From assembly GCF_000189275.1 (NCBI RefSeq), contig NZ_AEVT01000106.1, positions 1-64,000 of the forward strand: a stretch of DNA of 64,000 nt. Reading direction: 5' to 3'. The DNA is from Vibrio sinaloensis DSM 21326 (lineage in GTDB: Bacteria > Pseudomonadota > Gammaproteobacteria > Enterobacterales > Vibrionaceae). Each line of letters begins with the position of its first letter. The stretch's first letter is position 1. The position numbers and the translations under genes were made by a program. This document shows positions 1 through 64,000 of this stretch, piece after piece. The notes under the pieces were generated by a model. The model ran no database searches and was not told the DNA's origin. It saw only the letters and a program-made list of their open reading frames with translations.

Positions 1-284
1 CTTTTTTTGTATCTGTGAAAAATAGTCATCATTAGATTTAGCTTACACCAGACGCTTCTTTAAGTACGTACCTGTTGCAGCTTCCGCGATATACGCATGC
101 TTGCTTGGCTATGTCTAATAATACCTAATTGCTGACTTCTCATTATCCGAATTCGGGCACTGTTGCGGATTCATGACTGATTAGAAATGAACCCGCTAAC
201 TCAATTAAGCGGCTTGTGAAACACCACCTGCCCGTGAGTTCAAAAGTAACGTGACCTACGTAGCTAGCATATCCAGGCACAAAA
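1..284. other. Intergenic left edge, no supported gene
   Basis: No gene can be supported here. On the minus strand a short open stretch at about 43-111 would end in a protein-like tail containing AEAATGTYLKKRLV, but in-frame stops lie immediately upstream and no start is visible, so at most it is a decayed gene remnant. A short 5-bp inverted repeat (CCGCT...AGCGG) lies near 200. No convincing terminator for the adjacent thymidine kinase gene is seen. Confidence 0.3.
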
Positions 285-863
285 CTACTTATCTAAAGCT
301 TCCTTGTAGTGCTGACGGCACACAGACACATAACGGTCGTTGCCACCAATCGCTACCTGATCGCCCTCTTTGATCGCGACACCATGCTCATCAGTACGGA
401 TAACCATGTTCGCTTTACGGCCACAGTGACAAATGGTTTTCAGCTCAATCAGTTTATCGGCCCAAGATAGTAAATATTTGCTGCCTTCAAATAACTCGCC
501 AAGAAAATCCGTTCTCAGCCCGTAACAAAGCACCGGGATATGCAGCTTATCAACCACTTCCGTCAGTTGATATACCTGCTCTTTACTCAAGAACTGACAC
601 TCATCAACCAAAATACAGTGACGCTTTTCAACTTCGTTTAATGCCGCTATCTCTTGATAGAGATTGGTCTCGGAGTTAAACAGTTGAGCATCTGACTGTA
701 GACCAATTCGAGAGCTGACCTTACCGACCCCGTAGCGGTCATCGAGGGCCGCAGTAAAGATCACTGGGGTCATACCGCGCTCTTGGTAGTTAAAAGACGA
801 TTGAAGAAGAGTGGTTGATTTACCCGCATTCATCGCTGAGTAATAGAAATACATCTGAGCCAC
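285..863 (-). CDS. tdk: Thymidine kinase
   Basis: Cytoplasmic salvage enzyme that phosphorylates thymidine (and deoxyuridine) with ATP. The 192-residue protein has a P-loop near residues 9-17 (SAMNAGKST), the Walker B-like DECQFL, and a C-terminal zinc site built from CHCG and a later C-x-x-H. Length fits type II thymidine kinases. The start is GTG at 863, giving the MAQMYFYY N-terminus typical of the family; the ATG three codons later lacks a better ribosome site. It follows cysS on the same strand, but the cysS terminator lies between them, so it probably has its own promoter: a TATAC-like -10 is visible just upstream of the start. Confidence 0.96.
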
Positions 864-883
864 TGTTAGTTACCCGTATAGAA

Positions 884-923
884 AAAATAAAAATTAAAGA
901 AAAGGGCTGAATCATCAGCCCTT
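884..923 (-). terminator. Rho-independent terminator of cysS
   Basis: Perfect 9-bp stem AAGGGCTGA/TCAGCCCTT with a 4-nt loop at 902-923. On the minus strand it is followed by a T-rich tract (A-rich on the plus strand at 882-901). It ends the cysS transcript before tdk. Confidence 0.85.
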
Positions 924-943
924 AAATAAAACACGCGTTTCGC

Positions 944-2326
944 TTACTTACGGCGCCAAGTTGTACCTTCAGAGCCGTCTTCAAGGACGATACCCATCTC
1001 CGTCAACTTGTCTCGAGCCATATCAGCATTTGCCCAGTCTTTGGCTGCGCGAGAGTCGTTACGCAGTTTGATAAGAGCTTCGATTTCAGCCACTTCATCA
1101 TCGTTGCCAGCATCGCCTTTCAAGAAGGCTTCTGGATCTTGGTGCAAAATACCAATCACGTCAGCAAGCTCACGCATCAAAGCACCAAGAGCACTTGCCG
1201 CCATAACATCTTCTGTCTTCAGGCGATTGATCTCGCGTGCCATATCAAACAGCACAGAATAGGCTTCTGGCGTGTTGAAGTCATCGTTCATCGCATCTGT
1301 AAAGCGTTTCACGTAATCTTCACCACCCGCTGCCGGTACAGAAATATCAAGGCCACGCAGTGATGTGTACAGACGTTCTAGAGAAGCACGCGCCTGATTC
1401 AAGTTATCTTCGCTATAGTTTAGTTGGCTGCGGTAGTGACCAGACATCAAGAAATAGCGCACTGTTTCAGCATCGTAATGACCAAGAACGTCGCGAATTG
1501 TGAAGAAATTACCCAGTGATTTGGACATTTTCTCACGGTCAACCATGACCATACCGCTGTGCATCCAAGTGTTTACGTAATCTGTACCGTGCGCACAGCA
1601 AGACTGAGCAATTTCATTCTCGTGGTGAGGGAATTGTAAATCAGAACCACCGCCATGAATGTCAAAGTGATTGCCTAGAATGGAAGAGTTCATCGCTGAA
1701 CACTCGATATGCCAACCAGGGCGACCTGGTCCCCAAGGAGATTCCCATGTAGGTTCGCCAGGCTTAGACATTTTCCACAATACGAAATCAAGCGAGCTGC
1801 GTTTAGCACTTTCGATCTCAACACGTGCGCCCGCTTGAAGTTGGTCTAGGTCTTGACGAGACAGTTTGCCGTAATCGTCATATTTTGCGATTTCGAACAT
1901 GACGTCACCGTTATCAGCAACGTAAGCAAAGCCACGTTCGATAAGCGTTTCTACCAACTCAATGATCTCCTTGATGTACTCGGTTGCACGAGGTTCAACA
2001 TCAGGGCGTTTCATATTTAGCGCGTCAAAGTCCGCATGCATTTCACCGATAAGGCGCTCGGTCAACGAATCACAGCTTTCACCATTCTCATTAGCGCGCT
2101 TGATGATCTTGTCATCAATGTCTGTAATGTTGCGAACAAACGTTAAATCGTAACCTAAGTAACGCAGGTAACGAGAAACCACATCAAAAGAAACAAAGGT
2201 ACGACCATGGCCAATATGACAGAGATCGTAGATGGTTACCCCACAGACATACATGCCTACTTTACCGGCAGTGATTGGTTTGAATTCCTCTTTCTGTCTT
2301 GTGAGTGTGTTATATATCTTTAACAT
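944..2326 (-). CDS. cysS: Cysteinyl-tRNA synthetase
   Basis: Class I aminoacyl-tRNA synthetase that charges tRNA-Cys in the cytoplasm. The 460-residue protein has the usual bacterial length. It shows the HIGH signature (HIGHGRTF, about residues 38-45), the KMSKS loop (EKMSKSLGN), and the zinc-ligand cysteines and histidines (C28 in YVCGVT, the WHIECSAM region, and the HHENE segment). The ATG at 2326 fits the conserved [15 protein letters not shown] start. It is divergent from ppiB; the roughly 200-bp spacer between them must hold both promoters. Confidence 0.98.
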
Positions 2327-2528
2327 GATCTCTATCTAATACTTAGGTGAAACAAAATAGTGCGCCAGTATACCAAGGAGTCCCCAACAACGTAATCCCT
2401 CTAACGCGTAAAAAGCCATCAATAACACCTATACTCAAGTCTCAACCATTACTTTTCACGTATTAATGTCGTAAAAGTTAAGATAGAATCTCTAGCTCAA
2501 ATCAAAAACATATGTAAAGGACATAGTC

Positions 2529-3023
2529 ATGATCACCCTTCACACTAATTTTGGTGACATCAAAATTCAGCTAAACGAAGAAAAAGCACCTGAAACAAGC
2601 GCAAACTTCCTACAGTACTGCCGTGATGGTTTTTACGACAACACTCTTTTCCACCGTGTTATCGATGGTTTCATGATTCAAGGTGGTGGCATGGAATCGG
2701 GTCTACGTGAGAAACCAACGCGTGCACCAATCAAGAACGAAGCAAACAATGGCCTTAGCAACAAAGTAGGTACATTGGCAATGGCGCGCACAATGGAACC
2801 GCATTCTGCAAGCTCTCAGTTCTTTATCAATGTAAACAACAACACTTTCCTAGATTTCCGTAGCGAAAGCCTAGACGGTTGGGGTTACTGTGTATTCGGT
2901 GAAGTGGTCGAAGGTATGGATATTGTTAACAAGATCAAAGGTGTTAGCACTGGTTCATACGGTATGCACCAAGATGTACCTCTAGAAGACGTGCTAATCA
3001 CTGGCACAACTATCGAAGAATAA
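2529..3023 (+). CDS. ppiB: Cyclophilin-type peptidyl-prolyl cis-trans isomerase B
   Basis: Cytoplasmic proline isomerase of the cyclophilin family. The 164-residue protein lacks a signal peptide and shows the cyclophilin core [13 protein letters not shown] and the SSQFFINV segment. The ribosome site AAAGGA lies eight bases before the ATG. It sits divergent from cysS and upstream of lpxH in the cysS/ppiB/lpxH arrangement seen in gamma-proteobacteria. A strong terminator directly follows, so lpxH is probably expressed from readthrough or its own weak promoter. Confidence 0.96.
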
Positions 3024-3030
3024 TGATAGT

Positions 3031-3060
3031 GAGGAAGAGTGCTAACACTCTTCCTCTTTT
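3031..3060 (+). terminator. Rho-independent terminator of ppiB
   Basis: Perfect 11-bp inverted repeat GAGGAAGAGTG/CACTCTTCCTC with loop CTAA, followed by TTTT. It lies between ppiB and the lpxH start at 3081. Confidence 0.9.
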
Positions 3061-3080
3061 CCGCAAGGCCTCTTGTTGAT

Positions 3081-3812
3081 ATGACCACACTGTTTATTTC
3101 CGACCTCCACCTATCTCCAACCACTCCCGACATCAACGCTTGTTTTATCAAGTTCATGCGCGAAGAAGCCGTTCATGCCGATGCGCTTTATGTTCTTGGC
3201 GACCTGTTTGAATTTTGGATAGGCGACGATGATACTTCCGACTTTGCCAAGCAAATACGCGCAGAATTCAAACGACTCACTGATGCTGGCGTTCCCACCT
3301 TCTTTACTCAGGGTAATCGAGATTTTTTGGTTGGTAAGCGCTTTGCCAAGCAAACTGGCGTGACTCTGTTAGGCGATGAAACCGTCATTGATATCTATGG
3401 TCGTAAAGCGGTTGTACTGCATGGTGATACGTTATGTACTCAAGATGTCAGCTACCTTAAATATCGAGAAAAAGTTCACCAACCTTGGCTGCAATGGATA
3501 TTTAACCGTATTCCTATGTTCATCAAAAAGAAGATTGTTTCTAAAGTACAATCAGACATTAAAGATGATAAGCAAACGAAGTCGCTCGACATTATGGATG
3601 TTACCCAGAGTGAAGTTGAAAAGGTGATGAAGCAACATAATGTTGATTTAATGATTCATGGGCACACCCATCGACCTAAAGTTCACACATTTGAAGTATC
3701 AGGAGTGACTAATACTAGAATTGTATTGGGGGATTGGTACACTCAAGGCTCTGTTCTGACATACACCGAAGATAAGTATGATCTTCAGTCCAGACCTTTT
3801 GTCGCAGACTAG
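3081..3812 (+). CDS. lpxH: UDP-2,3-diacylglucosamine diphosphatase
   Basis: Lipid A biosynthesis enzyme that cleaves UDP-2,3-diacylglucosamine to lipid X and UMP at the inner face of the membrane. A calcineurin-like metallophosphoesterase of 243 residues with the metal motifs SDLHL (residues 6-10), [15 protein letters not shown], and HGHTHRP. I chose ATG 3081, giving [12 protein letters not shown]. An upstream in-frame start at 3039 would lie inside the ppiB terminator and add residues absent from the family. E. coli LpxH is about 240 residues, which agrees. Confidence 0.95.
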
Positions 3813-3844
3813 ACAATAATTGCACTTAATGTTTAACGCAGCAG

Positions 3845-5104
3845 TTGGTTGCTGTGAGTCGTAAACCTATATTAAGAACGGCACTCACCTTGAAATATTC
3901 ATACATTGCAAGACAACCCATACTAGACACCTCGAAAAAAACTGTTGGTTATGAGCTGCTTTTTAGAGATGGCCCAAAAAATACCTTTCCTGCTATAGAC
4001 CCAGAGCACGCGACAAGCCGTCTCCTTTCTGATCATTTTCTCTCCACTCATTATGCTACGCTTGGTGACAAACTGGGGTTTGTGAACTTTCCTTACCAAA
4101 GTCTGATTAACAAAGTTCCTACGCTGTTCCCGTCGAATAGTTTGGTGATTGAAATTCTTGAAGACTGTGAGCCAACAGAAGAGCTGCTAGAGGCGGTCAA
4201 GGAAATGGCCGGGCTCGGCTACAAAATCGCCTTAGATGATTTTGTCCCATCAAAAGAGTGGCGCATCTTCTTACCTTACGTCTCAATTATTAAGTTTGAT
4301 ATTCGAGCAGTGCCTTTAGAAAAAGCTAAAGTCTTTATTGATCGCTTGTCGGGTAGCAGTATTCAGTTCTTAGCAGAAAAGGTAGAAACTCACGAAGAGT
4401 TCGCGAAGGCGAAGAAAATGGGATTCGACTTTTTTCAAGGTTACTTCTTTAGCAAACCTGAAATGATTCAACGTAAGTCCCTAGAGCCCTCGTTTATGAC
4501 CGTGGTGCAATTATTGACTGCGATATCTCAATCTGAGATTGACTATCACAAGGTGGAATCGTTGATAAGCAAAGACGTCACGTTGTCGTACAAGCTACTG
4601 ACCTACGTTAACTCATCTTCGATCGTCAGCAATAAAATTCAGTCTTTTAAGCAAGCATTAGTGTATCTCGGTGAGGACAAACTGCGTAAATTTATCTCTT
4701 TGGTTGCTCTGGCTTCAACTCAAGATGATAAGCCTGAATACCTGTACGGCTTGTCGATTCAACGAGCACGTCATTGTGAATTGCTTGCACACCAGCTCGG
4801 AAACCATATTGAAACGGGTCAAGCTTTCCTAATGGGGATGTTTTCATTACTCGATAGTCTGTTGGATCGCCCTATCGAACAGATCATCAATGAAATCCCA
4901 GTCGAGGATACTATTAAACTGGCTTTGACCGAGGGCTCTGGTGATCTTGGTAAACTGCTTGCCTTAATTCGTGACTATGAACGTGCAAAGTGGGATCAAG
5001 TGGCAACGCATTGCAAAGAGTTAAATTTGTCGCAATCTTCATTAAGTGAGAGCTACGATAAATCCGTTAAGTGGACAGCAGAGTTACTCGCCGTCCAACG
5101 TTAG
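3845..5104 (+). CDS. EAL-HDOD signalling protein (YuxH-type)
   Basis: Putative cyclic-di-GMP signalling protein. An N-terminal EAL-type domain (about residues 17-200) is joined to a C-terminal HDOD domain (about 205-395). Many EAL phosphodiesterase positions are kept ([26 protein letters not shown]), but the DDFG loop reads DDFV and AEGVE reads AEKVE, so catalytic activity cannot be assumed. Start choice is uncertain: TTG 3845 gives 419 residues, while TTG 3890 starts at the conserved [11 protein letters not shown]. It follows lpxH by about 30 bases and precedes a ychJ-type gene. The family often acts in motility or biofilm control; that role here is inference. Confidence 0.85.
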
Positions 5105-5121
5105 TTATTTTGGAGTTTTTC

Positions 5122-5613
5122 ATGTCGTTATGTCCCTGCGACAGCCAGCAAAATTATGCCGATTGCTGCGAACCAATTCATTTAAACCATGCTGCCGCGA
5201 CAATACCTGAGCAATTGATGCGCGCTCGCTACTGTGCTCATGTCAAAGGTCTGGTAGATTTTGTCGTTAACACCTACCACTCTAGCTGCCAAGCAGAAAG
5301 CCAACGCAAAGAGATCGCAGAATCAATAGACAGTGATTGGTGTGGCCTTGAGGTCGTTCAAAGTGAGGCTGGTAAAGACAGCAATGAAGGTTACGTCACT
5401 TTCAAAGCGTTTTTTAATCAAGATGGTCAACAATACTGCTTGGAAGAGCGCTCTCGATTTGTAAGAGAGAATGGGCTTTGGTTTTATATCGATGGAACCT
5501 TTCCGCAAGTCGAAGACGAGCGACTGTCACAGCCAATTCAACAATTGAAAGTGGGGAGAAATGATCCCTGCATTTGCGGCAGTGGCAAAAAGTTTAAAAA
5601 GTGCTGTGGCTAA
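5122..5613 (+). CDS. ychJ: YchJ family protein with two SEC-C motifs
   Basis: UPF0225/YchJ-family cytoplasmic protein, 163 residues, function not established. Cys-rich SEC-C metal-binding motifs stand at both ends: [13 protein letters not shown] at the N-terminus and [13 protein letters not shown] at the C-terminus, with an NTF2-like middle. ATG 5122 was chosen because TGGAG lies six bases upstream and the protein then begins MSLCPCDS; an earlier in-frame start overlaps the preceding gene. It follows the EAL-HDOD gene by 17 bases, so the two are probably cotranscribed. Confidence 0.9.
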
Positions 5614-5625
5614 CAAAAACATAGG

Positions 5626-5653
5626 AAAAAGGCAGGGAGTCCCCTGCCTTTTT
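5626..5653. terminator. Bidirectional terminator between ychJ and yeaC
   Basis: Perfect 12-bp inverted repeat AAAAAGGCAGGG/CCCTGCCTTTTT with loop AGTC. A/T runs on both sides serve the two converging genes. Confidence 0.9.
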
Positions 5654-5656
5654 CTA

Positions 5657-5941
5657 TTATTGTTTGTTAGGGTTAACTCTCACTATATCCTGCTGATCTT
5701 GTTGAAATTGTTTTTTTAGTTCTGCTTTCGACTTAAAACTAATTTCACCACCTTGAGCGACGGTCATATGTTGGGCATCACTGTTATGCTTAGATTGATA
5801 TAACATTACCGCTTGCATACATGAATCACGCTGTTCAGGGGTTAATGCTGTACCTTCAGGCCACTTTCCTGTTTCTACGGCAAATAGAAGACGCTCATAA
5901 GCCTCTGGAGTAATGGCATCGATTAACTGCTTTGCGTCCAT
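5657..5941 (-). CDS. yeaC: YeaC family (DUF1315) protein
   Basis: Small conserved protein of 94 residues, function unknown. The central block PEAYERLLFAVETGKWPEG and the following TPEQRDSCMQAVMLYQ match the YeaC/DUF1315 family. ATG 5941 is preferred: AAGGAT lies just upstream and the family begins close to this residue; an in-frame start at 5977 adds an unrelated extension. In E. coli, yeaC also sits near msrB, yeaD and gapA, so the neighbourhood supports the call. No catalytic motif is visible. Confidence 0.85.
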   Translation of the reverse strand: MDAKQLIDAITPEAYERLLFAVETGKWPEGTALTPEQRDSCMQAVMLYQSKHNSDAQHMTVAQGGEISFKSKAELKKQFQQDQQDIVRVNPNKQ

Positions 5942-6045
5942 GGTGTATCCTTTAGTGAGTTGAACAGCAGAAAACATAACGAGCTACATTCCTGAGTCAA
6001 GGATTGGACAAAAAATAAGTGTAACGGATCACAAGCGATACCATT

Positions 6046-6864
6046 ATGAAGAAAGAACATGCTCTTACTCTCGGTTTAATTAGCCTGACTCTTGTTGGCT
6101 GTTTTGAACCGAGGAAAAACACAGAGCAGCTATGTGAAGACAACCCCGCGCTGCAATGCCAGCGTTTAAACATGGATGATGGTCAATGTAGAGTGCCAAG
6201 AACTGATCTGATCTGGCACAGATTCGAGGTGCTCAAAAACCCGACCCCGAAAAACCACATCAAAGAGTATGAGCTGCTCGCCGAATATAAAAAGTGTCTC
6301 GAGCTTGCTTCTCAAATTTTAGCGATTGATCAAACTGAGCTAAAACAGCGAAGATTCAGCGCATTGGTAAACTCTGGTGAAGATCTAGAAAAAATAGTCG
6401 CAACACTTTCCAAATCTACCTCTCCAGAAGCCCTTTACTTTCTGTGGAGCCGAGTGGGTAACGAAGAAGCAAGGCGTGCCTTCCTCCAATTAGAAGGGAC
6501 TCCACAACTTGATACCGCTGAAATGCAATACGCACTGGCAACCTTTTATACCAGCCGAGATCAGCAGAAGACCAAGCAGCTTTTATTGCGTACGCTTGAG
6601 CTTACCAACTTAGGCAATATCAATAATGAGGTATTTAAGTCACTGGCCAGTACCACCTACAGGTTAGGCCAACGCGAAGAAGCTTATGTATGGGCGATGA
6701 TTGCAAGTAACTTTGGTGTACCAATTGCGACTGAACAAGAGCTGCAACTGCTTTATGGCTTTGATGAAGCTAAATATAAGCAACTAGAACAAATTGCCGA
6801 TCAGTTAAAAGAAGCCATTGAAACAGGCAGCTTTAAAAAAGCCTTAGTCCCACAATTCAAATGA
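6046..6864 (+). CDS. DUF2989 family lipoprotein
   Basis: Predicted lipoprotein of 272 residues. A short signal peptide ends in the lipobox LVGC near residue 19. The rest is a mostly helical periplasmic domain with a conserved Cys-rich start (LCEDNPALQCQRLNMDDGQC) that matches DUF2989, a family found in Vibrio and relatives. The C-terminal half has TPR-like helix pairs. Function is unknown. It stands alone on the plus strand, divergent from yeaC and convergent with msrB. Confidence 0.8.
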   Translation: MKKEHALTLGLISLTLVGCFEPRKNTEQLCEDNPALQCQRLNMDDGQCRVPRTDLIWHRFEVLKNPTPKNHIKEYELLAEYKKCLELASQILAIDQTELKQRRFSALVNSGEDLEKIVATLSKSTSPEALYFLWSRVGNEEARRAFLQLEGTPQLDTAEMQYALATFYTSRDQQKTKQLLLRTLELTNLGNINNEVFKSLASTTYRLGQREEAYVWAMIASNFGVPIATEQELQLLYGFDEAKYKQLEQIADQLKEAIETGSFKKALVPQFK

Positions 6865-6887
6865 GTGTTTGAAAGGATAAAACAAAG

Positions 6888-6913
6888 AGCGGTGATTAAA
6901 TCACCGCTTTTTT
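6888..6913. terminator. Terminator between DUF2989 gene and msrB
   Basis: Inverted repeat AGCGGTGATT/AATCACCGCT at 6888-6908 with a run of six T on the plus strand. It separates two converging genes. Confidence 0.88.
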
Positions 6914-7316
6914 ATGAATTGTTGAAAATTAACGACACCGAATTTACACAAAAACGTTCCCCTGTTGTTTTAGGCCCATCAGGGAAAACGTGACCAAGAT
7001 GGCTGTCACACATTGCACAGCGTATTTCAGTTCGCACCATTCCGTGACTTAGATCCTCTAAATAGCGAATAGCCTCAGCATTGATAGGGGCATCAAAACT
7101 CGGCCAACCACAGCCTGAATCGTACTTGTTATCAGACTGGAATAAGGGCGCTTGGCAGCAAGTGCAGGAGTAAACGCCTGTCTGTTTGTTATGGAGCAGT
7201 TTACCACTGAATGGGGCTTCAGTGCCCTGTTCCCGACATACACGATACTCCTCTTCGGACAAGACTTCACGCCAGTGTTCATCGGGCTTAACGACTTTTT
7301 CTACCTTCTGTTTCAC
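6912..7316 (-). CDS. msrB: Peptide-methionine (R)-S-oxide reductase
   Basis: Cytoplasmic repair enzyme that reduces methionine-R-sulfoxide in proteins. A 134-residue SelR domain with zinc cysteines in CTCC (51, 54) and CAMC (100, 103), a resolving-type Cys in SGCGWPSF (69) and the catalytic Cys in RFCVNS (123). I chose GTG 7316 because GGAGA lies nine bases upstream; an ATG at 7340 has no ribosome site and adds eight atypical residues. It is divergent from gapA, the same pairing as in E. coli. Confidence 0.93.
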
Positions 7317-8647
<1,331 letters not shown>

Positions 8648-8685
8648 TTATTACTTTAAGATAAGCGTTTAGCGCAGAATCTTGT

Positions 8686-8714
8686 AAAAGGCGGCTCTCG
8701 AGTCGCCTTTTTTG
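8686..8714 (+). terminator. Rho-independent terminator of gapA
   Basis: Stem AAAAGGCGGCTC/GAGTCGCCTTTT with one G-T wobble, followed by T residues. Confidence 0.88.
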
Positions 8715-8783
8715 TATCCTGATTTTAGAGGTGCTCAACTCCCCCACTGTTTCACCTCTTCGCCCTTTTAGAGGAACACATCA

Positions 8784-9668
8784 ATGGATTTAAACTCCCT
8801 ACCAGCACTTGCAGTGCTGTCCGATAACGTCACCATTGTCGAAATCGACCAAGTGAAAGTCGTACGTGTCATTCACGAGAAAGCGACCGCGGGTATTGCA
8901 CTTCACGGTGGTCATGTCGTCTCATTTAAACCAACAGGCCAAGAAGATCTTATCTGGATGAGTGACGAAGCTGTATTTGACGGCAAAGCGGCTCTGCGTG
9001 GTGGCATTCCTGTATGTTGGCCTTGGTTTGGACGTATTGCGGCTCCCGCGCATGGGTTTGCACGCAACAGTGAATGGACGCTAATTGAACATCGTGAAAA
9101 TGAAAACGGTGTCATCGTAGAACTTGGGTTACTCCCTTGCGAATCCACGCTGGCGGTTTGGCCACACCAGTTCCAAGCACATCTGTTGGTTGAGATCGGT
9201 GATGAGTTAACGGTTACCCTAGACGTGACCAACACTGATTCTCAGGCTTGGACATTCTCAGGAGCTCTTCACAGCTACTTAACGGTTGGAGATATCGAGC
9301 AAGCGAAAACGACTGGCATGGGCCCTGAATACATTGACAGCCTAAAAGGTGGTGAGCTATGCCAAGGTGGTGAAGTTCTGCAACTGACCGATACGATAGA
9401 CCGTGTTTACACTCAACCAAGTGAGTGCATTACGGTTGAAGACCCAGTCCTTAATCGCTCCATCCTAGTGAACAACCAAGGCCATAACTCGGCCGTTTTA
9501 TGGAACCCTTGGGCAGAAGGAGCCCAGGCAATGGGTGACATGCAAGACTCAGGTTACCAACGCTTCCTGTGCGTAGAGTCGACACTTCACGCCCCTTCTA
9601 TTGAACAAGGTTGCACTCTTCAACCTGGAGAAAGCCACCAGCTGATCACTCGTATTAGCACTAAATAG
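8784..9668 (+). CDS. yeaD: D-hexose-6-phosphate mutarotase
   Basis: Aldose-1-epimerase-like beta-sandwich protein of 294 residues of the YeaD family, expected to interconvert anomers of glucose-6-phosphate. Visible family segments are LHGGHVVSF, LRGGIPVCWPWFG, HGFARNSEW and LWNPWAEGAQAMGDM, which include the catalytic His and Glu regions. It directly follows gapA as in E. coli, linking it to hexose-phosphate metabolism. Its own ribosome site (AGAGG) lies before the ATG, and an inverted repeat follows the stop. Confidence 0.93.
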   Translation: MDLNSLPALAVLSDNVTIVEIDQVKVVRVIHEKATAGIALHGGHVVSFKPTGQEDLIWMSDEAVFDGKAALRGGIPVCWPWFGRIAAPAHGFARNSEWTLIEHRENENGVIVELGLLPCESTLAVWPHQFQAHLLVEIGDELTVTLDVTNTDSQAWTFSGALHSYLTVGDIEQAKTTGMGPEYIDSLKGGELCQGGEVLQLTDTIDRVYTQPSECITVEDPVLNRSILVNNQGHNSAVLWNPWAEGAQAMGDMQDSGYQRFLCVESTLHAPSIEQGCTLQPGESHQLITRISTK

Positions 9669-9673
9669 TGGTA

Positions 9674-9696
9674 AATGGCCAGCAATGCTGGCCATT
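9674..9696 (+). terminator. Hairpin after yeaD
   Basis: Perfect 10-bp inverted repeat AATGGCCAGC/GCTGGCCATT with loop AAT. The downstream T tract is weak (ATGTAATTT), so termination strength is uncertain. Confidence 0.6.
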
Positions 9697-9793
9697 ATGT
9701 AATTTAAATTCCTGTAACACGGTCTTTTCTTAACGATTCTGTTGGGCATCTCGATTTTTTGACAATTTCATTAATAAATATCAAATTAATGCG

Positions 9794-9820
9794 TCATATA
9801 AATCGCTAGCATGCCGATAT
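9794..9820 (+). promoter_or_regulatory. Candidate sigma-28 promoter of chemoreceptor gene
   Basis: GCCGATAT at 9813-9820 matches seven of eight bases of the flagellar sigma-28 -10 element GCCGATAA. The -35 region at the expected distance is poor. It lies about 40 bases upstream of the chemoreceptor start, where a flagellar-class promoter would be expected. Confidence 0.5.
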
Positions 9821-9860
9821 AACAACTTATAACTCGTATAAATATCAGGAAAGACATTCC

Positions 9861-11897
9861 ATGTTACAAAAGTACAGAAATCAAAGCGTCGGTTTCCAGC
9901 TAAAGCTGGTCATTACTTTGTGTCTGCTTGTCGCGTTTTCTAGCATTGCTGCTCTGGTTTACCAAAATGCATCCGGGGTGTTATTGGACAACACGCTAAA
10001 AGAGCACCAATCAAAAGTTGAGTCGATGGCTAAAACCATTGCCGGTCAATTCAACGCCTATCTACACACAGCAGAAGTATTAGAGTCGACATTCCGCAAT
10101 GGATACCTTGCGGGCGTCTATGTCGAAAGCTATACCTTCGATTTTCAAGGGTACCAAGTTCCCAACATTACTCAATATAGCGAGAGCTTGATCAATGATA
10201 CTAAACTGGTCGATAGCTTCACTCGCGATACCGGTGCGGTCGCCACGATTTTCGCACCACTGGGTGATGACTTTATCCGTGTTGCTACTTCCCTCAAAGA
10301 CCCGCAAGGCAACCGTGCTATGGGTACGACACTGGGCCGTAACCATCCTGGCTATTCAAAGCTGGTCAGTGGCCAACCTTACTATGCGCAAATCAAACTA
10401 TATGGCGAACGTTACATCACCTACTACGCTCCTTTAAAAGACGCCAATGGTAAAGTAAACGGCATTACCTTTATAGGGCTACCTGTTGAACGCGCAACAC
10501 AAGACCTATTCGCCTCGCTAGAAACCGTCAACTGGGGTGATACCGGCTACACCATCATTTTGGATAATGAACAAAGCAACCAAGGTCACTACCTATTACA
10601 CCCAAAACATAAGGAAACGGATCCACCGATTCAAGAAGTGGCGGATTACAATGGAAACAAACCATTCCACCAATTGTTTGAACAAAAAAGCGGGCTGATT
10701 CGTTACCCATATGAGTACCAAGGTAACATCGGTGAAAAATACCTTGTGTACACGGAGGTTCCAGGCTGGAACTGGAAGCTTCTGGGCGGCACCTTCATCG
10801 CGGAAGTGACAAAAGGCAGCCAAGCTTTGCTTAAGTTGATTGCCATCATCTCTCTGGTCGTGGCCGCTGGTACATTCCTTGTGCTGACATTAGTCCTCAA
10901 TCGAACACTCAAGCCACTAACAGTACTTAATGGCTACATGAACCGTTTGGCTAAAGGAGAAGTGAGTTTAGCGATTCCAGCCACAGGTCAGGCATCGAAC
11001 AACGAGATCATTAATTTGAACAATGGTGTCGCGAACATGGCCGGCCAGTTAAATGAGCTGGTTGGTCAAATCCGCACCACCAGTGATCAAGTAGAAAGTA
11101 ACTCGTCTAGTGTCGTGAATGACGCGAATCGAAACTTAAGCCAATCTGACCGTCAGCAAGAGCAAGTTGAGCAAGTGGTTACTGCAATTGAAGAGATGGC
11201 TTCTTCAGCTCAATCTGTCGCCCAACAAGTTGAACAGATTGCCGAAAATGTTCGTTCTGCAAATACCGATAGCCAATCAGGCCTGGAAGTTGTAGAAGGT
11301 GTTTGTATCGACGTCGCTCAGTTAAATGACCAACTCGATCAATCAGCAGCAGCGATTGAGCAAGTAAACCGCGACAGTGAAAGCATTCAAACCGTCACGA
11401 AAATGATTGATGAAATCGCTGAACAAACGAATTTGCTGGCTCTGAATGCCGCCATTGAAGCCGCTCGTGCGGGTGAGCAAGGTCGTGGCTTTGCCGTCGT
11501 TGCCGACGAAGTACGTACTTTAGCACACCGTACTCAGACCTCGGTAAAGGACGTGGTTGATATCATAGAGAAACTCAAAGGTTCGACAAGTAACGCCGTA
11601 AACATGATGACGCAGAGCCAAGACAACGCCAACAAGGTACTGGACAAAGCGCAAGAAGCAGGCACCGCTCTTGAAGCCATTGCTGGCCAAGTACAATCTA
11701 TCGCGTCTCAGGCCGATGCCATAGCTGCAACATCCGAAGAGCAAGCACATGTCTCTCAAGAGATAGCAGCAAATGCTCACTCAATCAGTGAACTTAACCG
11801 CGAAAGCCGTAATACCAGCGCTCAAACCTCTGAGAGTGCGACCGAGCTTCAGCGTCAAGCGCAAGACCTGAAGCAGCAAGTGGACTTCTTCCACTAA
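9861..11897 (+). CDS. Methyl-accepting chemotaxis protein with Cache sensor
   Basis: Inner-membrane chemoreceptor of 678 residues. A first membrane helix at about 15-35 is followed by a large periplasmic Cache-type sensor (Cache_3-Cache_2-like, with GYTIILDN and WNWKLLGG near its end). A second helix lies at about 325-347. Then come a HAMP segment and a long coiled-coil signalling domain whose hairpin tip reads [19 protein letters not shown]. The ligand cannot be inferred. It would feed the CheA/CheW system encoded at the right end of this window. It stands alone with its own terminator. Confidence 0.95.
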
Positions 11898-11905
11898 TGC
11901 CAGCC

Positions 11906-11933
11906 AAAAGAGCCGACTTGTTCGGCTCTTTTT
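11906..11933 (+). terminator. Rho-independent terminator of chemoreceptor gene
   Basis: Perfect 11-bp stem AAAAGAGCCGA/TCGGCTCTTTT with loop CTTGT, continuing into T residues. Confidence 0.9.
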
Positions 11934-11998
11934 GTTTCACTAGCAGGGTACCTTTTTGATAGAATCGGCCGCCTTACTTTATGTCCTTCGAGATCGTC

Positions 11999-12820
11999 AT
12001 GAACTATCAGTGCCCTCTTTGTCATCAGCCACTCACTCTGTCAAATAGAACGTTCAAGTGTGACAATAACCACCAGTTTGACTTAGCCAAAGAAGGCTAT
12101 GTGAACTTGATGCCGGCACATCACAAACGCTCAAAAGATCCCGGTGATAATAAAGAGATGATGCAGGCTCGCCGTCGCTTTCTTGAAGCCGACCATTATG
12201 ATCCTATGCGTCAAGAAGTTGCCCGTTTAGCCGCGCAGTATTGTCAAGGCAGTCAGCACGCTTTACTCGATATCGGATGCGGAGAAGGCTACTACACTGA
12301 TCATATACAAAAAGTCTTGTCCAAGCAGGATAGTCGCACTCGAGTTTATGGGCTGGATATTTCCAAAGTCGCGATTCGTTATGCGGCAAAACGCTATCCA
12401 GACAGCGCCTTTAGTGTCGCTTCAAGCCATCGTTTACCTTTTGATGATGCCAGCCTTGATGCCATCGTCAGAATATACGCACCGTGTAAAGCGCAAGAGC
12501 TTGCTCGTGTCGTCAAAACTGGTGGCGTAGTCATTACTGTGACCCCAGCAGGTCGCCACCTTTATCAGTTGCGTGAACGTATTTACCAGGACGTGCGCTT
12601 GCATAGCGAAGAGACGGAAGTTCTCGAAGGTTTTACTCTTGAACAACAACATAAACTAAACTACGTGATGGATTTAAGTAACGGGCTTGGTTTTGACTTA
12701 TTGCAAATGACACCATTCGCGTGGAAAGCGAGCGAAGAGCTACGCAATGAACTGACTTCAACTACACTCTTTCAATGTGAGGCAGACTTTATGATTCGAA
12801 TCTATCGTCGAAACCATTAA
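11999..12820 (+). CDS. rlmA: 23S rRNA (guanine-745-N1)-methyltransferase
   Basis: SAM-dependent rRNA methyltransferase that acts on G745 of 23S rRNA. 273 residues. An N-terminal zinc finger (CPLC...C...H) is followed by the conserved KEGYVNLMPAHHKRSKDPGD block and the SAM-binding loop LDIGCGEGYY. I chose ATG 11999 (MNYQCPLCHQPL) because family members begin right at the zinc finger; an upstream in-frame ATG at 11981 adds six residues. E. coli RlmA is of similar length. It is monocistronic, with a terminator-like hairpin before the next gene. Confidence 0.94.
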   Translation: MNYQCPLCHQPLTLSNRTFKCDNNHQFDLAKEGYVNLMPAHHKRSKDPGDNKEMMQARRRFLEADHYDPMRQEVARLAAQYCQGSQHALLDIGCGEGYYTDHIQKVLSKQDSRTRVYGLDISKVAIRYAAKRYPDSAFSVASSHRLPFDDASLDAIVRIYAPCKAQELARVVKTGGVVITVTPAGRHLYQLRERIYQDVRLHSEETEVLEGFTLEQQHKLNYVMDLSNGLGFDLLQMTPFAWKASEELRNELTSTTLFQCEADFMIRIYRRNH

Positions 12821-12824
12821 GAGC

Positions 12825-12843
12825 ATAGAGAATCATTCTCATT
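12825..12843 (+). promoter_or_regulatory. Fur box upstream of chaN-like gene
   Basis: The 6-1-6 palindrome GAGAATCATTCTC at 12828-12840 agrees with the Fur 7-1-7 consensus at 12 of 14 positions over 12827-12841. It lies just upstream of a -35/-10 pair, TTGAAA (12848-12853) and TAGTAT (12871-12876), which have a 17-base spacer. Iron repression of the next gene is inferred. Confidence 0.75.
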
Positions 12844-12847
12844 AACA

Positions 12848-12876
12848 TTGAAAGTTAAACGGGCCTCCAGTAGTAT
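12848..12876 (+). promoter_or_regulatory. Candidate promoter of chaN-like gene
   Basis: TTGAAA, 17 bases, TAGTAT. The predicted transcription start near 12883 falls inside the loop of the 12863-12898 inverted repeat. Confidence 0.6.
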
Positions 12877-12904
12877 GCACTCACTATTTTTCGGAGGCTT
12901 TTTT
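12863..12904 (+). terminator. Terminator-like hairpin overlapping chaN ribosome site
   Basis: GCCTCC (12863-12868) pairs with GGAGGC (12893-12898), which is followed by six T. The right arm is also the Shine-Dalgarno sequence of the gene starting at 12906. It probably ends rlmA transcription. Transcripts from the Fur-controlled promoter start inside the loop and would leave the ribosome site free. Confidence 0.6.
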
Positions 12905-12905
12905 A

Positions 12906-13835
12906 ATGCGTAATATCTTCGCGACTTCTCTCATCGCTTTTTTCCTCACAGCCTGTTCTACAACATCCAATCAAGCACCAAACACTTTCTATGACTACCA
13001 GCTGTTTTCTGCTAGTGGCCAATTAATCGATGTCGAAAAACTTCCGGCATCCATTACTGATGCCGATGTTATTTTAGTCGGTGAATGGCACACTCATACT
13101 GGCGTGCATCGATTTCAAACCGATTTACTCGAGCAATTAATTGACGACAACCACGATGTGGCTTTATCTATGGAGCAATTCTCACGTGATAAACAAAACG
13201 TGGTTGATGAATATCTAGCTGGCACTATCGGTGAACAAGTATTGATGAAAAACGGCAATGCTTGGCCAAATTACGAAAGCGATTACCGACCACTGATTGA
13301 ACTCGCCAAGTCTCGCGATATCGACGTTATTGCTGCCAACGCCCCTAAGCCGATCGTCCGTTGTATCGGTCGTCAAGGTGTCGATTACTTAAACAAACTC
13401 ACTGACAAAGAACGTCGTTTCCTCGCATCAGAGATTGATACGGCTGCCAGCCCATACAAAGAGAAGTTTATGGCGTCTATGCACCATGGAAAGCCTGAGC
13501 AGACGGAAAAGCAGTTTGCCGCGCAAGTGACCTGGGATGAAACCATGGCGGAAAGCATTGTTAACTATTTAGCCCAAAACCCTAGTAGCCAAGTGATGCA
13601 CATCGCAGGAAAATTTCACACCGAACAAGGTTTAGGCACAAAAGCGTCGATTCTTAAGCGTAACCCTAACCTCAAGGTTGTGGTTGTTACGCCTGTCGCT
13701 GAGCTCGATAACGGATTTGGCGACGACTACCGCCTTAAGGTGCTCGCACCACCTGTACGTTACGTGCAAATGGAAAATAGAATGGCGGCATACAAAAACC
13801 TCAAAGGTCGCAACGATAACCTAGTTTGTCGCTAA
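12906..13835 (+). CDS. ChaN family lipoprotein, probable haem/iron acquisition
   Basis: Lipoprotein of 309 residues with a signal peptide ending in LTAC near residue 17. The body matches the ChaN/DUF399 fold, with motifs VGEWHTHTGVHRFQ, MEQFSRD and the C-terminal MHIAGKFHTEQGLG. ChaN-like proteins bind haem in some bacteria and are linked to iron-regulated uptake. The Fur box just upstream supports an iron role here. It is preceded by a strong ribosome site (GGAGG) and followed by a weak hairpin at 13858-13888. Confidence 0.88.
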   Translation: MRNIFATSLIAFFLTACSTTSNQAPNTFYDYQLFSASGQLIDVEKLPASITDADVILVGEWHTHTGVHRFQTDLLEQLIDDNHDVALSMEQFSRDKQNVVDEYLAGTIGEQVLMKNGNAWPNYESDYRPLIELAKSRDIDVIAANAPKPIVRCIGRQGVDYLNKLTDKERRFLASEIDTAASPYKEKFMASMHHGKPEQTEKQFAAQVTWDETMAESIVNYLAQNPSSQVMHIAGKFHTEQGLGTKASILKRNPNLKVVVVTPVAELDNGFGDDYRLKVLAPPVRYVQMENRMAAYKNLKGRNDNLVCR

Positions 13836-13857
13836 GCCAGCGCCTCCTGCTCTCTTT

Positions 13858-13888
13858 AGCCTGATTGGATACTCTGTTCAGTCAGGCT
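13858..13888 (+). terminator. Weak hairpin after chaN-like gene
   Basis: AGCCTGA pairs with TCAGGCT across a 17-base loop. There is no clean T run, so this is a possible terminator only. Confidence 0.35.
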
Positions 13889-14015
13889 CTTCATCCAACT
13901 TTTCTTTTAGGCATACTTTGTGCTTGTGTGAATTTCATACAAATCTTGCATTATTTGCACAAGTTTTTCACCCCGTGGTCGATATATTGTCTGAGGACAG
14001 TATAAGGAGTTAAGT

Positions 14016-14369
14016 ATGACCCCAGTAGGAATGGAGCCAGCTAAGCTAGCCCCCACTCAACAGGTTAAGCCTCAAACCAGCCCTGCCGATAGCTCGCAGG
14101 CCTCCGCACCATTGAAAGTAGAGCAGAACAAGGTGACTCTTTCTGAAGAAGGGAAGGCCCTGCTGGCGGCGCTGCAAGAAATAGAGAAAGACTCAAAAGC
14201 GATCGAAAAGGATAAAACCGTTGGTGACAAAGTCGAGTCTTTTGCGCACGGTGCACTAGGCATGGACCACCCGGACAAAATTAAGGAAGAGGAAGATGGC
14301 TCATACTCAGCAGGGCAATATCTTTCCGCTGCGGCAACCGTAGGCGGCATATTGCTTGCGTTGATTTAG
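14016..14369 (+). CDS. Small hypothetical protein with hydrophobic C-terminus
   Basis: Unrecognised protein of 117 residues. A Pro/Gln/Ser/Ala-rich, probably disordered N-terminal third leads to a charged helical middle (LLAALQEIEKDSKAIEKDKT) and a C-terminal stretch rich in Ala, Gly and Leu ending VGGILLALI. There is no signal peptide. The start is well supported by TAAGGAG seven bases upstream, and a TATATT -10-like box lies about 35 bases upstream. The coding strand and codon use look genuine. It may be a tail-anchored membrane protein, but that is inference. Confidence 0.75.
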   Translation: MTPVGMEPAKLAPTQQVKPQTSPADSSQASAPLKVEQNKVTLSEEGKALLAALQEIEKDSKAIEKDKTVGDKVESFAHGALGMDHPDKIKEEEDGSYSAGQYLSAAATVGGILLALI

Positions 14370-14403
14370 CCAACCGCTCCTCTTCATTAAACTTCTTACT
14401 CTT

Positions 14404-14429
14404 GTCGACAAGCAATCAGGTTTGTCGAC
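14404..14429. repeat. Inverted repeat upstream of BCCT transporter gene
   Basis: GTCGACAA (14404-14411) and TTGTCGAC (14422-14429) form a perfect 8-bp stem with a 10-base loop and no T run. It is about 50 bases before the transporter start, so it could be an operator or a weak terminator. Confidence 0.4.
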
Positions 14430-14479
14430 GTTAGGCTGCCCACGTCATAATCCACTTCATTTTGTTTGTGGAATCGCCT

Positions 14480-16369
14480 GTGAAAAACGCCTTTGCGCTG
14501 ATTGATAAGCCGACCTTTTTTGGTGCTATCGGTCTTCTCCTAACCATTATTATTCCTTTGATTTTGTTTCCCCAACAAGGGGCAGACTGGATTGCCATTG
14601 CCAAGAGCTTTATGACCGACAAGCTCGGCTTTCTTTACCTTGCTCTGGGGATCAGTGCGTTCTTCTTTATGATTTACGTCATCTTCAGCGATATGGGGCA
14701 GATCAAACTTGGCGACCCAGATGAAAAACCTGAGTTTGCCACCTCATCTTGGGCTGCAATGCTGTTCTGCGGGGGAATCGGTGCCAGCATTCTTTACTGG
14801 GGTTGTATCGAATGGGCTTACTACTATCAAAATCCTCCTTTTCAATTAGAACCAGGCAGTGAAGAAGCCGTGCGTTGGGCAGCCACCTACGGTATTTTCC
14901 ACTGGGGCCCGATCGCTTGGTCTATTTACCTGATCCCTGCGCTACCTATCGCCTACTTTTTCTATGTACGTAAACAGCCAGTATTGAAAGTGTCCAGTGC
15001 TCTTATGCCTGTGATTGGCGAAGAACGCACAAAAGGCGGCCTCGGCAAACTAGTAGACGTTTTGTTTATCTTTGGCTTACTGGGCGGAGCCGCAACCACG
15101 CTTGGCTTAGCAGCGCCTTTAATTGGCGAGGGCTTGAGTTTCTTATTTGGCATTGAACAGTCTACCTTAAGCCAAGTCGCCATTTTATTAGTCTGTACCG
15201 CGATATTTGCTTACTCCTCTTATGCGGGCATGGAGAAAGGCATTAAGATCCTAAGTAATATCAACTTTTGGGGGGCGATGGGCTTACTCGCCTTTGTTCT
15301 TGCGGTCGGTCCTACCATATTCATGCTAGAAACCGGACTAGATTCGATTGGTCGTATGCTGTCGAACTTCTTTCTCATGGCCACTTGGGCAGAACCGTTT
15401 GGCGGTTACGGACCATTTGATGATACCCACTTTCCACAAGACTGGACCATTTTCTACTGGGCTTGGTGGTTGGTTTTCGCACCAAGTATGGGGCTGTTTG
15501 TTGCTCGGATTTCACGTGGCCGTACTATCAAGCAGATGGTGTCGGGCTCTATCTTTTTTGGCTCTTTGGGTTGCTTCCTTTTCTTTATGGTTTTGGGTAA
15601 CTACGGCCTATCACTTCAGTTATCTGGCGAACTCGATGTGGTCGCTATCCTCAATTCTGAAGGCGCGACAAAAGCCATTTTCTCGATGTTAGACGCCCTT
15701 CCGTTGGGCACATTAGTCATCGCTGTATTTACCTTGCTGTGCGTCATTTTCACGGCAACCACATTTGATTCGATCTCCTATATTCTCGCCTCTGTGGTGC
15801 AGAATAATGTCAGCGAAGAGCCGATGAGATGGAACCGCATGTTCTGGGCTTTCACCTTATCATTCATGCCAACCGTACTGATGTTTTTAGGTGGCTTGAG
15901 CACCTTGCAGACCGCTGCTATTGTCGGCGGATTGCCGCTACTTGGTATTTCAGTCATGCTGATGATCTCAGCCGTTCGCGCGACCTCTTTAGACCTACGT
16001 CACCAAGAAGACTATGTTGAACCCACCATCAATATCGAAGAACTACCCGATATGGATCCTTGGTCTTCAGAAGGTATGGCATTGGCCAAGTTTGAGCGCA
16101 GCCGAGACGCAGCCCAAGAAGCCGCGGAACAAGAACGCGCAGCGTTGGGTAATGTATTAAACGTAAAAAAACGGATACGCGCTTTTGCTCTTGAGCACAG
16201 CGGTGACGAAGCATTTTCAGACCACCATATTCCAACTGCGCTACACGACGAGTTGAACGTGGCTTTGGAGGCGGTAGCTAAAGCTCAAGAAGCGAAAGAA
16301 GCCGCGTCAGAACTTGCTCAGCAGGCCAGGTTTGAATTTAACCAAGCGGTTCTCAATGCGGCTAGTTAA
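14480..16369 (+). CDS. BCCT family betaine/choline/carnitine transporter
   Basis: Inner-membrane secondary transporter of the betaine-choline-carnitine family, likely importing a quaternary-ammonium osmolyte. It has about twelve membrane helices over residues 20-515, with the family signatures GGIGASILYWGCIEW and WAWWLVFAPSMGLFVARIS. After the last helix come about 110 hydrophilic, Ala/Glu-rich residues that look helical or coiled-coil, longer than needed for transport and perhaps regulatory. I chose GTG 14480 (GGA upstream); the TTG at 14462 has no ribosome site. The exact substrate cannot be told. It is monocistronic with a clear terminator. Confidence 0.92.
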   Translation: MKNAFALIDKPTFFGAIGLLLTIIIPLILFPQQGADWIAIAKSFMTDKLGFLYLALGISAFFFMIYVIFSDMGQIKLGDPDEKPEFATSSWAAMLFCGGIGASILYWGCIEWAYYYQNPPFQLEPGSEEAVRWAATYGIFHWGPIAWSIYLIPALPIAYFFYVRKQPVLKVSSALMPVIGEERTKGGLGKLVDVLFIFGLLGGAATTLGLAAPLIGEGLSFLFGIEQSTLSQVAILLVCTAIFAYSSYAGMEKGIKILSNINFWGAMGLLAFVLAVGPTIFMLETGLDSIGRMLSNFFLMATWAEPFGGYGPFDDTHFPQDWTIFYWAWWLVFAPSMGLFVARISRGRTIKQMVSGSIFFGSLGCFLFFMVLGNYGLSLQLSGELDVVAILNSEGATKAIFSMLDALPLGTLVIAVFTLLCVIFTATTFDSISYILASVVQNNVSEEPMRWNRMFWAFTLSFMPTVLMFLGGLSTLQTAAIVGGLPLLGISVMLMISAVRATSLDLRHQEDYVEPTINIEELPDMDPWSSEGMALAKFERSRDAAQEAAEQERAALGNVLNVKKRIRAFALEHSGDEAFSDHHIPTALHDELNVALEAVAKAQEAKEAASELAQQARFEFNQAVLNAAS

Positions 16370-16407
16370 TATGCTCTAACTTTTGCTCCCTTCTCCTTCC
16401 TTAAGTC

Positions 16408-16435
16408 AAAGCTCACACTCCCGTGAGCTTTTTTT
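16408..16435 (+). terminator. Rho-independent terminator of BCCT gene
   Basis: Perfect 9-bp stem AAAGCTCAC/GTGAGCTTT with loop ACTCCC, followed by a T run. Confidence 0.9.
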
Positions 16436-16502
16436 GTGTCGCGCCAGTGCAAATTGGAATAATTACTTTATTTTATATTTATGAAATAAATACGAAACAC
16501 GT

Positions 16503-16520
16503 TTGACATAAATCGGTGTT
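16503..16520 (+). promoter_or_regulatory. Possible degenerate Pho box upstream of alkaline phosphatase
   Basis: TTGACAT-AAAT-CGGTGTT resembles two CTGTCAT half-sites with the usual 4-base AT-rich spacer, matching five and four of seven bases. It lies about 36-53 bases before the start codon. The call is weak because TTGACA also looks like a simple -35 element. Confidence 0.3.
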
Positions 16521-16555
16521 CTAATTTGCTCGCTTTTATAAATAAGGACTAATCG

Positions 16556-18133
16556 ATGAAGCCGTTAATCAAACCCATTATTGCCGCAGTGGCAACGTCA
16601 GCACTATCATTCAACGCACTCTCTGCTGAAATCAAAAACGTCATTTTAATGATTGGTGATGGCATGGGGCCACAGCAAGTTGGCCTGCTCGAAACCTATG
16701 CGAATCAAGCGCCTAACTCGATCTACAAAGGCAATACCACCGCACTTTACAAATTGGCGCAAGAAGGGGTTATCGGCTCTTCATTAACTCATCCAGAAGA
16801 CGCAATCGTTGTTGATTCTGCGTGTTCAGCAACCATGTTAGCCACTGGAATGTATACCGCTTCCGAAGTGATTGGAATTGACTCTCAAGGAAACCATGTC
16901 GAAACCGTTCTTGAGAAAGCGAAAAAAGCGGGTAAGGCAACAGGCTTAGTTTCAGATACACGGCTCACTCACGCAACCCCAGCCGCTTTTGCTGCACATC
17001 AACCCCATCGTTCATTAGAAAATGATATCGCCTCTGATATGCTAGCGACTGGTGTCGATGTCATGTTATCGGGTGGCTTACGCCATTGGATTCCAAAATC
17101 GACCAATGACAAAGGCGCAACATACCAACAATTACAAGCTCTCACTCAAGGTGATGTTTACCTTAAATCAAAACGTAAAGACGAGCGTAATTTGCTCACT
17201 GAAGCAGAGCAAAGCGGTTACAACTTAGCATTCAACCGAACCATGTTAGACAAAGCGAATGGTAACAAACTACTTGGCTTGTTCGCTTACTCTGGGATGG
17301 ATGATGGCATTGCTTACAGCAACAAAAAAACCGATCAAGCACGAACTCAGCCAAGTCTAAAAGAAATGACGGACAAGGCGCTCAGCATCTTAGCCAAAGA
17401 TAAAGATGGTTTCTTCTTGATGGTCGAAGGAGGCCAAATTGATTGGGCCGGCCACAGCAATGATGCAGGTACCATGCTGCATGAGATGATTAAATTTGAT
17501 GAGGCGGTTGCTTCTGTTTACGAATGGGCGAAAGGACGTGACGACACGCTAGTGATCGTAACGGCGGACCACGAAACCGGTTCATTTGGCTTTAGCTACT
17601 CGTCAAGTAACTTGCCTGAAGCACAAAAACGCTCTGGTGAGGCCTTCTCTAAACGCGACTATGCACCCAACTTCAACTTTGGCTCATTTGATATCTTAGA
17701 CGGCTTGTACAACCAAAAGCAGAGCTACTACGGTATGATCAGCCAGTTCCAAAAGCTGGACAAATCACAGCAAACGCCGCAAAAGTTGGCTGATATCGTT
17801 AACCAAAACAGTGCGTTTCCAATTACCGCAGAGCAAGCGGAAAGAGTACTGGCGAGTAAGCCAAACCCATACCGTCTAGCACAGCATAAGTACCTAGCCC
17901 AAGAGCAAGTGCCCGCAATTAATGACTTTGATGCCTTTTTCCCATACAACGACCGTGGAAACTTGTTAGCGCGCGAGCAAGCCACTGGGCAAAACATTGT
18001 TTGGGGCACAGGCACCCACACTCATACCCCAGTGAATGTGTTTGCTTGGGGGCCAGCAGAGAAGGTTATTCCTGTGTCAAAAATCATGCACCACTCTGAA
18101 CTTGGTGAGTACATCAAGCAGCAAGTGAACTAA
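16556..18133 (+). CDS. Alkaline phosphatase, periplasmic
   Basis: Secreted metal-dependent phosphomonoesterase of 525 residues. The signal peptide is about residues 1-23 (cut after ALSA). Metal ligand Asp35 is in MIGDGMG and nucleophile Ser88 is in VVDSACSATM. The metal-binding segments VEGGQIDWAGHSND, VTADHETGSF and a late GTHTHTPV complete the active site. It is longer than E. coli PhoA and resembles marine Vibrio alkaline phosphatases that carry extra insert loops. AAGG lies before the ATG. It is monocistronic with its own terminator. Phosphate control is plausible but only weakly shown. Confidence 0.95.
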   Translation: MKPLIKPIIAAVATSALSFNALSAEIKNVILMIGDGMGPQQVGLLETYANQAPNSIYKGNTTALYKLAQEGVIGSSLTHPEDAIVVDSACSATMLATGMYTASEVIGIDSQGNHVETVLEKAKKAGKATGLVSDTRLTHATPAAFAAHQPHRSLENDIASDMLATGVDVMLSGGLRHWIPKSTNDKGATYQQLQALTQGDVYLKSKRKDERNLLTEAEQSGYNLAFNRTMLDKANGNKLLGLFAYSGMDDGIAYSNKKTDQARTQPSLKEMTDKALSILAKDKDGFFLMVEGGQIDWAGHSNDAGTMLHEMIKFDEAVASVYEWAKGRDDTLVIVTADHETGSFGFSYSSSNLPEAQKRSGEAFSKRDYAPNFNFGSFDILDGLYNQKQSYYGMISQFQKLDKSQQTPQKLADIVNQNSAFPITAEQAERVLASKPNPYRLAQHKYLAQEQVPAINDFDAFFPYNDRGNLLAREQATGQNIVWGTGTHTHTPVNVFAWGPAEKVIPVSKIMHHSELGEYIKQQVN

Positions 18134-18158
18134 CAAGCTCTGCTATCAATGACTGCTC

Positions 18159-18181
18159 AAGCGCCTCTCGGGGCGCTTTTT
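18159..18181 (+). terminator. Rho-independent terminator of alkaline phosphatase gene
   Basis: Perfect stem AAGCGCC/GGCGCTT (18159-18165/18172-18178) followed by TTT. Confidence 0.88.
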
Positions 18182-18257
18182 GCTTCCACGGAGAAAGCAT
18201 TGACTCAGACGCCATGAGACGTTAAAACTGAGCGCTGTAACAACTCAGGCAACGAAA

Positions 18258-18548
18258 ATGTGTGAAATATTCTCTCAACAACCTCAAGAAAATTATCAAA
18301 CCATCGCTCGCTCGATCCGAATAGATGGCCACGCCACCAGCATTAAACTGGAAGCCAGCTTCTGGCAAATACTTGAAGAAATTGCAGCAAAACAACAGAT
18401 GACGTTACCTCGCTTTATCAGTTCGATTCATAACGAAGCACTGCAGCACAATGGAGAAATCAGTAATTTTACCTCTCTCCTCCGTTGCGCTTGTCTGATT
18501 TATCTTCGTCAACCTATTGGTGAGCAGGTCACCATAGAACATTACTAA
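18258..18548 (+). CDS. Ribbon-helix-helix domain protein
   Basis: Small protein of 96 residues with the RHH_4 pattern: IARSIRIDGHATSIKLEASF supplies the beta strand, followed by two helices through FISSIHNEAL. Members are predicted DNA-binding proteins, although some databases call them sulfotransferases by error. No antitoxin-toxin partner is seen: the downstream glyoxalase-like gene is about 95 bases away. Function here is unknown. Confidence 0.78.
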   Translation: MCEIFSQQPQENYQTIARSIRIDGHATSIKLEASFWQILEEIAAKQQMTLPRFISSIHNEALQHNGEISNFTSLLRCACLIYLRQPIGEQVTIEHY

Positions 18549-18642
18549 ACACTGCCAGCGAATATTTAACTGTCGTACTCCAGTACTACCCCAAAGCTCT
18601 ACTCTGCCTCTATGCTACTTTCACCAAAAGTAAGAGGCAGTT

Positions 18643-19038
18643 ATGACAAAACTTATTCACTCGATGGTCAGAGTTCGCGATCTCGCCGAATCCATCGTAT
18701 TTTACCGCCAGGCACTTGGACTGGAGATCAAAGATCAGTTCGTCTTTGACGGCTTTAGCTTAACTTACTTAGCGAATGCCGAGACAGGGTTCGAATTAGA
18801 ACTCACTCACAATCACAGCCAAGAAGTGCCTTATCAGCACGGGAATGGTTATGGCCATCTAGCTGTCAGCGTCGAAGACATAGAGCAAGCCCACCAGCGA
18901 ATTACCTCACTAGGTATCGAAGCGTCAGACGTAAAAGCGCTCGACCACAACGGAGCGCACCTTGCGACCTTTTTCTTTATCACTGACCCAGATGGCTACA
19001 AAATTGAATTTTTGCAACGCCAAGGTCGTTATTTATAA
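18643..19038 (+). CDS. Glyoxalase I-like VOC protein (lactoylglutathione lyase)
   Basis: Vicinal-oxygen-chelate fold enzyme of 131 residues. All four expected metal ligands can be placed: His in IHSMVRVRDL, Glu in GFELELTHN, His in YGHLAVSVED and Glu in GYKIEFLQR. This fits glyoxalase I, which isomerises the methylglyoxal-glutathione adduct. AGAGG lies before the ATG. It is followed after six bases by a monooxygenase-type gene, so the pair forms a short operon that may handle reactive carbonyls or quinones (inference). Confidence 0.88.
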   Translation: MTKLIHSMVRVRDLAESIVFYRQALGLEIKDQFVFDGFSLTYLANAETGFELELTHNHSQEVPYQHGNGYGHLAVSVEDIEQAHQRITSLGIEASDVKALDHNGAHLATFFFITDPDGYKIEFLQRQGRYL

Positions 19039-19044
19039 GGGTGA

Positions 19045-19338
19045 ATGATGATCCATTTAACCGCCACGTTCCAAGCAAACCAAGGCGCTGAAAAACAGCT
19101 TCAATCTTTGCTAACCGCAATGCTAGAGCCAACCAGAAAAGAGTCAGGCTGCGTAATGTATCGCTTACTGCAAGATTCAAACAACGTGGGACGATTTACG
19201 TTTCAAGAGCAGTTTACCGATCAGCAAGCCTTTGATTTTCACTGCCAGCAACCCCATTTTCTCAACTTGTTAAACCAGCTCGAAGGGGTGATCAGTGCAG
19301 ATCCAGAAATCACCTTCTACCATGAACTAGAAGGCTGA
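19045..19338 (+). CDS. ABM-domain monooxygenase (YgiN-type)
   Basis: Dimeric ferredoxin-like antibiotic-biosynthesis-monooxygenase domain of 97 residues: IHLTATFQANQGAEKQLQ begins the first strand and FTFQEQFTDQQAFDFHCQ holds the conserved core with its His. Related proteins act on quinols. AAGGG precedes two adjacent ATG codons (19045, 19048); either may be used. It is coupled to the glyoxalase gene and ends at a bidirectional terminator shared with the AraC gene. Confidence 0.85.
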   Translation: MMIHLTATFQANQGAEKQLQSLLTAMLEPTRKESGCVMYRLLQDSNNVGRFTFQEQFTDQQAFDFHCQQPHFLNLLNQLEGVISADPEITFYHELEG

Positions 19339-19352
19339 TCGCCAAGATCAGA

Positions 19353-19378
19353 CTAACGCTCCTCAAAAGGAGCGTTAG
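19353..19378. terminator. Terminator between monooxygenase and AraC genes
   Basis: Perfect 11-bp inverted repeat CTAACGCTCCT/AGGAGCGTTAG with loop CAAA between converging genes. The flanking T runs are modest. Confidence 0.8.
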
Positions 19379-19394
19379 CTTCTTATTGAAAAGG

Positions 19395-20381
19395 TTAATC
19401 GCGCTTATTCACTGATGAAGTAGGCGGATAGCCAAAGGCCTTTTTATAGGCATTCGTAAAATTGGAGGGATGTCGATAACCCGCATGGTAGGCAACTTCC
19501 GTGATTGAAGCTAAGCCTTGCTCTAAGTGCTTACGCGCAACATCCAATCTTCGACGTGTGATGTAGCTTTTAACGCTGCAGCCAATCACTTGCTTGAACT
19601 TTCTTCTTAGGTTTGACTCACTGGTCGCGGAGTACTCCGCAAGATCTTTGGCGGTTAACTCCTTATCTAAGTTGTCTTCAATATAGTGAATAACATCATT
19701 AATAGACTGCTTAGCGCTGCTGGTGACCGTGCTACGCTCAGAAACCACTGTAGAAGTCACAGGTACACTCTCTTCAACTGACAATTGCTCGAACACCTCC
19801 AGCAACAAGCCTTGCGCTAAGGTTTCAAGTTTCATTTTTTTAAAGGATTCGTTGCTGTTGTGGAGCTTGATGATCTGACTGACTAAATCGACAAAATGGT
19901 CATTGAGTGACAACTCAAAGTTAGCAAGGTGCTGAGAAACAAACGCCGCAACGGGGCTATGTGGCTCAATACGTTCTTGAATCCACTCGAGTGGCACCAA
20001 CACTTTCAGCTTAGAGACTTTATTGCCACTGTGGACCGTTCGCCTAAACGTCGCGGGTTTGGCTAAGTTCACCACTAGTCCCTTGCTCCCCGATTGTGCA
20101 TCCATCACAAAACTAAGATCGTCGTAGCTAAAGTCGAGTTTACCTTCAACTAAAACAATAAATATCAAAGCATTACGAGCGGTAGAGATCACATGATGAT
20201 CTCTAAGCTCTGTGGTGGAACCCCAATGTAAAGAGAACCCCTGCTTGACTTTGTAAGTATCAACCTCCCCCTCCAATAAAGGATCAGTGAGGCTTTCTGA
20301 CACCATTTGATGCTTTTCTTCGTTCTCAATCCAGCGCACCAAAGCACTGGTTCGAAACGATGAAGGAGATCGACTGTTCAT
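19395..20381 (-). CDS. AraC family regulator of the iron-uptake island
   Basis: Transcriptional regulator of 328 residues. The C-terminal 100 residues form the two helix-turn-helix motifs of the AraC family (LTAKDLAEYSATSESNLRRK and ITEVAYHAGYRHPSNFTNAY). The N-terminal part is an effector-binding or dimerisation domain without clear signature. ATG 20381 is preferred over GTG 20387. It is divergent from a ferric-siderophore esterase and TonB receptor, the layout of siderophore-responsive activators such as PchR. A 21-base-spaced direct repeat just upstream of its start is a likely binding site. Confidence 0.88.
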   Translation of the reverse strand: MNSRSPSSFRTSALVRWIENEEKHQMVSESLTDPLLEGEVDTYKVKQGFSLHWGSTTELRDHHVISTARNALIFIVLVEGKLDFSYDDLSFVMDAQSGSKGLVVNLAKPATFRRTVHSGNKVSKLKVLVPLEWIQERIEPHSPVAAFVSQHLANFELSLNDHFVDLVSQIIKLHNSNESFKKMKLETLAQGLLLEVFEQLSVEESVPVTSTVVSERSTVTSSAKQSINDVIHYIEDNLDKELTAKDLAEYSATSESNLRRKFKQVIGCSVKSYITRRRLDVARKHLEQGLASITEVAYHAGYRHPSNFTNAYKKAFGYPPTSSVNKRD

Positions 20382-20392
20382 AATCACTCGCC

Positions 20393-20425
20393 ATTTTGAA
20401 TAACACTACAGTTATTTTGAATAAC
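20393..20425. promoter_or_regulatory. Direct repeat, likely AraC-family operator
   Basis: Two exact copies of ATTTTGAATAAC (20393-20404 and 20414-20425), starts 21 bases apart, that is two helical turns. This places them on the same DNA face, as expected for the two half-sites of an AraC-type activator. They lie between the regulator gene and the Fur box of the esterase gene. Confidence 0.65.
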
Positions 20426-20466
20426 CAAATGTGCTGTTCCCTACCTGAAAACAAAATTAACATAAA

Positions 20467-20481
20467 TGATAATTAATATCA
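20467..20481 (+). promoter_or_regulatory. Fur box of esterase-receptor operon
   Basis: TGATAATTAATATCA matches the 7-1-7 Fur consensus at 13 of 14 positions. It lies 23-37 bases upstream of the esterase start and about 90 bases from the AraC start. Confidence 0.85.
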
Positions 20482-20503
20482 TTAAGCAAAAGATGGGTAG
20501 TCA

Positions 20504-22087
20504 ATGAAATGGATTGTTCTTATTACGACTTTGCTCGTTCATACCGCTAACGTGCAGGCAATGACGATAAAAATGGATGAAACTCAGTCTTTCGAGCTAA
20601 ATTTAGCCGGAGAAAATACACTGGTTGTTGATAAACCGGGTTACTACCGAGGTTACGTTCGCAGCAATCGCTTTATCAATAAATTGCTCGCTTATACCCC
20701 AAATGGCGAGCTGGTAAAAACGCTCATTGGCAGCAAAAGTAAAGAGACGGAAATTTTTTGGCTTATCGCAAAAGCCGGTAACTACCAGCTCAAGATAGAT
20801 ATGGCTTCTCCCGAGTCATCAAAGGTTCAAATAAAGCTTAGCCAAATTCCACTCAAGGATGACCAGTACGTTTCCGCTCCCTCTAAGATCACGAGCCCTC
20901 TTATCCAACGCACAATGGCAGATCTCGCTGAGGGCAAAGTAGACTCTCAGTCTATATTCTGGCAAGAGATCTCAGCGACTGGCGCTCCGCTGGTCGAGTA
21001 CAAACAAGATGGCAACGCGGTCATCACCTTCTTGTACCGAGGAGAAGTAAACAACGTCAGGCTTCTAGGGGCTCCTTACGGTGGTCATGCTCAGTTAAGC
21101 CATATTGAAGGCACAGACATCTGGTATCGCTCTTTTGAAGTACCCGACAGCACTCGCCTCTCCTACCGCTTGGCTCCGAACGTTCCACAGTTAAGCGTTG
21201 ATAAGAATCGCGAGCAAAGAAAAGCAGTGCTGGCGACAGCTCAGCCGGATCCATTAAATATTCAGCCTATTTTTGGCCCAGACTCAGGGCTGTTTGGCTC
21301 AGCTTCTACCTTGACCTTGCGTAATGCGAGTAGCGATCGCATAGCTCAGGAGCAAGGCAAACCAAAAGGCCAAATGACCTCTTTTCGCTTTCAATCATCG
21401 ACAGACCTAGAGCCAAGAGAAATCACCCTCTACACGCCAAATTCTGTATACCCAGTCACCAAGTCGTCACCATTATTAATCCTATTTGATGGCGAGGCTT
21501 ATCTCAACAAGGTGCCAACACCACGCATCATGGATAACTTGATCGCAACCAAACAAGTCCCACCAATGCGGGTGCTGTTTATTAATCCGCCTAGGCCAAG
21601 TTTAAGAGCGAAAGAACTCACGCCGAATAAGGCCTTCGCTCAAATGATGGCAACCGAGCTAATGCCATGGCTATGTACTCATCACTCCGTTTGCCCTAAC
21701 GCTGAAAACACCGTGTTATCTGGCTCTAGTTTTGGGGGATTAGCATCTATGTACATTGCGTTAGAGTATCCGGAACATTTTGGCAAAGTCCTCAGCCAAT
21801 CAGGCTCTTTTTGGTGGCAGCCTAAAGAGGCGGAAAGAACTCAGTTGAGCTGGATGGCTCAGTTGGTTAACTCAAAGCCAACGCAAAACCTCAGCATCTA
21901 CCTTAATGCTGGCTTGTTCGAAACCGAACCCCAATACGCAAGCATTCTTCAAACCAATCAACAACTTTTTAGCACACTGACAGAAAAAGGTTACCGTGCC
22001 CATTTTCAAAGTGCTGCGAGCGGCCACGACTATTTTAGTTGGCGCGTCATGTTAGCTGATGGACTCAACGTCTTGTTCAGCGATTAA
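20504..22087 (+). CDS. Periplasmic ferric-siderophore esterase (Fes/IroE-like)
   Basis: Alpha/beta-hydrolase of 527 residues with a signal peptide of about 20 residues, so unlike cytoplasmic Fes it should act in the periplasm. The N-terminal half resembles the Fes N-terminal (DUF3327-type) domain. The C-terminal half is an esterase_D fold with nucleophile Ser409 in SGSSFGG and catalytic His508 in SGHDYFSW. It would hydrolyse ester-linked catecholate siderophores, perhaps releasing iron or trimming them. A strong Fur box stands upstream, and the TonB receptor gene follows after 21 bases, forming one operon. Confidence 0.85.
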   Translation: MKWIVLITTLLVHTANVQAMTIKMDETQSFELNLAGENTLVVDKPGYYRGYVRSNRFINKLLAYTPNGELVKTLIGSKSKETEIFWLIAKAGNYQLKIDMASPESSKVQIKLSQIPLKDDQYVSAPSKITSPLIQRTMADLAEGKVDSQSIFWQEISATGAPLVEYKQDGNAVITFLYRGEVNNVRLLGAPYGGHAQLSHIEGTDIWYRSFEVPDSTRLSYRLAPNVPQLSVDKNREQRKAVLATAQPDPLNIQPIFGPDSGLFGSASTLTLRNASSDRIAQEQGKPKGQMTSFRFQSSTDLEPREITLYTPNSVYPVTKSSPLLILFDGEAYLNKVPTPRIMDNLIATKQVPPMRVLFINPPRPSLRAKELTPNKAFAQMMATELMPWLCTHHSVCPNAENTVLSGSSFGGLASMYIALEYPEHFGKVLSQSGSFWWQPKEAERTQLSWMAQLVNSKPTQNLSIYLNAGLFETEPQYASILQTNQQLFSTLTEKGYRAHFQSAASGHDYFSWRVMLADGLNVLFSD

Positions 22088-22108
22088 GTCCCAAGGAAAA
22101 TCAACAAA

Positions 22109-24101
22109 ATGGAACCAAGAAAAATCAACACTATAGAAAAGAGTAAGCTGGCGACAGCGATCGCTTTCACCACATGCATCGCCATGCCTGCGCTTGCTGA
22201 CGATACAACAACCTACATGGACACTGTTGTTGTCACTGCAAGTAAATATGAAGCCTCAATCAAAGAAGCGCCCGCATCAATCTCGGTGATCACCCGCGAA
22301 GAAATTGACCAGCTTCCCGCAACAGATATCACGACGGCTCTGGAGAACGTCGCGGGGGTGCATGTCGCTAAGACTACTGGCGCAGAACCGAGAGTCATTA
22401 TCCGTGGTTTGCAGAATCAAAACTCTTCCAATGGTAACTACACGCTTTTCTTGATCAATGGGCGTCGAATTAGTTCGAGTGAGACCGTTATTCGTGGCGC
22501 ATCTTTTGACTTGTCTAGCATTCCAATGAGTGCGATTGAGCGAATTGAAGTAGTACGAGGCCCAATGTCCTCCTTGTACGGCAGTGAGGCGATAGGCGGC
22601 GTTGTTAACGTTATCCTTAAAACTCCCACCTCCGATACTCACGTCGCGGGCAGTTTGGCTTACAGTTCACCACAAGATCGTAAAGCCAATGAGTTGCTGT
22701 CTGATGCAGATGGCGAGTTAAAAAGCGGTAACGTGTTCGTTAGCGGCTCTATCATTCCACAAGTATTAACTTACAGTGCAAGCGTGGATATCAGTAACCA
22801 AAATGCCTGGTTCCCAGAAGATGCTGGAGATAATTTTTCACCGCAAACTGAGACAAAAACGAAAGTCGTTTCGCGGTTCACTCAACTGGCTCGCTACAGA
22901 AAATGATGAGTTCTATCTAGATTTGTCTTATTCAAAAGACGAGCGCGTGGAAAACAGTTATTTCAGTACGTTTAATGGTGTATTGACCAGCGACTACGAC
23001 GGCAAAAAGATGACCAGCACCTTAGGTTACCTGCGCAATTGGGAGTGGGGTGAATCCGATGCCAGTTATTTCTATGAGTCTTCAGAGGTGCATGAGAATA
23101 ACTTCCACCCTCTCGTTGATGAAGCCGATATGACGCAAAACAACCATACCGTTGACGCACGCTTTGTGGTCGATAATCTTGACAGCCAAATTGTATCGGT
23201 TGGCGCGCAGATGTCCTATACAGAAGTCGAAAACAAACGAGACTATACTGGCTCTCGCTCTGTCACCCAGAGTGCGGTCTACGCTCAAGACGAGTACTAC
23301 ATAACCGACGATCTTACCGCAACGTTAAGCGGACGATTTACTCACAACAACCAGTTTGGTAACGACTTTAGCCCTCGACTCTACTTAGTGTATAACGGTA
23401 TTGAAAACTTGACCTTTAAGGGGGGATACGGCGAAGGCTTTAAAGCGCCGACTATTTTCCAATCCTCTAAAGACTTCTCACTGGTGAGCTGTGGAGGTCG
23501 ATGTACCCTAATTGGTAACCCTGATTTAAAACCGCAAACATCCAAAACCTATGAGCTGTCAGCAATGTACTCGGGGGATGCTGGATTCGTGCAAGCAACC
23601 GGATTTTTCAACGACGTGAAAAACCTGATTGACCGAGACCTAGAGCCTTACATTTCCGGATCATCAAACATCATTCAGTACGAAAATGTCGAAAGCGTAG
23701 AGACAAAAGGTGTTGAGCTTGAAGGCCAATACGATATCTCATCTAGCTGGTCATTAACAATGAACGCTACCTATACAGATGCTAAAAACAAAGATGACAA
23801 CCAGGACATCTCCTACACTCCAGAATGGTTGGCGAATGCAAATGTAAACTGGGCTGCAACGAAAAACATTGCTCTGTTTGCCGGGGTCAATTACACCGGA
23901 GAACAGAAAGACGGTAACGACTCTAAACTCGACCCGTATTCTATTTTGACAATTGGTGGTTCCTACGCGTTCAATGACTACGTCAAGATCAGAACCGGCA
24001 TCACCAACTTAACCGATGAGAGACTTGATGACACCGACCTTGACTATCAAGCTACCGAAGTGGGAAGAGCCTATTACCTCAAGTTAGATTTTGAATACTA
24101 A
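22109..24101 (+). pseudogene. TonB-dependent catecholate-type receptor, frameshifted
   Basis: Outer-membrane siderophore receptor of the FepA/IrgA/CirA group, about 663 residues when the frame is repaired. A signal peptide and TonB box (DTVVVTASK) are followed by the plug domain (SISVITREEIDQLPATD, VRGPMSSLYGSEAIGGVVNV) and a beta-barrel ending in YYLKLDFEY. The frame is open from 22109 to 22906, but the homologous continuation is in a frame one base ahead, from about 22866 to 24101. One extra base near 22850-22870, in or next to a run of five A, explains this. It may be a true inactivation or a sequencing error. It is cotranscribed with the Fur-controlled esterase. Confidence 0.82.
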
Positions 24102-24117
24102 TAGGACATAAAACAGA

Positions 24118-24138
24118 GGGCGCCTTTACGGCGCCCTT
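24118..24138. terminator. Terminator between receptor and MscS genes
   Basis: Perfect 8-bp GC-rich stem AGGGCGCC/GGCGCCCT with loop TTTAC between converging genes. Confidence 0.8.
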
Positions 24139-24140
24139 GG

Positions 24141-25820
24141 TTAACTTTCTTGCTGTGCTTCTTTTATCATATGTAAATGCACATCTTGTTGTGGGAACGG
24201 AATAGAAATCCCCTCTTTATCAAAACGTAACTTCACCTCTTTGGTTACGTCCCAGTACACATCCCAGTAATCATCGGTTTTAACCCAAGGTCGAACGATA
24301 AAGTCAACTGAAGACGTATTCAAAGTATGCACCTTGATGGTCGGCTCAGGAGTTCGCAGAACGGCAGGATGCGCCATTACTATCTCCGTGAGTACGGCTT
24401 CCGCCTTCAGTAAATCATCGCCATAGCCGATCCCAAATACCATATCCACCCGACGTACACGCTCGTGAGTCACATTCTTGATCACATCTCCCCAAATCTT
24501 ACTGTTAGGTATGATGATGATCTGATTATCGAATGTCTTAATCGTTGTATTCACTAAACTCATATGGCTAACTTTACCGTCCACACCACCTGCGAAAACA
24601 AAATCCCCGACGTCGAATGGACGATAGATCAATAACATCATGCCTGCCGCAAAGTTCGATAAAGTATCTTGCAATGCAAAACCGATGATCACACCCGCGA
24701 TACCGAAACCGGTCAATACAGGAGCAAGATTTAACCCTATCTGCGATAGTGCAACTAAGATACCGATAATCCACACAATGTTACCAGACATACCAATAAA
24801 GAAGTCTTGCATCAATTGCGAGAGTTTAAGGTTTTTCGACACCACGGTTTTGCTCACTACTTTCTTGGTCAACTTAGCAATCATGCTGGTGACAAGCAGT
24901 AGAAAGGCGAAGACTAATAGTTGAAACAAGTGCTGAGGAGCATTGTTAGCAAACCAATCCCACAGGTTAGTCGACCAATGAGATACAATTGAAATTAACA
25001 CCTTACCGTCGAGTAAGTCTTGAGTGATACTTCCTGTCACTTCAAAGATCAGGCGCTTATATTCTGACGTATCAAGCCCAAGCTGATCAGCGATCGCGAT
25101 TTGCGAATTTAGACTTTCAACCGCAATCGACATGCGCTGTTTGATAACCAACTGCATCAACTGCATCGTTGATTTTTCCGATTCAGGACTGGCAGAGAGC
25201 TGTTTTGCAACCGCTGCGGTTTGCTGACTGAAATACTCAACAGACGCCGATAACAACCTTAAACGCTTACGCACTAGATCTCGAAACTGCTCTTCAGCCA
25301 GCGCTTCGTCCACCCCTAACGCAGTCAACCACTGGATATTCTGCCAATTGGACTCGATAGCGGTATCAAGATAATGTTGAAGTTCTTGATAATTGTTCAG
25401 CAAGCTGAGGCGATCTTCTTCTTTGGCATTATCGATCGTCTCATTAAGTTTTTTGATTTTATCTTCCAAATACTCAGTCGCCGCCAAAGAGTAGCGTTGC
25501 TGAATCTCAACTTGTTCAATGAGCTTACTTTTTTCGATTGAGCCGCGATTAATCGCCGTCGCTAATGCTGACCTAAGTTCTTCATTCTTTTGAAACAGCT
25601 TGAGCTGTAACGCATCTTTCTCTTCACCACTTGCTGTCGCGAGTGTAGCCGTAAGCTCTTTGAGATCACCGTTTATCTTCTCTAACCGTTGCTCAGATTT
25701 GGAAAGCGTAGGTTCAACACTTTCTTCCGCTGCGTGGGAAGACATGCTCAAACTAAGGCTAAATGCCATCAGCAAAGCGTAAAAACATAACATCAAGTTA
25801 CCGCGAGATAACTGTCCCAT
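24141..25820 (-). CDS. MscS family mechanosensitive channel
   Basis: Small-conductance mechanosensitive channel-type membrane protein of 559 residues. A signal peptide (about 1-30) leads to a long coiled-coil periplasmic region (about 35-255), then membrane helices, the pore helix and the MscS beta domain with FDVGDFVFAGGVDGKV and NTTIKTFDNQIIIIPN. It is larger than E. coli MscS and closer to the extended MscS paralogues. ATG 25820 was chosen because GAGGTGAG lies directly upstream; a GTG two codons earlier overlaps that site. It likely protects against hypo-osmotic shock. It is convergent with the receptor gene. Confidence 0.92.
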   Translation of the reverse strand: MGQLSRGNLMLCFYALLMAFSLSLSMSSHAAEESVEPTLSKSEQRLEKINGDLKELTATLATASGEEKDALQLKLFQKNEELRSALATAINRGSIEKSKLIEQVEIQQRYSLAATEYLEDKIKKLNETIDNAKEEDRLSLLNNYQELQHYLDTAIESNWQNIQWLTALGVDEALAEEQFRDLVRKRLRLLSASVEYFSQQTAAVAKQLSASPESEKSTMQLMQLVIKQRMSIAVESLNSQIAIADQLGLDTSEYKRLIFEVTGSITQDLLDGKVLISIVSHWSTNLWDWFANNAPQHLFQLLVFAFLLLVTSMIAKLTKKVVSKTVVSKNLKLSQLMQDFFIGMSGNIVWIIGILVALSQIGLNLAPVLTGFGIAGVIIGFALQDTLSNFAAGMMLLIYRPFDVGDFVFAGGVDGKVSHMSLVNTTIKTFDNQIIIIPNSKIWGDVIKNVTHERVRRVDMVFGIGYGDDLLKAEAVLTEIVMAHPAVLRTPEPTIKVHTLNTSSVDFIVRPWVKTDDYWDVYWDVTKEVKLRFDKEGISIPFPQQDVHLHMIKEAQQES

Positions 25821-25920
25821 GCTCACCTCAACCTATTAAGTCTTTGTTTCTTTTGTAGATAACTATAATTGTACACCACAAACCAAAAATCACCTGTCGA
25901 AACATCGTCAACTATCGGTA

Positions 25921-25950
25921 AAAACAAAAACAGCCGCGTTTGCGGCTGTT
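25921..25950 (-). terminator. Rho-independent terminator of ycgN-like gene
   Basis: Perfect stem AACAGCCGC/GCGGCTGTT with a 4-base loop. On the minus strand it is followed by a T-rich tract. Confidence 0.88.
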
Positions 25951-25962
25951 CTCGTCAAGGGA

Positions 25963-26400
25963 TTATCTATTGGGATGATTCAAAATGTGGTCTTCCCAAT
26001 CGACAACGTCTATCTCGTAAACGACTTTGTTACGCACGCTCTCTCCCGCGGCATGCATTGCCGACTTAGAACCTGTCAATAATGGATGCCATTCTGGCAA
26101 TGGTTGGTCTTCCGCCAGCAGGCGATAAGCGCAGGTGTGTGGTAACCAAGTAAAGTCATCGATGTCTTCTCGAGTTAACTTGGTACACTCTTCACCCGAA
26201 GTAAATCGGTTTGGGTAATCTTTACATGAGCAGGTTTTACTGTTGAGCCAACTACACGCTACATTGGTGTAATAGATCTCGTCTGTATCTTCATCCATAA
26301 GCTTGTGTAGACAGCATTTACCACAACCATCACACAGAGATTCCCACTCTTGCTCGGTCATTTGCTCTAGTCTTTTACTTTGCCAAAATGGTTCGCTCAT
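25963..26400 (-). CDS. ycgN: YcgN family Cys-cluster protein (UPF0260)
   Basis: Cytoplasmic protein of 145 residues with the YkgJ-type metal-binding cysteine cluster: CDGCGKCC near residue 23, then [15 protein letters not shown] and a later HTCAYR. The spacing and the WHPLL segment fit UPF0260/YcgN. It probably binds zinc or an Fe-S cluster; its role is unknown. ATG 26400 gives the family start MSEPFW. It is divergent from a second, smaller YkgJ-type gene. Confidence 0.88.
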
Positions 26401-26534
26401 CGGTGTTACTTCGTTATCAGACAGGGGTGCGATTTATACCTTTATGCCTACTAAAGTTCAAGCGCAAAGTTTGGGCTGATCCAGCTTTGCTTTTTTGCTA
26501 CTATCGCGCCCTTACTTTTTATGAGGTTCATCTA

Positions 26535-26783
26535 ATGGATTGTCGTCTCGGCTGCGGCGCATGTTGTATCGCTCCCAGTATCTCTTCTCCTATTCCTGGC
26601 ATGCCGAAAGGTAAACCTGCTGGCACCCGCTGCATTCAGTTGAATGAGGACAATTTGTGCAAACTCTTTGGTCAACCAGAGAGACCTAAGGTGTGTCACG
26701 AGTTTAAGCCCTGCCCTGTTGTGTGCGGAAAGACAAATCACCAGGCATTAGAGAACATCACCGAGTTGGAAAATCTGACATAA
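26535..26783 (+). CDS. YkgJ family cysteine-cluster protein
   Basis: Small protein of 82 residues, MDCRLGCGACC then PIPGMPKGKPAGTRCIQL, NLCKLFG and VCHEF, the YkgJ zinc/iron cluster pattern. ATG 26535 was chosen: GAGG lies ten bases upstream and the Cys motif sits at the N-terminus as in relatives; longer in-frame starts would run into the divergent ycgN promoter. Function is unknown. Confidence 0.85.
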   Translation: MDCRLGCGACCIAPSISSPIPGMPKGKPAGTRCIQLNEDNLCKLFGQPERPKVCHEFKPCPVVCGKTNHQALENITELENLT

Positions 26784-26913
26784 CCCACGCTCCATAACTG
26801 AGACAAACTCCGTTTCTGTCATTCACCCACCTTATTTCTCAGTTTCATTCACATCACGCTGACATTTATCTACTATCTTGACCGGGTCTTCCAAACATAA
26901 AAACAGGAAACCC

Positions 26914-27603
26914 ATGAACAAATACATAGCAGAATCTTTTGGTACCTTTTGGCTCGTACTCGGTGGCTGTGGCAGTGCCGTTTTAGCAGCTGGTTTTCCA
27001 GACGTTGGCATTGGCTTGCTAGGTGTGTCGCTTGCCTTTGGTCTCACTGTTTTAACCATGGCTTATGCAATTGGTCATATCTCAGGGTGTCACTTAAACC
27101 CTGCCGTAACTATCGGCCTTTGGGCTGGCGGTCGATTTGAGACCAAACATGTTGTGCCTTATATCATTGCACAAGTTATCGGTGGTCTTATCGCAGGTGG
27201 CGTGCTGGCCCTTATTGCTACTGGCCAAGCTGGTTTCGATATTGCGGCTTCTGGCTTTGCCTCAAACGGCTTTGCAGAGCATTCTCCAGGTCAATACTCA
27301 ATGACTGCTGCACTCGTGACCGAAGTGGTCATGACCATGATGTTCTTAATTATCATTATGGGCGCTACGGATCAACGCGCTCCACAAGGGTTTGCACCTA
27401 TTGCCATTGGTTTAGGCTTAACGCTGATTCACCTAATCAGCATTCCAGTAACCAACACTTCAGTGAACCCGGCTCGTAGTACTGCCGTAGCGGTGTACGT
27501 TGGGGATTGGGCGGTATCTCAACTCTGGCTATTCTGGGTTGCGCCAATTGCTGGTGCTATTCTAGGTGCTGTTTGTTATAAGCTAATCGCTGGTAAAAAT
27601 TAG
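26914..27603 (+). CDS. aqpZ: Aquaporin Z
   Basis: Inner-membrane water channel of 229 residues with six membrane helices and the two half-helix NPA motifs, NPAVT near residue 63 and NPARS near residue 184. The His in [10 protein letters not shown] and the Arg after the second NPA fit a water-selective filter. ATG 26914 was chosen because AGGAAACCC lies directly before it; an earlier in-frame start at 26878 adds twelve polar residues. It is monocistronic, with a hairpin (27625-27650) downstream. Confidence 0.95.
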
Positions 27604-27624
27604 CACTCACTACTCATTACCCTT

Positions 27625-27650
27625 TCTGGCCGCATAACGGTGTGGCCAGA
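27625..27650 (+). terminator. Hairpin after aqpZ
   Basis: TCTGGCC pairs with GGCCAGA across a 12-base loop without a T run, so it is a weak terminator candidate. Confidence 0.4.
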
Positions 27651-27708
27651 CAATCTCATCCGCTATTTTCATCCTATTTTACCTAGCCCATCACAAGTTT
27701 CTTTTCTA

Positions 27709-27724
27709 GTCACAATTGGTCACA
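27709..27724 (+). promoter_or_regulatory. GTCACA direct repeat upstream of response regulator gene
   Basis: GTCACA occurs at 27709-27714 and 27719-27724, a 10-base period, just upstream of a TATAGT -10-like box. Tandem hexamers with a 10-11 base period are typical of OmpR-family sites, so autoregulation is possible. Confidence 0.4.
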
Positions 27725-27783
27725 CCACAAAGCATTCGTACAGGTTATAGTTTCTCCCTCGATAAATGCCTACATAGCCAGCT

Positions 27784-28491
27784 ATGACGACAAAAACTAC
27801 TTTCGAAGTTCTTTTAGTTGAAGATGACAATGAGCTCGCAGAACTGATCCAAGATTTTCTTCAATGCTATGAATTTAACATTACTATCGTCACTGACGGT
27901 ATCACGGCAGTGAAAACGATATTAGACCAACAACCAGACTTGGTGATTCTTGATATCATGCTGCCCGGACAAAGTGGTATGGAAGTATGTCGGGCTGTAA
28001 GATCTCAATATTCAGGAATGATTCTGATGCAGACTGCGCTGGATGATGACATCGACCAAGTCATGGGTTTAGAACTCGGCGCTGATGACTATGTGGTCAA
28101 ACAAATAAAACCACGTTTGTTGCTTTCTCGCATCCGTGCGCTACTTCGCCGTCAAGACAGAAATCCTGCCGACCAAAATGAGATTAGGCTTGGGTCGTTA
28201 ACAATTAACCTTCACTATCGAAGTGTGGAACTGAACCAGCAGCCAATTAAGCTTTCTACTTCCGAGTTCGAGCTACTGCACTTTTTGGCCAAGCAAGCTG
28301 GACGAGTCGTATCACGTGACGACATCGCGCAGCAGATTAGGGGCTTTGAGTACGATGGGTTAGACCGATCAATTGATCGACGTATTTCTCGCTTACGTCG
28401 CACTCTCAATGATGACCCAAATCAACCTTGCTTGATAAAAACCATTCGGGGCGTAGGTTATCAACTTTGCGCCACCTCTCCGGAAGCATAA
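27784..28491 (+). CDS. OmpR-family response regulator (RstA-like)
   Basis: DNA-binding response regulator of 235 residues. The receiver domain (about 8-122) carries the acidic pair EDD, phospho-acceptor Asp57 in VILDIMLPG and the conserved Lys in VVKQIKP. The winged-helix output domain follows (SEFELLHFLAKQAGRVVSRDD, RRISRLRRTL). The receiver sequence is closest in style to RstA. It is followed three bases later by its histidine kinase gene, and downstream by an outer-membrane DUF2860 gene and a lipoprotein gene that may be targets. Confidence 0.92.
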   Translation: MTTKTTFEVLLVEDDNELAELIQDFLQCYEFNITIVTDGITAVKTILDQQPDLVILDIMLPGQSGMEVCRAVRSQYSGMILMQTALDDDIDQVMGLELGADDYVVKQIKPRLLLSRIRALLRRQDRNPADQNEIRLGSLTINLHYRSVELNQQPIKLSTSEFELLHFLAKQAGRVVSRDDIAQQIRGFEYDGLDRSIDRRISRLRRTLNDDPNQPCLIKTIRGVGYQLCATSPEA

Positions 28492-28494
28492 GCA

Positions 28495-30099
28495 ATGATT
28501 AGAGCGTTTTTGATCCTATGGCTAGCCGTGTTTGGGCCAATCGTTTTGCTCATTTTCCCCAATCAGATGAACCCGATTCAGCGATTAAATGAAGCGTTTT
28601 CTGAACAGTTTTTTCAGCAAATATATTCCGTCAACTTTGACATTTTATCAGATAAGCTGCGCCATCAACCTAAAGACAAGTGGTCACCCATCATTGAGCA
28701 ATACGCGAGCCACTTTGCTTATCCGTTAAAACTTGCTCAGTTGTCCGACTATCAATCAGACGACACGTTATACCAGTCTTTAGTCGCAGGTGAAGTGTCA
28801 TTTTTGTACGACGACCCTATGGCTCTAATTCAACGCGTTGACGACAGTGAGCACGTCATCTATTTCGCTTTGAACGAGTCCACCGAGCTCGCAGTACTCA
28901 ACCAAGCCAAAGGCACATTATTTCTCGCGGCAGAACATCTAAGAACCCTTCCACCGGAGCAGTGGCAACAAGACCTCGCGAGACAAAATCAGAAAATCCC
29001 ATTCGCCATAAGCTTGAAAACCGAGTCAGACCTTTCCAGCGTTGAGCATCAAGCTGTCCGCCACGCGAATAACCAAGCAGTCAGTTACCTTAATGACCAT
29101 GGCCAGGTAGAGCTTCTTGCCCCCGTTGTACCAGGAACATGGTTACACGTACACGATGATCTTTCTCAAGCGACGCAACTTAAACTAACCACAGCAATAG
29201 GGTTGCTGTTTTTCTTACTCATTTCTATCGCTTTAGTCATTTGGGTCTACCCATTATGGCGCGACCTCAAGCGCTTAGTTCGAACTGCGAACGAGTTTGG
29301 TAACGGTCAATTATCTAAGCGGGCAACCACGAGTCGAATGTCTATGGTGTCCCAACTCGGCCTCTCGTTTAACCGCATGGCCGATAACATTGAAAGTTTA
29401 ATTGCAGGCCAAAAAGAGCTCACTAATGCGGTGGCTCATGACCTAAGAACACCGCTATATCGACTACGTTTTGCATTGGAAATGCTTGACGACCAGGACA
29501 CCACACCCAGTCAACGAGAGAAATATCGTCGTACGGTAGATTCCAGTTTGGAAGATTTGGATCATTTAATAAATCAAAACCTGTTGTTATCAAGGTACAG
29601 CCGCGTCGCTGACATTAGTCAGTTCGCGCATACTCATCTAGTTGTTCATCTAGAACAAGAAATCGACAGTTTTAAGCTGGAGCACCCAGAACTACAAGTT
29701 TTATTCTCCTGCTCCGAGACGCTAAGAACACAGCAGCTATTACTCGATAAAAACGCTTTGCTAAGAGCGTTCAGAAACCTGCTCAGCAATGCGGGTCGCT
29801 TCGCCGAGCAAACCATTCAGATTTCTTTTCGTCTCTCCGGCTCACATTATTTAATCTCGGTTGAAGACGATGGTCATGGGATATCTGATACGTGTTGGAA
29901 GCGTATTTTTGAGCCATTTGTGCAACTCGACAACCAAGCTCGAGGCAGTGGCCAAGGACATGGCTTGGGGCTCGCCATCGTCAAGCAGATTATGACTTGG
30001 CATGACGGAAATGTTGTCGTCAAACACTCAAACCTAGGAGGGGCCAAGTTTGTACTTAGTTGGCCAATACTAACAGAAAACCGTAATAGTAAATTGTGA
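28495..30099 (+). CDS. Sensor histidine kinase (RstB-like)
   Basis: Inner-membrane sensor kinase of 534 residues. Membrane helix 1 is at about 3-21, a roughly 200-residue periplasmic sensor follows, helix 2 is at about 232-254, then HAMP. The phospho-acceptor is His315 in AVAHDLRTPL. The ATPase domain shows the N box NLLSNAGRFA, DDGHGI and GHGLGLAIV. It pairs with the response regulator encoded directly upstream. The signal is unknown. No feature suggests a defect. Confidence 0.93.
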   Translation: MIRAFLILWLAVFGPIVLLIFPNQMNPIQRLNEAFSEQFFQQIYSVNFDILSDKLRHQPKDKWSPIIEQYASHFAYPLKLAQLSDYQSDDTLYQSLVAGEVSFLYDDPMALIQRVDDSEHVIYFALNESTELAVLNQAKGTLFLAAEHLRTLPPEQWQQDLARQNQKIPFAISLKTESDLSSVEHQAVRHANNQAVSYLNDHGQVELLAPVVPGTWLHVHDDLSQATQLKLTTAIGLLFFLLISIALVIWVYPLWRDLKRLVRTANEFGNGQLSKRATTSRMSMVSQLGLSFNRMADNIESLIAGQKELTNAVAHDLRTPLYRLRFALEMLDDQDTTPSQREKYRRTVDSSLEDLDHLINQNLLLSRYSRVADISQFAHTHLVVHLEQEIDSFKLEHPELQVLFSCSETLRTQQLLLDKNALLRAFRNLLSNAGRFAEQTIQISFRLSGSHYLISVEDDGHGISDTCWKRIFEPFVQLDNQARGSGQGHGLGLAIVKQIMTWHDGNVVVKHSNLGGAKFVLSWPILTENRNSKL

Positions 30100-30200
30100 C
30101 CAAACAGGACACAAAGCGTCCATAAACCACCAACGACTCATCACTGATATCAATGCTAATTTTGACTGACCGTACATCTTGTCATTCAAAAGGACGCTCT

Positions 30201-31184
30201 ATGAATATTCGGCACATCGCTGTATCCATTTGCTTACTCTCACACGCCGCTATCGCTCAACCTACTCTGTGGCAACCCGGTTTCAGTGGTTCAATCAGTA
30301 TTAATGCTGGGTTTGGTCAAAACCAATCACAGCAAAATACGCACGATGACAACGCTTTAACGACCACATTAAACAGCGATGGAAAGCAAACCAAACACGC
30401 TACGCCATTTATCCTCGGCCGTTTACAGTACAATACGGGCAATACTCTAATTTATATAGGCAACAGCGAAGACCAAATAACGCAAGCGCAGTTCCAGGCT
30501 GAACTTGGCGTAGCCCAAAGAATCAGTAAAAGCGCCATCTTAACAGGGGCTGTTTTCGCTAACTTACCAGGAATGGATGAAGTATGGCGCGATCCTTACC
30601 TTATTAATCAAGATCGCCAAACCAGTGAGCAGCAAGTCGCTGGCGTGAGAGTTGCGGCTGATTTTTCAACCTTCTTCCCCATCTCTGTTAAGTATGCATA
30701 CGCTCAAAACAATATTGAGCAAGATGAAATAGGTGCTTCACAAAACCTTTCGGCGTCGCAACGCGATATGCTCGACCGAGAAAGTCAGTATCAGCGGTTT
30801 GGTAGCGAATTCACCTTCCCTTTGCATCGCGCGTTAGTTATATCGCCAGCCCTTTACTACACGGTCAGGAATGCCAAAGGCCAAGCCCATTCTTTCAGCC
30901 AGCTAAGTGCTCAGCTTTCTCTCACTTACTCTCATCAGCAACACACTTTGATAACAACAGTACGTAACAGTTCAACCGCATTTGAACAAGAGAATCCCGT
31001 TTTTGATAGTAAGCAGGACCAACAAAGCATGGGGATATTCTCTGTTTACAGCTATGCAGGAGTATTTGGCTGGCGCAATACCCAATTGAACATAATGGCT
31101 GGGTATCAAACGACTGACTCGGACATCGATTTCTATAACAGTCAGGACAGTTTTGTGTCTACTGGCATGAGTTACAACTTTTAA
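30201..31184 (+). CDS. DUF2860 family outer-membrane protein
   Basis: Probable outer-membrane beta-barrel protein of 327 residues. A signal peptide (about 1-19, cut near AIAQ) is followed by GFSGSISINAGFGQNQSQQN, the DUF2860 N-terminal pattern, then alternating hydrophobic/polar strands and a C-terminal aromatic residue (MSYNF), as in porin-like proteins. ATG 30201 has AAGGA upstream; an in-frame ATG at 30153 lies before it without a ribosome site. It follows the RR/HK pair and overlaps the next gene's leader, suggesting one regulon. Confidence 0.82.
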   Translation: MNIRHIAVSICLLSHAAIAQPTLWQPGFSGSISINAGFGQNQSQQNTHDDNALTTTLNSDGKQTKHATPFILGRLQYNTGNTLIYIGNSEDQITQAQFQAELGVAQRISKSAILTGAVFANLPGMDEVWRDPYLINQDRQTSEQQVAGVRVAADFSTFFPISVKYAYAQNNIEQDEIGASQNLSASQRDMLDRESQYQRFGSEFTFPLHRALVISPALYYTVRNAKGQAHSFSQLSAQLSLTYSHQQHTLITTVRNSSTAFEQENPVFDSKQDQQSMGIFSVYSYAGVFGWRNTQLNIMAGYQTTDSDIDFYNSQDSFVSTGMSYNF

Positions 31185-31201
31185 TGAAGGAGCACCAAAG
31201 A

Positions 31202-32236
31202 ATGAACGTAATCAGGTTAATGATGGTGTTATTTGCAATCACCACTTTGGGATGTGTTGATGACGCAACCGATGCAGAAAAGTACACGAAGCCGACCGTA
31301 GATGCGGGAGCAGATCAGGTGCAAACACTGCCGATCAATAGCCTAACTCTGCGAGGCTCGGCTAAAACCTACCCAAAGCACCTCTACAAAATAAAGTCGA
31401 CACGTTGGAGCCAAGTCTCTGGTCCGCAGCAACTGGCAATACTCAATGCAGACGAACTCGCAGCGACCGTCCTTAATCCAACCATTGCTGGAACCTATGA
31501 GTTCGAGTTTTATGCCAAAGACAGCCTTGGGCGTACCAATACTGATCGAGTCAAAGTGATACTTCGCGCTGCGCAACCAATCCAACAGGCTCAATCAACG
31601 ACTAGCTATACCGATGACTACGAAGCTATGTGGAACTACGTGGTTACCGAATATGCAGATTACGCCAACATTGAAGATAAATGGCAGCAACTTTACCAAC
31701 CATATTGGGTAAAAACAGCCGAGGCGAGTTCAGAGGAAGCGTGGCAAAAAATACTCGTAGAAATTGAGCAGGAACTAGGCTTAGCCAACCTTACTCTTGC
31801 TCAAGCACAGCAGAGAGTCGCTCAACCTTTAAGTTGGGAATGGTACAATAACAATGGCATCGCAGAAGTGAAGATTAAGAATGCTCATGTCGACCATTTA
31901 GACGAAATCAATCAGCAAGTTGCCAGCATGTTAGCGCTTTCACCAGACCTGTATAAGATCCAGCTTCAGTTGCTCGACGCACAAACTCTGGATCGTCAAA
32001 CACAGTTGATGCTGATGCAAATATTTTCCACTTCGAAGTCTGGGCTCTGTATACACAATCAACTTAGGCAACATGATTGTATTACGATCAAAGCTAACCC
32101 TTATCTAAAAGGGTTAGATGTCGAACTGATTACTGTCAACGCCGACTCAGAAAGAGCCGAGCTAAGACACTTTTTCAACGCTTCTTTAAGCGAAGTAAAC
32201 ATCCTATTAATTCCGGAATTAAGGCTACCCAAGTAA
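31202..32236 (+). CDS. Lipoprotein with PKD-like Ig domain
   Basis: Predicted lipoprotein of 344 residues: signal peptide ending TTLGC near residue 18. A PKD/Ig-like beta-sandwich follows (VDAGADQVQTLPINSLTLRG, WSQVSGP, AGTYEFEFYAKDSLGR), then an uncharacterised, mostly helical C-terminal region. ATG 31202 has AAGGAG nine bases upstream; an earlier ATG at 31184 overlaps the preceding stop codon. It is translationally close to the DUF2860 gene, so the two products may work together at the outer membrane (inference). Confidence 0.78.
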   Translation: MNVIRLMMVLFAITTLGCVDDATDAEKYTKPTVDAGADQVQTLPINSLTLRGSAKTYPKHLYKIKSTRWSQVSGPQQLAILNADELAATVLNPTIAGTYEFEFYAKDSLGRTNTDRVKVILRAAQPIQQAQSTTSYTDDYEAMWNYVVTEYADYANIEDKWQQLYQPYWVKTAEASSEEAWQKILVEIEQELGLANLTLAQAQQRVAQPLSWEWYNNNGIAEVKIKNAHVDHLDEINQQVASMLALSPDLYKIQLQLLDAQTLDRQTQLMLMQIFSTSKSGLCIHNQLRQHDCITIKANPYLKGLDVELITVNADSERAELRHFFNASLSEVNILLIPELRLPK

Positions 32237-32258
32237 ATCTAGCGAGCTGAATACCAAA

Positions 32259-32282
32259 AAAGCGATGCCTATGCATCGCTTT
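32259..32282. terminator. Terminator between lipoprotein gene and recR
   Basis: Perfect 10-bp stem AAAGCGATGC/GCATCGCTTT with loop CTAT. A run of A before it gives a T run on the minus strand, so it mainly ends the recR operon. Confidence 0.88.
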
Positions 32283-32289
32283 CGTTTAT

Positions 32290-32892
32290 TTAACCTAACT
32301 TCTGTCTACCGAGTAGAGAGTGGGATAACGTTGTGCCATCGACTAATTCCAGCTCGCCTCCAACAGGAACACCGTGAGCAATTCGGCTAGCGGACACTTG
32401 GCTCTCCTTACATAACTCTGCAATGTAATGAGCCGTCGCTTCTCCCTCAACTGTCGGGTTAGTGGCCAATATTACTTCGGAGATATCACCGCGACGCAGG
32501 CGATAGTCCAAAACATCTAAGCCGATATCACTTGGCCCGATCCCATCAAGCGGTGATAGGTGCCCCATTAAAACAAAATAACGTCCTGAGTACTGGCCTG
32601 TCGCTTCAACTGCAGCAATGTCTGCAGGGCTTTCAACCACACAAAGTTGTCCATTTTCTTGTCGCTTGGGGTTAGTGCAGATGTGACACACTTCTTCTTC
32701 GGTGAAAGTGCGGCATTCACTACAGTGACCAATCTCGGTCATCGCCTGACTGAGAGCATCAGCTAACTGCAATCCGCCTTTTCTATCGCGCTGTAACAAA
32801 TGAAAGGCCATACGCTGAGCCGACTTGGGGCCAACCCCAGGTAGACAACGTAAGGCCTCCATCAATTGTTCCAGCATATGACTGGTACGCAT
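32290..32892 (-). CDS. recR: Recombination protein RecR
   Basis: DNA repair protein of 200 residues that acts with RecF and RecO in loading RecA at gaps. It has an N-terminal helix-hairpin-helix ([17 protein letters not shown]), a four-Cys zinc finger ([16 protein letters not shown]) and a Toprim domain ([17 protein letters not shown]). It is the last gene of the apt-dnaX-ybaB-recR cluster, 16 bases after ybaB, the order also seen in E. coli. Confidence 0.97.
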
Positions 32893-32908
32893 TAACTAAC
32901 CTTGTCGA

Positions 32909-33238
32909 TTAGAACGGCATCTTCATACCTGGTGGTAGTTGCATACCGCCAGTTACGCCAGCCATTTTCTCTTTTTGAGTTTCTTCAACGCGGCGAGCAG
33001 CATCGTTGAATGCAGCAGCGATAAGATCTTCAAGCATCTCTTTGTCGTCTTCCATCAAGCTTTCATCGATTTCTACACGACGTACGCTGTGGCTACCAGT
33101 AATCGTTACTTTCACTAGGCCAGCACCAGACTCACCCGTTACTTCCATATTCGCGATTTCTTCTTGAAGCTTTTGCATACGCTCTTGCATTTGCTGGGCT
33201 TGCTTCATCAAGTTGCCCATACCGCCTTTACCAAACAT
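32909..33238 (-). CDS. ybaB: YbaB/EbfC nucleoid-associated protein
   Basis: Small dimeric DNA-binding protein of 109 residues. The N-terminus is Met/Gln/Gly-rich ([20 protein letters not shown]), followed by the conserved [16 protein letters not shown] and a helical C-terminal tail. It lies between dnaX and recR as in most gamma-proteobacteria. Roles in nucleoid structure or recombination are proposed for the family. Confidence 0.95.
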
Positions 33239-33312
33239 GTTTATCTCTCTGGTTAGTTAGCTTGTTTCGTTATTAGATGAGGTTGAAAGAGTGATTTTTC
33301 AACCCCGAAAAA

Positions 33313-35445
33313 TTATATCGGTCTCACACTGTCTTTATCGAGCTCGGCTGCAAAACGCATTTCGATGAACTTAACGTGCTCATCTTTTTCTAGGCTATCA
33401 AACGCATTTTGTAGTTTGCCTTGATACAGTGTATCTCTTAATTCTAGTGGGGTTTCACCACTTTCACCGACTTGAACGCTCAGGTGACACTCTTCACCTA
33501 ACACTTGATTCAGCGCACTTAGCAACTCGCTTTGTGCTCGGTCAGTGTTTAAATGCGCTTGCTGTGGTCTTAGTGTCAGTAAGATCGAAGTTCCGTTCTT
33601 CTCGTAATATGAGTTAAGCGCAAGCTGTTCGGTTAGCTTAGCCGTCTCTAACTGGCTGATTAGTTTCGCCCAATCACTTTGCTCAAGACTTTCCACCACC
33701 AGTTTTTGCACCATTTCTGGTGTTTTTTCATGCTCTAAAGCTTTCTTTAACTGGGTTGGTGTTAGCTCCGTTTTCTGCGGCTTCTTTTGCGGCAAAATCG
33801 GCTTCCAACGATAAGCTTCATCTTTATCAGGCTCAGCAGTCGCGATTGCATTTGGGTTAGACAATGGCGACACCTGCGCAGTTCCACCGTGTTTTTGTGC
33901 AACACGGTCTAATACTGAACTTGGTTTTTCAGATGTCGCTTTAGTCTTTTTTGGCGCTTGACCTTGGGTACTGTCTGTAGCGGAAGAAAGCCCTTTACGC
34001 TGAGAGCGCAGTTGATGACGCAAACCACTAATTGGCCCTGAGTTACGGGGCTGCTGCGCTGGTGCGTGCTGTGCTGGCGCAGAAGACTGAGGCTGCACTG
34101 CTTGTTCATATTGGGCAGGAGACTCATCGTACATAGGAGGTGCATCATACTGAGGAGGCTCAGACATATAGTGCGGAGGTGCGTCGTAGCTCTGTTCTGG
34201 TGTAGGAACAGGCTGCTGAGTCATTGCAGTAGGTCTTGTTAGTGCGGGAGCTTGAGCAGCAGGAGCCGGTGTTGGTGCAGCCTGTTGTGCTTGCGGCGCG
34301 TTTTGCTCTACAGCGACATTAACTGACGCTTGTGTAGAGATAACATTAGCCTGTGGTTTCGAGGCGGGTCTAAACGCCATCATGCGTAACACAACCATCT
34401 CTAGGCCAATGCGCTCAGAAGGCGCTAAAGGAAGATCTTGCCGACCTTTAAGCGCAATTTGGTAGTAAAGTTGAACGTCTTGTGGCGACAACTCACGACT
34501 GAGCAGTTCGATTTTATCTGCATCTGGCTGGGATTTATCTAAGGTCGATGGCAATGCTTGATACATCGCCATACGGTGTAATTGGGTAGCGAGTTGCTGG
34601 AGCAAACCATCCCATTCGACACCGTTTTGAGCTAGAGCAGACAAGGTTTCCATCGCTTGCTCAGGCTGCTTAGAACTGATCGACTCGAGCAAATGCAACG
34701 CCTGATCTGTGTCTAATGTGCCCAGCATATGAGCAACGCTTTCCGCCATTACGGAGCCATTGCCAAGTGCAATCGCTTGGTCTGTCAAGCTCAAAGCATC
34801 ACGCATACTGCCATCGGCTGCATGAGCAATCATACCCAAGGCGCGTGGCTCTGAGGTCACCGCTTCATGACCCAAAATATGATCCAGTTGCTCATGAATA
34901 GTATCAACAGTGATTGGCTTTAAGTGAAACTGTAAACAACGAGACAGTATCGTTACCGGCAATTTCTGTGGATCCGTTGTCGCTAATAGGAACTTCACAT
35001 ACTCAGGCGGCTCTTCAAGCGTTTTTAATAAGGCATTGAAGCTATGACGAGAGAGCATGTGAACTTCATCGATCAGATAAACCTTAAACCGTCCACGAGC
35101 AGGTTTGTACTGAACGTTATCGAGTAATTCACGAGTATCTTCGACCTTAGTACGTGAAGCAGCATCGATTTCAAGTAGATCAACGAAACGGCCTTCGTCG
35201 ATCTCTTTACAAGTATCACATTGACCACATGGTGTCGCGGTAATACCTGTTTCACAGTTTAACCCTTTGGCAAACAATCGACCTATGGTGGTTTTACCCA
35301 CACCACGGGTGCCACTAAATAAGTAGGCATGGTGGAGTCGATTTTGGGCTAAAGCATTCTCTAATGCTGTTAAGACATGACTTTGCCCTACTACTTCATT
35401 GAACTTAGTAGGGCGCCACTTTCGCGCTAAGGCAAGATAACTCAT
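33313..35445 (-). CDS. dnaX: DNA polymerase III subunits tau and gamma
   Basis: Clamp-loader ATPase. The full frame encodes tau, 710 residues: AAA+ domain with Walker A GTRGVGKTT, a four-Cys zinc module (CETGITATPCGQCDTC), Walker B LIDEVHML and sensor SRC. A Pro/Gln/Ala-rich linker follows, then the tau-specific C-terminal domains. At codons 498-500 the sequence A AAA AAG occurs in the zero frame. A -1 shift there reads GAC then TAA, giving a gamma-like product of about 501 residues, the same arrangement as in E. coli. The gene follows apt by 14 bases and precedes ybaB. Confidence 0.96.
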   Translation of the reverse strand: MSYLALARKWRPTKFNEVVGQSHVLTALENALAQNRLHHAYLFSGTRGVGKTTIGRLFAKGLNCETGITATPCGQCDTCKEIDEGRFVDLLEIDAASRTKVEDTRELLDNVQYKPARGRFKVYLIDEVHMLSRHSFNALLKTLEEPPEYVKFLLATTDPQKLPVTILSRCLQFHLKPITVDTIHEQLDHILGHEAVTSEPRALGMIAHAADGSMRDALSLTDQAIALGNGSVMAESVAHMLGTLDTDQALHLLESISSKQPEQAMETLSALAQNGVEWDGLLQQLATQLHRMAMYQALPSTLDKSQPDADKIELLSRELSPQDVQLYYQIALKGRQDLPLAPSERIGLEMVVLRMMAFRPASKPQANVISTQASVNVAVEQNAPQAQQAAPTPAPAAQAPALTRPTAMTQQPVPTPEQSYDAPPHYMSEPPQYDAPPMYDESPAQYEQAVQPQSSAPAQHAPAQQPRNSGPISGLRHQLRSQRKGLSSATDSTQGQAPKKTKATSEKPSSVLDRVAQKHGGTAQVSPLSNPNAIATAEPDKDEAYRWKPILPQKKPQKTELTPTQLKKALEHEKTPEMVQKLVVESLEQSDWAKLISQLETAKLTEQLALNSYYEKNGTSILLTLRPQQAHLNTDRAQSELLSALNQVLGEECHLSVQVGESGETPLELRDTLYQGKLQNAFDSLEKDEHVKFIEMRFAAELDKDSVRPI
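33941..33952 (-). other. dnaX programmed -1 frameshift site
   Basis: Slippery heptamer A AAA AAG (plus-strand CTTTTTT at 33946-33952), followed after the shift by GAC and stop TAA (33941-33943). An AAGG motif lies about 12 bases upstream of the heptamer, where a Shine-Dalgarno-like stimulator would sit. No strong hairpin directly follows. Confidence 0.7.
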
Positions 35446-35459
35446 GAATCTATATCCGA

Positions 35460-36005
35460 TTAGTGACCTTCGAACTCACAGATGCTGTATACGTTCAGAC
35501 CTAGGCCTTCAAGACGCTTATCGCCACCGATTTCCGGCAGGTTGATGACAAACGCAGCGTGCTCTACAACACCGCCAAGTTGACGAATCAGTTTTGTTGT
35601 CGCTTCGATGGTACCACCTGTTGCCAGAAGATCATCAACAACCAGCACTTTATCACCTTCGACGATTGCGTCTGTATGAATTTCAAGCGTATCTGTGCCG
35701 TACTCAAGTTCGTAGGATTGCGCCACAGTCTCGCGTGGTAATTTACCTGGTTTACGAACCGGAACAAATCCAACACCTAATTCTAGCGCTAGAGGAGCAC
35801 CAAACAAGAAACCGCGTGCTTCGGTACCCACGATTTTAGTAAAGCCCATAGATTGGTACTTCTCGACCAACAGTTTGATCGTCGCTTGGTAAGCGGCAGG
35901 GTCTTCCATCAGACTGGTTACATCACGGAATAGAATGCCTGGTTTTGGGTAGTCTTGGATGCTTTTAATACTAGATTTGATCAGTGTGAGTGTTTCAGTT
36001 GTCAT
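35460..36005 (-). CDS. apt: Adenine phosphoribosyltransferase
   Basis: Purine-salvage enzyme of 181 residues that makes AMP from adenine and PRPP. It shows the PRPP-binding loop [13 protein letters not shown] and the upstream [15 protein letters not shown] and [11 protein letters not shown] segments typical of Apt. It is the first gene of the apt-dnaX-ybaB-recR cluster. The ATG at 36005 fits the family N-terminus. Confidence 0.97.
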
Positions 36006-36134
36006 ATTTCATTACTTAGATTGGCTAGGCTTGGTGGTTTATATAATAAGTATTCTTCAAGCGGTAGCGTGGGTTCTCTGCACAATGCAAGGCCGAATAC
36101 ATAATCGGCATGCTGACTAAAAATTTTGTGCCTA

Positions 36135-36163
36135 AAAAACAAACGCCCACTCGAAGGTGGGCA
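36135..36163 (-). terminator. Rho-independent terminator of DUF454 gene
   Basis: Perfect stem GCCCAC/GTGGGC with a 6-base loop (36146-36163). On the minus strand it is followed by a T-rich tract of GTTTGTTTTTT type. Confidence 0.8.
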
Positions 36164-36178
36164 CGCTTCCTTGCAATC

Positions 36179-36583
36179 TTAGTGATTTTCTTCCTTGTCA
36201 GCAAGGTGCTCCATCACAGGCAAACGAATAAACCAAGTTAAGAGTAGCGCCAACATAACCAGTAGCATAACTTTTAGCCACCAGTTGGGGACAAACCAAA
36301 TCGAAAAGCTGAAACTGAGCAGAATATAGATCGCCCCCCGTTGCTTCACTTTGGTCGTGACGGCCTTATGGCTATGCCAATTATCGAGGATCGGGCCAAA
36401 CGTTTTGTGTTGATGGAGCCAGCGATGAAATCTGGGACTGCTGCGCATAAAACATGCACTAGCAAGAAGGATGAAAGGCGTTGTCGGTAAAAGTGGCAGG
36501 AATATGCCTAGAAAGCCTAGGCACAAGCATGTAATACCAACAATATTTAAACCAAGTCTACGAATACTGATGGCATGCTCCAA
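36179..36583 (-). CDS. ybaN: YbaN family (DUF454) membrane protein
   Basis: Inner-membrane protein of 134 residues with three or four hydrophobic helices. The DUF454 signature LGFLGIFLPLLPTTPFILLASACF is split here as GIFLPLLPTTPFILL, followed by FHRWLHQHKTFGP. The only workable start is TTG 36583; no in-frame ATG exists upstream before a stop. This weak start, nine bases after the stop of an upstream 43-codon ORF, suggests translational coupling. Function is unknown. In E. coli ybaN is likewise close to apt. Confidence 0.85.
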   Translation of the reverse strand: MEHAISIRRLGLNIVGITCLCLGFLGIFLPLLPTTPFILLASACFMRSSPRFHRWLHQHKTFGPILDNWHSHKAVTTKVKQRGAIYILLSFSFSIWFVPNWWLKVMLLVMLALLLTWFIRLPVMEHLADKEENH

Positions 36584-36591
36584 TCTGGTAT

Positions 36592-36723
36592 CTAGAAGCC
36601 TGCATATCCGTTAAATACACGGATCCAAGTCAATGTCGCTGGAAGTGTAGGGATAAGTAGGACTGCAATAAAACCTAAAAAGTAAAAGATATTATAAGGT
36701 TCTTTAAAATCTTTGTCTGCCAT
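36592..36723 (-). CDS. 43-residue small membrane protein
   Basis: Short ORF, ATG at 36723 and TAG at 36592-36594, beginning MADKDFKEPYNIFYFLGF and continuing through a hydrophobic segment rich in Ile, Leu, Val and Pro to a polar end (WIRVFNGYAGF). One membrane span is likely at about residues 12-32. An AGAGAAG-like ribosome site precedes the ATG. It lies directly upstream of ybaN on the same strand, whose TTG start is nine bases after this stop. I do not recognise the family; the codon pattern and context make it a probable gene. Confidence 0.65.
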   Translation of the reverse strand: MADKDFKEPYNIFYFLGFIAVLLIPTLPATLTWIRVFNGYAGF

Positions 36724-36888
36724 GGGAATGCTTCTCTAAATGTAGGTGACGACTTATTAAACCCACGTTAATTGAGCGTTAACGCATTGGGTTATTTTTG
36801 TTTCGGCGGACTATACCCTATTCTGTGCCCTACAAACACCGAATAAAATCAGGGTTATTAAGATTTCTATGACTAGTGAGAGGGGTGC

Positions 36889-37989
36889 TTAAGCACTCCC
36901 CCCTCTGTAAATATCCAAACTGAAGCTACTTGAACCAAGACAGCTCAGAGAAACTTGGCAGGCCGATTGAATGGGTAATTCATCGGTAATGAAGTTCTTA
37001 ACACAGTTATCACCTAAGCGAACACCAGCATGAACATGCTGCGAAATGTAACCATTAGACCACTGGCAATCTAAACCCGCTGGCAGCAATGACAACGTAC
37101 CTTCCGACAAATCTGCTACGCCAAACAACGCCTTAACTGGTGTTGCACATTCAGAGCACTTAATCCCTTTTTCGACTAAATACGCGATGTCCTTCAAATC
37201 GGCATTAAAGCATTTGAGGTTACGTAAGTAGTCATGGAATAGCGCTCGGACCAGTAACGTGGTCGCCGCCCCGTGCTCCCCCTCACTGGCCGAGTCAACG
37301 ACATAGAAGGCAAACTGACCATTCATCAGCCAAGCGTAATCATACACAATTGGCATCACTTCGGTTGATTGCAGTAGTCGATAACTGCACTTCCAATCAC
37401 CTTGAGAGGTGTCCCTATCCGGTAACAACGCATGCAACAGATCTTTTGCCGCACTGCGGTTTTCTTGCAAGAATTCTAAGTGCCAATGAAGCTCTTGCTC
37501 CTCTGGAACATCACCGCTATCGACTCGGAACCATTGACTAGCAAAGTCACGCTGGTCACTGATATGGTTGTCGGAATCATCGAGGGTGTTTTCAATCGCA
37601 CATACCAGATGCTCATAATTGCCAATTGGCTTCGGCAAGAAATCTTTAATTCCGTAGCGCAACGCCTTTGCGACATCAGACATATCATCGGTCGCTGACA
37701 CCACGATAAGGGGTAAAGAAGGGTATTCCAAACTCACTTCTTCGACAAATTCAATGCCATCAAGAACAGGCATTGCTAAGTCACACATAATGATATCGGG
37801 CTCACAATCACGTAACTTACGTAATCCTTCCAAGCCATTCTCTGCTTCAACGACTTTAAAGCCTTGGGAAACCAAAAACGCCGAAGTAATTCGACGGAAG
37901 ATAGGATCATCATCGACCAACATGACGAGTTTTTCACCGGGAGCGATAGTGGGCATGTCGCTCGGTGTAACTTCTACTGTTTTATGCAT
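36889..37989 (-). CDS. RssB-type response regulator
   Basis: Response regulator of 366 residues. An N-terminal receiver domain (acidic DDD at about 26-28, phospho-acceptor Asp70 in IIMCDLAMP, Lys in FLPKP) is joined to a degenerate PP2C-like effector domain, the architecture of RssB/SprE. In enterobacteria RssB delivers sigma-S to ClpXP; that role here is likely but inferred. ATG 37989 (MHKTVEV) was chosen over GTG 38004. It is divergent from a LysR gene. Confidence 0.87.
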   Translation of the reverse strand: MHKTVEVTPSDMPTIAPGEKLVMLVDDDPIFRRITSAFLVSQGFKVVEAENGLEGLRKLRDCEPDIIMCDLAMPVLDGIEFVEEVSLEYPSLPLIVVSATDDMSDVAKALRYGIKDFLPKPIGNYEHLVCAIENTLDDSDNHISDQRDFASQWFRVDSGDVPEEQELHWHLEFLQENRSAAKDLLHALLPDRDTSQGDWKCSYRLLQSTEVMPIVYDYAWLMNGQFAFYVVDSASEGEHGAATTLLVRALFHDYLRNLKCFNADLKDIAYLVEKGIKCSECATPVKALFGVADLSEGTLSLLPAGLDCQWSNGYISQHVHAGVRLGDNCVKNFITDELPIQSACQVSLSCLGSSSFSLDIYRGGSA

Positions 37990-38217
37990 AAACCTTTGCC
38001 TCACACAACCGTAATGGTACTGCTAATTTGTTATAGTTATTTATAAATTCAAACACTCTTTTAAAAGTAGCCATGAAAGGCTGTTTATACAAATCTTCCA
38101 CTTTTGCTCTAGGTTGCATACTATATGTATGGAATCTCAAATATCGATAAAGATGTTGATATGTCTCAACCTTTGACATTTGATATAGATATAAATTAAC
38201 CGAATTCGTAAAAAATT

Positions 38218-39105
38218 GTGTCTGATAAAATGAAATTAGATGATCTCAACTTGTTCAGGCTGGTCGTAGAAAATGGGAGCTATACAGCAACTTCCCGTAA
38301 GACAATGATCCCTGTTGCAACCATTACACGACGCATCCAAGCTTTAGAGGACTCTCTAAATCTTCGTCTTTTGAATAGACACGCGCGTAAACTTTCTTTG
38401 ACAGAAGCGGGAGAGCGTTTTTATAACGAGTGTTCTCCGTTGCTTGGTCGTTTGACGTCGACAGCGCAAGAACTGTCGGATGAATGCCGCGGCGCGGCAG
38501 GTAAGATTCGTATTACCGCCCCATCGAACCTAACCAAACGCATGATGATGCCGATGTTTAATGCGTTTATGAAAGACTTTCCGGACATCAACTTAGAGCT
38601 GACCACCAGTAACCACTCTGAGCAACTTGACCCAACGGAGTGGGATGTTATCTTCCGCGTCGGGCCACAGCGTGATTCAAGCTTGATAGCGCGCAAAATC
38701 AACTCAGTCGAAGATATTTTAGTCGCTAGCCCAGAGTATCTTTCTAGATGCCCGGCACCGAAGCACGCTGAAGAGTTACATCAACACAGTTTGCTTAAAG
38801 GCGCCCCACTGTTGAAATGGCAATTGTCTAACCAAAACGGTGAAACGGTCATAAACAACGATAAAGGACGCTTCCAAGCAAACGCACTTAACGTTGTGCG
38901 TAGTGCTTGCTCTGATGGCTTGGGCATTACTCTTATGCCTGACGTAATGCTGAAAGAATTTATCGACGATGGAAGCCTAGTCCGCGTACTGGAAGACTGG
39001 AGTGCCAACCCTCGCGATATTTACATGCTTTACAACCACAAAGACCATCTCCCCGAGAAGGTACGGTTGTTTATTGATTTTGTGATTGCTTACAATATTC
39101 ACTAA
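38218..39105 (+). CDS. LysR family transcriptional regulator
   Basis: Regulator of 295 residues. The N-terminal winged helix-turn-helix (LFRLVVENGSYTATSRKTMI, TITRRIQALEDSLNLRLLNR) is followed by a substrate-binding domain typical of the CrgA/AaeR-like LysR subgroup. The start is GTG 38218, with ATG 38230 as an alternative. It is divergent from the RssB-like gene and convergent with a nitroreductase gene, either of which could be a target. The effector is unknown. Confidence 0.9.
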   Translation: MSDKMKLDDLNLFRLVVENGSYTATSRKTMIPVATITRRIQALEDSLNLRLLNRHARKLSLTEAGERFYNECSPLLGRLTSTAQELSDECRGAAGKIRITAPSNLTKRMMMPMFNAFMKDFPDINLELTTSNHSEQLDPTEWDVIFRVGPQRDSSLIARKINSVEDILVASPEYLSRCPAPKHAEELHQHSLLKGAPLLKWQLSNQNGETVINNDKGRFQANALNVVRSACSDGLGITLMPDVMLKEFIDDGSLVRVLEDWSANPRDIYMLYNHKDHLPEKVRLFIDFVIAYNIH

Positions 39106-39107
39106 AA

Positions 39108-39136
39108 AAAAGAGCTTGGTTAAACCAAGCTCTTTT
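39108..39136. terminator. Terminator between LysR and nitroreductase genes
   Basis: AAAAGAGCTTGG pairs with CCAAGCTCTTTT around TTAAA, with A and T runs on both sides for converging genes. Confidence 0.9.
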
Positions 39137-39137
39137 C

Positions 39138-39686
39138 TTATAAGTACTCAACAAATTTGCTCAAGTCTCGCTCTGGCACTTTCATTGGTGTGCAGCCAGG
39201 CGTACCTAGGTAAAGAAAACCGACAATTTGGTCTTCACCTTCTAATCCAAATGCTTGGTGAACTTCGTCATGGAACATCCATTTACCAGAACGCCAAAAG
39301 GCTTGGAAGCCTTGAGCCACTGCCGCCATTTGCATCGCTTGCACCGCACAGCCAGCTGAAAGGTATTGCTCTAACGCAGGGACCTTGTCATGCGACGTAA
39401 CTTTGGCAATCACCGTGATGACCATTGGCGCGCGAAAAGGCGCGTTTTTCACTTTGTCGATTACGACCTGTTCACTATTTTCAGCAACGGCTGCCTTGAC
39501 CAAAATATCAGACAGTTTACCCAGCCCCTCGCCTTGGGAAATCACAAATCGCCAAGGTGTTAAACCGGCATGATCAGGAGCACGTAAGCCTGCACGAATA
39601 ATATTCTCAAGCGCTTGCCCTTCCGGCGCTGGCGCTGAAAGCTTGGCTATTGAACGTCGGTTGAGCAATAGATCTAAAGCATCCAT
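39138..39686 (-). CDS. ydjA: YdjA-type nitroreductase family protein
   Basis: FMN-dependent nitroreductase-fold protein of 182 residues. It matches YdjA throughout: MDALDLLLNRRSIAKL at the start, GLRAPDHAGLTPWRF for flavin binding, NAPFRAPMVITVIAK, and SAGCAVQAMQMAAVAQG. Substrate is unknown. It is upstream of no close partner; the fadJ terminator lies just behind its start, so it should have its own promoter in the 39687-39741 gap. Confidence 0.9.
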   Translation of the reverse strand: MDALDLLLNRRSIAKLSAPAPEGQALENIIRAGLRAPDHAGLTPWRFVISQGEGLGKLSDILVKAAVAENSEQVVIDKVKNAPFRAPMVITVIAKVTSHDKVPALEQYLSAGCAVQAMQMAAVAQGFQAFWRSGKWMFHDEVHQAFGLEGEDQIVGFLYLGTPGCTPMKVPERDLSKFVEYL

Positions 39687-39741
39687 CTAAAATCCTTAAC
39701 TGTTTACTCTTTGTTTTTCTTTGATAATAACTCTCAAATAC

Positions 39742-39770
39742 AAAAAAGGCGAACCTAATGGTTCGCCTTT
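39742..39770 (-). terminator. Rho-independent terminator of fadIJ operon
   Basis: Perfect 8-bp stem GGCGAACC/GGTTCGCC (39748-39767) with loop TAAT. On the minus strand it is followed by a run of T. Confidence 0.9.
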
Positions 39771-39785
39771 ATCAATTATAAAACC

Positions 39786-41909
39786 CTACTCATAAAAAGG
39801 CTTATCCAAGCCAGCACGAGTAAGTAGACCATCGCAAGGAGCAAAACGATCACCGTACTTCTCAGCATGTTCGTTCATAATTTCGACCAGTTTCTTCACT
39901 CCAATTTGGTCCATATAACGGAAAGGACCACCTAAGAATGGAGGGAAACCAATACCAAAAATTGCACCTATATCACCATCACGAGGGCTACGAATAATGC
40001 CTTCATCTAAACAGCGAACGGCCTCATTCAACATTGGTAACACACAACGCATCGCCATGTCTTGTTGAGCCATCTTAGATTCAGGGCTCAAGCCAAGTAA
40101 CTTATACACTGACTTGTCGACCTCTTTTTTCTTACCTTTGTAAGTGTAAAAGCCTTTACCACTCTTACGCCCTTTTCGGCCATCGTTCAGCAACGTATCG
40201 AACACATCAGGCCCTTGGAAACGCTCTCCTAACTCGTTGACCAAAATCGGCATGATTTTCGCGCCGATATCCACACCAACTTCATCAAGCAAAGTGATAG
40301 GTCCGACTGGGAAGCCAAAATTAAGCAATGCGTTATCTAGATGACCAATAGGTTCACCCGACATAAGAATCTGCGCGGATTCATTCATGTAAGGCGCTAA
40401 GATGCGGTTAACATAAAAACCTGCACTGTCTTTAACAACGATCGGCGTTTTACCTTGCTTACGAGCAAATTCAACCACGGTAGAGACAGCCTCTTCAGAG
40501 GTTCCTTCATGAGGAATCACCTCGACCAATGGCATTTTTTCTACTGGGCTGAAATAGTGCAGGCCAACCACGTTTTCTGGTCTTTTGGCTTTTTCGGCAA
40601 TTTGAGCGATTGGCAATGACGAGGTGTTAGTCGCAAAGATGGTGCTCTCTTTGGCATTCTCTTCAATATCAGCGACCATCGTTTGCTTCAGCTCTAGGTC
40701 TTCAAACACCGCTTCAATAACAATATCGGTGTGATTGAAATTAGTAAAATCAATGCCACCGGAGAGTTGTAACATCTTAGACTGTAACTGAGCTTTGCTG
40801 ATAATGCGGCGCTTACGCTGTGTTTCGAATAGCTTGTAGTTGTACTTCAGCGCATTTAACACGCCGTCGTTTGATACATCTTTGATGCGTACAGGCACTT
40901 TAGCTTTCGCGACACTGACGTGGCTAATACCAGCGCCCATTAACCCGCCTCCTAGCACAGCAGCACGTTTAACCTGTTTAGGATCCGCATCAGCGCCATT
41001 TTCTTTCTTCATTTCCGTAGTGGCGAAGAATATCGAGCGCAACGCTTTAGATTCTGGCGTCATGACCAATTCAGCAAAACGTTCGGCTTCTTTCTTCTGA
41101 CCTTTTTCAAAGCCTTTCTCGAGACCAAAACGAATTACTTCTAAAATCGCGTCCGCAGCAGGGTAATTGCCACGCGTCTTTTCATGGGTTTTCTTGGCTG
41201 CCTGTTCAAAAATCACTTTACGGCCAAGACCCGTATTGGCGATCAACTTTTCTTTTGTAGAAGCCTGACGCTTGGCTTTTTTCTTGCCCGAGTGTTTGTC
41301 GATCAAGCTCTTTGCGACATCAAGTAAAATGGTGTCAGGAACAACCGCATCAACGACGCCAAGTTTCTTGGCTTTTTTAGCTCTAAGCTGCTTACCCGTT
41401 AAGATAAGATCGAGAGACGGTAAAAGGCCAATTAAGCGAGGTAGACGTTGAGTACCACCCGAGCCCGGTAATAAGCCTAATTGGACTTCTGGCAGACCCA
41501 AACGCGTTTTGTCCGAATCGGTACAGACGCGATAATCACATGCCAACGCCAACTCAAGACCACCACCCAAACAAGGACCGTGGATCGCTGCCACTACGGG
41601 ATACGGCAGATCGGACAACTGCTGGAACATCTGTTGGCCTTTTTCAGCTAATGCTTGCGCTTCCGCCGTGGTGGTACAAGCGTCAAGCATACGAACATCC
41701 GCGCCCGCAACAAAATTGTCCGGTTTTAACGAGTGAACAATGAGCCCTTTTAGCGAAGATTTGTGCTCTTCTAAGTGAGTAAACACCTCTTCCATTTCTT
41801 CAGCAAAAGCAGCTTGCAAGGTGTTCATCTTTTCGCCTGGAACATCAATAGACAGCCAAGCAAGGTTATTTTCATCGATAATTAGATTAAATGCTTTTTG
41901 CTCGCTCAT
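39786..41909 (-). CDS. fadJ: Fatty-acid oxidation complex alpha subunit FadJ
   Basis: Multifunctional beta-oxidation enzyme of 707 residues. The N-terminal crotonase half (about 1-190) performs enoyl-CoA hydration and isomerisation, with oxyanion-hole segments [10 protein letters not shown] and [18 protein letters not shown]. The C-terminal half is 3-hydroxyacyl-CoA dehydrogenase, with NAD motif [14 protein letters not shown] and [15 protein letters not shown]. Order and sequence match FadJ, not FadB. Its ATG overlaps the fadI stop by one base (TAATG), so translation is coupled. Confidence 0.96.
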
Positions 41910-43216
41910 TACTCAACCTCCAAAATCATTGCCGCACCTAAACCACCAGCTGCACATGCAGTGTTCAACGCTAGTCCGCCGCCACGACGTTGCAGTTCGC
42001 GCAGTGTTTGAGTAATCATACGAGCCCCAGTTGCCGCAAATGGATGACCGTAGGCAATCGAACCACCTAACACATTGAATTTGTCCATGTCGATTTCACC
42101 AATCGCTTTAGATCGGCCAAGATGTTGCTGGGCAAAAGCATCGCTGGCAAACATCTTCACATTAGAGAGCGCCTGTGCTGCAAACGCTTCATGCATGTCG
42201 ATTAGTGTTAAGTCAGACAATTCAATTCCTGCACGTTCTAGTGCCATCGGCGTCGCATAAGATGGCCCCATCAACATGTCTTTTTCAACGCCAATAGCCG
42301 AGAAAGCATATGAGCGTATGTAGCCCATAATATCCAAGCCAAGTTCTTTGGCTTTGCCTTCACGCATCAACATGATTGCCGCTGCACCATCTGTGAGAGG
42401 CGTACTGTTTGCGGCTGTTACGCTGCCATACTGGCGGTCAAAGGCCGGACGCAACTTCGCGTAGCCTTCTAGTGTCGAGTCATGGCGAATATTATTGTCT
42501 TGAGAGATCCATTTTTTGTAAGGCTCTGGGAATGCTGTCATCACCTCGCCTTCAATTTTGCCTTCTTTCCAAGCTTGCGCAGCCAGAGTATGCGAGCGAT
42601 GAGCAAGTGCATCCTGCTCCTGGCGGCTAATGCCATGAGACTTCGCCATTTGCTCAGCCGTTTGGCCCATTGAAAGGCCCGTTGAATACTCTGCGACAGC
42701 CGGCGGAACGGGCATAAGGTCTTTAAGAGATAGGCTCTTTAGAATTTTAAGTTTTTGGCCTACTGTCTTGGTTTTGCTTAGTGCTAGCAGATTTGCTGCG
42801 AGCTTCTTAGAAACACCGATTGGTAAAACAGAGGACGAATCCGCACCGCCAGCAATACCCACATCGACAGTACCTGCCATAATGCTTTCTGCCACATTGA
42901 CGGCCGACTGGAAGCTCGTTGCGCAGGCTCTGGTTACGCTATACGCATCGGTATTAATGTCCATGCCTGTACCAAGAACAATTTCACGTGCGATATTCGG
43001 TGCTTCAGGCATTTGTACGACCTGACCAAACACAACTTGGTCAATCAACTTTGGATCGATCTCGGTTCTTGCCATCATTTCGCTGACGACCATTTTGCCT
43101 AAATCAACAGCTGGAACTTGACTAAATTCCGTACTTTGACGCGCAAAAGGGGTACGCAAACCAGCAACAATTGCGACACGCTCACCAGAGCGAGTTTTCA
43201 CTTCCTGCTTGCCCAT
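41909..43216 (-). CDS. fadI: Acetyl-CoA acyltransferase FadI
   Basis: Thiolase of 435 residues that removes acetyl-CoA in the last beta-oxidation step, partner of FadJ. The active-site Cys is in [14 protein letters not shown], with later thiolase segments [17 protein letters not shown] and a C-terminal [10 protein letters not shown] carrying the second Cys. ATG 43216 was chosen because AAGGAG lies six bases upstream; a longer in-frame start at 43249 sits over a FadR-like operator. E. coli FadI is about the same length. Confidence 0.96.
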
Positions 43217-43234
43217 TGTTTCTCCTTGGATAAT

Positions 43235-43251
43235 AAGAGGTCTGACCACGC
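43235..43251 (-). promoter_or_regulatory. FadR operator over fadI start point
   Basis: On the minus strand the 11-base core TGGTCAGACCT is identical to the consensus FadR site. It overlaps the predicted transcription start (about 43246) of the promoter at 43253-43280, so FadR would block fadIJ transcription when long-chain acyl-CoA is scarce. Confidence 0.75.
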
Positions 43252-43252
43252 C

Positions 43253-43280
43253 ATTGTAACGAGATTGTTAACACAATCAA
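43253..43280 (-). promoter_or_regulatory. fadI promoter
   Basis: On the minus strand, TTGATT (43275-43280), 16 bases, TACAAT (43253-43258). The FadR-like site begins just downstream. Confidence 0.65.
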
Positions 43281-43361
43281 ACACTCGTTTGAATAAACGT
43301 GATTTAGAGTAGAAAAGCTAACTCACTCTATTTCATATCATGAGTAAGTAAGCTTGTTTTT

Positions 43362-43376
43362 ATATGATGATTATCA
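43362..43376. promoter_or_regulatory. Possible Fur-like site between sRNA and fadI
   Basis: ATATGATGATTATCA matches the Fur 7-1-7 consensus at 11 of 14 positions; the right half is perfect. It is about 115 bases upstream of the fadI -10 box. Weak evidence. Confidence 0.3.
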
Positions 43377-43445
43377 ATATGTTGACAGGGATGAGTTGCC
43401 AGTGAGTCAATTCAATGCAACTTTATGGTTTAACTTTCAATAGGC

Positions 43446-43603
43446 AAAAAAAAACCACACAGAACTGTGTGGTCGGAATGTATAAAGCAATTAACTTACG
43501 CCAATTGAAATAATCAGTTTCCTGATTAGGAGAAAGTAAAGTCAGCCTTCAAAAGGAAGTGTCATCTTGCTCAACATGTCAGTGAAACACTGACTAGATG
43601 ACA
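43446..43603 (-). ncRNA. Candidate FnrS-like small RNA, about 158 nt
   Basis: No protein frame fits, but the minus strand folds into a chain of hairpins. The first has a 7-bp outer stem GTCATCT/AGATGAC and a perfect inner stem GTCAGTG/CACTGAC. Next is a short CCTT/AAGG hairpin, then a perfect 7-bp TAATCAG/CTGATTA stem with loop GAAA. It ends in a strong intrinsic terminator, CCACACAG/CTGTGTGG plus nine T. A -10 box (TATAGT) and a near-perfect FNR box are correctly spaced upstream. An unpaired ACTTCCTTTTGAA recalls a stretch of enterobacterial FnrS. Identity with FnrS is inference. Confidence 0.7.
43455..43472 (-). terminator. Terminator of the candidate sRNA
   Basis: CCACACAG/CTGTGTGG, 8-bp stem, followed on the minus strand by nine T (plus-strand A run at 43446-43454). 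The nearest coding gene upstream on this strand is many kilobases away, so it must end a non-coding transcript. Confidence 0.9.
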
Positions 43604-43609
43604 GGTGCT

Positions 43610-43650
43610 ACTATAACCGCTGTGCGGCAGTAGATTTTGAAATAGATCAA
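43610..43650 (-). promoter_or_regulatory. FNR-type promoter of the candidate sRNA
   Basis: On the minus strand, TTGATCTATTTCAA (43637-43650) matches nine of ten conserved bases of the FNR box TTGATN4ATCAA. A TATAGT -10 lies at 43610-43615. With a start near 43603 the box is centred at about -41, the position of class II FNR-activated promoters. No good -35 hexamer exists, which fits an activator-dependent promoter. Confidence 0.65.
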
Positions 43651-43840
43651 TTTTAGGTGAGTTTCTAATGATGTTTACCATTTATATCTTATCCAAATAC
43701 CAATTATGCTTATAAATAATCAATTGCGGATAAAAGTTACTCACTTTTTTCATATAGCTTGCTAGAGCCATAAATCGAGCTTCTTCAATACGTTAGTTTG
43801 CAGAAGCATCATCATTCACAGAGCAGTTAGGGAGGCTCTT

Positions 43841-44404
43841 GTGTCGATACTCAATTTTTTTGGGAAGAAAAAGTCTGCTACCCCGGTCAACTCGGATATG
43901 GACAGACAAAGAAAATATGAAGCGCTCGTCAGAGCCTATCACAGAGACTTATACCGATATGCGTATTGGTTATGTAAAGATCCAACGGTTTCAGAGGACC
44001 TCGTTCAGGAAACCTGCTTGAGAGCTTGGAAGTCTCTCGACAGTTTACAAGACGAGAAGGCCGCTAAATCGTGGTTAATCACGATACTAAGGCGGGAAAA
44101 CGCCAGACGCTTTGAACGAAAACAGTTTGATCTGGTTGATATCGATGACCATGGCAATGATGCTAAAGTCAGCGACGATCCGCATCATCAAACCGAATGG
44201 ATTCAAGCACAAATTATGAAACTCGAGGTGGATTACCGAGAGCCGCTATTCCTTCAAGTTGTGGGAGGATTCAGTGGTGAGGAGATCAGTGAAATCCTTG
44301 GGCTAAACAAGAATACCGTCATGACTCGTCTATTTAGAGCACGCAATCAGCTCAAAGAGATGATCGACCCTGAAAATAATCAACGAGGACAGAATAATGG
44401 ATGA
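43841..44404 (+). CDS. ECF-type RNA polymerase sigma factor
   Basis: Alternative sigma factor of 187 residues. Region 2 (about 28-95) contains HRDLYRYAYWLCKDPTVSED and SWLITILRRE. Region 4 (about 125-178) holds the helix-turn-helix GEEISEILGLNKNTVMTRLF. The start is GTG 43841 with an excellent ribosome site (GGGAGG). Its stop overlaps the start of the DUF3379 gene by 8 bases, so the two are translationally coupled. That partner has a single membrane span, as expected of an anti-sigma factor. It is next to the fad genes and two fadL genes, but regulated targets are not shown. Confidence 0.9.
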   Translation: MSILNFFGKKKSATPVNSDMDRQRKYEALVRAYHRDLYRYAYWLCKDPTVSEDLVQETCLRAWKSLDSLQDEKAAKSWLITILRRENARRFERKQFDLVDIDDHGNDAKVSDDPHHQTEWIQAQIMKLEVDYREPLFLQVVGGFSGEEISEILGLNKNTVMTRLFRARNQLKEMIDPENNQRGQNNG

Positions 44405-45128
44405 TTTAGAATTTCGTCGCCGCATCATGTCCGATCCAAAGTTTCGGGATAGCGAATTAAACAGCGCGATTAAAAGCAGCGAAGCGAACTGCAAGTTTGC
44501 CGACGAAATCTTAGATTTAGACGCTCAGATCGCCAAAGCAATGAACGTTGATGTCCCTGAAGATTTGGCAGATAGAATTCTGTTTAATCAGACATCCAAT
44601 GCCCAAGAGGACAATGTTGTTAGGCCAAACTTTGCGCGCAGAGCGATGGCGATGGCTGCCTCGGTAGCGTTTGTCGCGGGTCTATTGGTCGGCCAAGTCA
44701 ATTGGGGCAATATCGTCGTACCTCCTGCACAAGCAAGTTTAGCGTCTACGGCTTTAGGCCATGTCGTTAATGAGAAGCCATTTATTGCCAATTTAGATGA
44801 ACAGGTACAATCTTCGCAGATCAACGCTAAGATGGCGCCATTTTCCCATAAGTTAAGCGCGCATTTCCCGTATCACGTTTATTATCTAAACCATTGCGGA
44901 TTTGGTAAATCTAACGCCCTACACATGGTGTTCCAAGGTGAAAAAGGCAAAGTAACTCTGTTTTTGACAGGGATTGCATCACCGGAAGCCTCAGACTTTG
45001 CCGAAGATGGCATGGTGGGTGTCGTTGAACCCATGGGTGATACCAGCATGATTCTAGTCGGAGATGACGGGGAAGATGTAGCGAAAATCGCCGAAAGTAT
45101 CGCAGATATTATAAAACCCATGAGTTAA
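44397..45128 (+). CDS. DUF3379 membrane protein, probable anti-sigma partner
   Basis: Protein of 243 residues of the DUF3379 family. The N-terminal cytoplasmic part (about 1-80) has MDDLEFRRRIMSDP; a single membrane span follows at about 83-105 (AMAMAASVAFVAGLLVG). The remaining periplasmic domain contains HYVYYLNHCGFGKS-like conserved residues. It overlaps the sigma-factor gene by 8 bases. Layout and topology suggest an anti-sigma or co-regulator; that function is inference. Confidence 0.8.
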   Translation: MDDLEFRRRIMSDPKFRDSELNSAIKSSEANCKFADEILDLDAQIAKAMNVDVPEDLADRILFNQTSNAQEDNVVRPNFARRAMAMAASVAFVAGLLVGQVNWGNIVVPPAQASLASTALGHVVNEKPFIANLDEQVQSSQINAKMAPFSHKLSAHFPYHVYYLNHCGFGKSNALHMVFQGEKGKVTLFLTGIASPEASDFAEDGMVGVVEPMGDTSMILVGDDGEDVAKIAESIADIIKPMS

Positions 45129-45157
45129 CAATATCGCAACATTTTGTGATCGAGTTC

Positions 45158-45190
45158 AAGGCCTGAATATTCTATTTAGGCCTTATTTTT
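45158..45190 (+). terminator. Terminator of sigma-factor operon
   Basis: AAGGCC pairs with GGCCTT around a 13-base loop and is followed by ATTTTT. Confidence 0.75.
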
Positions 45191-45191
45191 A

Positions 45192-45230
45192 GCTACTTTT
45201 TAGAGCCTTAACTCTAAAAAGTAGCATTTT
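45192..45230 (+). repeat. Long perfect inverted repeat after sigma-factor operon
   Basis: GCTACTTTTTAGAG (45192-45205) and CTCTAAAAAGTAGC (45212-45225) form a perfect 14-bp stem with loop CCTTAA, followed by ATTTT. It lies directly behind the first terminator, so it may be a second terminator in tandem. Confidence 0.7.
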
Positions 45231-45394
45231 GCGACAATTTCCTGCTAGATGCCCATCATTTCAGCAATTTTCCCTTCCAAATAGCCAATGGTCGGATTTC
45301 TATATCCTATACTTGGGTCTAGTATCAGCCACCACTGAGCTTTTGCTCAAATTTATCGCCCACTAGAGGCGAACATAAAAAGGAAAAAGCAAAA

Positions 45395-46702
45395 ATGAAC
45401 AAGACGCGTCTGTTTAAAAAATCACTTTTAGCAGTGACAATTACCACAGCAACTCTCGCTTCGCAGCAAGCTCTAGCTGCTGGCTTTCAATTAAACGCCC
45501 AATCAGCAACTGGTATCGGCCGTGCATTCGCCGGTGACGCAGTAATTGCAGACAACGCTTCAGTAATGGCGCGTAACCCTGCTGCAATGGCTCTGTTTGA
45601 CAAGACTGAACTGTCTCTTGGTTTCGAGAGCATTACTTCTATCATCGAAGTAAAAGATGCTTCTTACACTAGCGGCATGTACGTTCCAGCGAACGGTTCA
45701 GTCGTAGGTGCAACATCCCAGAACGCTGATGCAGACGGTATCGGCGACACGTCAATCGCACCAAACATTCACCTAATCGTACCGGTTAACGATAAGTTCG
45801 CTTGGGGTATTAACGCTTACTCTAACTTTGGTACTAAAACTGAATTTGAAGACGACTATGTTGCTGCGCAATTTGGTGGTTTAACAGACGTTAAAAGCTT
45901 TAACTTTGGCCTAGCCGCTTCATACCGTTATGACGAGCATTGGAGCATTGGTGCTGGTCTGGACTTGATTTATGGTCAAGGAACATTTAAGCGCGCCGTT
46001 CCTGGTACAAACAGCTCAGCTTACCTATTGAACGTAGATAAAGCGGATGGTTTTGCGTTTGGCTTTAACCTAGGTACGGTTTACGAGCTAGATGAAAACA
46101 ACCGCTTCGGACTGTCTTACCGCTACAGCCCTACGTTTACTGCGGAAGACGATGCAGATCAAAAAGTAACTCTACCTCTACCTGATATGGCTGAGTTCTC
46201 TGGTTACCACAGAATTAAAGAAACGCCTTTCGCTGTTCACTACAGCGTGCAATGGATTGGTTGGGGTGCATTCGAAACAATTGATTTCGAAAACCTAGAT
46301 CCGTCTGAGTCTGCTCTTGCTTCTGCAAGCACGACTTACAACAAAGATTACCAGTGGAAAGATGGCTGGCACTTTGCCCTAGGTGGTACTTACTACCTAA
46401 ACAACGATTGGGAACTTCGTGCAGGCTACATGTACGATACCAGTGCACAGGATGATCTAACTTCTATCTCTGTACCTGACTCTGATCGTCAGTGGCTATC
46501 AACAGGTTTAACCTTCCATATCGATAGCAGCTCTAGCATTGACTTCGGTATCACTTACTTGATGGGTAAAGAGACAGAAGTTAAAGAAACACTGATTCTG
46601 CCAAACTCGAGCCTACCAACAGGTTACGCGTATACAGAAGTGACGGGTACAACGCAAGCTGACGCAATCCTAGTCGGCCTTCAGTACAGCCGCAGCTTCT
46701 AA
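45395..46702 (+). CDS. fadL: FadL family long-chain fatty-acid transporter, copy 1
   Basis: Outer-membrane beta-barrel of 435 residues that admits long-chain fatty acids. Signal peptide about 1-28 (cut after ALAA). The mature start GFQLNAQSATGIGRAFAGDA and the NPAAM motif form the FadL hatch, and the barrel ends in LQYSRSF. Ribosome site AAGGA lies before the ATG. A weak FadR-like half-site TGGTCGGA lies about 100 bases upstream. It is followed by a second fadL copy, so the pair is a tandem duplication. Confidence 0.94.
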   Translation: MNKTRLFKKSLLAVTITTATLASQQALAAGFQLNAQSATGIGRAFAGDAVIADNASVMARNPAAMALFDKTELSLGFESITSIIEVKDASYTSGMYVPANGSVVGATSQNADADGIGDTSIAPNIHLIVPVNDKFAWGINAYSNFGTKTEFEDDYVAAQFGGLTDVKSFNFGLAASYRYDEHWSIGAGLDLIYGQGTFKRAVPGTNSSAYLLNVDKADGFAFGFNLGTVYELDENNRFGLSYRYSPTFTAEDDADQKVTLPLPDMAEFSGYHRIKETPFAVHYSVQWIGWGAFETIDFENLDPSESALASASTTYNKDYQWKDGWHFALGGTYYLNNDWELRAGYMYDTSAQDDLTSISVPDSDRQWLSTGLTFHIDSSSSIDFGITYLMGKETEVKETLILPNSSLPTGYAYTEVTGTTQADAILVGLQYSRSF

Positions 46703-47027
46703 TCGCAGCATATCTGATTAAACTAAGGCCAGTGTTCACTGGCCTTTTTGCTATCTACGCTATTCTAATTGACTGATATTTCATACTCTTCCTAGGTATG
46801 CTCTCTCATTTAAGCTTACACGTGTAATCAAATACCACCGATCTACCCTACAAGTGTTCGCTGAAACCTCGGCACAAGTCGTTAACATTTAGAATATTTG
46901 ACCTATATATTCATTTATACAAGATTTAACTTCAAAACTTACTAGTACAGTGTTTTTAATTTTTAAAGTAATAGCTCTAACTTTATCATCGCCCGACTGA
47001 ATACATTTAATCTCAGCGAACATTACA
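46703..47027. other. Intergenic region between the two fadL genes
   Basis: A 325-base gap. It holds the fadL copy-1 terminator (46725-46750) and a perfect 12-bp palindrome TTACACGTGTAA at 46816-46827 that could be an operator. No small gene is convincing. Confidence 0.5.
46725..46750 (+). terminator. Rho-independent terminator of fadL copy 1
   Basis: Perfect 10-bp stem AAGGCCAGTG/CACTGGCCTT with loop TT, followed by a T run. Confidence 0.9.
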
Positions 47028-48332
47028 ATGAAAACAAACAAGACTCTCCTTTCACTAGCAGTGGCATGTAGCCTAGTGAGTACATCTGCAGCCGTGAATG
47101 CTGCAGGTTTCCAGTTGGCAGAATACTCAGCAACGGGCCTTGGTCGAGCATACGCTGGTGAAGCCGCTATTGCCGATAACGCAAGTACACAATGGCGCAA
47201 CCCTGCCATGCTGATGCACTTGCAAGGCACACAAGTGTCTGTTGGTGCGATCTATGTAAATCCTAATGTAGATGTAGACGGTGAAGTGGACGGCTCAAAA
47301 TCCATCAATCCAAACCTACCATCATCAGATGCTTCTTCTTCTGACTTTGCTCACGATGCAATTATTCCTAACTTTTACATTTCCCATCGTTATTCAGAGG
47401 AAGTTGCCGTTGGTTTCGCTCTCGGCACTAACTACGGCATGGAAACGGATCTAGGTAACGATTTCGCCGCCTCTCACTTTGGCAACGAAGCAAGCATCAT
47501 CACCAAAGAAGCAAACCTGAACTTGGCTTACCAAGTTAATGATGCGGTTAGCATTGGTGGTGGCGTTCGCTATGTAATGGGTGAAGGCAGCTTTGGTGCC
47601 ACAGCACCTGAGACAAACGCGTTTGGATTGCCTAAAGGAACTCATCTTAAGTACATGGAAGGCGATGACACCGCTTGGGGTTGGCAAATTGGTACCGCTT
47701 GGCAGATCAATGAGGCTCATCGCTTAGGCTTTAGCTATAAGTCTGCGGTTGATCTTAAGCTTGAAGGTGATGCTAAAATTTTCAGCTCAACGACGTTCCA
47801 AGTAGAAGAGAGTAAAGGGTCAATGGACCTTACGCTTCCTCAAACAGCTGAATTGGCTAGTTTCCACCAGTTAACCGATAAACTGGCTATGCATGCAAGC
47901 ATCAACTGGACCGACTGGAGCAGCTTTAAAGAGCTGTACGCTGATTTAGATACGTTAGAGTCACAGATGGTTAAAGTTGAAAACTGGAAAGACAACTACC
48001 GCTTCGCTGTCGGCGCAACTTACCAAGTTGACCCTAAACTAGCGGTACGTACTGGTATTGCTTATGACACATCAGCCGTGAGTGATAGAAACCGTACAAT
48101 TACCATTCCGGAAACCGATCGTACTTGGCTAAGCCTTGGTGCCAGCTACGAGTTTACAAAGCAGTTCTCTGTTGATGGTGGCTTCACTTACATCTTCGCT
48201 AAAGATGCGCCAATTACCGAATCACGTGGCTACGAGTCTGATGACAAAGCACAAGCGGTAGGTGGCGAGTTCGTTGGGGAAACAACGGGCAATGTTTGGC
48301 TGATCGGTGTTCAAGCTAACTACACCTTCTAA
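47028..48332 (+). CDS. fadL: FadL family long-chain fatty-acid transporter, copy 2
   Basis: Second outer-membrane FadL-type barrel, 434 residues. Signal peptide about 1-25, then GFQLAEYSATGLGRAYAGEA and the NPAML motif. The C-terminal aromatic VQANYTF is typical of barrel assembly. The two copies share the N-terminal hatch pattern but differ in the barrel, suggesting different substrate preferences. It has no clear ribosome site before the ATG. It ends at a shared terminator. Confidence 0.92.
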   Translation: MKTNKTLLSLAVACSLVSTSAAVNAAGFQLAEYSATGLGRAYAGEAAIADNASTQWRNPAMLMHLQGTQVSVGAIYVNPNVDVDGEVDGSKSINPNLPSSDASSSDFAHDAIIPNFYISHRYSEEVAVGFALGTNYGMETDLGNDFAASHFGNEASIITKEANLNLAYQVNDAVSIGGGVRYVMGEGSFGATAPETNAFGLPKGTHLKYMEGDDTAWGWQIGTAWQINEAHRLGFSYKSAVDLKLEGDAKIFSSTTFQVEESKGSMDLTLPQTAELASFHQLTDKLAMHASINWTDWSSFKELYADLDTLESQMVKVENWKDNYRFAVGATYQVDPKLAVRTGIAYDTSAVSDRNRTITIPETDRTWLSLGASYEFTKQFSVDGGFTYIFAKDAPITESRGYESDDKAQAVGGEFVGETTGNVWLIGVQANYTF

Positions 48333-48347
48333 TATCCTTCTCAAACT

Positions 48348-48377
48348 AAAAAGGCTTGGTCATTAACCAAGCCTTTT
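48348..48377. terminator. Terminator between fadL copy 2 and mlaA
   Basis: AAAAGGCTTGGT pairs with ACCAAGCCTTTT, loop CATTA, with A and T runs on both sides for converging genes. Confidence 0.9.
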
Positions 48378-48397
48378 CTCTATCTCTCGCGATTCAC

Positions 48398-49159
48398 TTA
48401 AAACTCATCCAGATACTCATCAAGATACGCTTCTTCGTCTTCATCATAGTCATCTGCTTCTATTTCCGCTTTAAAATCCTGACGTTGTAGATACGCATCT
48501 CGCGTTAATGCATAAGGATCAGGCGAGTTGTTCAGCATCGCTTCCTGCGGAACAAGTGCTGCACGGCTTTCTAAGCCTTCTAATGCCCACTTACCAAGCC
48601 CTGCCCAAAAGTTAAGATAAGTCAGCGGAACATACATACCGTCGACAACATCGGTTGCTTCACGAGCCGTCCAAGGTCCATACCCAGGCACCATGACATA
48701 TGGGCCATTACCGACACCATAATGTCCTGCGGCATCACTGAATGCCTTTTCATCATGATCAGGAATACCGGCAGCGGATGCCACATCGATCAAGCCCAGC
48801 AAACCAAAGGTCGAGTTTATCCAAAATCGGTTGAAGTGATCAACGGCCTTCTCTCCATTACCCATAACGATGTTATTGATCATGCTAGAGGGCTCATCTA
48901 AGTTTCCGAGGAAATTGGCAACACCTTGACGTACTGGTACTGGAATATAATCCACATAAGCCAGTGATACCGGGCGAACTAAATACGGGTCAAGGTAATC
49001 ATAGTTTATTGACCACATAGTACGGTTAAAGCCTTCGAATGGGTCGTTAACTTCAGATTCAACGGGCGTTTCCTCAGCCATCTCTGGAGAGCCAGCACAG
49101 CCAGCAAGCAGCAACACTGCGCTTAAGGTTAGCCATAGCTGAGACGTTACATTCTTCAT
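48398..49159 (-). CDS. mlaA: Phospholipid-transport lipoprotein MlaA (VacJ)
   Basis: Outer-membrane lipoprotein of 253 residues that removes mislocalised phospholipids from the outer leaflet with the Mla pathway. The signal peptide ends in LLAGC near residue 21. The conserved MlaA core is NDPFEGFNRTMW, then NLDEPSS, RFWINSTFGLLGLIDVA and YGVGNGPYVMVPGYGP. A very acidic tail (EADDYDEDEEAYLDEYLDEF) ends it. ATG 49159 was chosen; ATG 49174 abuts the T run of the ccm terminator. Confidence 0.92.
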   Translation of the reverse strand: MKNVTSQLWLTLSAVLLLAGCAGSPEMAEETPVESEVNDPFEGFNRTMWSINYDYLDPYLVRPVSLAYVDYIPVPVRQGVANFLGNLDEPSSMINNIVMGNGEKAVDHFNRFWINSTFGLLGLIDVASAAGIPDHDEKAFSDAAGHYGVGNGPYVMVPGYGPWTAREATDVVDGMYVPLTYLNFWAGLGKWALEGLESRAALVPQEAMLNNSPDPYALTRDAYLQRQDFKAEIEADDYDEDEEAYLDEYLDEF

Positions 49160-49174
49160 TATTATAATTTCCAT

Positions 49175-49198
49175 AAAAAAGGCCGGTAGTTACCGGCC
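49175..49198 (-). terminator. Terminator of the ccm operon, abutting mlaA
   Basis: Perfect 8-bp stem GGCCGGTA/TACCGGCC with a 2-base gap; on the minus strand it is followed by six T and then, at once, the mlaA coding region. Confidence 0.9.
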
Positions 49199-49224
49199 TC
49201 TAATTCAATGATAAATCGCAGTTA

Positions 49225-50442
49225 TTAATACTGATTATCAATCATAACTTCAACGGGTTCGCCTATTTTAACGGCTTCACTCTCTCCAAACCAGTCCCCA
49301 TCTTTGGTCGCGACATTTCCGTCACTATCAATCCGGGCACGAACCATCAAACTGTCCAGTGAAGAGAGTTTACGCTCAGCAATCATACTGTTGCCATCAT
49401 CAAGCACAACGGTTCTTGGTAACGTACCGATCGGATAGCGAGCTGCTGCAACTGGCATAGGTGCTCCGTCTGCGGTATGAACTGATACGATCAGCACGGC
49501 ATTGGGATCAACCACCACTTGATCAGCGAGATCAATCGTTACAGAAACAGATTTACCCGTACCTACTTGCTGGCCAAGTTGCTTCTGCGCGTTTTCGATA
49601 CTGCGACCCAGCATCTCATAACGACTATCTTCTGGGCCAATCATCTGCTGCATAATGCCCCAGTAGCGAATTGCCGCCGCAAAGTCCTGACGCTCAAATG
49701 CATCAAATGCCAGTAATGAGAAAACCCGGAGATCGACATAATCCTGTTGTACCAAGTTGCCTAAGATACGACGGGCATTCTCCTGATCAACATCATCTTG
49801 AGAAAGCATCAGAGCCTGAGCGTAACCTAGCATCACGTCGGTATTTTCAGGCTCTAGCTTGTAAGCTTTCTTCATCGAACCAATTGCCGTATCTACATCG
49901 CGATTAGCCAAAGCAATACGGCCAAGTAGCAACCAACCCGTTGAGTCTTCTGGTTGATAATGCAAGCGTGTGCGTAGTGCCAACGTTAGATCGCGCATTT
50001 CATCATCTGACAACTCAGCACCTTGAGGAGACATTAGCTTTTTCGACAATGCAGGTAAGTTTGCGGTTACCTCTTGCCAGTTTTGAACATCTTGCTGAGC
50101 GCCAAACTTAAAGTACATAGCGTAAGATAAGCCCACAACGAGCAGCATTGACGGAATCAAAACAGCCATTGGAGAAATAACGCTCTCTGGTGCTTTTTGT
50201 TGCTCACTTGGAATGTCATCTAACAACGACTGTTTCAAATCATCGATTAAGTCTTGCTGATTCTCAACTAAGCCCTCTTCTGTTTCTTCTTCCAGTTCAG
50301 AAAGACGGTCTTTATAGAACGCTTTGTTCAGTTCGTCACGCAGTGCCTCGTCGTTGTTGGCTTTTTGCTTTAAAACTGGTAGCGCAACTAAAATACAGCT
50401 AAAAACAACAAGAATGACTGAAGCTATCCAAAATAGTGTCAT
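49225..50442 (-). CDS. ccmI: Cytochrome c maturation protein CcmI (CycH)
   Basis: Apocytochrome c chaperone of 405 residues, last gene of the ccm operon. The N-terminus has a membrane span at about 4-22 and a second at about 96-115, with a charged cytoplasmic loop between. TPR repeats follow (WLLLGRIALANRDVDTAIGS, YKLEPENTDVMLGYAQALML), then a beta-rich tail. Here it is separate from ccmH, unlike E. coli, where both are fused. It overlaps ccmH by one base. Confidence 0.9.
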   Translation of the reverse strand: MTLFWIASVILVVFSCILVALPVLKQKANNDEALRDELNKAFYKDRLSELEEETEEGLVENQQDLIDDLKQSLLDDIPSEQQKAPESVISPMAVLIPSMLLVVGLSYAMYFKFGAQQDVQNWQEVTANLPALSKKLMSPQGAELSDDEMRDLTLALRTRLHYQPEDSTGWLLLGRIALANRDVDTAIGSMKKAYKLEPENTDVMLGYAQALMLSQDDVDQENARRILGNLVQQDYVDLRVFSLLAFDAFERQDFAAAIRYWGIMQQMIGPEDSRYEMLGRSIENAQKQLGQQVGTGKSVSVTIDLADQVVVDPNAVLIVSVHTADGAPMPVAAARYPIGTLPRTVVLDDGNSMIAERKLSSLDSLMVRARIDSDGNVATKDGDWFGESEAVKIGEPVEVMIDNQY

Positions 50443-50933
50443 TACTGCTTATCTCCATCATTCTTTTGATCTTTGCTTTCATCAAGTAAAGCGTTCAGGC
50501 GTTCTTCTTTGCTCTGATCCCACGACTCTTCATTTTGCGCCGTTGCCTTCTTAGCTCTACTCCTTAGGAAAATAAAACCAAAACCAATTAGGACAACAGA
50601 AATAGGGCCTAACCATAGGATGGCTGTCGCAGCCGTAAATGGAGGATTGTAGGTCACAAAGTTGCCGTATCGAGCGATCATATAGTCGATGATCTCTTGC
50701 TTAGACTTACCCGCTTTGGTCATCTCATACACTTTTTCGCGTAAATCGACAGCAAGTTCTGCGTTCGAGTCTGCAATGGTGTTATTTTGACATTTAGGGC
50801 AACGCAAAGTGTTACCTAATTCCTTAAATTGCTGCTCTTGCTCAAGGGTGTCAAACTCATGTACTTCGATGGCTGCCTGAACAGCAAACGAAAAAGTTAC
50901 GGCTGCAAATAAGGTCAAAATCCACTTTTTCAT
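50442..50933 (-). CDS. ccmH: Cytochrome c maturation protein CcmH
   Basis: Thiol-disulfide protein of 163 residues that reduces apocytochrome CXXCH cysteines. Signal peptide about 1-21. The redox pair is Cys45 and Cys48 in LRCPKC, followed by the family block DSNAELAVDLREKVYEM and a membrane helix at about 107-125. It overlaps ccmG by four bases. Confidence 0.92.
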   Translation of the reverse strand: MKKWILTLFAAVTFSFAVQAAIEVHEFDTLEQEQQFKELGNTLRCPKCQNNTIADSNAELAVDLREKVYEMTKAGKSKQEIIDYMIARYGNFVTYNPPFTAATAILWLGPISVVLIGFGFIFLRSRAKKATAQNEESWDQSKEERLNALLDESKDQKNDGDKQ

Positions 50934-51484
50934 TGTTTGGCCTCCGCCAGCAATGCGTCGTACATTGGCTTAAGTTTTTCGTTCCAATTACGATCATTGA
51001 CATCCCCAACATGACGGTAACGAATCACGCCTTGCGCATCAATTAAGAAGGTTTCGGGTGCACCATATACGCCTAAGTCTAAGCCAAGCATACCGTTGCC
51101 ATCGAACAAACTAATTAGATATGGGTTGCCAAGATCGTTCAACCAACCAATCGCTTTGGTACGATCATCTTTATAGTTCATGCCAATAATTTTGACGCCT
51201 TCACTTGCCAATTGGTTTAGGTACTGGTGCTCAGCGTAACAAGTCGGACACCAAGTCGCCCATACGTTCAGCAGCAAAGGTTCCCCTTTGAAAATCGCTT
51301 GATCGTAAAGTTTGCCAGGTTCCGCGAGATCTTCTAAACGAAACTCTGGAACGGATTTACCGACCAATACCGACTCAAGTTTGGTTGGGTCGTCTCCTTG
51401 CGAATTTTTAACCAGTTGGGTGGCAAACACTGCCACCAAACCCAAGAATGCAACCAGCGGGATAAATAGAAGTTTCTTATTCAT
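50930..51484 (-). CDS. ccmG: Thiol:disulfide interchange protein CcmG (DsbE)
   Basis: Periplasmic, membrane-anchored thioredoxin-like protein of 184 residues that supplies reductant for cytochrome c assembly. Signal anchor about 5-22. The active site is Cys79-Pro-Thr-Cys82 in WATWCPTC, preceded by FKGEPLLLNVWA, with a cis-Pro region GVYGAPETFLID. It overlaps ccmF by one base. Confidence 0.94.
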   Translation of the reverse strand: MNKKLLFIPLVAFLGLVAVFATQLVKNSQGDDPTKLESVLVGKSVPEFRLEDLAEPGKLYDQAIFKGEPLLLNVWATWCPTCYAEHQYLNQLASEGVKIIGMNYKDDRTKAIGWLNDLGNPYLISLFDGNGMLGLDLGVYGAPETFLIDAQGVIRYRHVGDVNDRNWNEKLKPMYDALLAEAKQ

Positions 51485-53442
51485 TATGCCTCCTGCTTCT
51501 TCGCACTTTTTCTGAAACGGTAACGCTTATCGCTGATCGCAATAGCACCACCAAGTGCCATTAGCAGTGAACCAGCCCAAATCCAGCGAACAAATGGTTT
51601 GTAATAAATACGTACAGCCCACGACTTATTATCGTCCAGACGTTCACCCATAGCGATGTACAGATCTCGAGTCACACCGCGATCAATCGCAGCTTCCGTC
51701 ATCATAGAACGTGCAGTGCGGTAGAAACGTTTCTCTGCGTGCAGGGTGTTAACGTATTTACCATCCAGTTTGATTTCAAAGTCTGCAATATAGCCATCGT
51801 AGTTAGGGCCATCTTTATCGCGCAAACCTTTGAAATAGAAATCATAACCTTGGATCTGGTAATGCTCCCCGGGCGCCAAACGCACGTCACGCTCAATACT
51901 GTAGTTTTGCACCATCGCAATACCAATGATTGATACCGCTAAGCCCACATGACCAAGCATCATTGCCCAGTGACTACGCTGTAGCTTTTTCACCCCTTGC
52001 ATAAAGCTATGGCGGTGCGTTGCACGCTCATGTAACTCAAAGCCATGCATAAAGATAATCCACAACGCCATAACCCAGCCTAAGTAAGCCATGAACAGGA
52101 AGAAATCAGAGAACAGTACCGTAAAGACACCGGCTAGAGCCAAAGACGCTACACCAGAAATCAACATTGGTTTTTTCAGTGATGATAGGTTATCTCGTTT
52201 CCAGCGGATCAGAGGACCGATACCAAGAAGGAAAGAAAATGGAATCATCAACCAAGCAAACAACATATCAAAGAATGGCGCGCCGATAGACACCGAGCCT
52301 AAACCAATTTGCTTGTGAACCAATGGCAGCAAAGTACCGACTAACACCACAACTAATGCAGCAATAAGCAGCACGTTATTAGCCAATAAGGCATTTTCAC
52401 GCGAAACTAAATCGAAGTTACCACGCACACGTACTGATGCTCCTTTCAATGCAAATAGCAGTAGTGAGCCACCAATGACAAATACGAGGAAGCCAAGAAT
52501 AAACATGCCTCGAGATGGATCAGAAGCAAAGGCATGCACTGAAACCAAAATACCTGAACGCACCAAGAATGTGCCTAGCAAGCTTAATGAAAACGCTGAG
52601 ATCGCAAGCAGTACCGTCCAAGCCTTAAATGTGCCACGTTTTTCCGTCACGGCTAGCGAGTGCATCAAAGCCGTACCCGCCAACCAAGGCATGAACGAAG
52701 CATTTTCGACAGGATCCCAGAACCACCAGCCACCCCAGCCAAGTTCATAGTATGCCCACCATGAACCTAGTGCGATACCAAGCGTTAGGAACAACCAAGC
52801 TGCTGTAGTCCAAGGGCGAGACCAGCGCGCCCACGCCGTATCAAGACGTCCCGTCATCAAGGAAGCGATAGCAAAAGAGAATGCCACCGAGAAGCCCACA
52901 TAGCCCATGTACAACATAGGTGGGTGAATAATAAGACCTGGGTCCTGTAGTAATGGGTTTAAGTCTCGACCATCAACCGGGAAGAAAGGCAAAGTGCGCA
53001 AAAACGGGTTAGAGGTCACTATGATAAACAACAGGAATCCTACTGTGATCATCCCCATTACCGCCAACACTCTAGCAACCGACTCTTGTGGCATGCCACG
53101 ACTGAACGACGCTACCGCCACTGTCCACGCTGCTTGAATCAATACCCAAAGTAGCAAAGAGCCTTCGTGAGCTCCCCAAACAGCCGTCAAACGGTAATAC
53201 CAAGGAAGCTGGCTATTTGAGTTTGTCGCTACATAGTTCAACGTGAAATCGTTGGTATAGAAAGCCCACAGCAATACACAAAACGAGACGAGAAGAAGCA
53301 GGAACATCCCCCAAGACAATGGTCTGGCGGTATTCATCAGCATTGTATTATTTCGTGACGCACCAACTAATGGCAGTATGCTCAGCAAGACCGCCATCGC
53401 TAAGGAAACGATTAACGCAAAGTGACCAATTTCAGCAATCAT
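51484..53442 (-). CDS. ccmF: Cytochrome c haem lyase CcmF
   Basis: Large polytopic inner-membrane protein of 652 residues that attaches haem to apocytochromes. The WWD haem-handling motif is [20 protein letters not shown]. About fifteen hydrophobic helices and a late periplasmic domain ([20 protein letters not shown]) are visible. It overlaps ccmG by one base and ccmE by four, so it is part of the long ccm operon. Confidence 0.96.
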
Positions 53443-53924
53443 TGACCGCCACCTTGTTTCTGTTGTTCTGTGTACTGTAGCGGTTCATGCGTTTTCTTCA
53501 TCGCCTCTGCGATTTCTGGTGGCATGTATTCTTCATCGTGTTTAGCCAGTACTTCGAACGCTTCAATAGTCGTCGCATTTTTCAGTACACCTTGAGCTAC
53601 GATACCCTGACCTTCGCGGAATAGGTCTGGAAGAATACCGTTATAAAGAATCGTCACTTTAGGGCCAACATCATGTAGGTCGAACGAAACTTGCAGCGAA
53701 CTTGGATCACGTTTTACTGATCCTTCAACGACCATGCCCCCAATACGTAAGCGCTGACCAACCTCTGGCTTAGTACCATCCGGTTTACCATTCACCAACT
53801 CTGTCGGGGTATAAAAAAGGTCCATATTTTGGTTAAGAGCATAAAGCATCAAACCAACAGTGGCGCTGATACCAATAAAAATGGCAAGAACAATGCCGAG
53901 CCTCTTTTTACGTCTTGGGTTCAT
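53439..53924 (-). CDS. ccmE: Haem chaperone CcmE
   Basis: Membrane-anchored periplasmic haem carrier of 161 residues. N-terminal anchor about 9-29, then an OB-fold beta domain ([11 protein letters not shown]). Haem is covalently bound through His129 in the H-x-x-x-Y motif (H129, Y133). It overlaps ccmD and ccmF by four bases each. Confidence 0.95.
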
Positions 53925-54127
53925 AATGTGTTCTCCAAATTCTTAGCTGCGTCAATACGAGCCTGACGATCGACTTTCGATTGAACTTCTTTTAACAGCG
54001 CGTCACCTTGGCGTAGGCTGACGATTAATACGATGATCATCGAAAGAAAAGTAATTCCGAAGGCACTCCAGACATAGCCGGCATACCCACCCATAGCAAA
54101 GAAGTCACTCAAAGATTCAAAATGCAT
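53921..54127 (-). CDS. ccmD: Haem exporter subunit CcmD
   Basis: Small single-span protein of 68 residues with the family start [19 protein letters not shown], which is the membrane helix, and a charged cytoplasmic tail. It stabilises the CcmABC-CcmE complex. It sits between ccmC and ccmE with tight spacing. Confidence 0.92.
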
Positions 54128-54129
54128 AC

Positions 54130-54882
54130 TTACTTACCTCCTTGAGACTTATCAGCCGCGAGCTTTAACACCCATGGACGATGGCTTTCATTTTTAATAA
54201 TCGCATTGCGGAAACGCACCATAGTTACGCTACCGAAGAAGAATGCAAAACCAAAAATGTTGAGCAGCAATGGCCAAAGCATATTGCTTGAAATAGATGG
54301 TTTTTCGAATTTGGTAATGGTCGCGCCTTGGTGCAGGGTATTCCACCATTCAACAGAGAAGTGAATGATCGGTAAGTTAACCACACCCACAATGGCTAAG
54401 ATGCCAGCAGCCTTGGACGCTGTCTTTTGGTCATCAAATGCATGGTAAAGCGCAATGACACCTAAGTAGAGGAATAGCAGGATTAACTCCGAGGTTAGAC
54501 GAGCATCCCAAACCCACCATGTGCCCCACATAGGCTTACCCCAAATCGCACCAGTAAGAAGCGCAATGAAGGTGTAAACAGCACCAATAGGAGCCATAGC
54601 CGAAGCAGCAAGATCAGATAAGCGAATCTGCCACACTAAACCTATAAATGCTGCAATAGCCATAGACATATACACACCCATTGACCAAATGGCCGATGGA
54701 ACGTGGATATAGATGATTCTAAAGCTATCACCTTGTTGATAATCAGAAGGAGCAAATGCCAATCCCCATACTGTACCTGCCGATAAACACAGCAGAGCTA
54801 GTATGGAGAACCAAGGCAACAGCTTACCACTCAGTCGATAAGCTGATTCGGGCTTGGCATAGGGATGGAGCCATTTCCACAT
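54130..54882 (-). CDS. ccmC: Haem exporter CcmC
   Basis: Inner-membrane protein of 250 residues with six helices that loads haem onto CcmE. The tryptophan-rich motif is MWGTWWVWDARLTSEL. Conserved periplasmic His residues lie in IYIHVPSAIW and IHFSVEWWNTLHQG. A gap of about 110 bases separates it from ccmB, with no gene seen in it. Confidence 0.95.
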   Translation of the reverse strand: MWKWLHPYAKPESAYRLSGKLLPWFSILALLCLSAGTVWGLAFAPSDYQQGDSFRIIYIHVPSAIWSMGVYMSMAIAAFIGLVWQIRLSDLAASAMAPIGAVYTFIALLTGAIWGKPMWGTWWVWDARLTSELILLFLYLGVIALYHAFDDQKTASKAAGILAIVGVVNLPIIHFSVEWWNTLHQGATITKFEKPSISSNMLWPLLLNIFGFAFFFGSVTMVRFRNAIIKNESHRPWVLKLAADKSQGGK

Positions 54883-54991
54883 GTTTAGTTCTCACTCTTA
54901 CTTCAGTTTTGTCTTCTAACGTAATCGAAATAGACAATTATTAGTTTTGTAATTTATAGAAAGGGAAAAATTCGTGCTTGATCGAAAACAA

Positions 54992-55660
54992 CTAATTGAC
55001 GCTTACTCGCAACGCAGCACTAATTGCAAATGGCGTTAAGGTTAATGCTCCCATAAACATTGCACCTAAAATTGCCAATTGCCCGTTATACGCAATTCCC
55101 AAAGACGCAGCATCAATCGCTGACGTCGCAAAAATCAAAATTGGAATATACAGAGGCAACACTAACAAGCTCAGTAGCACGCCTCCTTTTTGTAACCCGA
55201 CAGTTAACGCCACACCAATAGCGCCAATAAAACTCAATGTTGGTGTACCAATAAGCAAGGTCAATACAACCGCTAACCAAGTGTTGAAATCAAGAGACAA
55301 CAAAATAGCCAATAACGGGCTAATCAGTATCAGCGGTAAACCTGTAAGTACCCAATGTGCGATGACTTTTGATATCACGACAACGGGTAATGGGACAGGC
55401 ATTAACATCATTTGTTCCAAAGAACCATCTTGAAAATCGTCGCGAAACAAGCGCTCCAATGACAACAAAGCCGATAGCAAGGCTGCAACCCATACAATGC
55501 CTGCAGCTATACGTGCCAGAAGGTTGGGCTCAGGGCCAATACTCAATGGAAACAGAGTAATCACGATGATGAAAAACCATAACGGGTTTAAGACGTCAGC
55601 TTGTCGGCGAAATGCAATCAACAGCTCACGACGCACAATGCTATTCATGATTCCTAACAT
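54992..55660 (-). CDS. ccmB: Haem exporter permease CcmB
   Basis: ABC permease subunit of 222 residues with six hydrophobic helices. Family features are IVRRELLIAFRRQADVLNPL at the start and DDFQDGSLEQMMLMP in the first loop. Start ambiguous: ATG 55660 is one base after ccmA, and ATG 55648 lies four codons later with AGGA in front of it. It works with CcmA and CcmCD. Confidence 0.93.
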   Translation of the reverse strand: MLGIMNSIVRRELLIAFRRQADVLNPLWFFIIVITLFPLSIGPEPNLLARIAAGIVWVAALLSALLSLERLFRDDFQDGSLEQMMLMPVPLPVVVISKVIAHWVLTGLPLILISPLLAILLSLDFNTWLAVVLTLLIGTPTLSFIGAIGVALTVGLQKGGVLLSLLVLPLYIPILIFATSAIDAASLGIAYNGQLAILGAMFMGALTLTPFAISAALRVSVN

Positions 55661-55661
55661 A

Positions 55662-56282
55662 TTATTCGCCCAGTTTTATTTTTCTAAGTTTCGGGTTATC
55701 AGTGAACATATCTTGGTGCGTAGTTAGAACCACAATACCACCTTGCTCTGCGTGGTTTAAAAATAACGATTCCAAAACTTTCACGCCTTGTTTGTCTATT
55801 GCTGTTAAGGGTTCATCTAGAATCCAAAGCTTGTGTTGACTTAACCAAAGCCTTGCTAGAGCCACTCGTCTTTGCTGGCCCGCTGATAACTGCGCAACAG
55901 GCACATCTTCTCTGCCAGCCAAGCCCACTTTCGTCAAAGCGCTGTAAATCGTGTCTTTATCAACAGGAGATTTGGAGTGAACCGCAAGATAAAAGCGAAG
56001 GTTTTCGTAAGCCGTCAATTCACGCTTAACGCCAGTGGAGTGACCAAGAAACAGCAAATCTTCGTGAAAAGCATCTCTATTTGCTTCAATGTTTTCACCA
56101 TTCCAGAATATTTCGCCGTTGTCGCGATCCCCTAACCCAGTGACGATTCGTAGCAAGGTCGTTTTACCCGTACCATTTCGCCCTTCAATCTGGACAAGTT
56201 CACCAGAATCTATAGTAAAAGAGAGGGATTCGAAGAGAATTCTTTCATCTCGGATGGCTGTAAGCTGAGATACTTCTAACAT
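55662..56282 (-). CDS. ccmA: Haem exporter ATP-binding protein CcmA
   Basis: ABC ATPase of 206 residues that drives release of holo-CcmE. Walker [12 protein letters not shown], signature [15 protein letters not shown] and Walker [14 protein letters not shown] are all present. It is the first ccm gene; its promoter should lie in 56283-56437, downstream of the chemotaxis-operon terminator. Confidence 0.95.
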
Positions 56283-56437
56283 GTTCGGTCACGACTAAAA
56301 TTTTGAGGGGATATATTACCACAGCCAGTTAGGCACAACACAGCAATAGACCTATACGAATCACGAAACTACGTAAGAATCTGTTAACAATTAAACATAT
56401 AGTGACGTAACTACCACTAATTGGTTACATGAAGACA

Positions 56438-56463
56438 TAAAAAAAGGTGCTCGAAAGCACCTT
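56438..56463 (-). terminator. Terminator of the chemotaxis operon
   Basis: Perfect 8-bp stem AAGGTGCT/AGCACCTT with loop CGAA (56444-56463). On the minus strand it is followed by a T run. Confidence 0.9.
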
Positions 56464-56473
56464 GTTCATTCTG

Positions 56474-56968
56474 TTATCTTCTAGCACGTCGTTGATGCGA
56501 CTTAACTTTTTGCCTTTCAGGGCTACTCTCTAATGGAGGGACTTTCTCTTTGCCAGCGATCTTTTTTTGTAACGACATCATGAGCTCAGCTTCTGCCTTT
56601 GGCAGCTCGCACTCTTCTATCAGTTCATTCAGATCAGCGCCAAGTTGGACCATCTTACTGGCTCGAGAATAAAGTCGACCATCACTATCTTCTTGCTCTA
56701 GTTCGGTGATGCGTTCGTTCAAGTGCTGAATAATATCATGCTGCTCGCTCACTTTTTGGCCTAAGCCAACGACCACTGAGCGGACTTCGAGTAACTGCTT
56801 ATTCGACTTTTGCAGCTCTTTATCTAAATGACGATTTTGCTGACGCATTTGGTCTGCGACTTTGGTTTGACCATTTTTCAGGCGCAACAAAGCAAGAACA
56901 AAAAGCAGTAAAACAAGTGCAACAGCTCCAGCAATCACTGGAGCACTGGCGAATAAACTCTCATCCAT
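56474..56968 (-). CDS. DUF2802 membrane protein at end of chemotaxis operon
   Basis: Protein of 164 residues. One N-terminal membrane helix (about 9-28) is followed by a long coiled coil (about 35-95: MRQQNRHLDKELQKSNKQLL) and a basic tail. This matches DUF2802, which often follows cheW in Vibrio chemotaxis operons. It overlaps cheW by one base. Function is unknown; an array or flagellar-pole role is inference. Confidence 0.82.
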   Translation of the reverse strand: MDESLFASAPVIAGAVALVLLLFVLALLRLKNGQTKVADQMRQQNRHLDKELQKSNKQLLEVRSVVVGLGQKVSEQHDIIQHLNERITELEQEDSDGRLYSRASKMVQLGADLNELIEECELPKAEAELMMSLQKKIAGKEKVPPLESSPERQKVKSHQRRARR

Positions 56969-57462
56969 TACAGGTGAGCCATCTCATCCCATTCTTCGTC
57001 TGTTAGCAGCTTGTTCAAATCAACTAGGATCAACAGCTTACCATCACGGTTGCTAACACCTTGAATGAACTTCGCACTCTCATCTGTACCAACACTTGGT
57101 GTCGTGTCAATTTCAGAAGAACGCAAGTAAACCACTTCCGCTACGCTATCAACCAGAATACCAATCACTTGATGTTCTGACTCAATCACGATAATGCGGG
57201 TATTGTCAGTGATCTCACCTTCAATCAAGCCGAAGCGTGAACGAGTATCGATAACCGTTACTACATTACCACGTAAGTTAATAATACCCAGAACGTAGTC
57301 CGGCGCGCCTGGTACAGGAGCAATTTCAGTATAACGAAGAACTTCACGCACCTGCATTACGTTGATGCCGTAAGTTTCTTCCTCAAGCTGGAACGTCACC
57401 CACTGAAGCACTTCGTCGTTAGACTGATCCTTTCTTACTTCTACTTCATTAGTTTGAGACAT
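56968..57462 (-). CDS. cheW: Chemotaxis coupling protein CheW
   Basis: Adaptor of 164 residues joining receptors to CheA. The CheW domain is complete: WVTFQLEEETYGINVMQVRE, VPGAPDYVLGIINLRGNVVT and a C-terminal LILVDLNKLLTDEEW. It follows parP by 37 bases and overlaps the DUF2802 gene by one base. Confidence 0.96.
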   Translation of the reverse strand: MSQTNEVEVRKDQSNDEVLQWVTFQLEEETYGINVMQVREVLRYTEIAPVPGAPDYVLGIINLRGNVVTVIDTRSRFGLIEGEITDNTRIIVIESEHQVIGILVDSVAEVVYLRSSEIDTTPSVGTDESAKFIQGVSNRDGKLLILVDLNKLLTDEEWDEMAHL

Positions 57463-57499
57463 ACCTATTCCTCTCTACGCCTAAATTGGCACTCATGTT

Positions 57500-58595
<1,096 letters not shown>

Positions 58596-58603
<8 letters not shown>

Positions 58604-59372
58604 CGATAGACAACCTCTCTAAGTAAATCAGAAGCTGTTTGTAAGCAAAGACACCTCGACTACCAGAGGCAAAATGTGAGACCGGCAAGTGCTTTAAGCT
58701 CGCATCGCGAAACTTAGTATCAATTGGCACGGCCGAAGACCACACTTGACTTGGGTAATCCTTTTTCAATTGCTGAAGAGTTTGCAACGACGCCCGTGTT
58801 CGCTTGTCATACATAGTAGGGACGATGGTTACTTTAAATGCTTGTCCACGAGACTTCTGCATAATCGCTAAAGTCCTTACCATGCGTTCAAGGCCTTTCA
58901 TAGCAAGAAACTCGGTTTGTACCGGTATCAAGATACGATCGCTTGCAGCCAGCGCATTGACCATCATCACACCTAATATCGGTGGACAGTCGATCAGCAC
59001 ATAGTCGTAACGTTGACGCAGCGCATTGAGTGCTCGCTTGAGGATCAACCCCATGCCACTGCGATTACCCATCACGCGATCTAACGTAGCCAACGACATG
59101 TGAGCCGGAATAATGTCTATGCCTTCGATATCCGATTGCATGACAAGCGGCATCACACTTTGTTCGCTAAACTCTTTCAATTGGAATAAGTCAAACAAGC
59201 TCGCCGGAACGCTGTCCGAGTCATAACCCAAATACGTGGTCAAAGAAGCGTGCGGGTCGGTATCAACCAATAACACGCGCTTACCTTGTTTACTTAGCAA
59301 ACCAGCAAGAGTAATGGTGGTCGTTGTTTTACCAACACCACCCTTTTGATTTGCTATGCTCCATACAATCAT
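58596..59372 (-). CDS. parC: ParC, ParA-like ATPase for polar chemotaxis arrays
   Basis: MinD/ParA-superfamily ATPase of 258 residues. The deviant Walker A motif KGGVGKTTT is at about residues 10-18, with [16 protein letters not shown] and [11 protein letters not shown] for Walker A-prime and B. In Vibrio, ParC places chemotaxis arrays at the old pole and pairs with ParP. It lies 9 bases after cheB and overlaps parP. Confidence 0.92.
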
Positions 59373-59381
59373 GTTTGACCT

Positions 59382-60503
59382 CTATGCTAGACCTACTTCG
59401 ACTAACATACGCTCAGCAATCCTATCCAACGGTAAGTCTTCGGTAGAAATCCCTGCTTTGGCAACCGCTTGAGGCATACCGTAAACAACGCAGCTTTCTT
59501 CATCCTGAGCCCAGATCGTAGCGCCAACACCTTTAAGCATACGAGCGCCCTCTCGACCATCGGCTCCCATACCAGTAAGCACCATAGACAAAACTTGGTC
59601 CGCATATATTTTAGCGGCGCTGCCGAATGTCACATCAACACATGGCTTGTAGTTCATCCGTTCGCCACCATCGATAATTCGCAGTTTCGCGGAACCAGGA
59701 CGACCATCGATCATCATTTGCTTTCCACCAGGTGCCAGATAAGCGACACCCGGTTTTAACACATCCCCATCTTCCGCTTCTTTCACTTGGATCTTACACA
59801 GTGAATTCAATCTGCTGGCGAATGCTGCAGTAAATGTCGCAGGCATATGCTGAATAAGCACAATAGGATGCGGGTAGTTCGCAGGTAACTTAGTCAATAT
59901 TTTCTGCAACGCAACTGGACCGCCTGTCGAAGTACCAATCGCTGTTAACTGGTATTTTTTACCAGACGCTTTAAACCTAGTCGCTGTTTTTGGTTTTGCG
60001 GGTGCCGGCGTTGTAGAGCGCGGCTGCAAAGTACTTCGAGTTGGAGTACTTGGTGCAGTTCGGGTTGCTGGGCTCGGTGTTATCGGTGTACGACGTAAGA
60101 ATGCACGTTTTGACGCGATTTGAATGACACGTTGCTGCAGCAAACTCACCGCTTCATCACGGTTACGGGCAATATCCTCGAATTTCTTCGGTAGGAAATC
60201 TAAAGCACCTGCATCTAGGGCATCTAGGGTTGCTTTTGCGCCATCGTGAGTCAGCGAAGAGAACATGAGAATTGGAATCGGAGACTTCGCCATGATTTCA
60301 CGGACGGCGGTGATTCCGTCCATGACTGGCATCTCAATATCCATGGTAATGACATCGGGCTTAATTTTAAGCGCTTTCTCGACGGCTTCCTTACCATTGG
60401 TTGCAACATCAACGACTTCAAGCTTCGCCTCTGAGTTGATGATTTCACTCACTCTGCGACGGAAGAAACTAGAATCGTCGACAACTAATACTTTGATCGC
60501 CAT
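59382..60503 (-). CDS. cheB: Chemotaxis methylesterase CheB
   Basis: Receptor methylesterase/deamidase of 373 residues. Receiver domain with phospho-acceptor Asp55 (VITMDIEMP), a Pro/Thr/Arg-rich linker, then the catalytic domain with nucleophile Ser in [11 protein letters not shown], His in QHMPATF and Asp in GMGADGREG. It lies directly downstream of cheA, which phosphorylates it. Confidence 0.96.
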
Positions 60504-60526
60504 ATATTTCCTTTTATAGCTCGCGA

Positions 60527-62749
60527 CTAGATTCTAGAAGCAGCAGCATACTGCTTAAGCAAATCAGGCACATCTAAAATTAGCGCGATATGACCATCAC
60601 TGGTGATGGTTGCACCAGCCATACCCGGAGTACCTTGTAATAGGTTATCCAGTGGCTTGATGACGACTTCTTCTTGACCAATGAGTGTGTCTACCACAAA
60701 GCCTACGCGTTGACTGCCTATTTGAACAATCACTACGTGACCATGCCCCTTACGCAACTCCACTTGACCCGCTTGTGGAGCAAGCCAGTTTTGTAAGTAG
60801 AACAACGGAATCGACTTTTCACGAACGATAATTGTCAGCTGACCATCGACCACGTTGGTACGGCTAAGGTCTAGATGGAAGATTTCATTCACGCTGGCCA
60901 AAGGTAATGCGAATGGGTGACCGGCAACACCGACCATTAGTGTTGGCAAGATTGCCAAAGTCAGAGGCACTTTGATGGTGATCTTTGTGCCCTTACCCAT
61001 TTCAGAGTCGATATCGATCGAACCGTTCAAGGTGTTGATTGCTGTTTTCACAACATCCATACCTACACCACGACCGGAAATATCAGAAATCTGTTCTTTA
61101 CTAGAGAAACCCGGCATAAAGATAAGGTTGAAACACTCTTTATTGGTCAAACGTGATGCTGCATCTTCGTCCATAATGCCACGTTTAACGGCAATGCCTC
61201 GTAGCTTGTCAGGGTCCATACCGCCGCCATCATCAACGATAGCCAATTCAATATGGTCACCTTCTTGTGCTGCAGAAAGAATGACTTTACCTGTTCTAGA
61301 CTTTCCAGACGCAACACGTGCATCAGGCATCTCAATACCGTGGTCAACCGAGTTACGCACTAAGTGAATCAATGGATCCGCTAGCGCTTCAACTAGGTTT
61401 TTATCTAGATCAGTGTCTTCTCCACGCATTTCAAGCGTGATGTCTTTGTTTAGACTACGCGCCAAATCACGAACAACTCGTGGGAAGCGGCCAAATACTT
61501 TCTTGATTGGCTGCATGCGCGTTTTCATTACCGCACCTTGCAGATCAGCCGTAACAACATCTAGGTTAGCAACCGCTTTCGACATTTCTTCATCGTTGCT
61601 GTTCAGCCCTAAGCTGAGTAAGCGGTTACGCACTAGTACCAACTCACCAACCATGTTCATGATGGTATCCAGGGTAGAGGTATCAACACGCACCGTTGCT
61701 TCTGCTTGAGGTTTCTTAGCTTGTGTTGCCACTTCTTTTTTCGCTGCAGCTTTTTCTGGTACAGGTGCAGGAGCAGATTTAGCCGCAGGTTGCGCTGCTG
61801 GTTTGGCAGCGGCAACTGGTGCTGGCTTTTCTACAACTGGAGTAGGATTAGCAGCGGCAGGTTTTGTTGCAGCGTCTAGCTCTTCAACAGAAGGACCCTT
61901 ACCTGAACCATGAAGCTCATCCAGTAACTTTTCAAACTCAGCATCTGTCATCAAATCACTGTCACCCGCCGCAGCAGAAGGTGTAGGAGAAGGTGGCGGC
62001 GGAGGTGGAGGTGTGACAGCAGCAGGCTCTGACTCACCCGGTGCCTTGCCTACACCATGAAGTTCATCAAGCAACTTCTCGAATTCGTCGTCGGTGATAT
62101 CACCACTCATATCCGCAGCGGGTTGAACTGGAGGCGGAGTGGGAGCAGACGGTGCTGACGGCTCCGCGGCGCCTGGCGCACTGCCTTTACCATGCAGCTC
62201 ATCGAGCAGCTTCTCAAACTCATCTTGAGTAATTTCATCAATTGAATTTGCAGAAACGTCGGCACTTGGCTCAGGAGTCGGAGCGGCAACAGGTTCTTCA
62301 ATAACAGGTTCAGGTTCTGCAACGGGCGCTGGAGCTTCAGCCACAGCTTCGTCTTCTGACTCCGGCTTACTTAGACGATGCAGTTCATCCAACAATGACT
62401 GTTCAGCACGAGGAAGTTCTTCTCTTTCTTGCACAGCTTGGAACTGTTCGTTAACAGTATCCAAAGCTTGAAGCATCGTATCCATCAAACCTGCGTTCAC
62501 TGAACGTTGGCCATTACGCAGAATATCGAACACGTTTTCTGCACCGTGACAGGTATCTACCAGCTCAGTGAGTGCTAGGAAGCCAGCCCCACCTTTGACA
62601 GTATGGAAGCCACGGAAAATGGCGTTCAATAGATCTTTGTCATCAGGATTGTTTTCCAGCTCTACCAACTGCTCAGAAAGAAGCTCGAGAATTTCGCCTG
62701 CTTCAACTAAAAAGTCCTGAAGAATATCTTCGTCTAAATCGTAGCTCAT
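60527..62749 (-). CDS. cheA: Chemotaxis histidine kinase CheA
   Basis: Kinase of 740 residues. The HPt domain carries phospho-His49 in [12 protein letters not shown]. Two or three repeats of a [13 protein letters not shown]-like motif lie in the Pro/Ala-rich linker (about 170-290). The dimerisation, ATPase ([20 protein letters not shown]) and CheW-like regulatory domains follow. It phosphorylates CheY and CheB. The repeated linker motif resembles CheY/CheB-binding segments. Confidence 0.96.
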
Positions 62750-62758
62750 ATGTTACCT

Positions 62759-63478
62759 CTAAAACCCAAGACTCGAGAGTAAGTCATCGACTTCGTCTTG
62801 TGATGAAACGGCATCATCCCTTTCTTGAGGGTTTAGTATCGGACCTTCTGGGTCCGTCGATGCTTTCTTCTTGTTATCTGAACTTTCATCCATTTGGCCG
62901 TTACTAAACGCCGTTAGGATTTCGACTAACCTGCCTTCCACTTCGTTAACCAAAGTGATCACACGAGAGATGATTTGACCCGTTAAGTCTTGGAAGTCCT
63001 GAGCCATTAGAATCTCGGTCAGTTGACCGCGTAACTCAGAGCTGTCCCCTTCCACCTGACTGAGAAGATCGTCAATGCGATGACACAAGGCTTTGAATTC
63101 AGCAAGGTCAATGCGCCCATGCATCAGTTCATTCCATTGGGGACGCACTTTGAGTAAACCTTCATGCAGGTTGTCTGCTATCGGCATACAGCGGTCTACT
63201 GCATCCATGGTTTTATTCGCAGCGACTTCCGTTTTATCAATAACGTATTGAAGGCGATCCCTTGCATCTGGGATTTCGTCATTGGCAATTACGGTCATGC
63301 GCTCATCGAGTGTGAACTGCTTGATAGACTCATGAAGATCACGAGTCAACTCACCTATCTCTTGCAGCATAGGATTTGAAGCGTTCTCATAGATCTCTTT
63401 AACAAGTGCATCGGCTTGCTGCTGCTGTTCACTTTCTAACAGCTCAACGAGATGTTTTGCCTGTTCTAATGAAATCAT
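62759..63478 (-). CDS. cheZ: CheY-phosphate phosphatase CheZ
   Basis: Phosphatase of 239 residues, mostly long helices forming a four-helix bundle. The active segment MAQDFQDLTGQII holds the catalytic Gln, and the C-terminal CheY-binding helix is DEVDDLLSSLGF. It lies between cheY and cheA in the usual order. Confidence 0.95.
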   Translation of the reverse strand: MISLEQAKHLVELLESEQQQQADALVKEIYENASNPMLQEIGELTRDLHESIKQFTLDERMTVIANDEIPDARDRLQYVIDKTEVAANKTMDAVDRCMPIADNLHEGLLKVRPQWNELMHGRIDLAEFKALCHRIDDLLSQVEGDSSELRGQLTEILMAQDFQDLTGQIISRVITLVNEVEGRLVEILTAFSNGQMDESSDNKKKASTDPEGPILNPQERDDAVSSQDEVDDLLSSLGF

Positions 63479-63514
63479 TCTAAATTGGCCTTTAGCGCCA
63501 TCAGTCTTAACGAC

Positions 63515-63907
63515 TTATAAACGCTCAAAAATTTTGTCTAGTTTTTCTTTTAGCGTAGCTGCTGTAAACGGCTTAACAATGTAACCGTTAACACCCGCTT
63601 GAGCCGCTTCGATGATTTGCTCGCGTTTTGCTTCAGCAGTGATCATTAGCACAGGCAGATGTTTTAGTTCATCGTCGGCACGGATATGCTTAAGCAAGTC
63701 GATACCTTGCATGCCTGGCATATTCCAGTCTGTTACAACAAAGTCGAACTCACCTTTCTTAAGCATAGGTAACGCCGTTAAGCCATCATCAGCTTCTTGG
63801 GTGTTGTTGAAACCCAAGTCGCGAAGTAGGTTCTTAACGATACGGCGCATTGTTGAGAAATCATCAACAATAAGGATTTTCATATTTTTATTCAAAATTG
63901 CCTCCAC
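63515..63907 (-). CDS. cheY: Chemotaxis response regulator CheY
   Basis: Flagellar-motor switch regulator of 130 residues. Acidic pair DD in [12 protein letters not shown], phospho-acceptor Asp60 ([10 protein letters not shown]), Thr in MITAEAKRE and Lys in [11 protein letters not shown] chose GTG 63907, giving the [14 protein letters not shown] start used by Vibrio CheY proteins. An ATG at 63934 would overlap the fliA end and has a slightly better ribosome site, so the start is not certain. It is the first chemotaxis gene after fliA. Confidence 0.9.
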
Positions 63908-63926
63908 TGAGTTCGAGATCAGTGTT

Positions 63927-64000
63927 TTACTCATTATTTGTCCATGCACTTAACTTAGTGCGTAGACGCTGCATTGATTGACTTAAGATTTGACTGACGC
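63927..64000 (-). CDS. fliA: Flagellar sigma factor FliA, C-terminal end only
   Basis: Open reading frame that enters from beyond the right edge and stops with TAA at 63927-63929. The visible residues include [16 protein letters not shown], the second helix of sigma region 4, and the tail SAWTNNE. This matches the C-terminus of sigma-28. Only 24 codons are in the window. It is directly upstream of cheY, the standard Vibrio order, and the two genes are 19 bases apart. Confidence 0.85.

What the first reader, a model, noticed from the sequence alone, without database searches (positions are those of the whole stretch)
43446..43650. Candidate FNR-activated structured sRNA upstream of fadI
A minus-strand intrinsic terminator (8-bp stem plus nine T) stands in a 600-base gap with no coding gene feeding it. 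Upstream of it lie three further hairpins, a TATAGT -10, and a TTGATN4TTCAA element centred at about -41, the class II FNR position. The unpaired stretch ACTTCCTTTTGAA recalls the seed region of FnrS. The direct observations are the hairpins and boxes; the FNR control and FnrS kinship are inference. If right, it would be the Vibrio counterpart of the anaerobic sRNA, placed beside beta-oxidation genes.
Basis: partly seen in the sequence, partly recalled or inferred. Interest (0 to 1): 0.82.

Follow-up and report, generated by a model that had tools for sequence, protein, structure and literature searches.

The report
Conserved Vibrio oxygen-linked small RNA
Beside fat-burning genes in Vibrio and its relatives lies a highly conserved small regulatory RNA, very probably the one known in the cholera bacterium as Vcr043, whose promoter looks built to be switched on by the oxygen sensor FNR, so it may do for this family what the unrelated RNA FnrS does for E. 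coli.

Summary
A ~157-nt RNA (43602..43446, minus) has an intrinsic terminator, a TATAGT -10 and a TTGATCTATTTCAA box; the inferred start puts the box at -41.5. Similar DNA occurs in 170 of 196 genus genomes; a covariance model finds it in 252 of 296 family genomes. The 5' double hairpin covaries. The box lies upstream in 202 of 212 loci, with a -10-like hexamer at one fixed distance in all 202. The genome encodes FNR.

By place, direction and size this is the family of V. cholerae Vcr043, an Hfq-linked sRNA with validated targets (grxA, vc0036, sdhC) that activates rpoS; no FNR or oxygen control is mentioned in the passages read. So the RNA is known; the FNR link is inferred and new to the papers I could search. 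FnrS ancestry is not supported: Rfam RF01796 fails, the alignment equals chance, neighbours differ, and the two RNAs occur in different bacterial families. It plausibly works like FnrS: CU-rich stretches pairing with ribosome sites of redox genes (grxA best supported). Not shown: FNR binding, oxygen response. Against: Vcr043 is present in LB throughout growth.

The parts
43446..43602 (-). sRNA gene (Vcr043 family by inference), about 157 nt, inferred 5' end G43602 to end of the T-run
   Evidence: fold z -3.70; covariation; 170 of 196 genus genomes by BLAST, 252 of 296 family genomes by covariance model
43637..43650 (-). FNR-type box TTGATCTATTTCAA, centred at -41.5 from the inferred start
   Evidence: only zero-mismatch site in the window; TTGATCTAnTTCAA in 70 of 70 loci; TTGATN4WTCAA in 202 of 212 loci; of the other 10, 9 keep TTGAT with changes in the right half and 1 is cut off (L203 read by eye)
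43610..43615 (-). -10 element TATAGT of the sRNA
   Evidence: -10-like hexamer starts 35 nt after the box start in 202 of 202 loci with the box
43561..43602 (-). 5' double hairpin (outer stem nt 1-7 with 36-42, inner stem nt 9-15 with 19-25)
   Evidence: fold; 9 of its 14 pairs have changes on both sides
43566..43575 (-). segment GUUGAGCAAG (nt 28-37) in the 5' structure, mostly unpaired or weakly paired; candidate pairing segment
   Evidence: all ten positions invariant in 59 sequences; complement UGCUCAA near the sdhC start in 19 of 29 genomes, near variants in 7 of 29, but also in 3 of 47 control starts
43551..43560 (-). CU-rich segment ACUUCCUUUU (nt 43-52), shared as a 10-mer with E. coli FnrS
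   Evidence: invariant in 59 sequences; 2.4% of shuffles share 10 or more with FnrS
43527..43538 (-). CU-rich segment UACUUUCUCCUA (nt 65-76), candidate anti-Shine-Dalgarno seed
   Evidence: inside a 37-nt run invariant in 59 sequences, which shrinks to 22 nt in the 33-row family alignment; complement at grxA and gor starts
43511..43528 (-). hairpin nt 75-92
   Evidence: fold; pairs almost invariant in the genus, so no covariation test
43488..43507 (-). hairpin nt 96-115
   Evidence: fold; pairs almost invariant in the genus
43446..43474 (-). intrinsic terminator, 9-pair stem and nine T
   Evidence: conserved with variable loop
43612..43617 (+). TATAAC on the opposite strand, overlapping the sRNA -10; candidate -10 of the divergent sigma gene, start about 43624-43626
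   Evidence: sequence; in V. cholerae the two starts are reported 25 bp apart with overlapping promoters (PMC8545128 passage)
43841..44404 (+). divergent ECF-type sigma factor gene (VC1045 counterpart by position)
   Evidence: NF009170 320.4 bits, cut-off 197; Sigma70_r2 and Sigma70_r4_2; opposite strand, upstream, in 176 of 212 loci
41909..43249 (-). fadI, downstream neighbour on the same strand; likely start ATG near 43216
   Evidence: TIGR02446 FadI; same strand and downstream in 202 of 212 loci

Best explanation
The element is a trans-acting, Hfq-type small RNA of the Vibrionaceae, the Vcr043 family. When oxygen falls, FNR binds the box at -41.5 and activates RNA polymerase at the TATAGT promoter; transcription ends about 157 nt later at the intrinsic terminator. 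The stable 5' double hairpin and the terminator protect the RNA, and the invariant CU-rich core between them pairs with ribosome-binding regions of mRNAs for aerobic and redox functions (grxA; probably sdhC and others), mostly to repress them, while it activates rpoS through its 5' UTR. Shown here: the gene, its structure, terminator, box and fixed geometry with their conservation, and the presence of FNR. Reported for V. cholerae Vcr043: expression, Hfq-dependent stability, RNase E maturation, targets. Inferred: that the window RNA is Vcr043, that FNR binds and activates, the oxygen response, the direction of effect on each target, and the pairing sites.
For: Conservation. Covariation: 10 of 42 pairs with changes on both sides against 6.7 (sd 1.0) in shuffles, 81 such cells against 22.2 (sd 3.4), and fewer in all six slid versions. 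Promoter: box in 202 of 212 loci, hexamer at the same distance in 202 of 202. FNR: own genome has a protein 88% identical to E. coli FNR, 468 bits, NF008365 509.9 bits, cut-off 228; the two ~1-Mb genomes tested lack both FNR and the RNA. E. coli fnrS has the same layout: a box centred 42.5 nt before the annotated 5' end. Identity with Vcr043: gene between VC1045 (sigma factor, opposite direction) and VC1046, about 160 nt (PMC8545128 passages); same order here, also in V. mimicus L168 and V. metoecus L180. Function: three of four validated targets, grxA, vc0036 and sdhC, have roles in electron transport (PMC9732341 passage); rpoS activated about 3-fold (PMC8545128). grxA pairing: AGGAGAAAG at 15 of 30 grxA starts, 0 of 47 control starts; energy -22.1, reached by 3 of 112 control starts.
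Against: No oxygen, FNR-mutant or binding data. [quoted passage not shown] Four genomes have FNR but no match to the RNA model (G040, G162, G183, G069), so FNR does not require the RNA. The right half-site is TTCAA, one base off the FNR consensus (recalled), and 9 loci deviate further. The sdhC and gor pairings are not exceptional by energy: 18 of 112 controls do as well, gor's own start being one of the 112. The covariation counts were made on the alignment that gave the structure, and related rows can beat shuffles without structure (note's tool). rpoS activation is not a property of FnrS that I recall. The V. cholerae sequence was not read here.
Confidence: 0.72

Rival explanations
1. The same sRNA, but the box is used by CRP or another CRP/FNR-family protein, or the promoter is mainly constitutive; oxygen is not the signal.
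For: CRP and FNR sites are related (recalled); Vcr043 is present in LB at all growth phases (PMC8545128); the own genome has a second, weaker match to the FNR query (23% identity).
Against: The left half TTGAT and the position fit FNR; the CRP core TGTGA/TCACA (recalled) is in none of the box types listed.
Confidence: 0.14
2. The element is a cis-acting leader or attenuator of fadIJ: transcripts start at this promoter and stop at, or read through, the terminator.
For: fadI lies downstream on the same strand in 202 of 212 loci; Vcr043 was once among 14 sRNAs that might also be 5' UTRs (PMC5089854 passage).
Against: Strong terminator about 200 bases before fadI; discrete ~160-nt RNA with Hfq-dependent stability and trans targets in V. 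cholerae. No alternative anti-terminator fold was searched for.
Confidence: 0.07
3. It is a true, strongly diverged orthologue of FnrS.
For: Shared promoter layout, and the 10-mer ACTTCCTTTT in a conserved stretch of both RNAs.
Against: RF01796 fails in the own genome; its 31 hits among 394 order genomes fall in families f19 (29) and f11 (2), none in f1; body alignment no better than shuffles; different neighbours. R2 found no alignable form outside the family: its one outside hit is the end of a protein gene with a terminator and no box.
Confidence: 0.05
4. It is a small mRNA for a peptide of about 11 residues (ATG or TTG ... GAA GGC TGA) overlapping the core.
For: The frame is open in the window and keeps register in 78 of 93 loci.
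Against: Register is broken by indels in 15 of 93 loci; the ATG is not conserved, though TTG is; codon third positions do not vary more than others, by eye.
Confidence: 0.02

Closest known systems
Vcr043 sRNA of Vibrio cholerae (VC1045-VC1046 intergenic)
   Same: Position between a divergent sigma-factor gene and the fadI side, direction opposite to the sigma gene, size about 160 nt
   Different: V. cholerae sequence not read here. FNR control is not mentioned where looked: 'fnr', 'anaerobic', 'oxygen' have no hit in PMC9732341; 'fnr' has none in PMC8545128 and its two 'anaerobic' hits are in the reference list
FnrS (Rfam RF01796) of Enterobacteriaceae
   Same: Class II FNR-type promoter layout, intrinsic terminator, ACTTCCTTTT in the stretch after the first hairpin
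   Different: No covariance-model match, no alignable body, different neighbours, different bacterial families
Qrr RNA (RF00378)
   Same: Weak whole-length hit at 16.3 bits, E 4.6
   Different: Far below the gathering score of 50; chance level
FarS of Vibrio cholerae (named in passing; properties recalled)
   Same: Vibrio sRNA linked to fatty-acid genes (recalled)
   Different: Made from the fabB 3' end (recalled); another locus

Membership tests
Vcr043 family | Gene between the VC1045-type sigma gene and the fadI side, transcribed opposite to the sigma gene | tested here: met
   against PMC8545128 passages; that VC1046 is fadI is recalled
Vcr043 family | Length about 160 nt | tested here: met
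   157 nt from inferred start to T-run; 155-167 nt in 70 loci
Vcr043 family | Start 25 bp from the sigma gene's start, promoters overlapping | tested here: inconclusive
   TATAAC at 43612-43617 (+) predicts a start at 43624-43626, 22-24 bp away; neither start is mapped
Vcr043 family | Sequence identity to V. cholerae Vcr043 | not tested
   V. cholerae record not read; V. mimicus and V. metoecus loci carry the core and neighbours
Vcr043 family | Hfq association and trans targets | not testable with these tools
   reported for V. cholerae
FnrS (RF01796) | Covariance-model match over the gathering score | tested here: not met
   the control E. coli rings
FnrS (RF01796) | Sequence homology of the RNA body | tested here: not met
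   score 72 against shuffled mean 70.2, sd 11.2
FnrS (RF01796) | Neighbourhood of E. coli fnrS, zntB and dbpA | tested here: not met
   fadI and sigma gene instead; neighbourhood of other FnrS copies not examined
FnrS (RF01796) | FNR-dependent anaerobic induction | not testable with these tools
   box and geometry present; response unknown
Class II FNR-dependent promoter | TTGATN4ATCAA-like box centred near -41.5 with a -10 element | tested here: met
   start inferred, right half one base off consensus
Class II FNR-dependent promoter | FNR encoded in the genome | tested here: met
Class II FNR-dependent promoter | FNR binding and activation | not testable with these tools
   needs experiment

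The most novel reading that the evidence does not exclude
The box is a two-way oxygen switch. The sRNA -10 (TATAGT) and the divergent sigma gene's -10 (TATAAC on the other strand) overlap, and the FNR site at -41.5 of the sRNA lies just downstream of the predicted sigma start. Without oxygen FNR would turn the sRNA on and at the same time block the ECF sigma / DUF3379 transcript; with oxygen the reverse. The sRNA would then lower glutaredoxin, glutathione reductase and succinate dehydrogenase and raise RpoS: an FnrS-like regulon that arose independently in the Vibrionaceae.
Probability: 0.25. Interest if true: 0.7.

Novelty: new member of a known kind. Interest (0 to 1): 0.55.

Why it matters
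Vcr043 was left as an uncharacterised regulator with electron-transport targets (PMC9732341 passage). A conserved FNR site would explain those targets and name the signal, so one simple experiment can test it. It would also suggest that two neighbouring bacterial families use unrelated RNAs for the same job, as the separate distributions hint, and would add a post-transcriptional layer to low-oxygen regulation in vibrios; a 2020 review calls the relevance of FNR/ArcBA for hypoxic metabolism in V. cholerae still unknown (PMC7212424 passage).

Tried and rejected
FnrS homology by model, alignment and neighbourhood: rejected. Rfam at permissive threshold: four hits, all far below gathering scores. 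Peptide reading: frame broken in 15 of 93 loci. Homologues outside the family: one marginal hit in 394 order genomes (G466, 35.8 bits, E 6.8e-4); read by eye it is the end of a protein gene followed by a terminator, with no core and no box: chance.

Target ranking by duplex energy. With 47 ORF starts of the window as controls, the count of controls as good as the own site was: nt 53-84, sdhC 3, grxA 0, gor 3; nt 41-84, sdhC 1, grxA 1, gor 7; nt 25-84, sdhC 4, grxA 4. With 112 own-genome starts chosen for a Shine-Dalgarno (nt 53-84): grxA 3, sdhC 18, gor 18, fadI 33. The second set is drawn from the window, L343 and the 60 loci fetched by the seed patterns, so it leans against the targets: it contains gor's own start, and of its four GGAGAAAG sites three are hits of the pattern (L376, L384 = gor, L396) and one is another site in such a locus (L381).

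Seed scans of the own genome are not enriched over the reversed pattern: 15 and 34 hits against 31 and 30; 33 and 29 against 35 and 26. gor was picked from the 62 hits, of which 30 were given as loci and 28 of these printed, because it sits at a start codon. gor starts: GGAGAAAG in 24 of 30 genomes, GGAGAAAGTA in 18 of 30. fadI starts also often read AAGGAGAAAC (46 of 70 loci could be read), so part of this is ordinary Shine-Dalgarno conservation.

Mended on re-check: the two loci that one search counted as lacking the hexamer were slicing faults of my script; the guarded recount gives 202 of 202.

Full report
WHAT IS THERE. On the minus strand, 43650 to 43446, the window holds in order a TTGATCTATTTCAA box, a TATAGT hexamer, a 5' double hairpin, an unpaired CU-rich stretch, two more hairpins and a terminator with nine T. 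The folded RNA is more stable than all 200 shuffles (z -3.70). The box is the only perfect TTGATNNNNWTCAA in 64 kb. No Rfam family reaches its gathering score anywhere in the window; near the element there are only chance-level hits.

CONSERVATION. The stretch 43440-43680 matches 170 of 196 genomes of the genus. In 70 of these loci the box reads TTGATCTAnTTCAA every time. A 59-row alignment shows a 37-nt invariant run (ACTTCCTTTTGAAGGCTGACTTTACTTTCTCCTAATC) and a variable but paired 5' hairpin. Ten of 42 pairs show changes on both sides. The structure exceeds all 500 shuffles on each of five measures and all six slid versions, with two cautions: it was derived from this alignment, and related rows can beat shuffles without structure. 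The inner helices 3 to 5 hardly vary, so covariation neither supports nor refutes them. A covariance model finds the RNA in 252 of 296 family genomes and 9 of 13 genera (strict filters). Of the 44 without a match 20 are listed; all 20 are of the same genus, 18 of them 3.4 to 4.5 Mb and two about 1 Mb. Divergent members keep the promoter and core while the 5' hairpin grows or shrinks. An order-wide search with a second model found 31 of 394 genomes, 30 in this family; the one outside is a chance match.

PROMOTER. Of 212 loci holding the core, 202 have TTGATN4WTCAA within 230 nt upstream, and in all 202 a -10-like hexamer begins 35 nt after the box begins. Of the other 10, 9 keep TTGAT with one or two changes in the right half, and one is cut off by the contig end. 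Conservation rises again at the base that I take as +1 (G43602), which puts the box at -41.5, the class II position. E. coli fnrS, read from its record, has a box of the same kind, centred 42.5 nt before its annotated 5' end. FNR is encoded in the window's genome. Of 11 genomes tested 9 encode FNR; the two without it are about 1 Mb and also lack the RNA, while four have FNR but no match to the RNA model.

NEIGHBOURS AND IDENTITY. Downstream on the same strand lie fadI and fadJ; divergently lie an ECF-type sigma factor, a DUF3379 protein and a FadL-like porin. fadI is downstream in 202 of 212 loci and the sigma gene upstream in 176 of 212, some loci being too short to show both. A published table places the V. 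cholerae sRNA Vcr043, about 160 nt, between VC1045 and VC1046; the text says that VC1045 encodes a sigma factor and is transcribed in the opposite direction, and that the two starts are 25 bp apart with partly overlapping promoters (PMC8545128 passages). On the window's plus strand TATAAC at 43612-43617 predicts a sigma start at 43624-43626, 22 to 24 bp from the sRNA start. V. mimicus and V. metoecus carry the same core and neighbours. I therefore identify the element with the Vcr043 family; this is inference from place, direction and size, since the V. cholerae sequence was not read.

WHAT IS REPORTED OF VCR043. Hfq-dependent stability (PMC5089854 passage); RNase E maturation and several stable forms (PMC7398697 passage); detection in LB at similar levels in all growth phases and about 3-fold activation of rpoS (PMC8545128 passages); four validated targets, of which grxA, vc0036 and sdhC have roles in electron transport (PMC9732341 passage). 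The direction of effect on each target was not in the passages. PMC9732341 has no hit for fnr, anaerobic or oxygen; PMC8545128 has none for fnr and its two hits for anaerobic are references. The six papers of the library that hold 'Vcr043' were each seen by passages only. Searches joining Vibrio, sRNA, FnrS, FNR, anaerobic or sdhC showed listings of 20 of 32, 25 of 38, 6 of 6, 20 of 98, 3 of 3, 15 of 40 and 20 of 49 papers; by title and abstract start none of those listed reports FNR control of this RNA. The unlisted ones were not seen, and subscription papers and preprints are not in that library. The paper that first described Vcr043 was not seen.

TARGET PAIRING. The segment UACUUUCUCCUA pairs with the ribosome site of grxA: AGGAGAAAG occurs at 15 of 30 grxA starts against 0 of 47 control starts, and the duplex energy of the own grxA (-22.1) is reached by 3 of 112 starts with a Shine-Dalgarno. 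A pattern scan of the own genome pointed to gor, glutathione-disulfide reductase (NF004776, 658 bits, cut-off 480); GGAGAAAG stands at 24 of 30 gor starts. But the scan as a whole is not enriched over the reversed pattern, and by energy gor and sdhC are ordinary (18 of 112 each). GUUGAGCAAG in the 5' structure is complementary to UGCUCAA near the sdhC start in 19 of 29 genomes, yet 3 of 47 controls have it as well. So grxA is well supported, gor is a suggestion, and the sdhC site is unresolved.

RELATION TO FNRS. RF01796 finds FnrS in 31 of 394 order genomes, 29 in family f19 and 2 in f11 (these two below the gathering score), none in this family; no genome was positive for both RF01796 and R2 in the two searches. 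The RNA bodies do not align beyond shuffles; the shared 10-mer alone is of borderline weight. Hence not an FnrS, but plausibly the thing that does a similar job here.

VERDICT. A real, strongly conserved sRNA, very probably one already catalogued in V. cholerae, whose FNR control is predicted here from a conserved promoter. The FNR link is the new and testable part.

Noticed in passing
window 45395-46702 and about 47030 onward, +: Two FadL-like porin genes stand in tandem after the sigma/DUF3379 pair; the first by Pfam, the second by eye.
   Followed up: no
window 44397-45128, +: The DUF3379 protein after the sigma gene has a weak anti-sigma match (NF052375, 20.1 bits, cut-off 100); it may be the sigma factor's partner.
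   Followed up: no
L376 (own genome C47:5580-5595): TTAGGAGAAAGTA directly before the start of a DNA-3-methyladenine glycosylase I gene (TIGR00624, 226.4 bits, just under the cut-off of 232.5) gives 13 perfect pairs with the sRNA core. Conservation not tested.
   Followed up: partly
L283-L311, sdhC starts: The sRNA segment GUUGAGCAAG resembles GUGAGCAAG in many sdhC starts, which could pair with the same UGCUCA upstream; the sRNA may copy one arm of an sdhC leader hairpin. A fold of part of the own leader did not show that hairpin.
   Followed up: partly
L115-L128: Members outside Vibrio have a longer 5' hairpin (or a short one, L126 and L127), and several carry an extra conserved stretch GATTGCTTTCC before the terminator.
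   Followed up: no
L130, L132: Two of the lowest-scoring members keep the box, a -10 and a terminator while the core has decayed, so the promoter may outlast the RNA.
   Followed up: no
G026 and G124, about 1 Mb each: Two tiny genomes of the genus lack both FNR and this RNA.
   Followed up: partly
window, whole: TTGATN4WTCAA with up to one mismatch occurs 29 times against 14.3 expected; near-palindromes are counted on both strands, in the shuffles too, so the excess is not explained.
   Followed up: no
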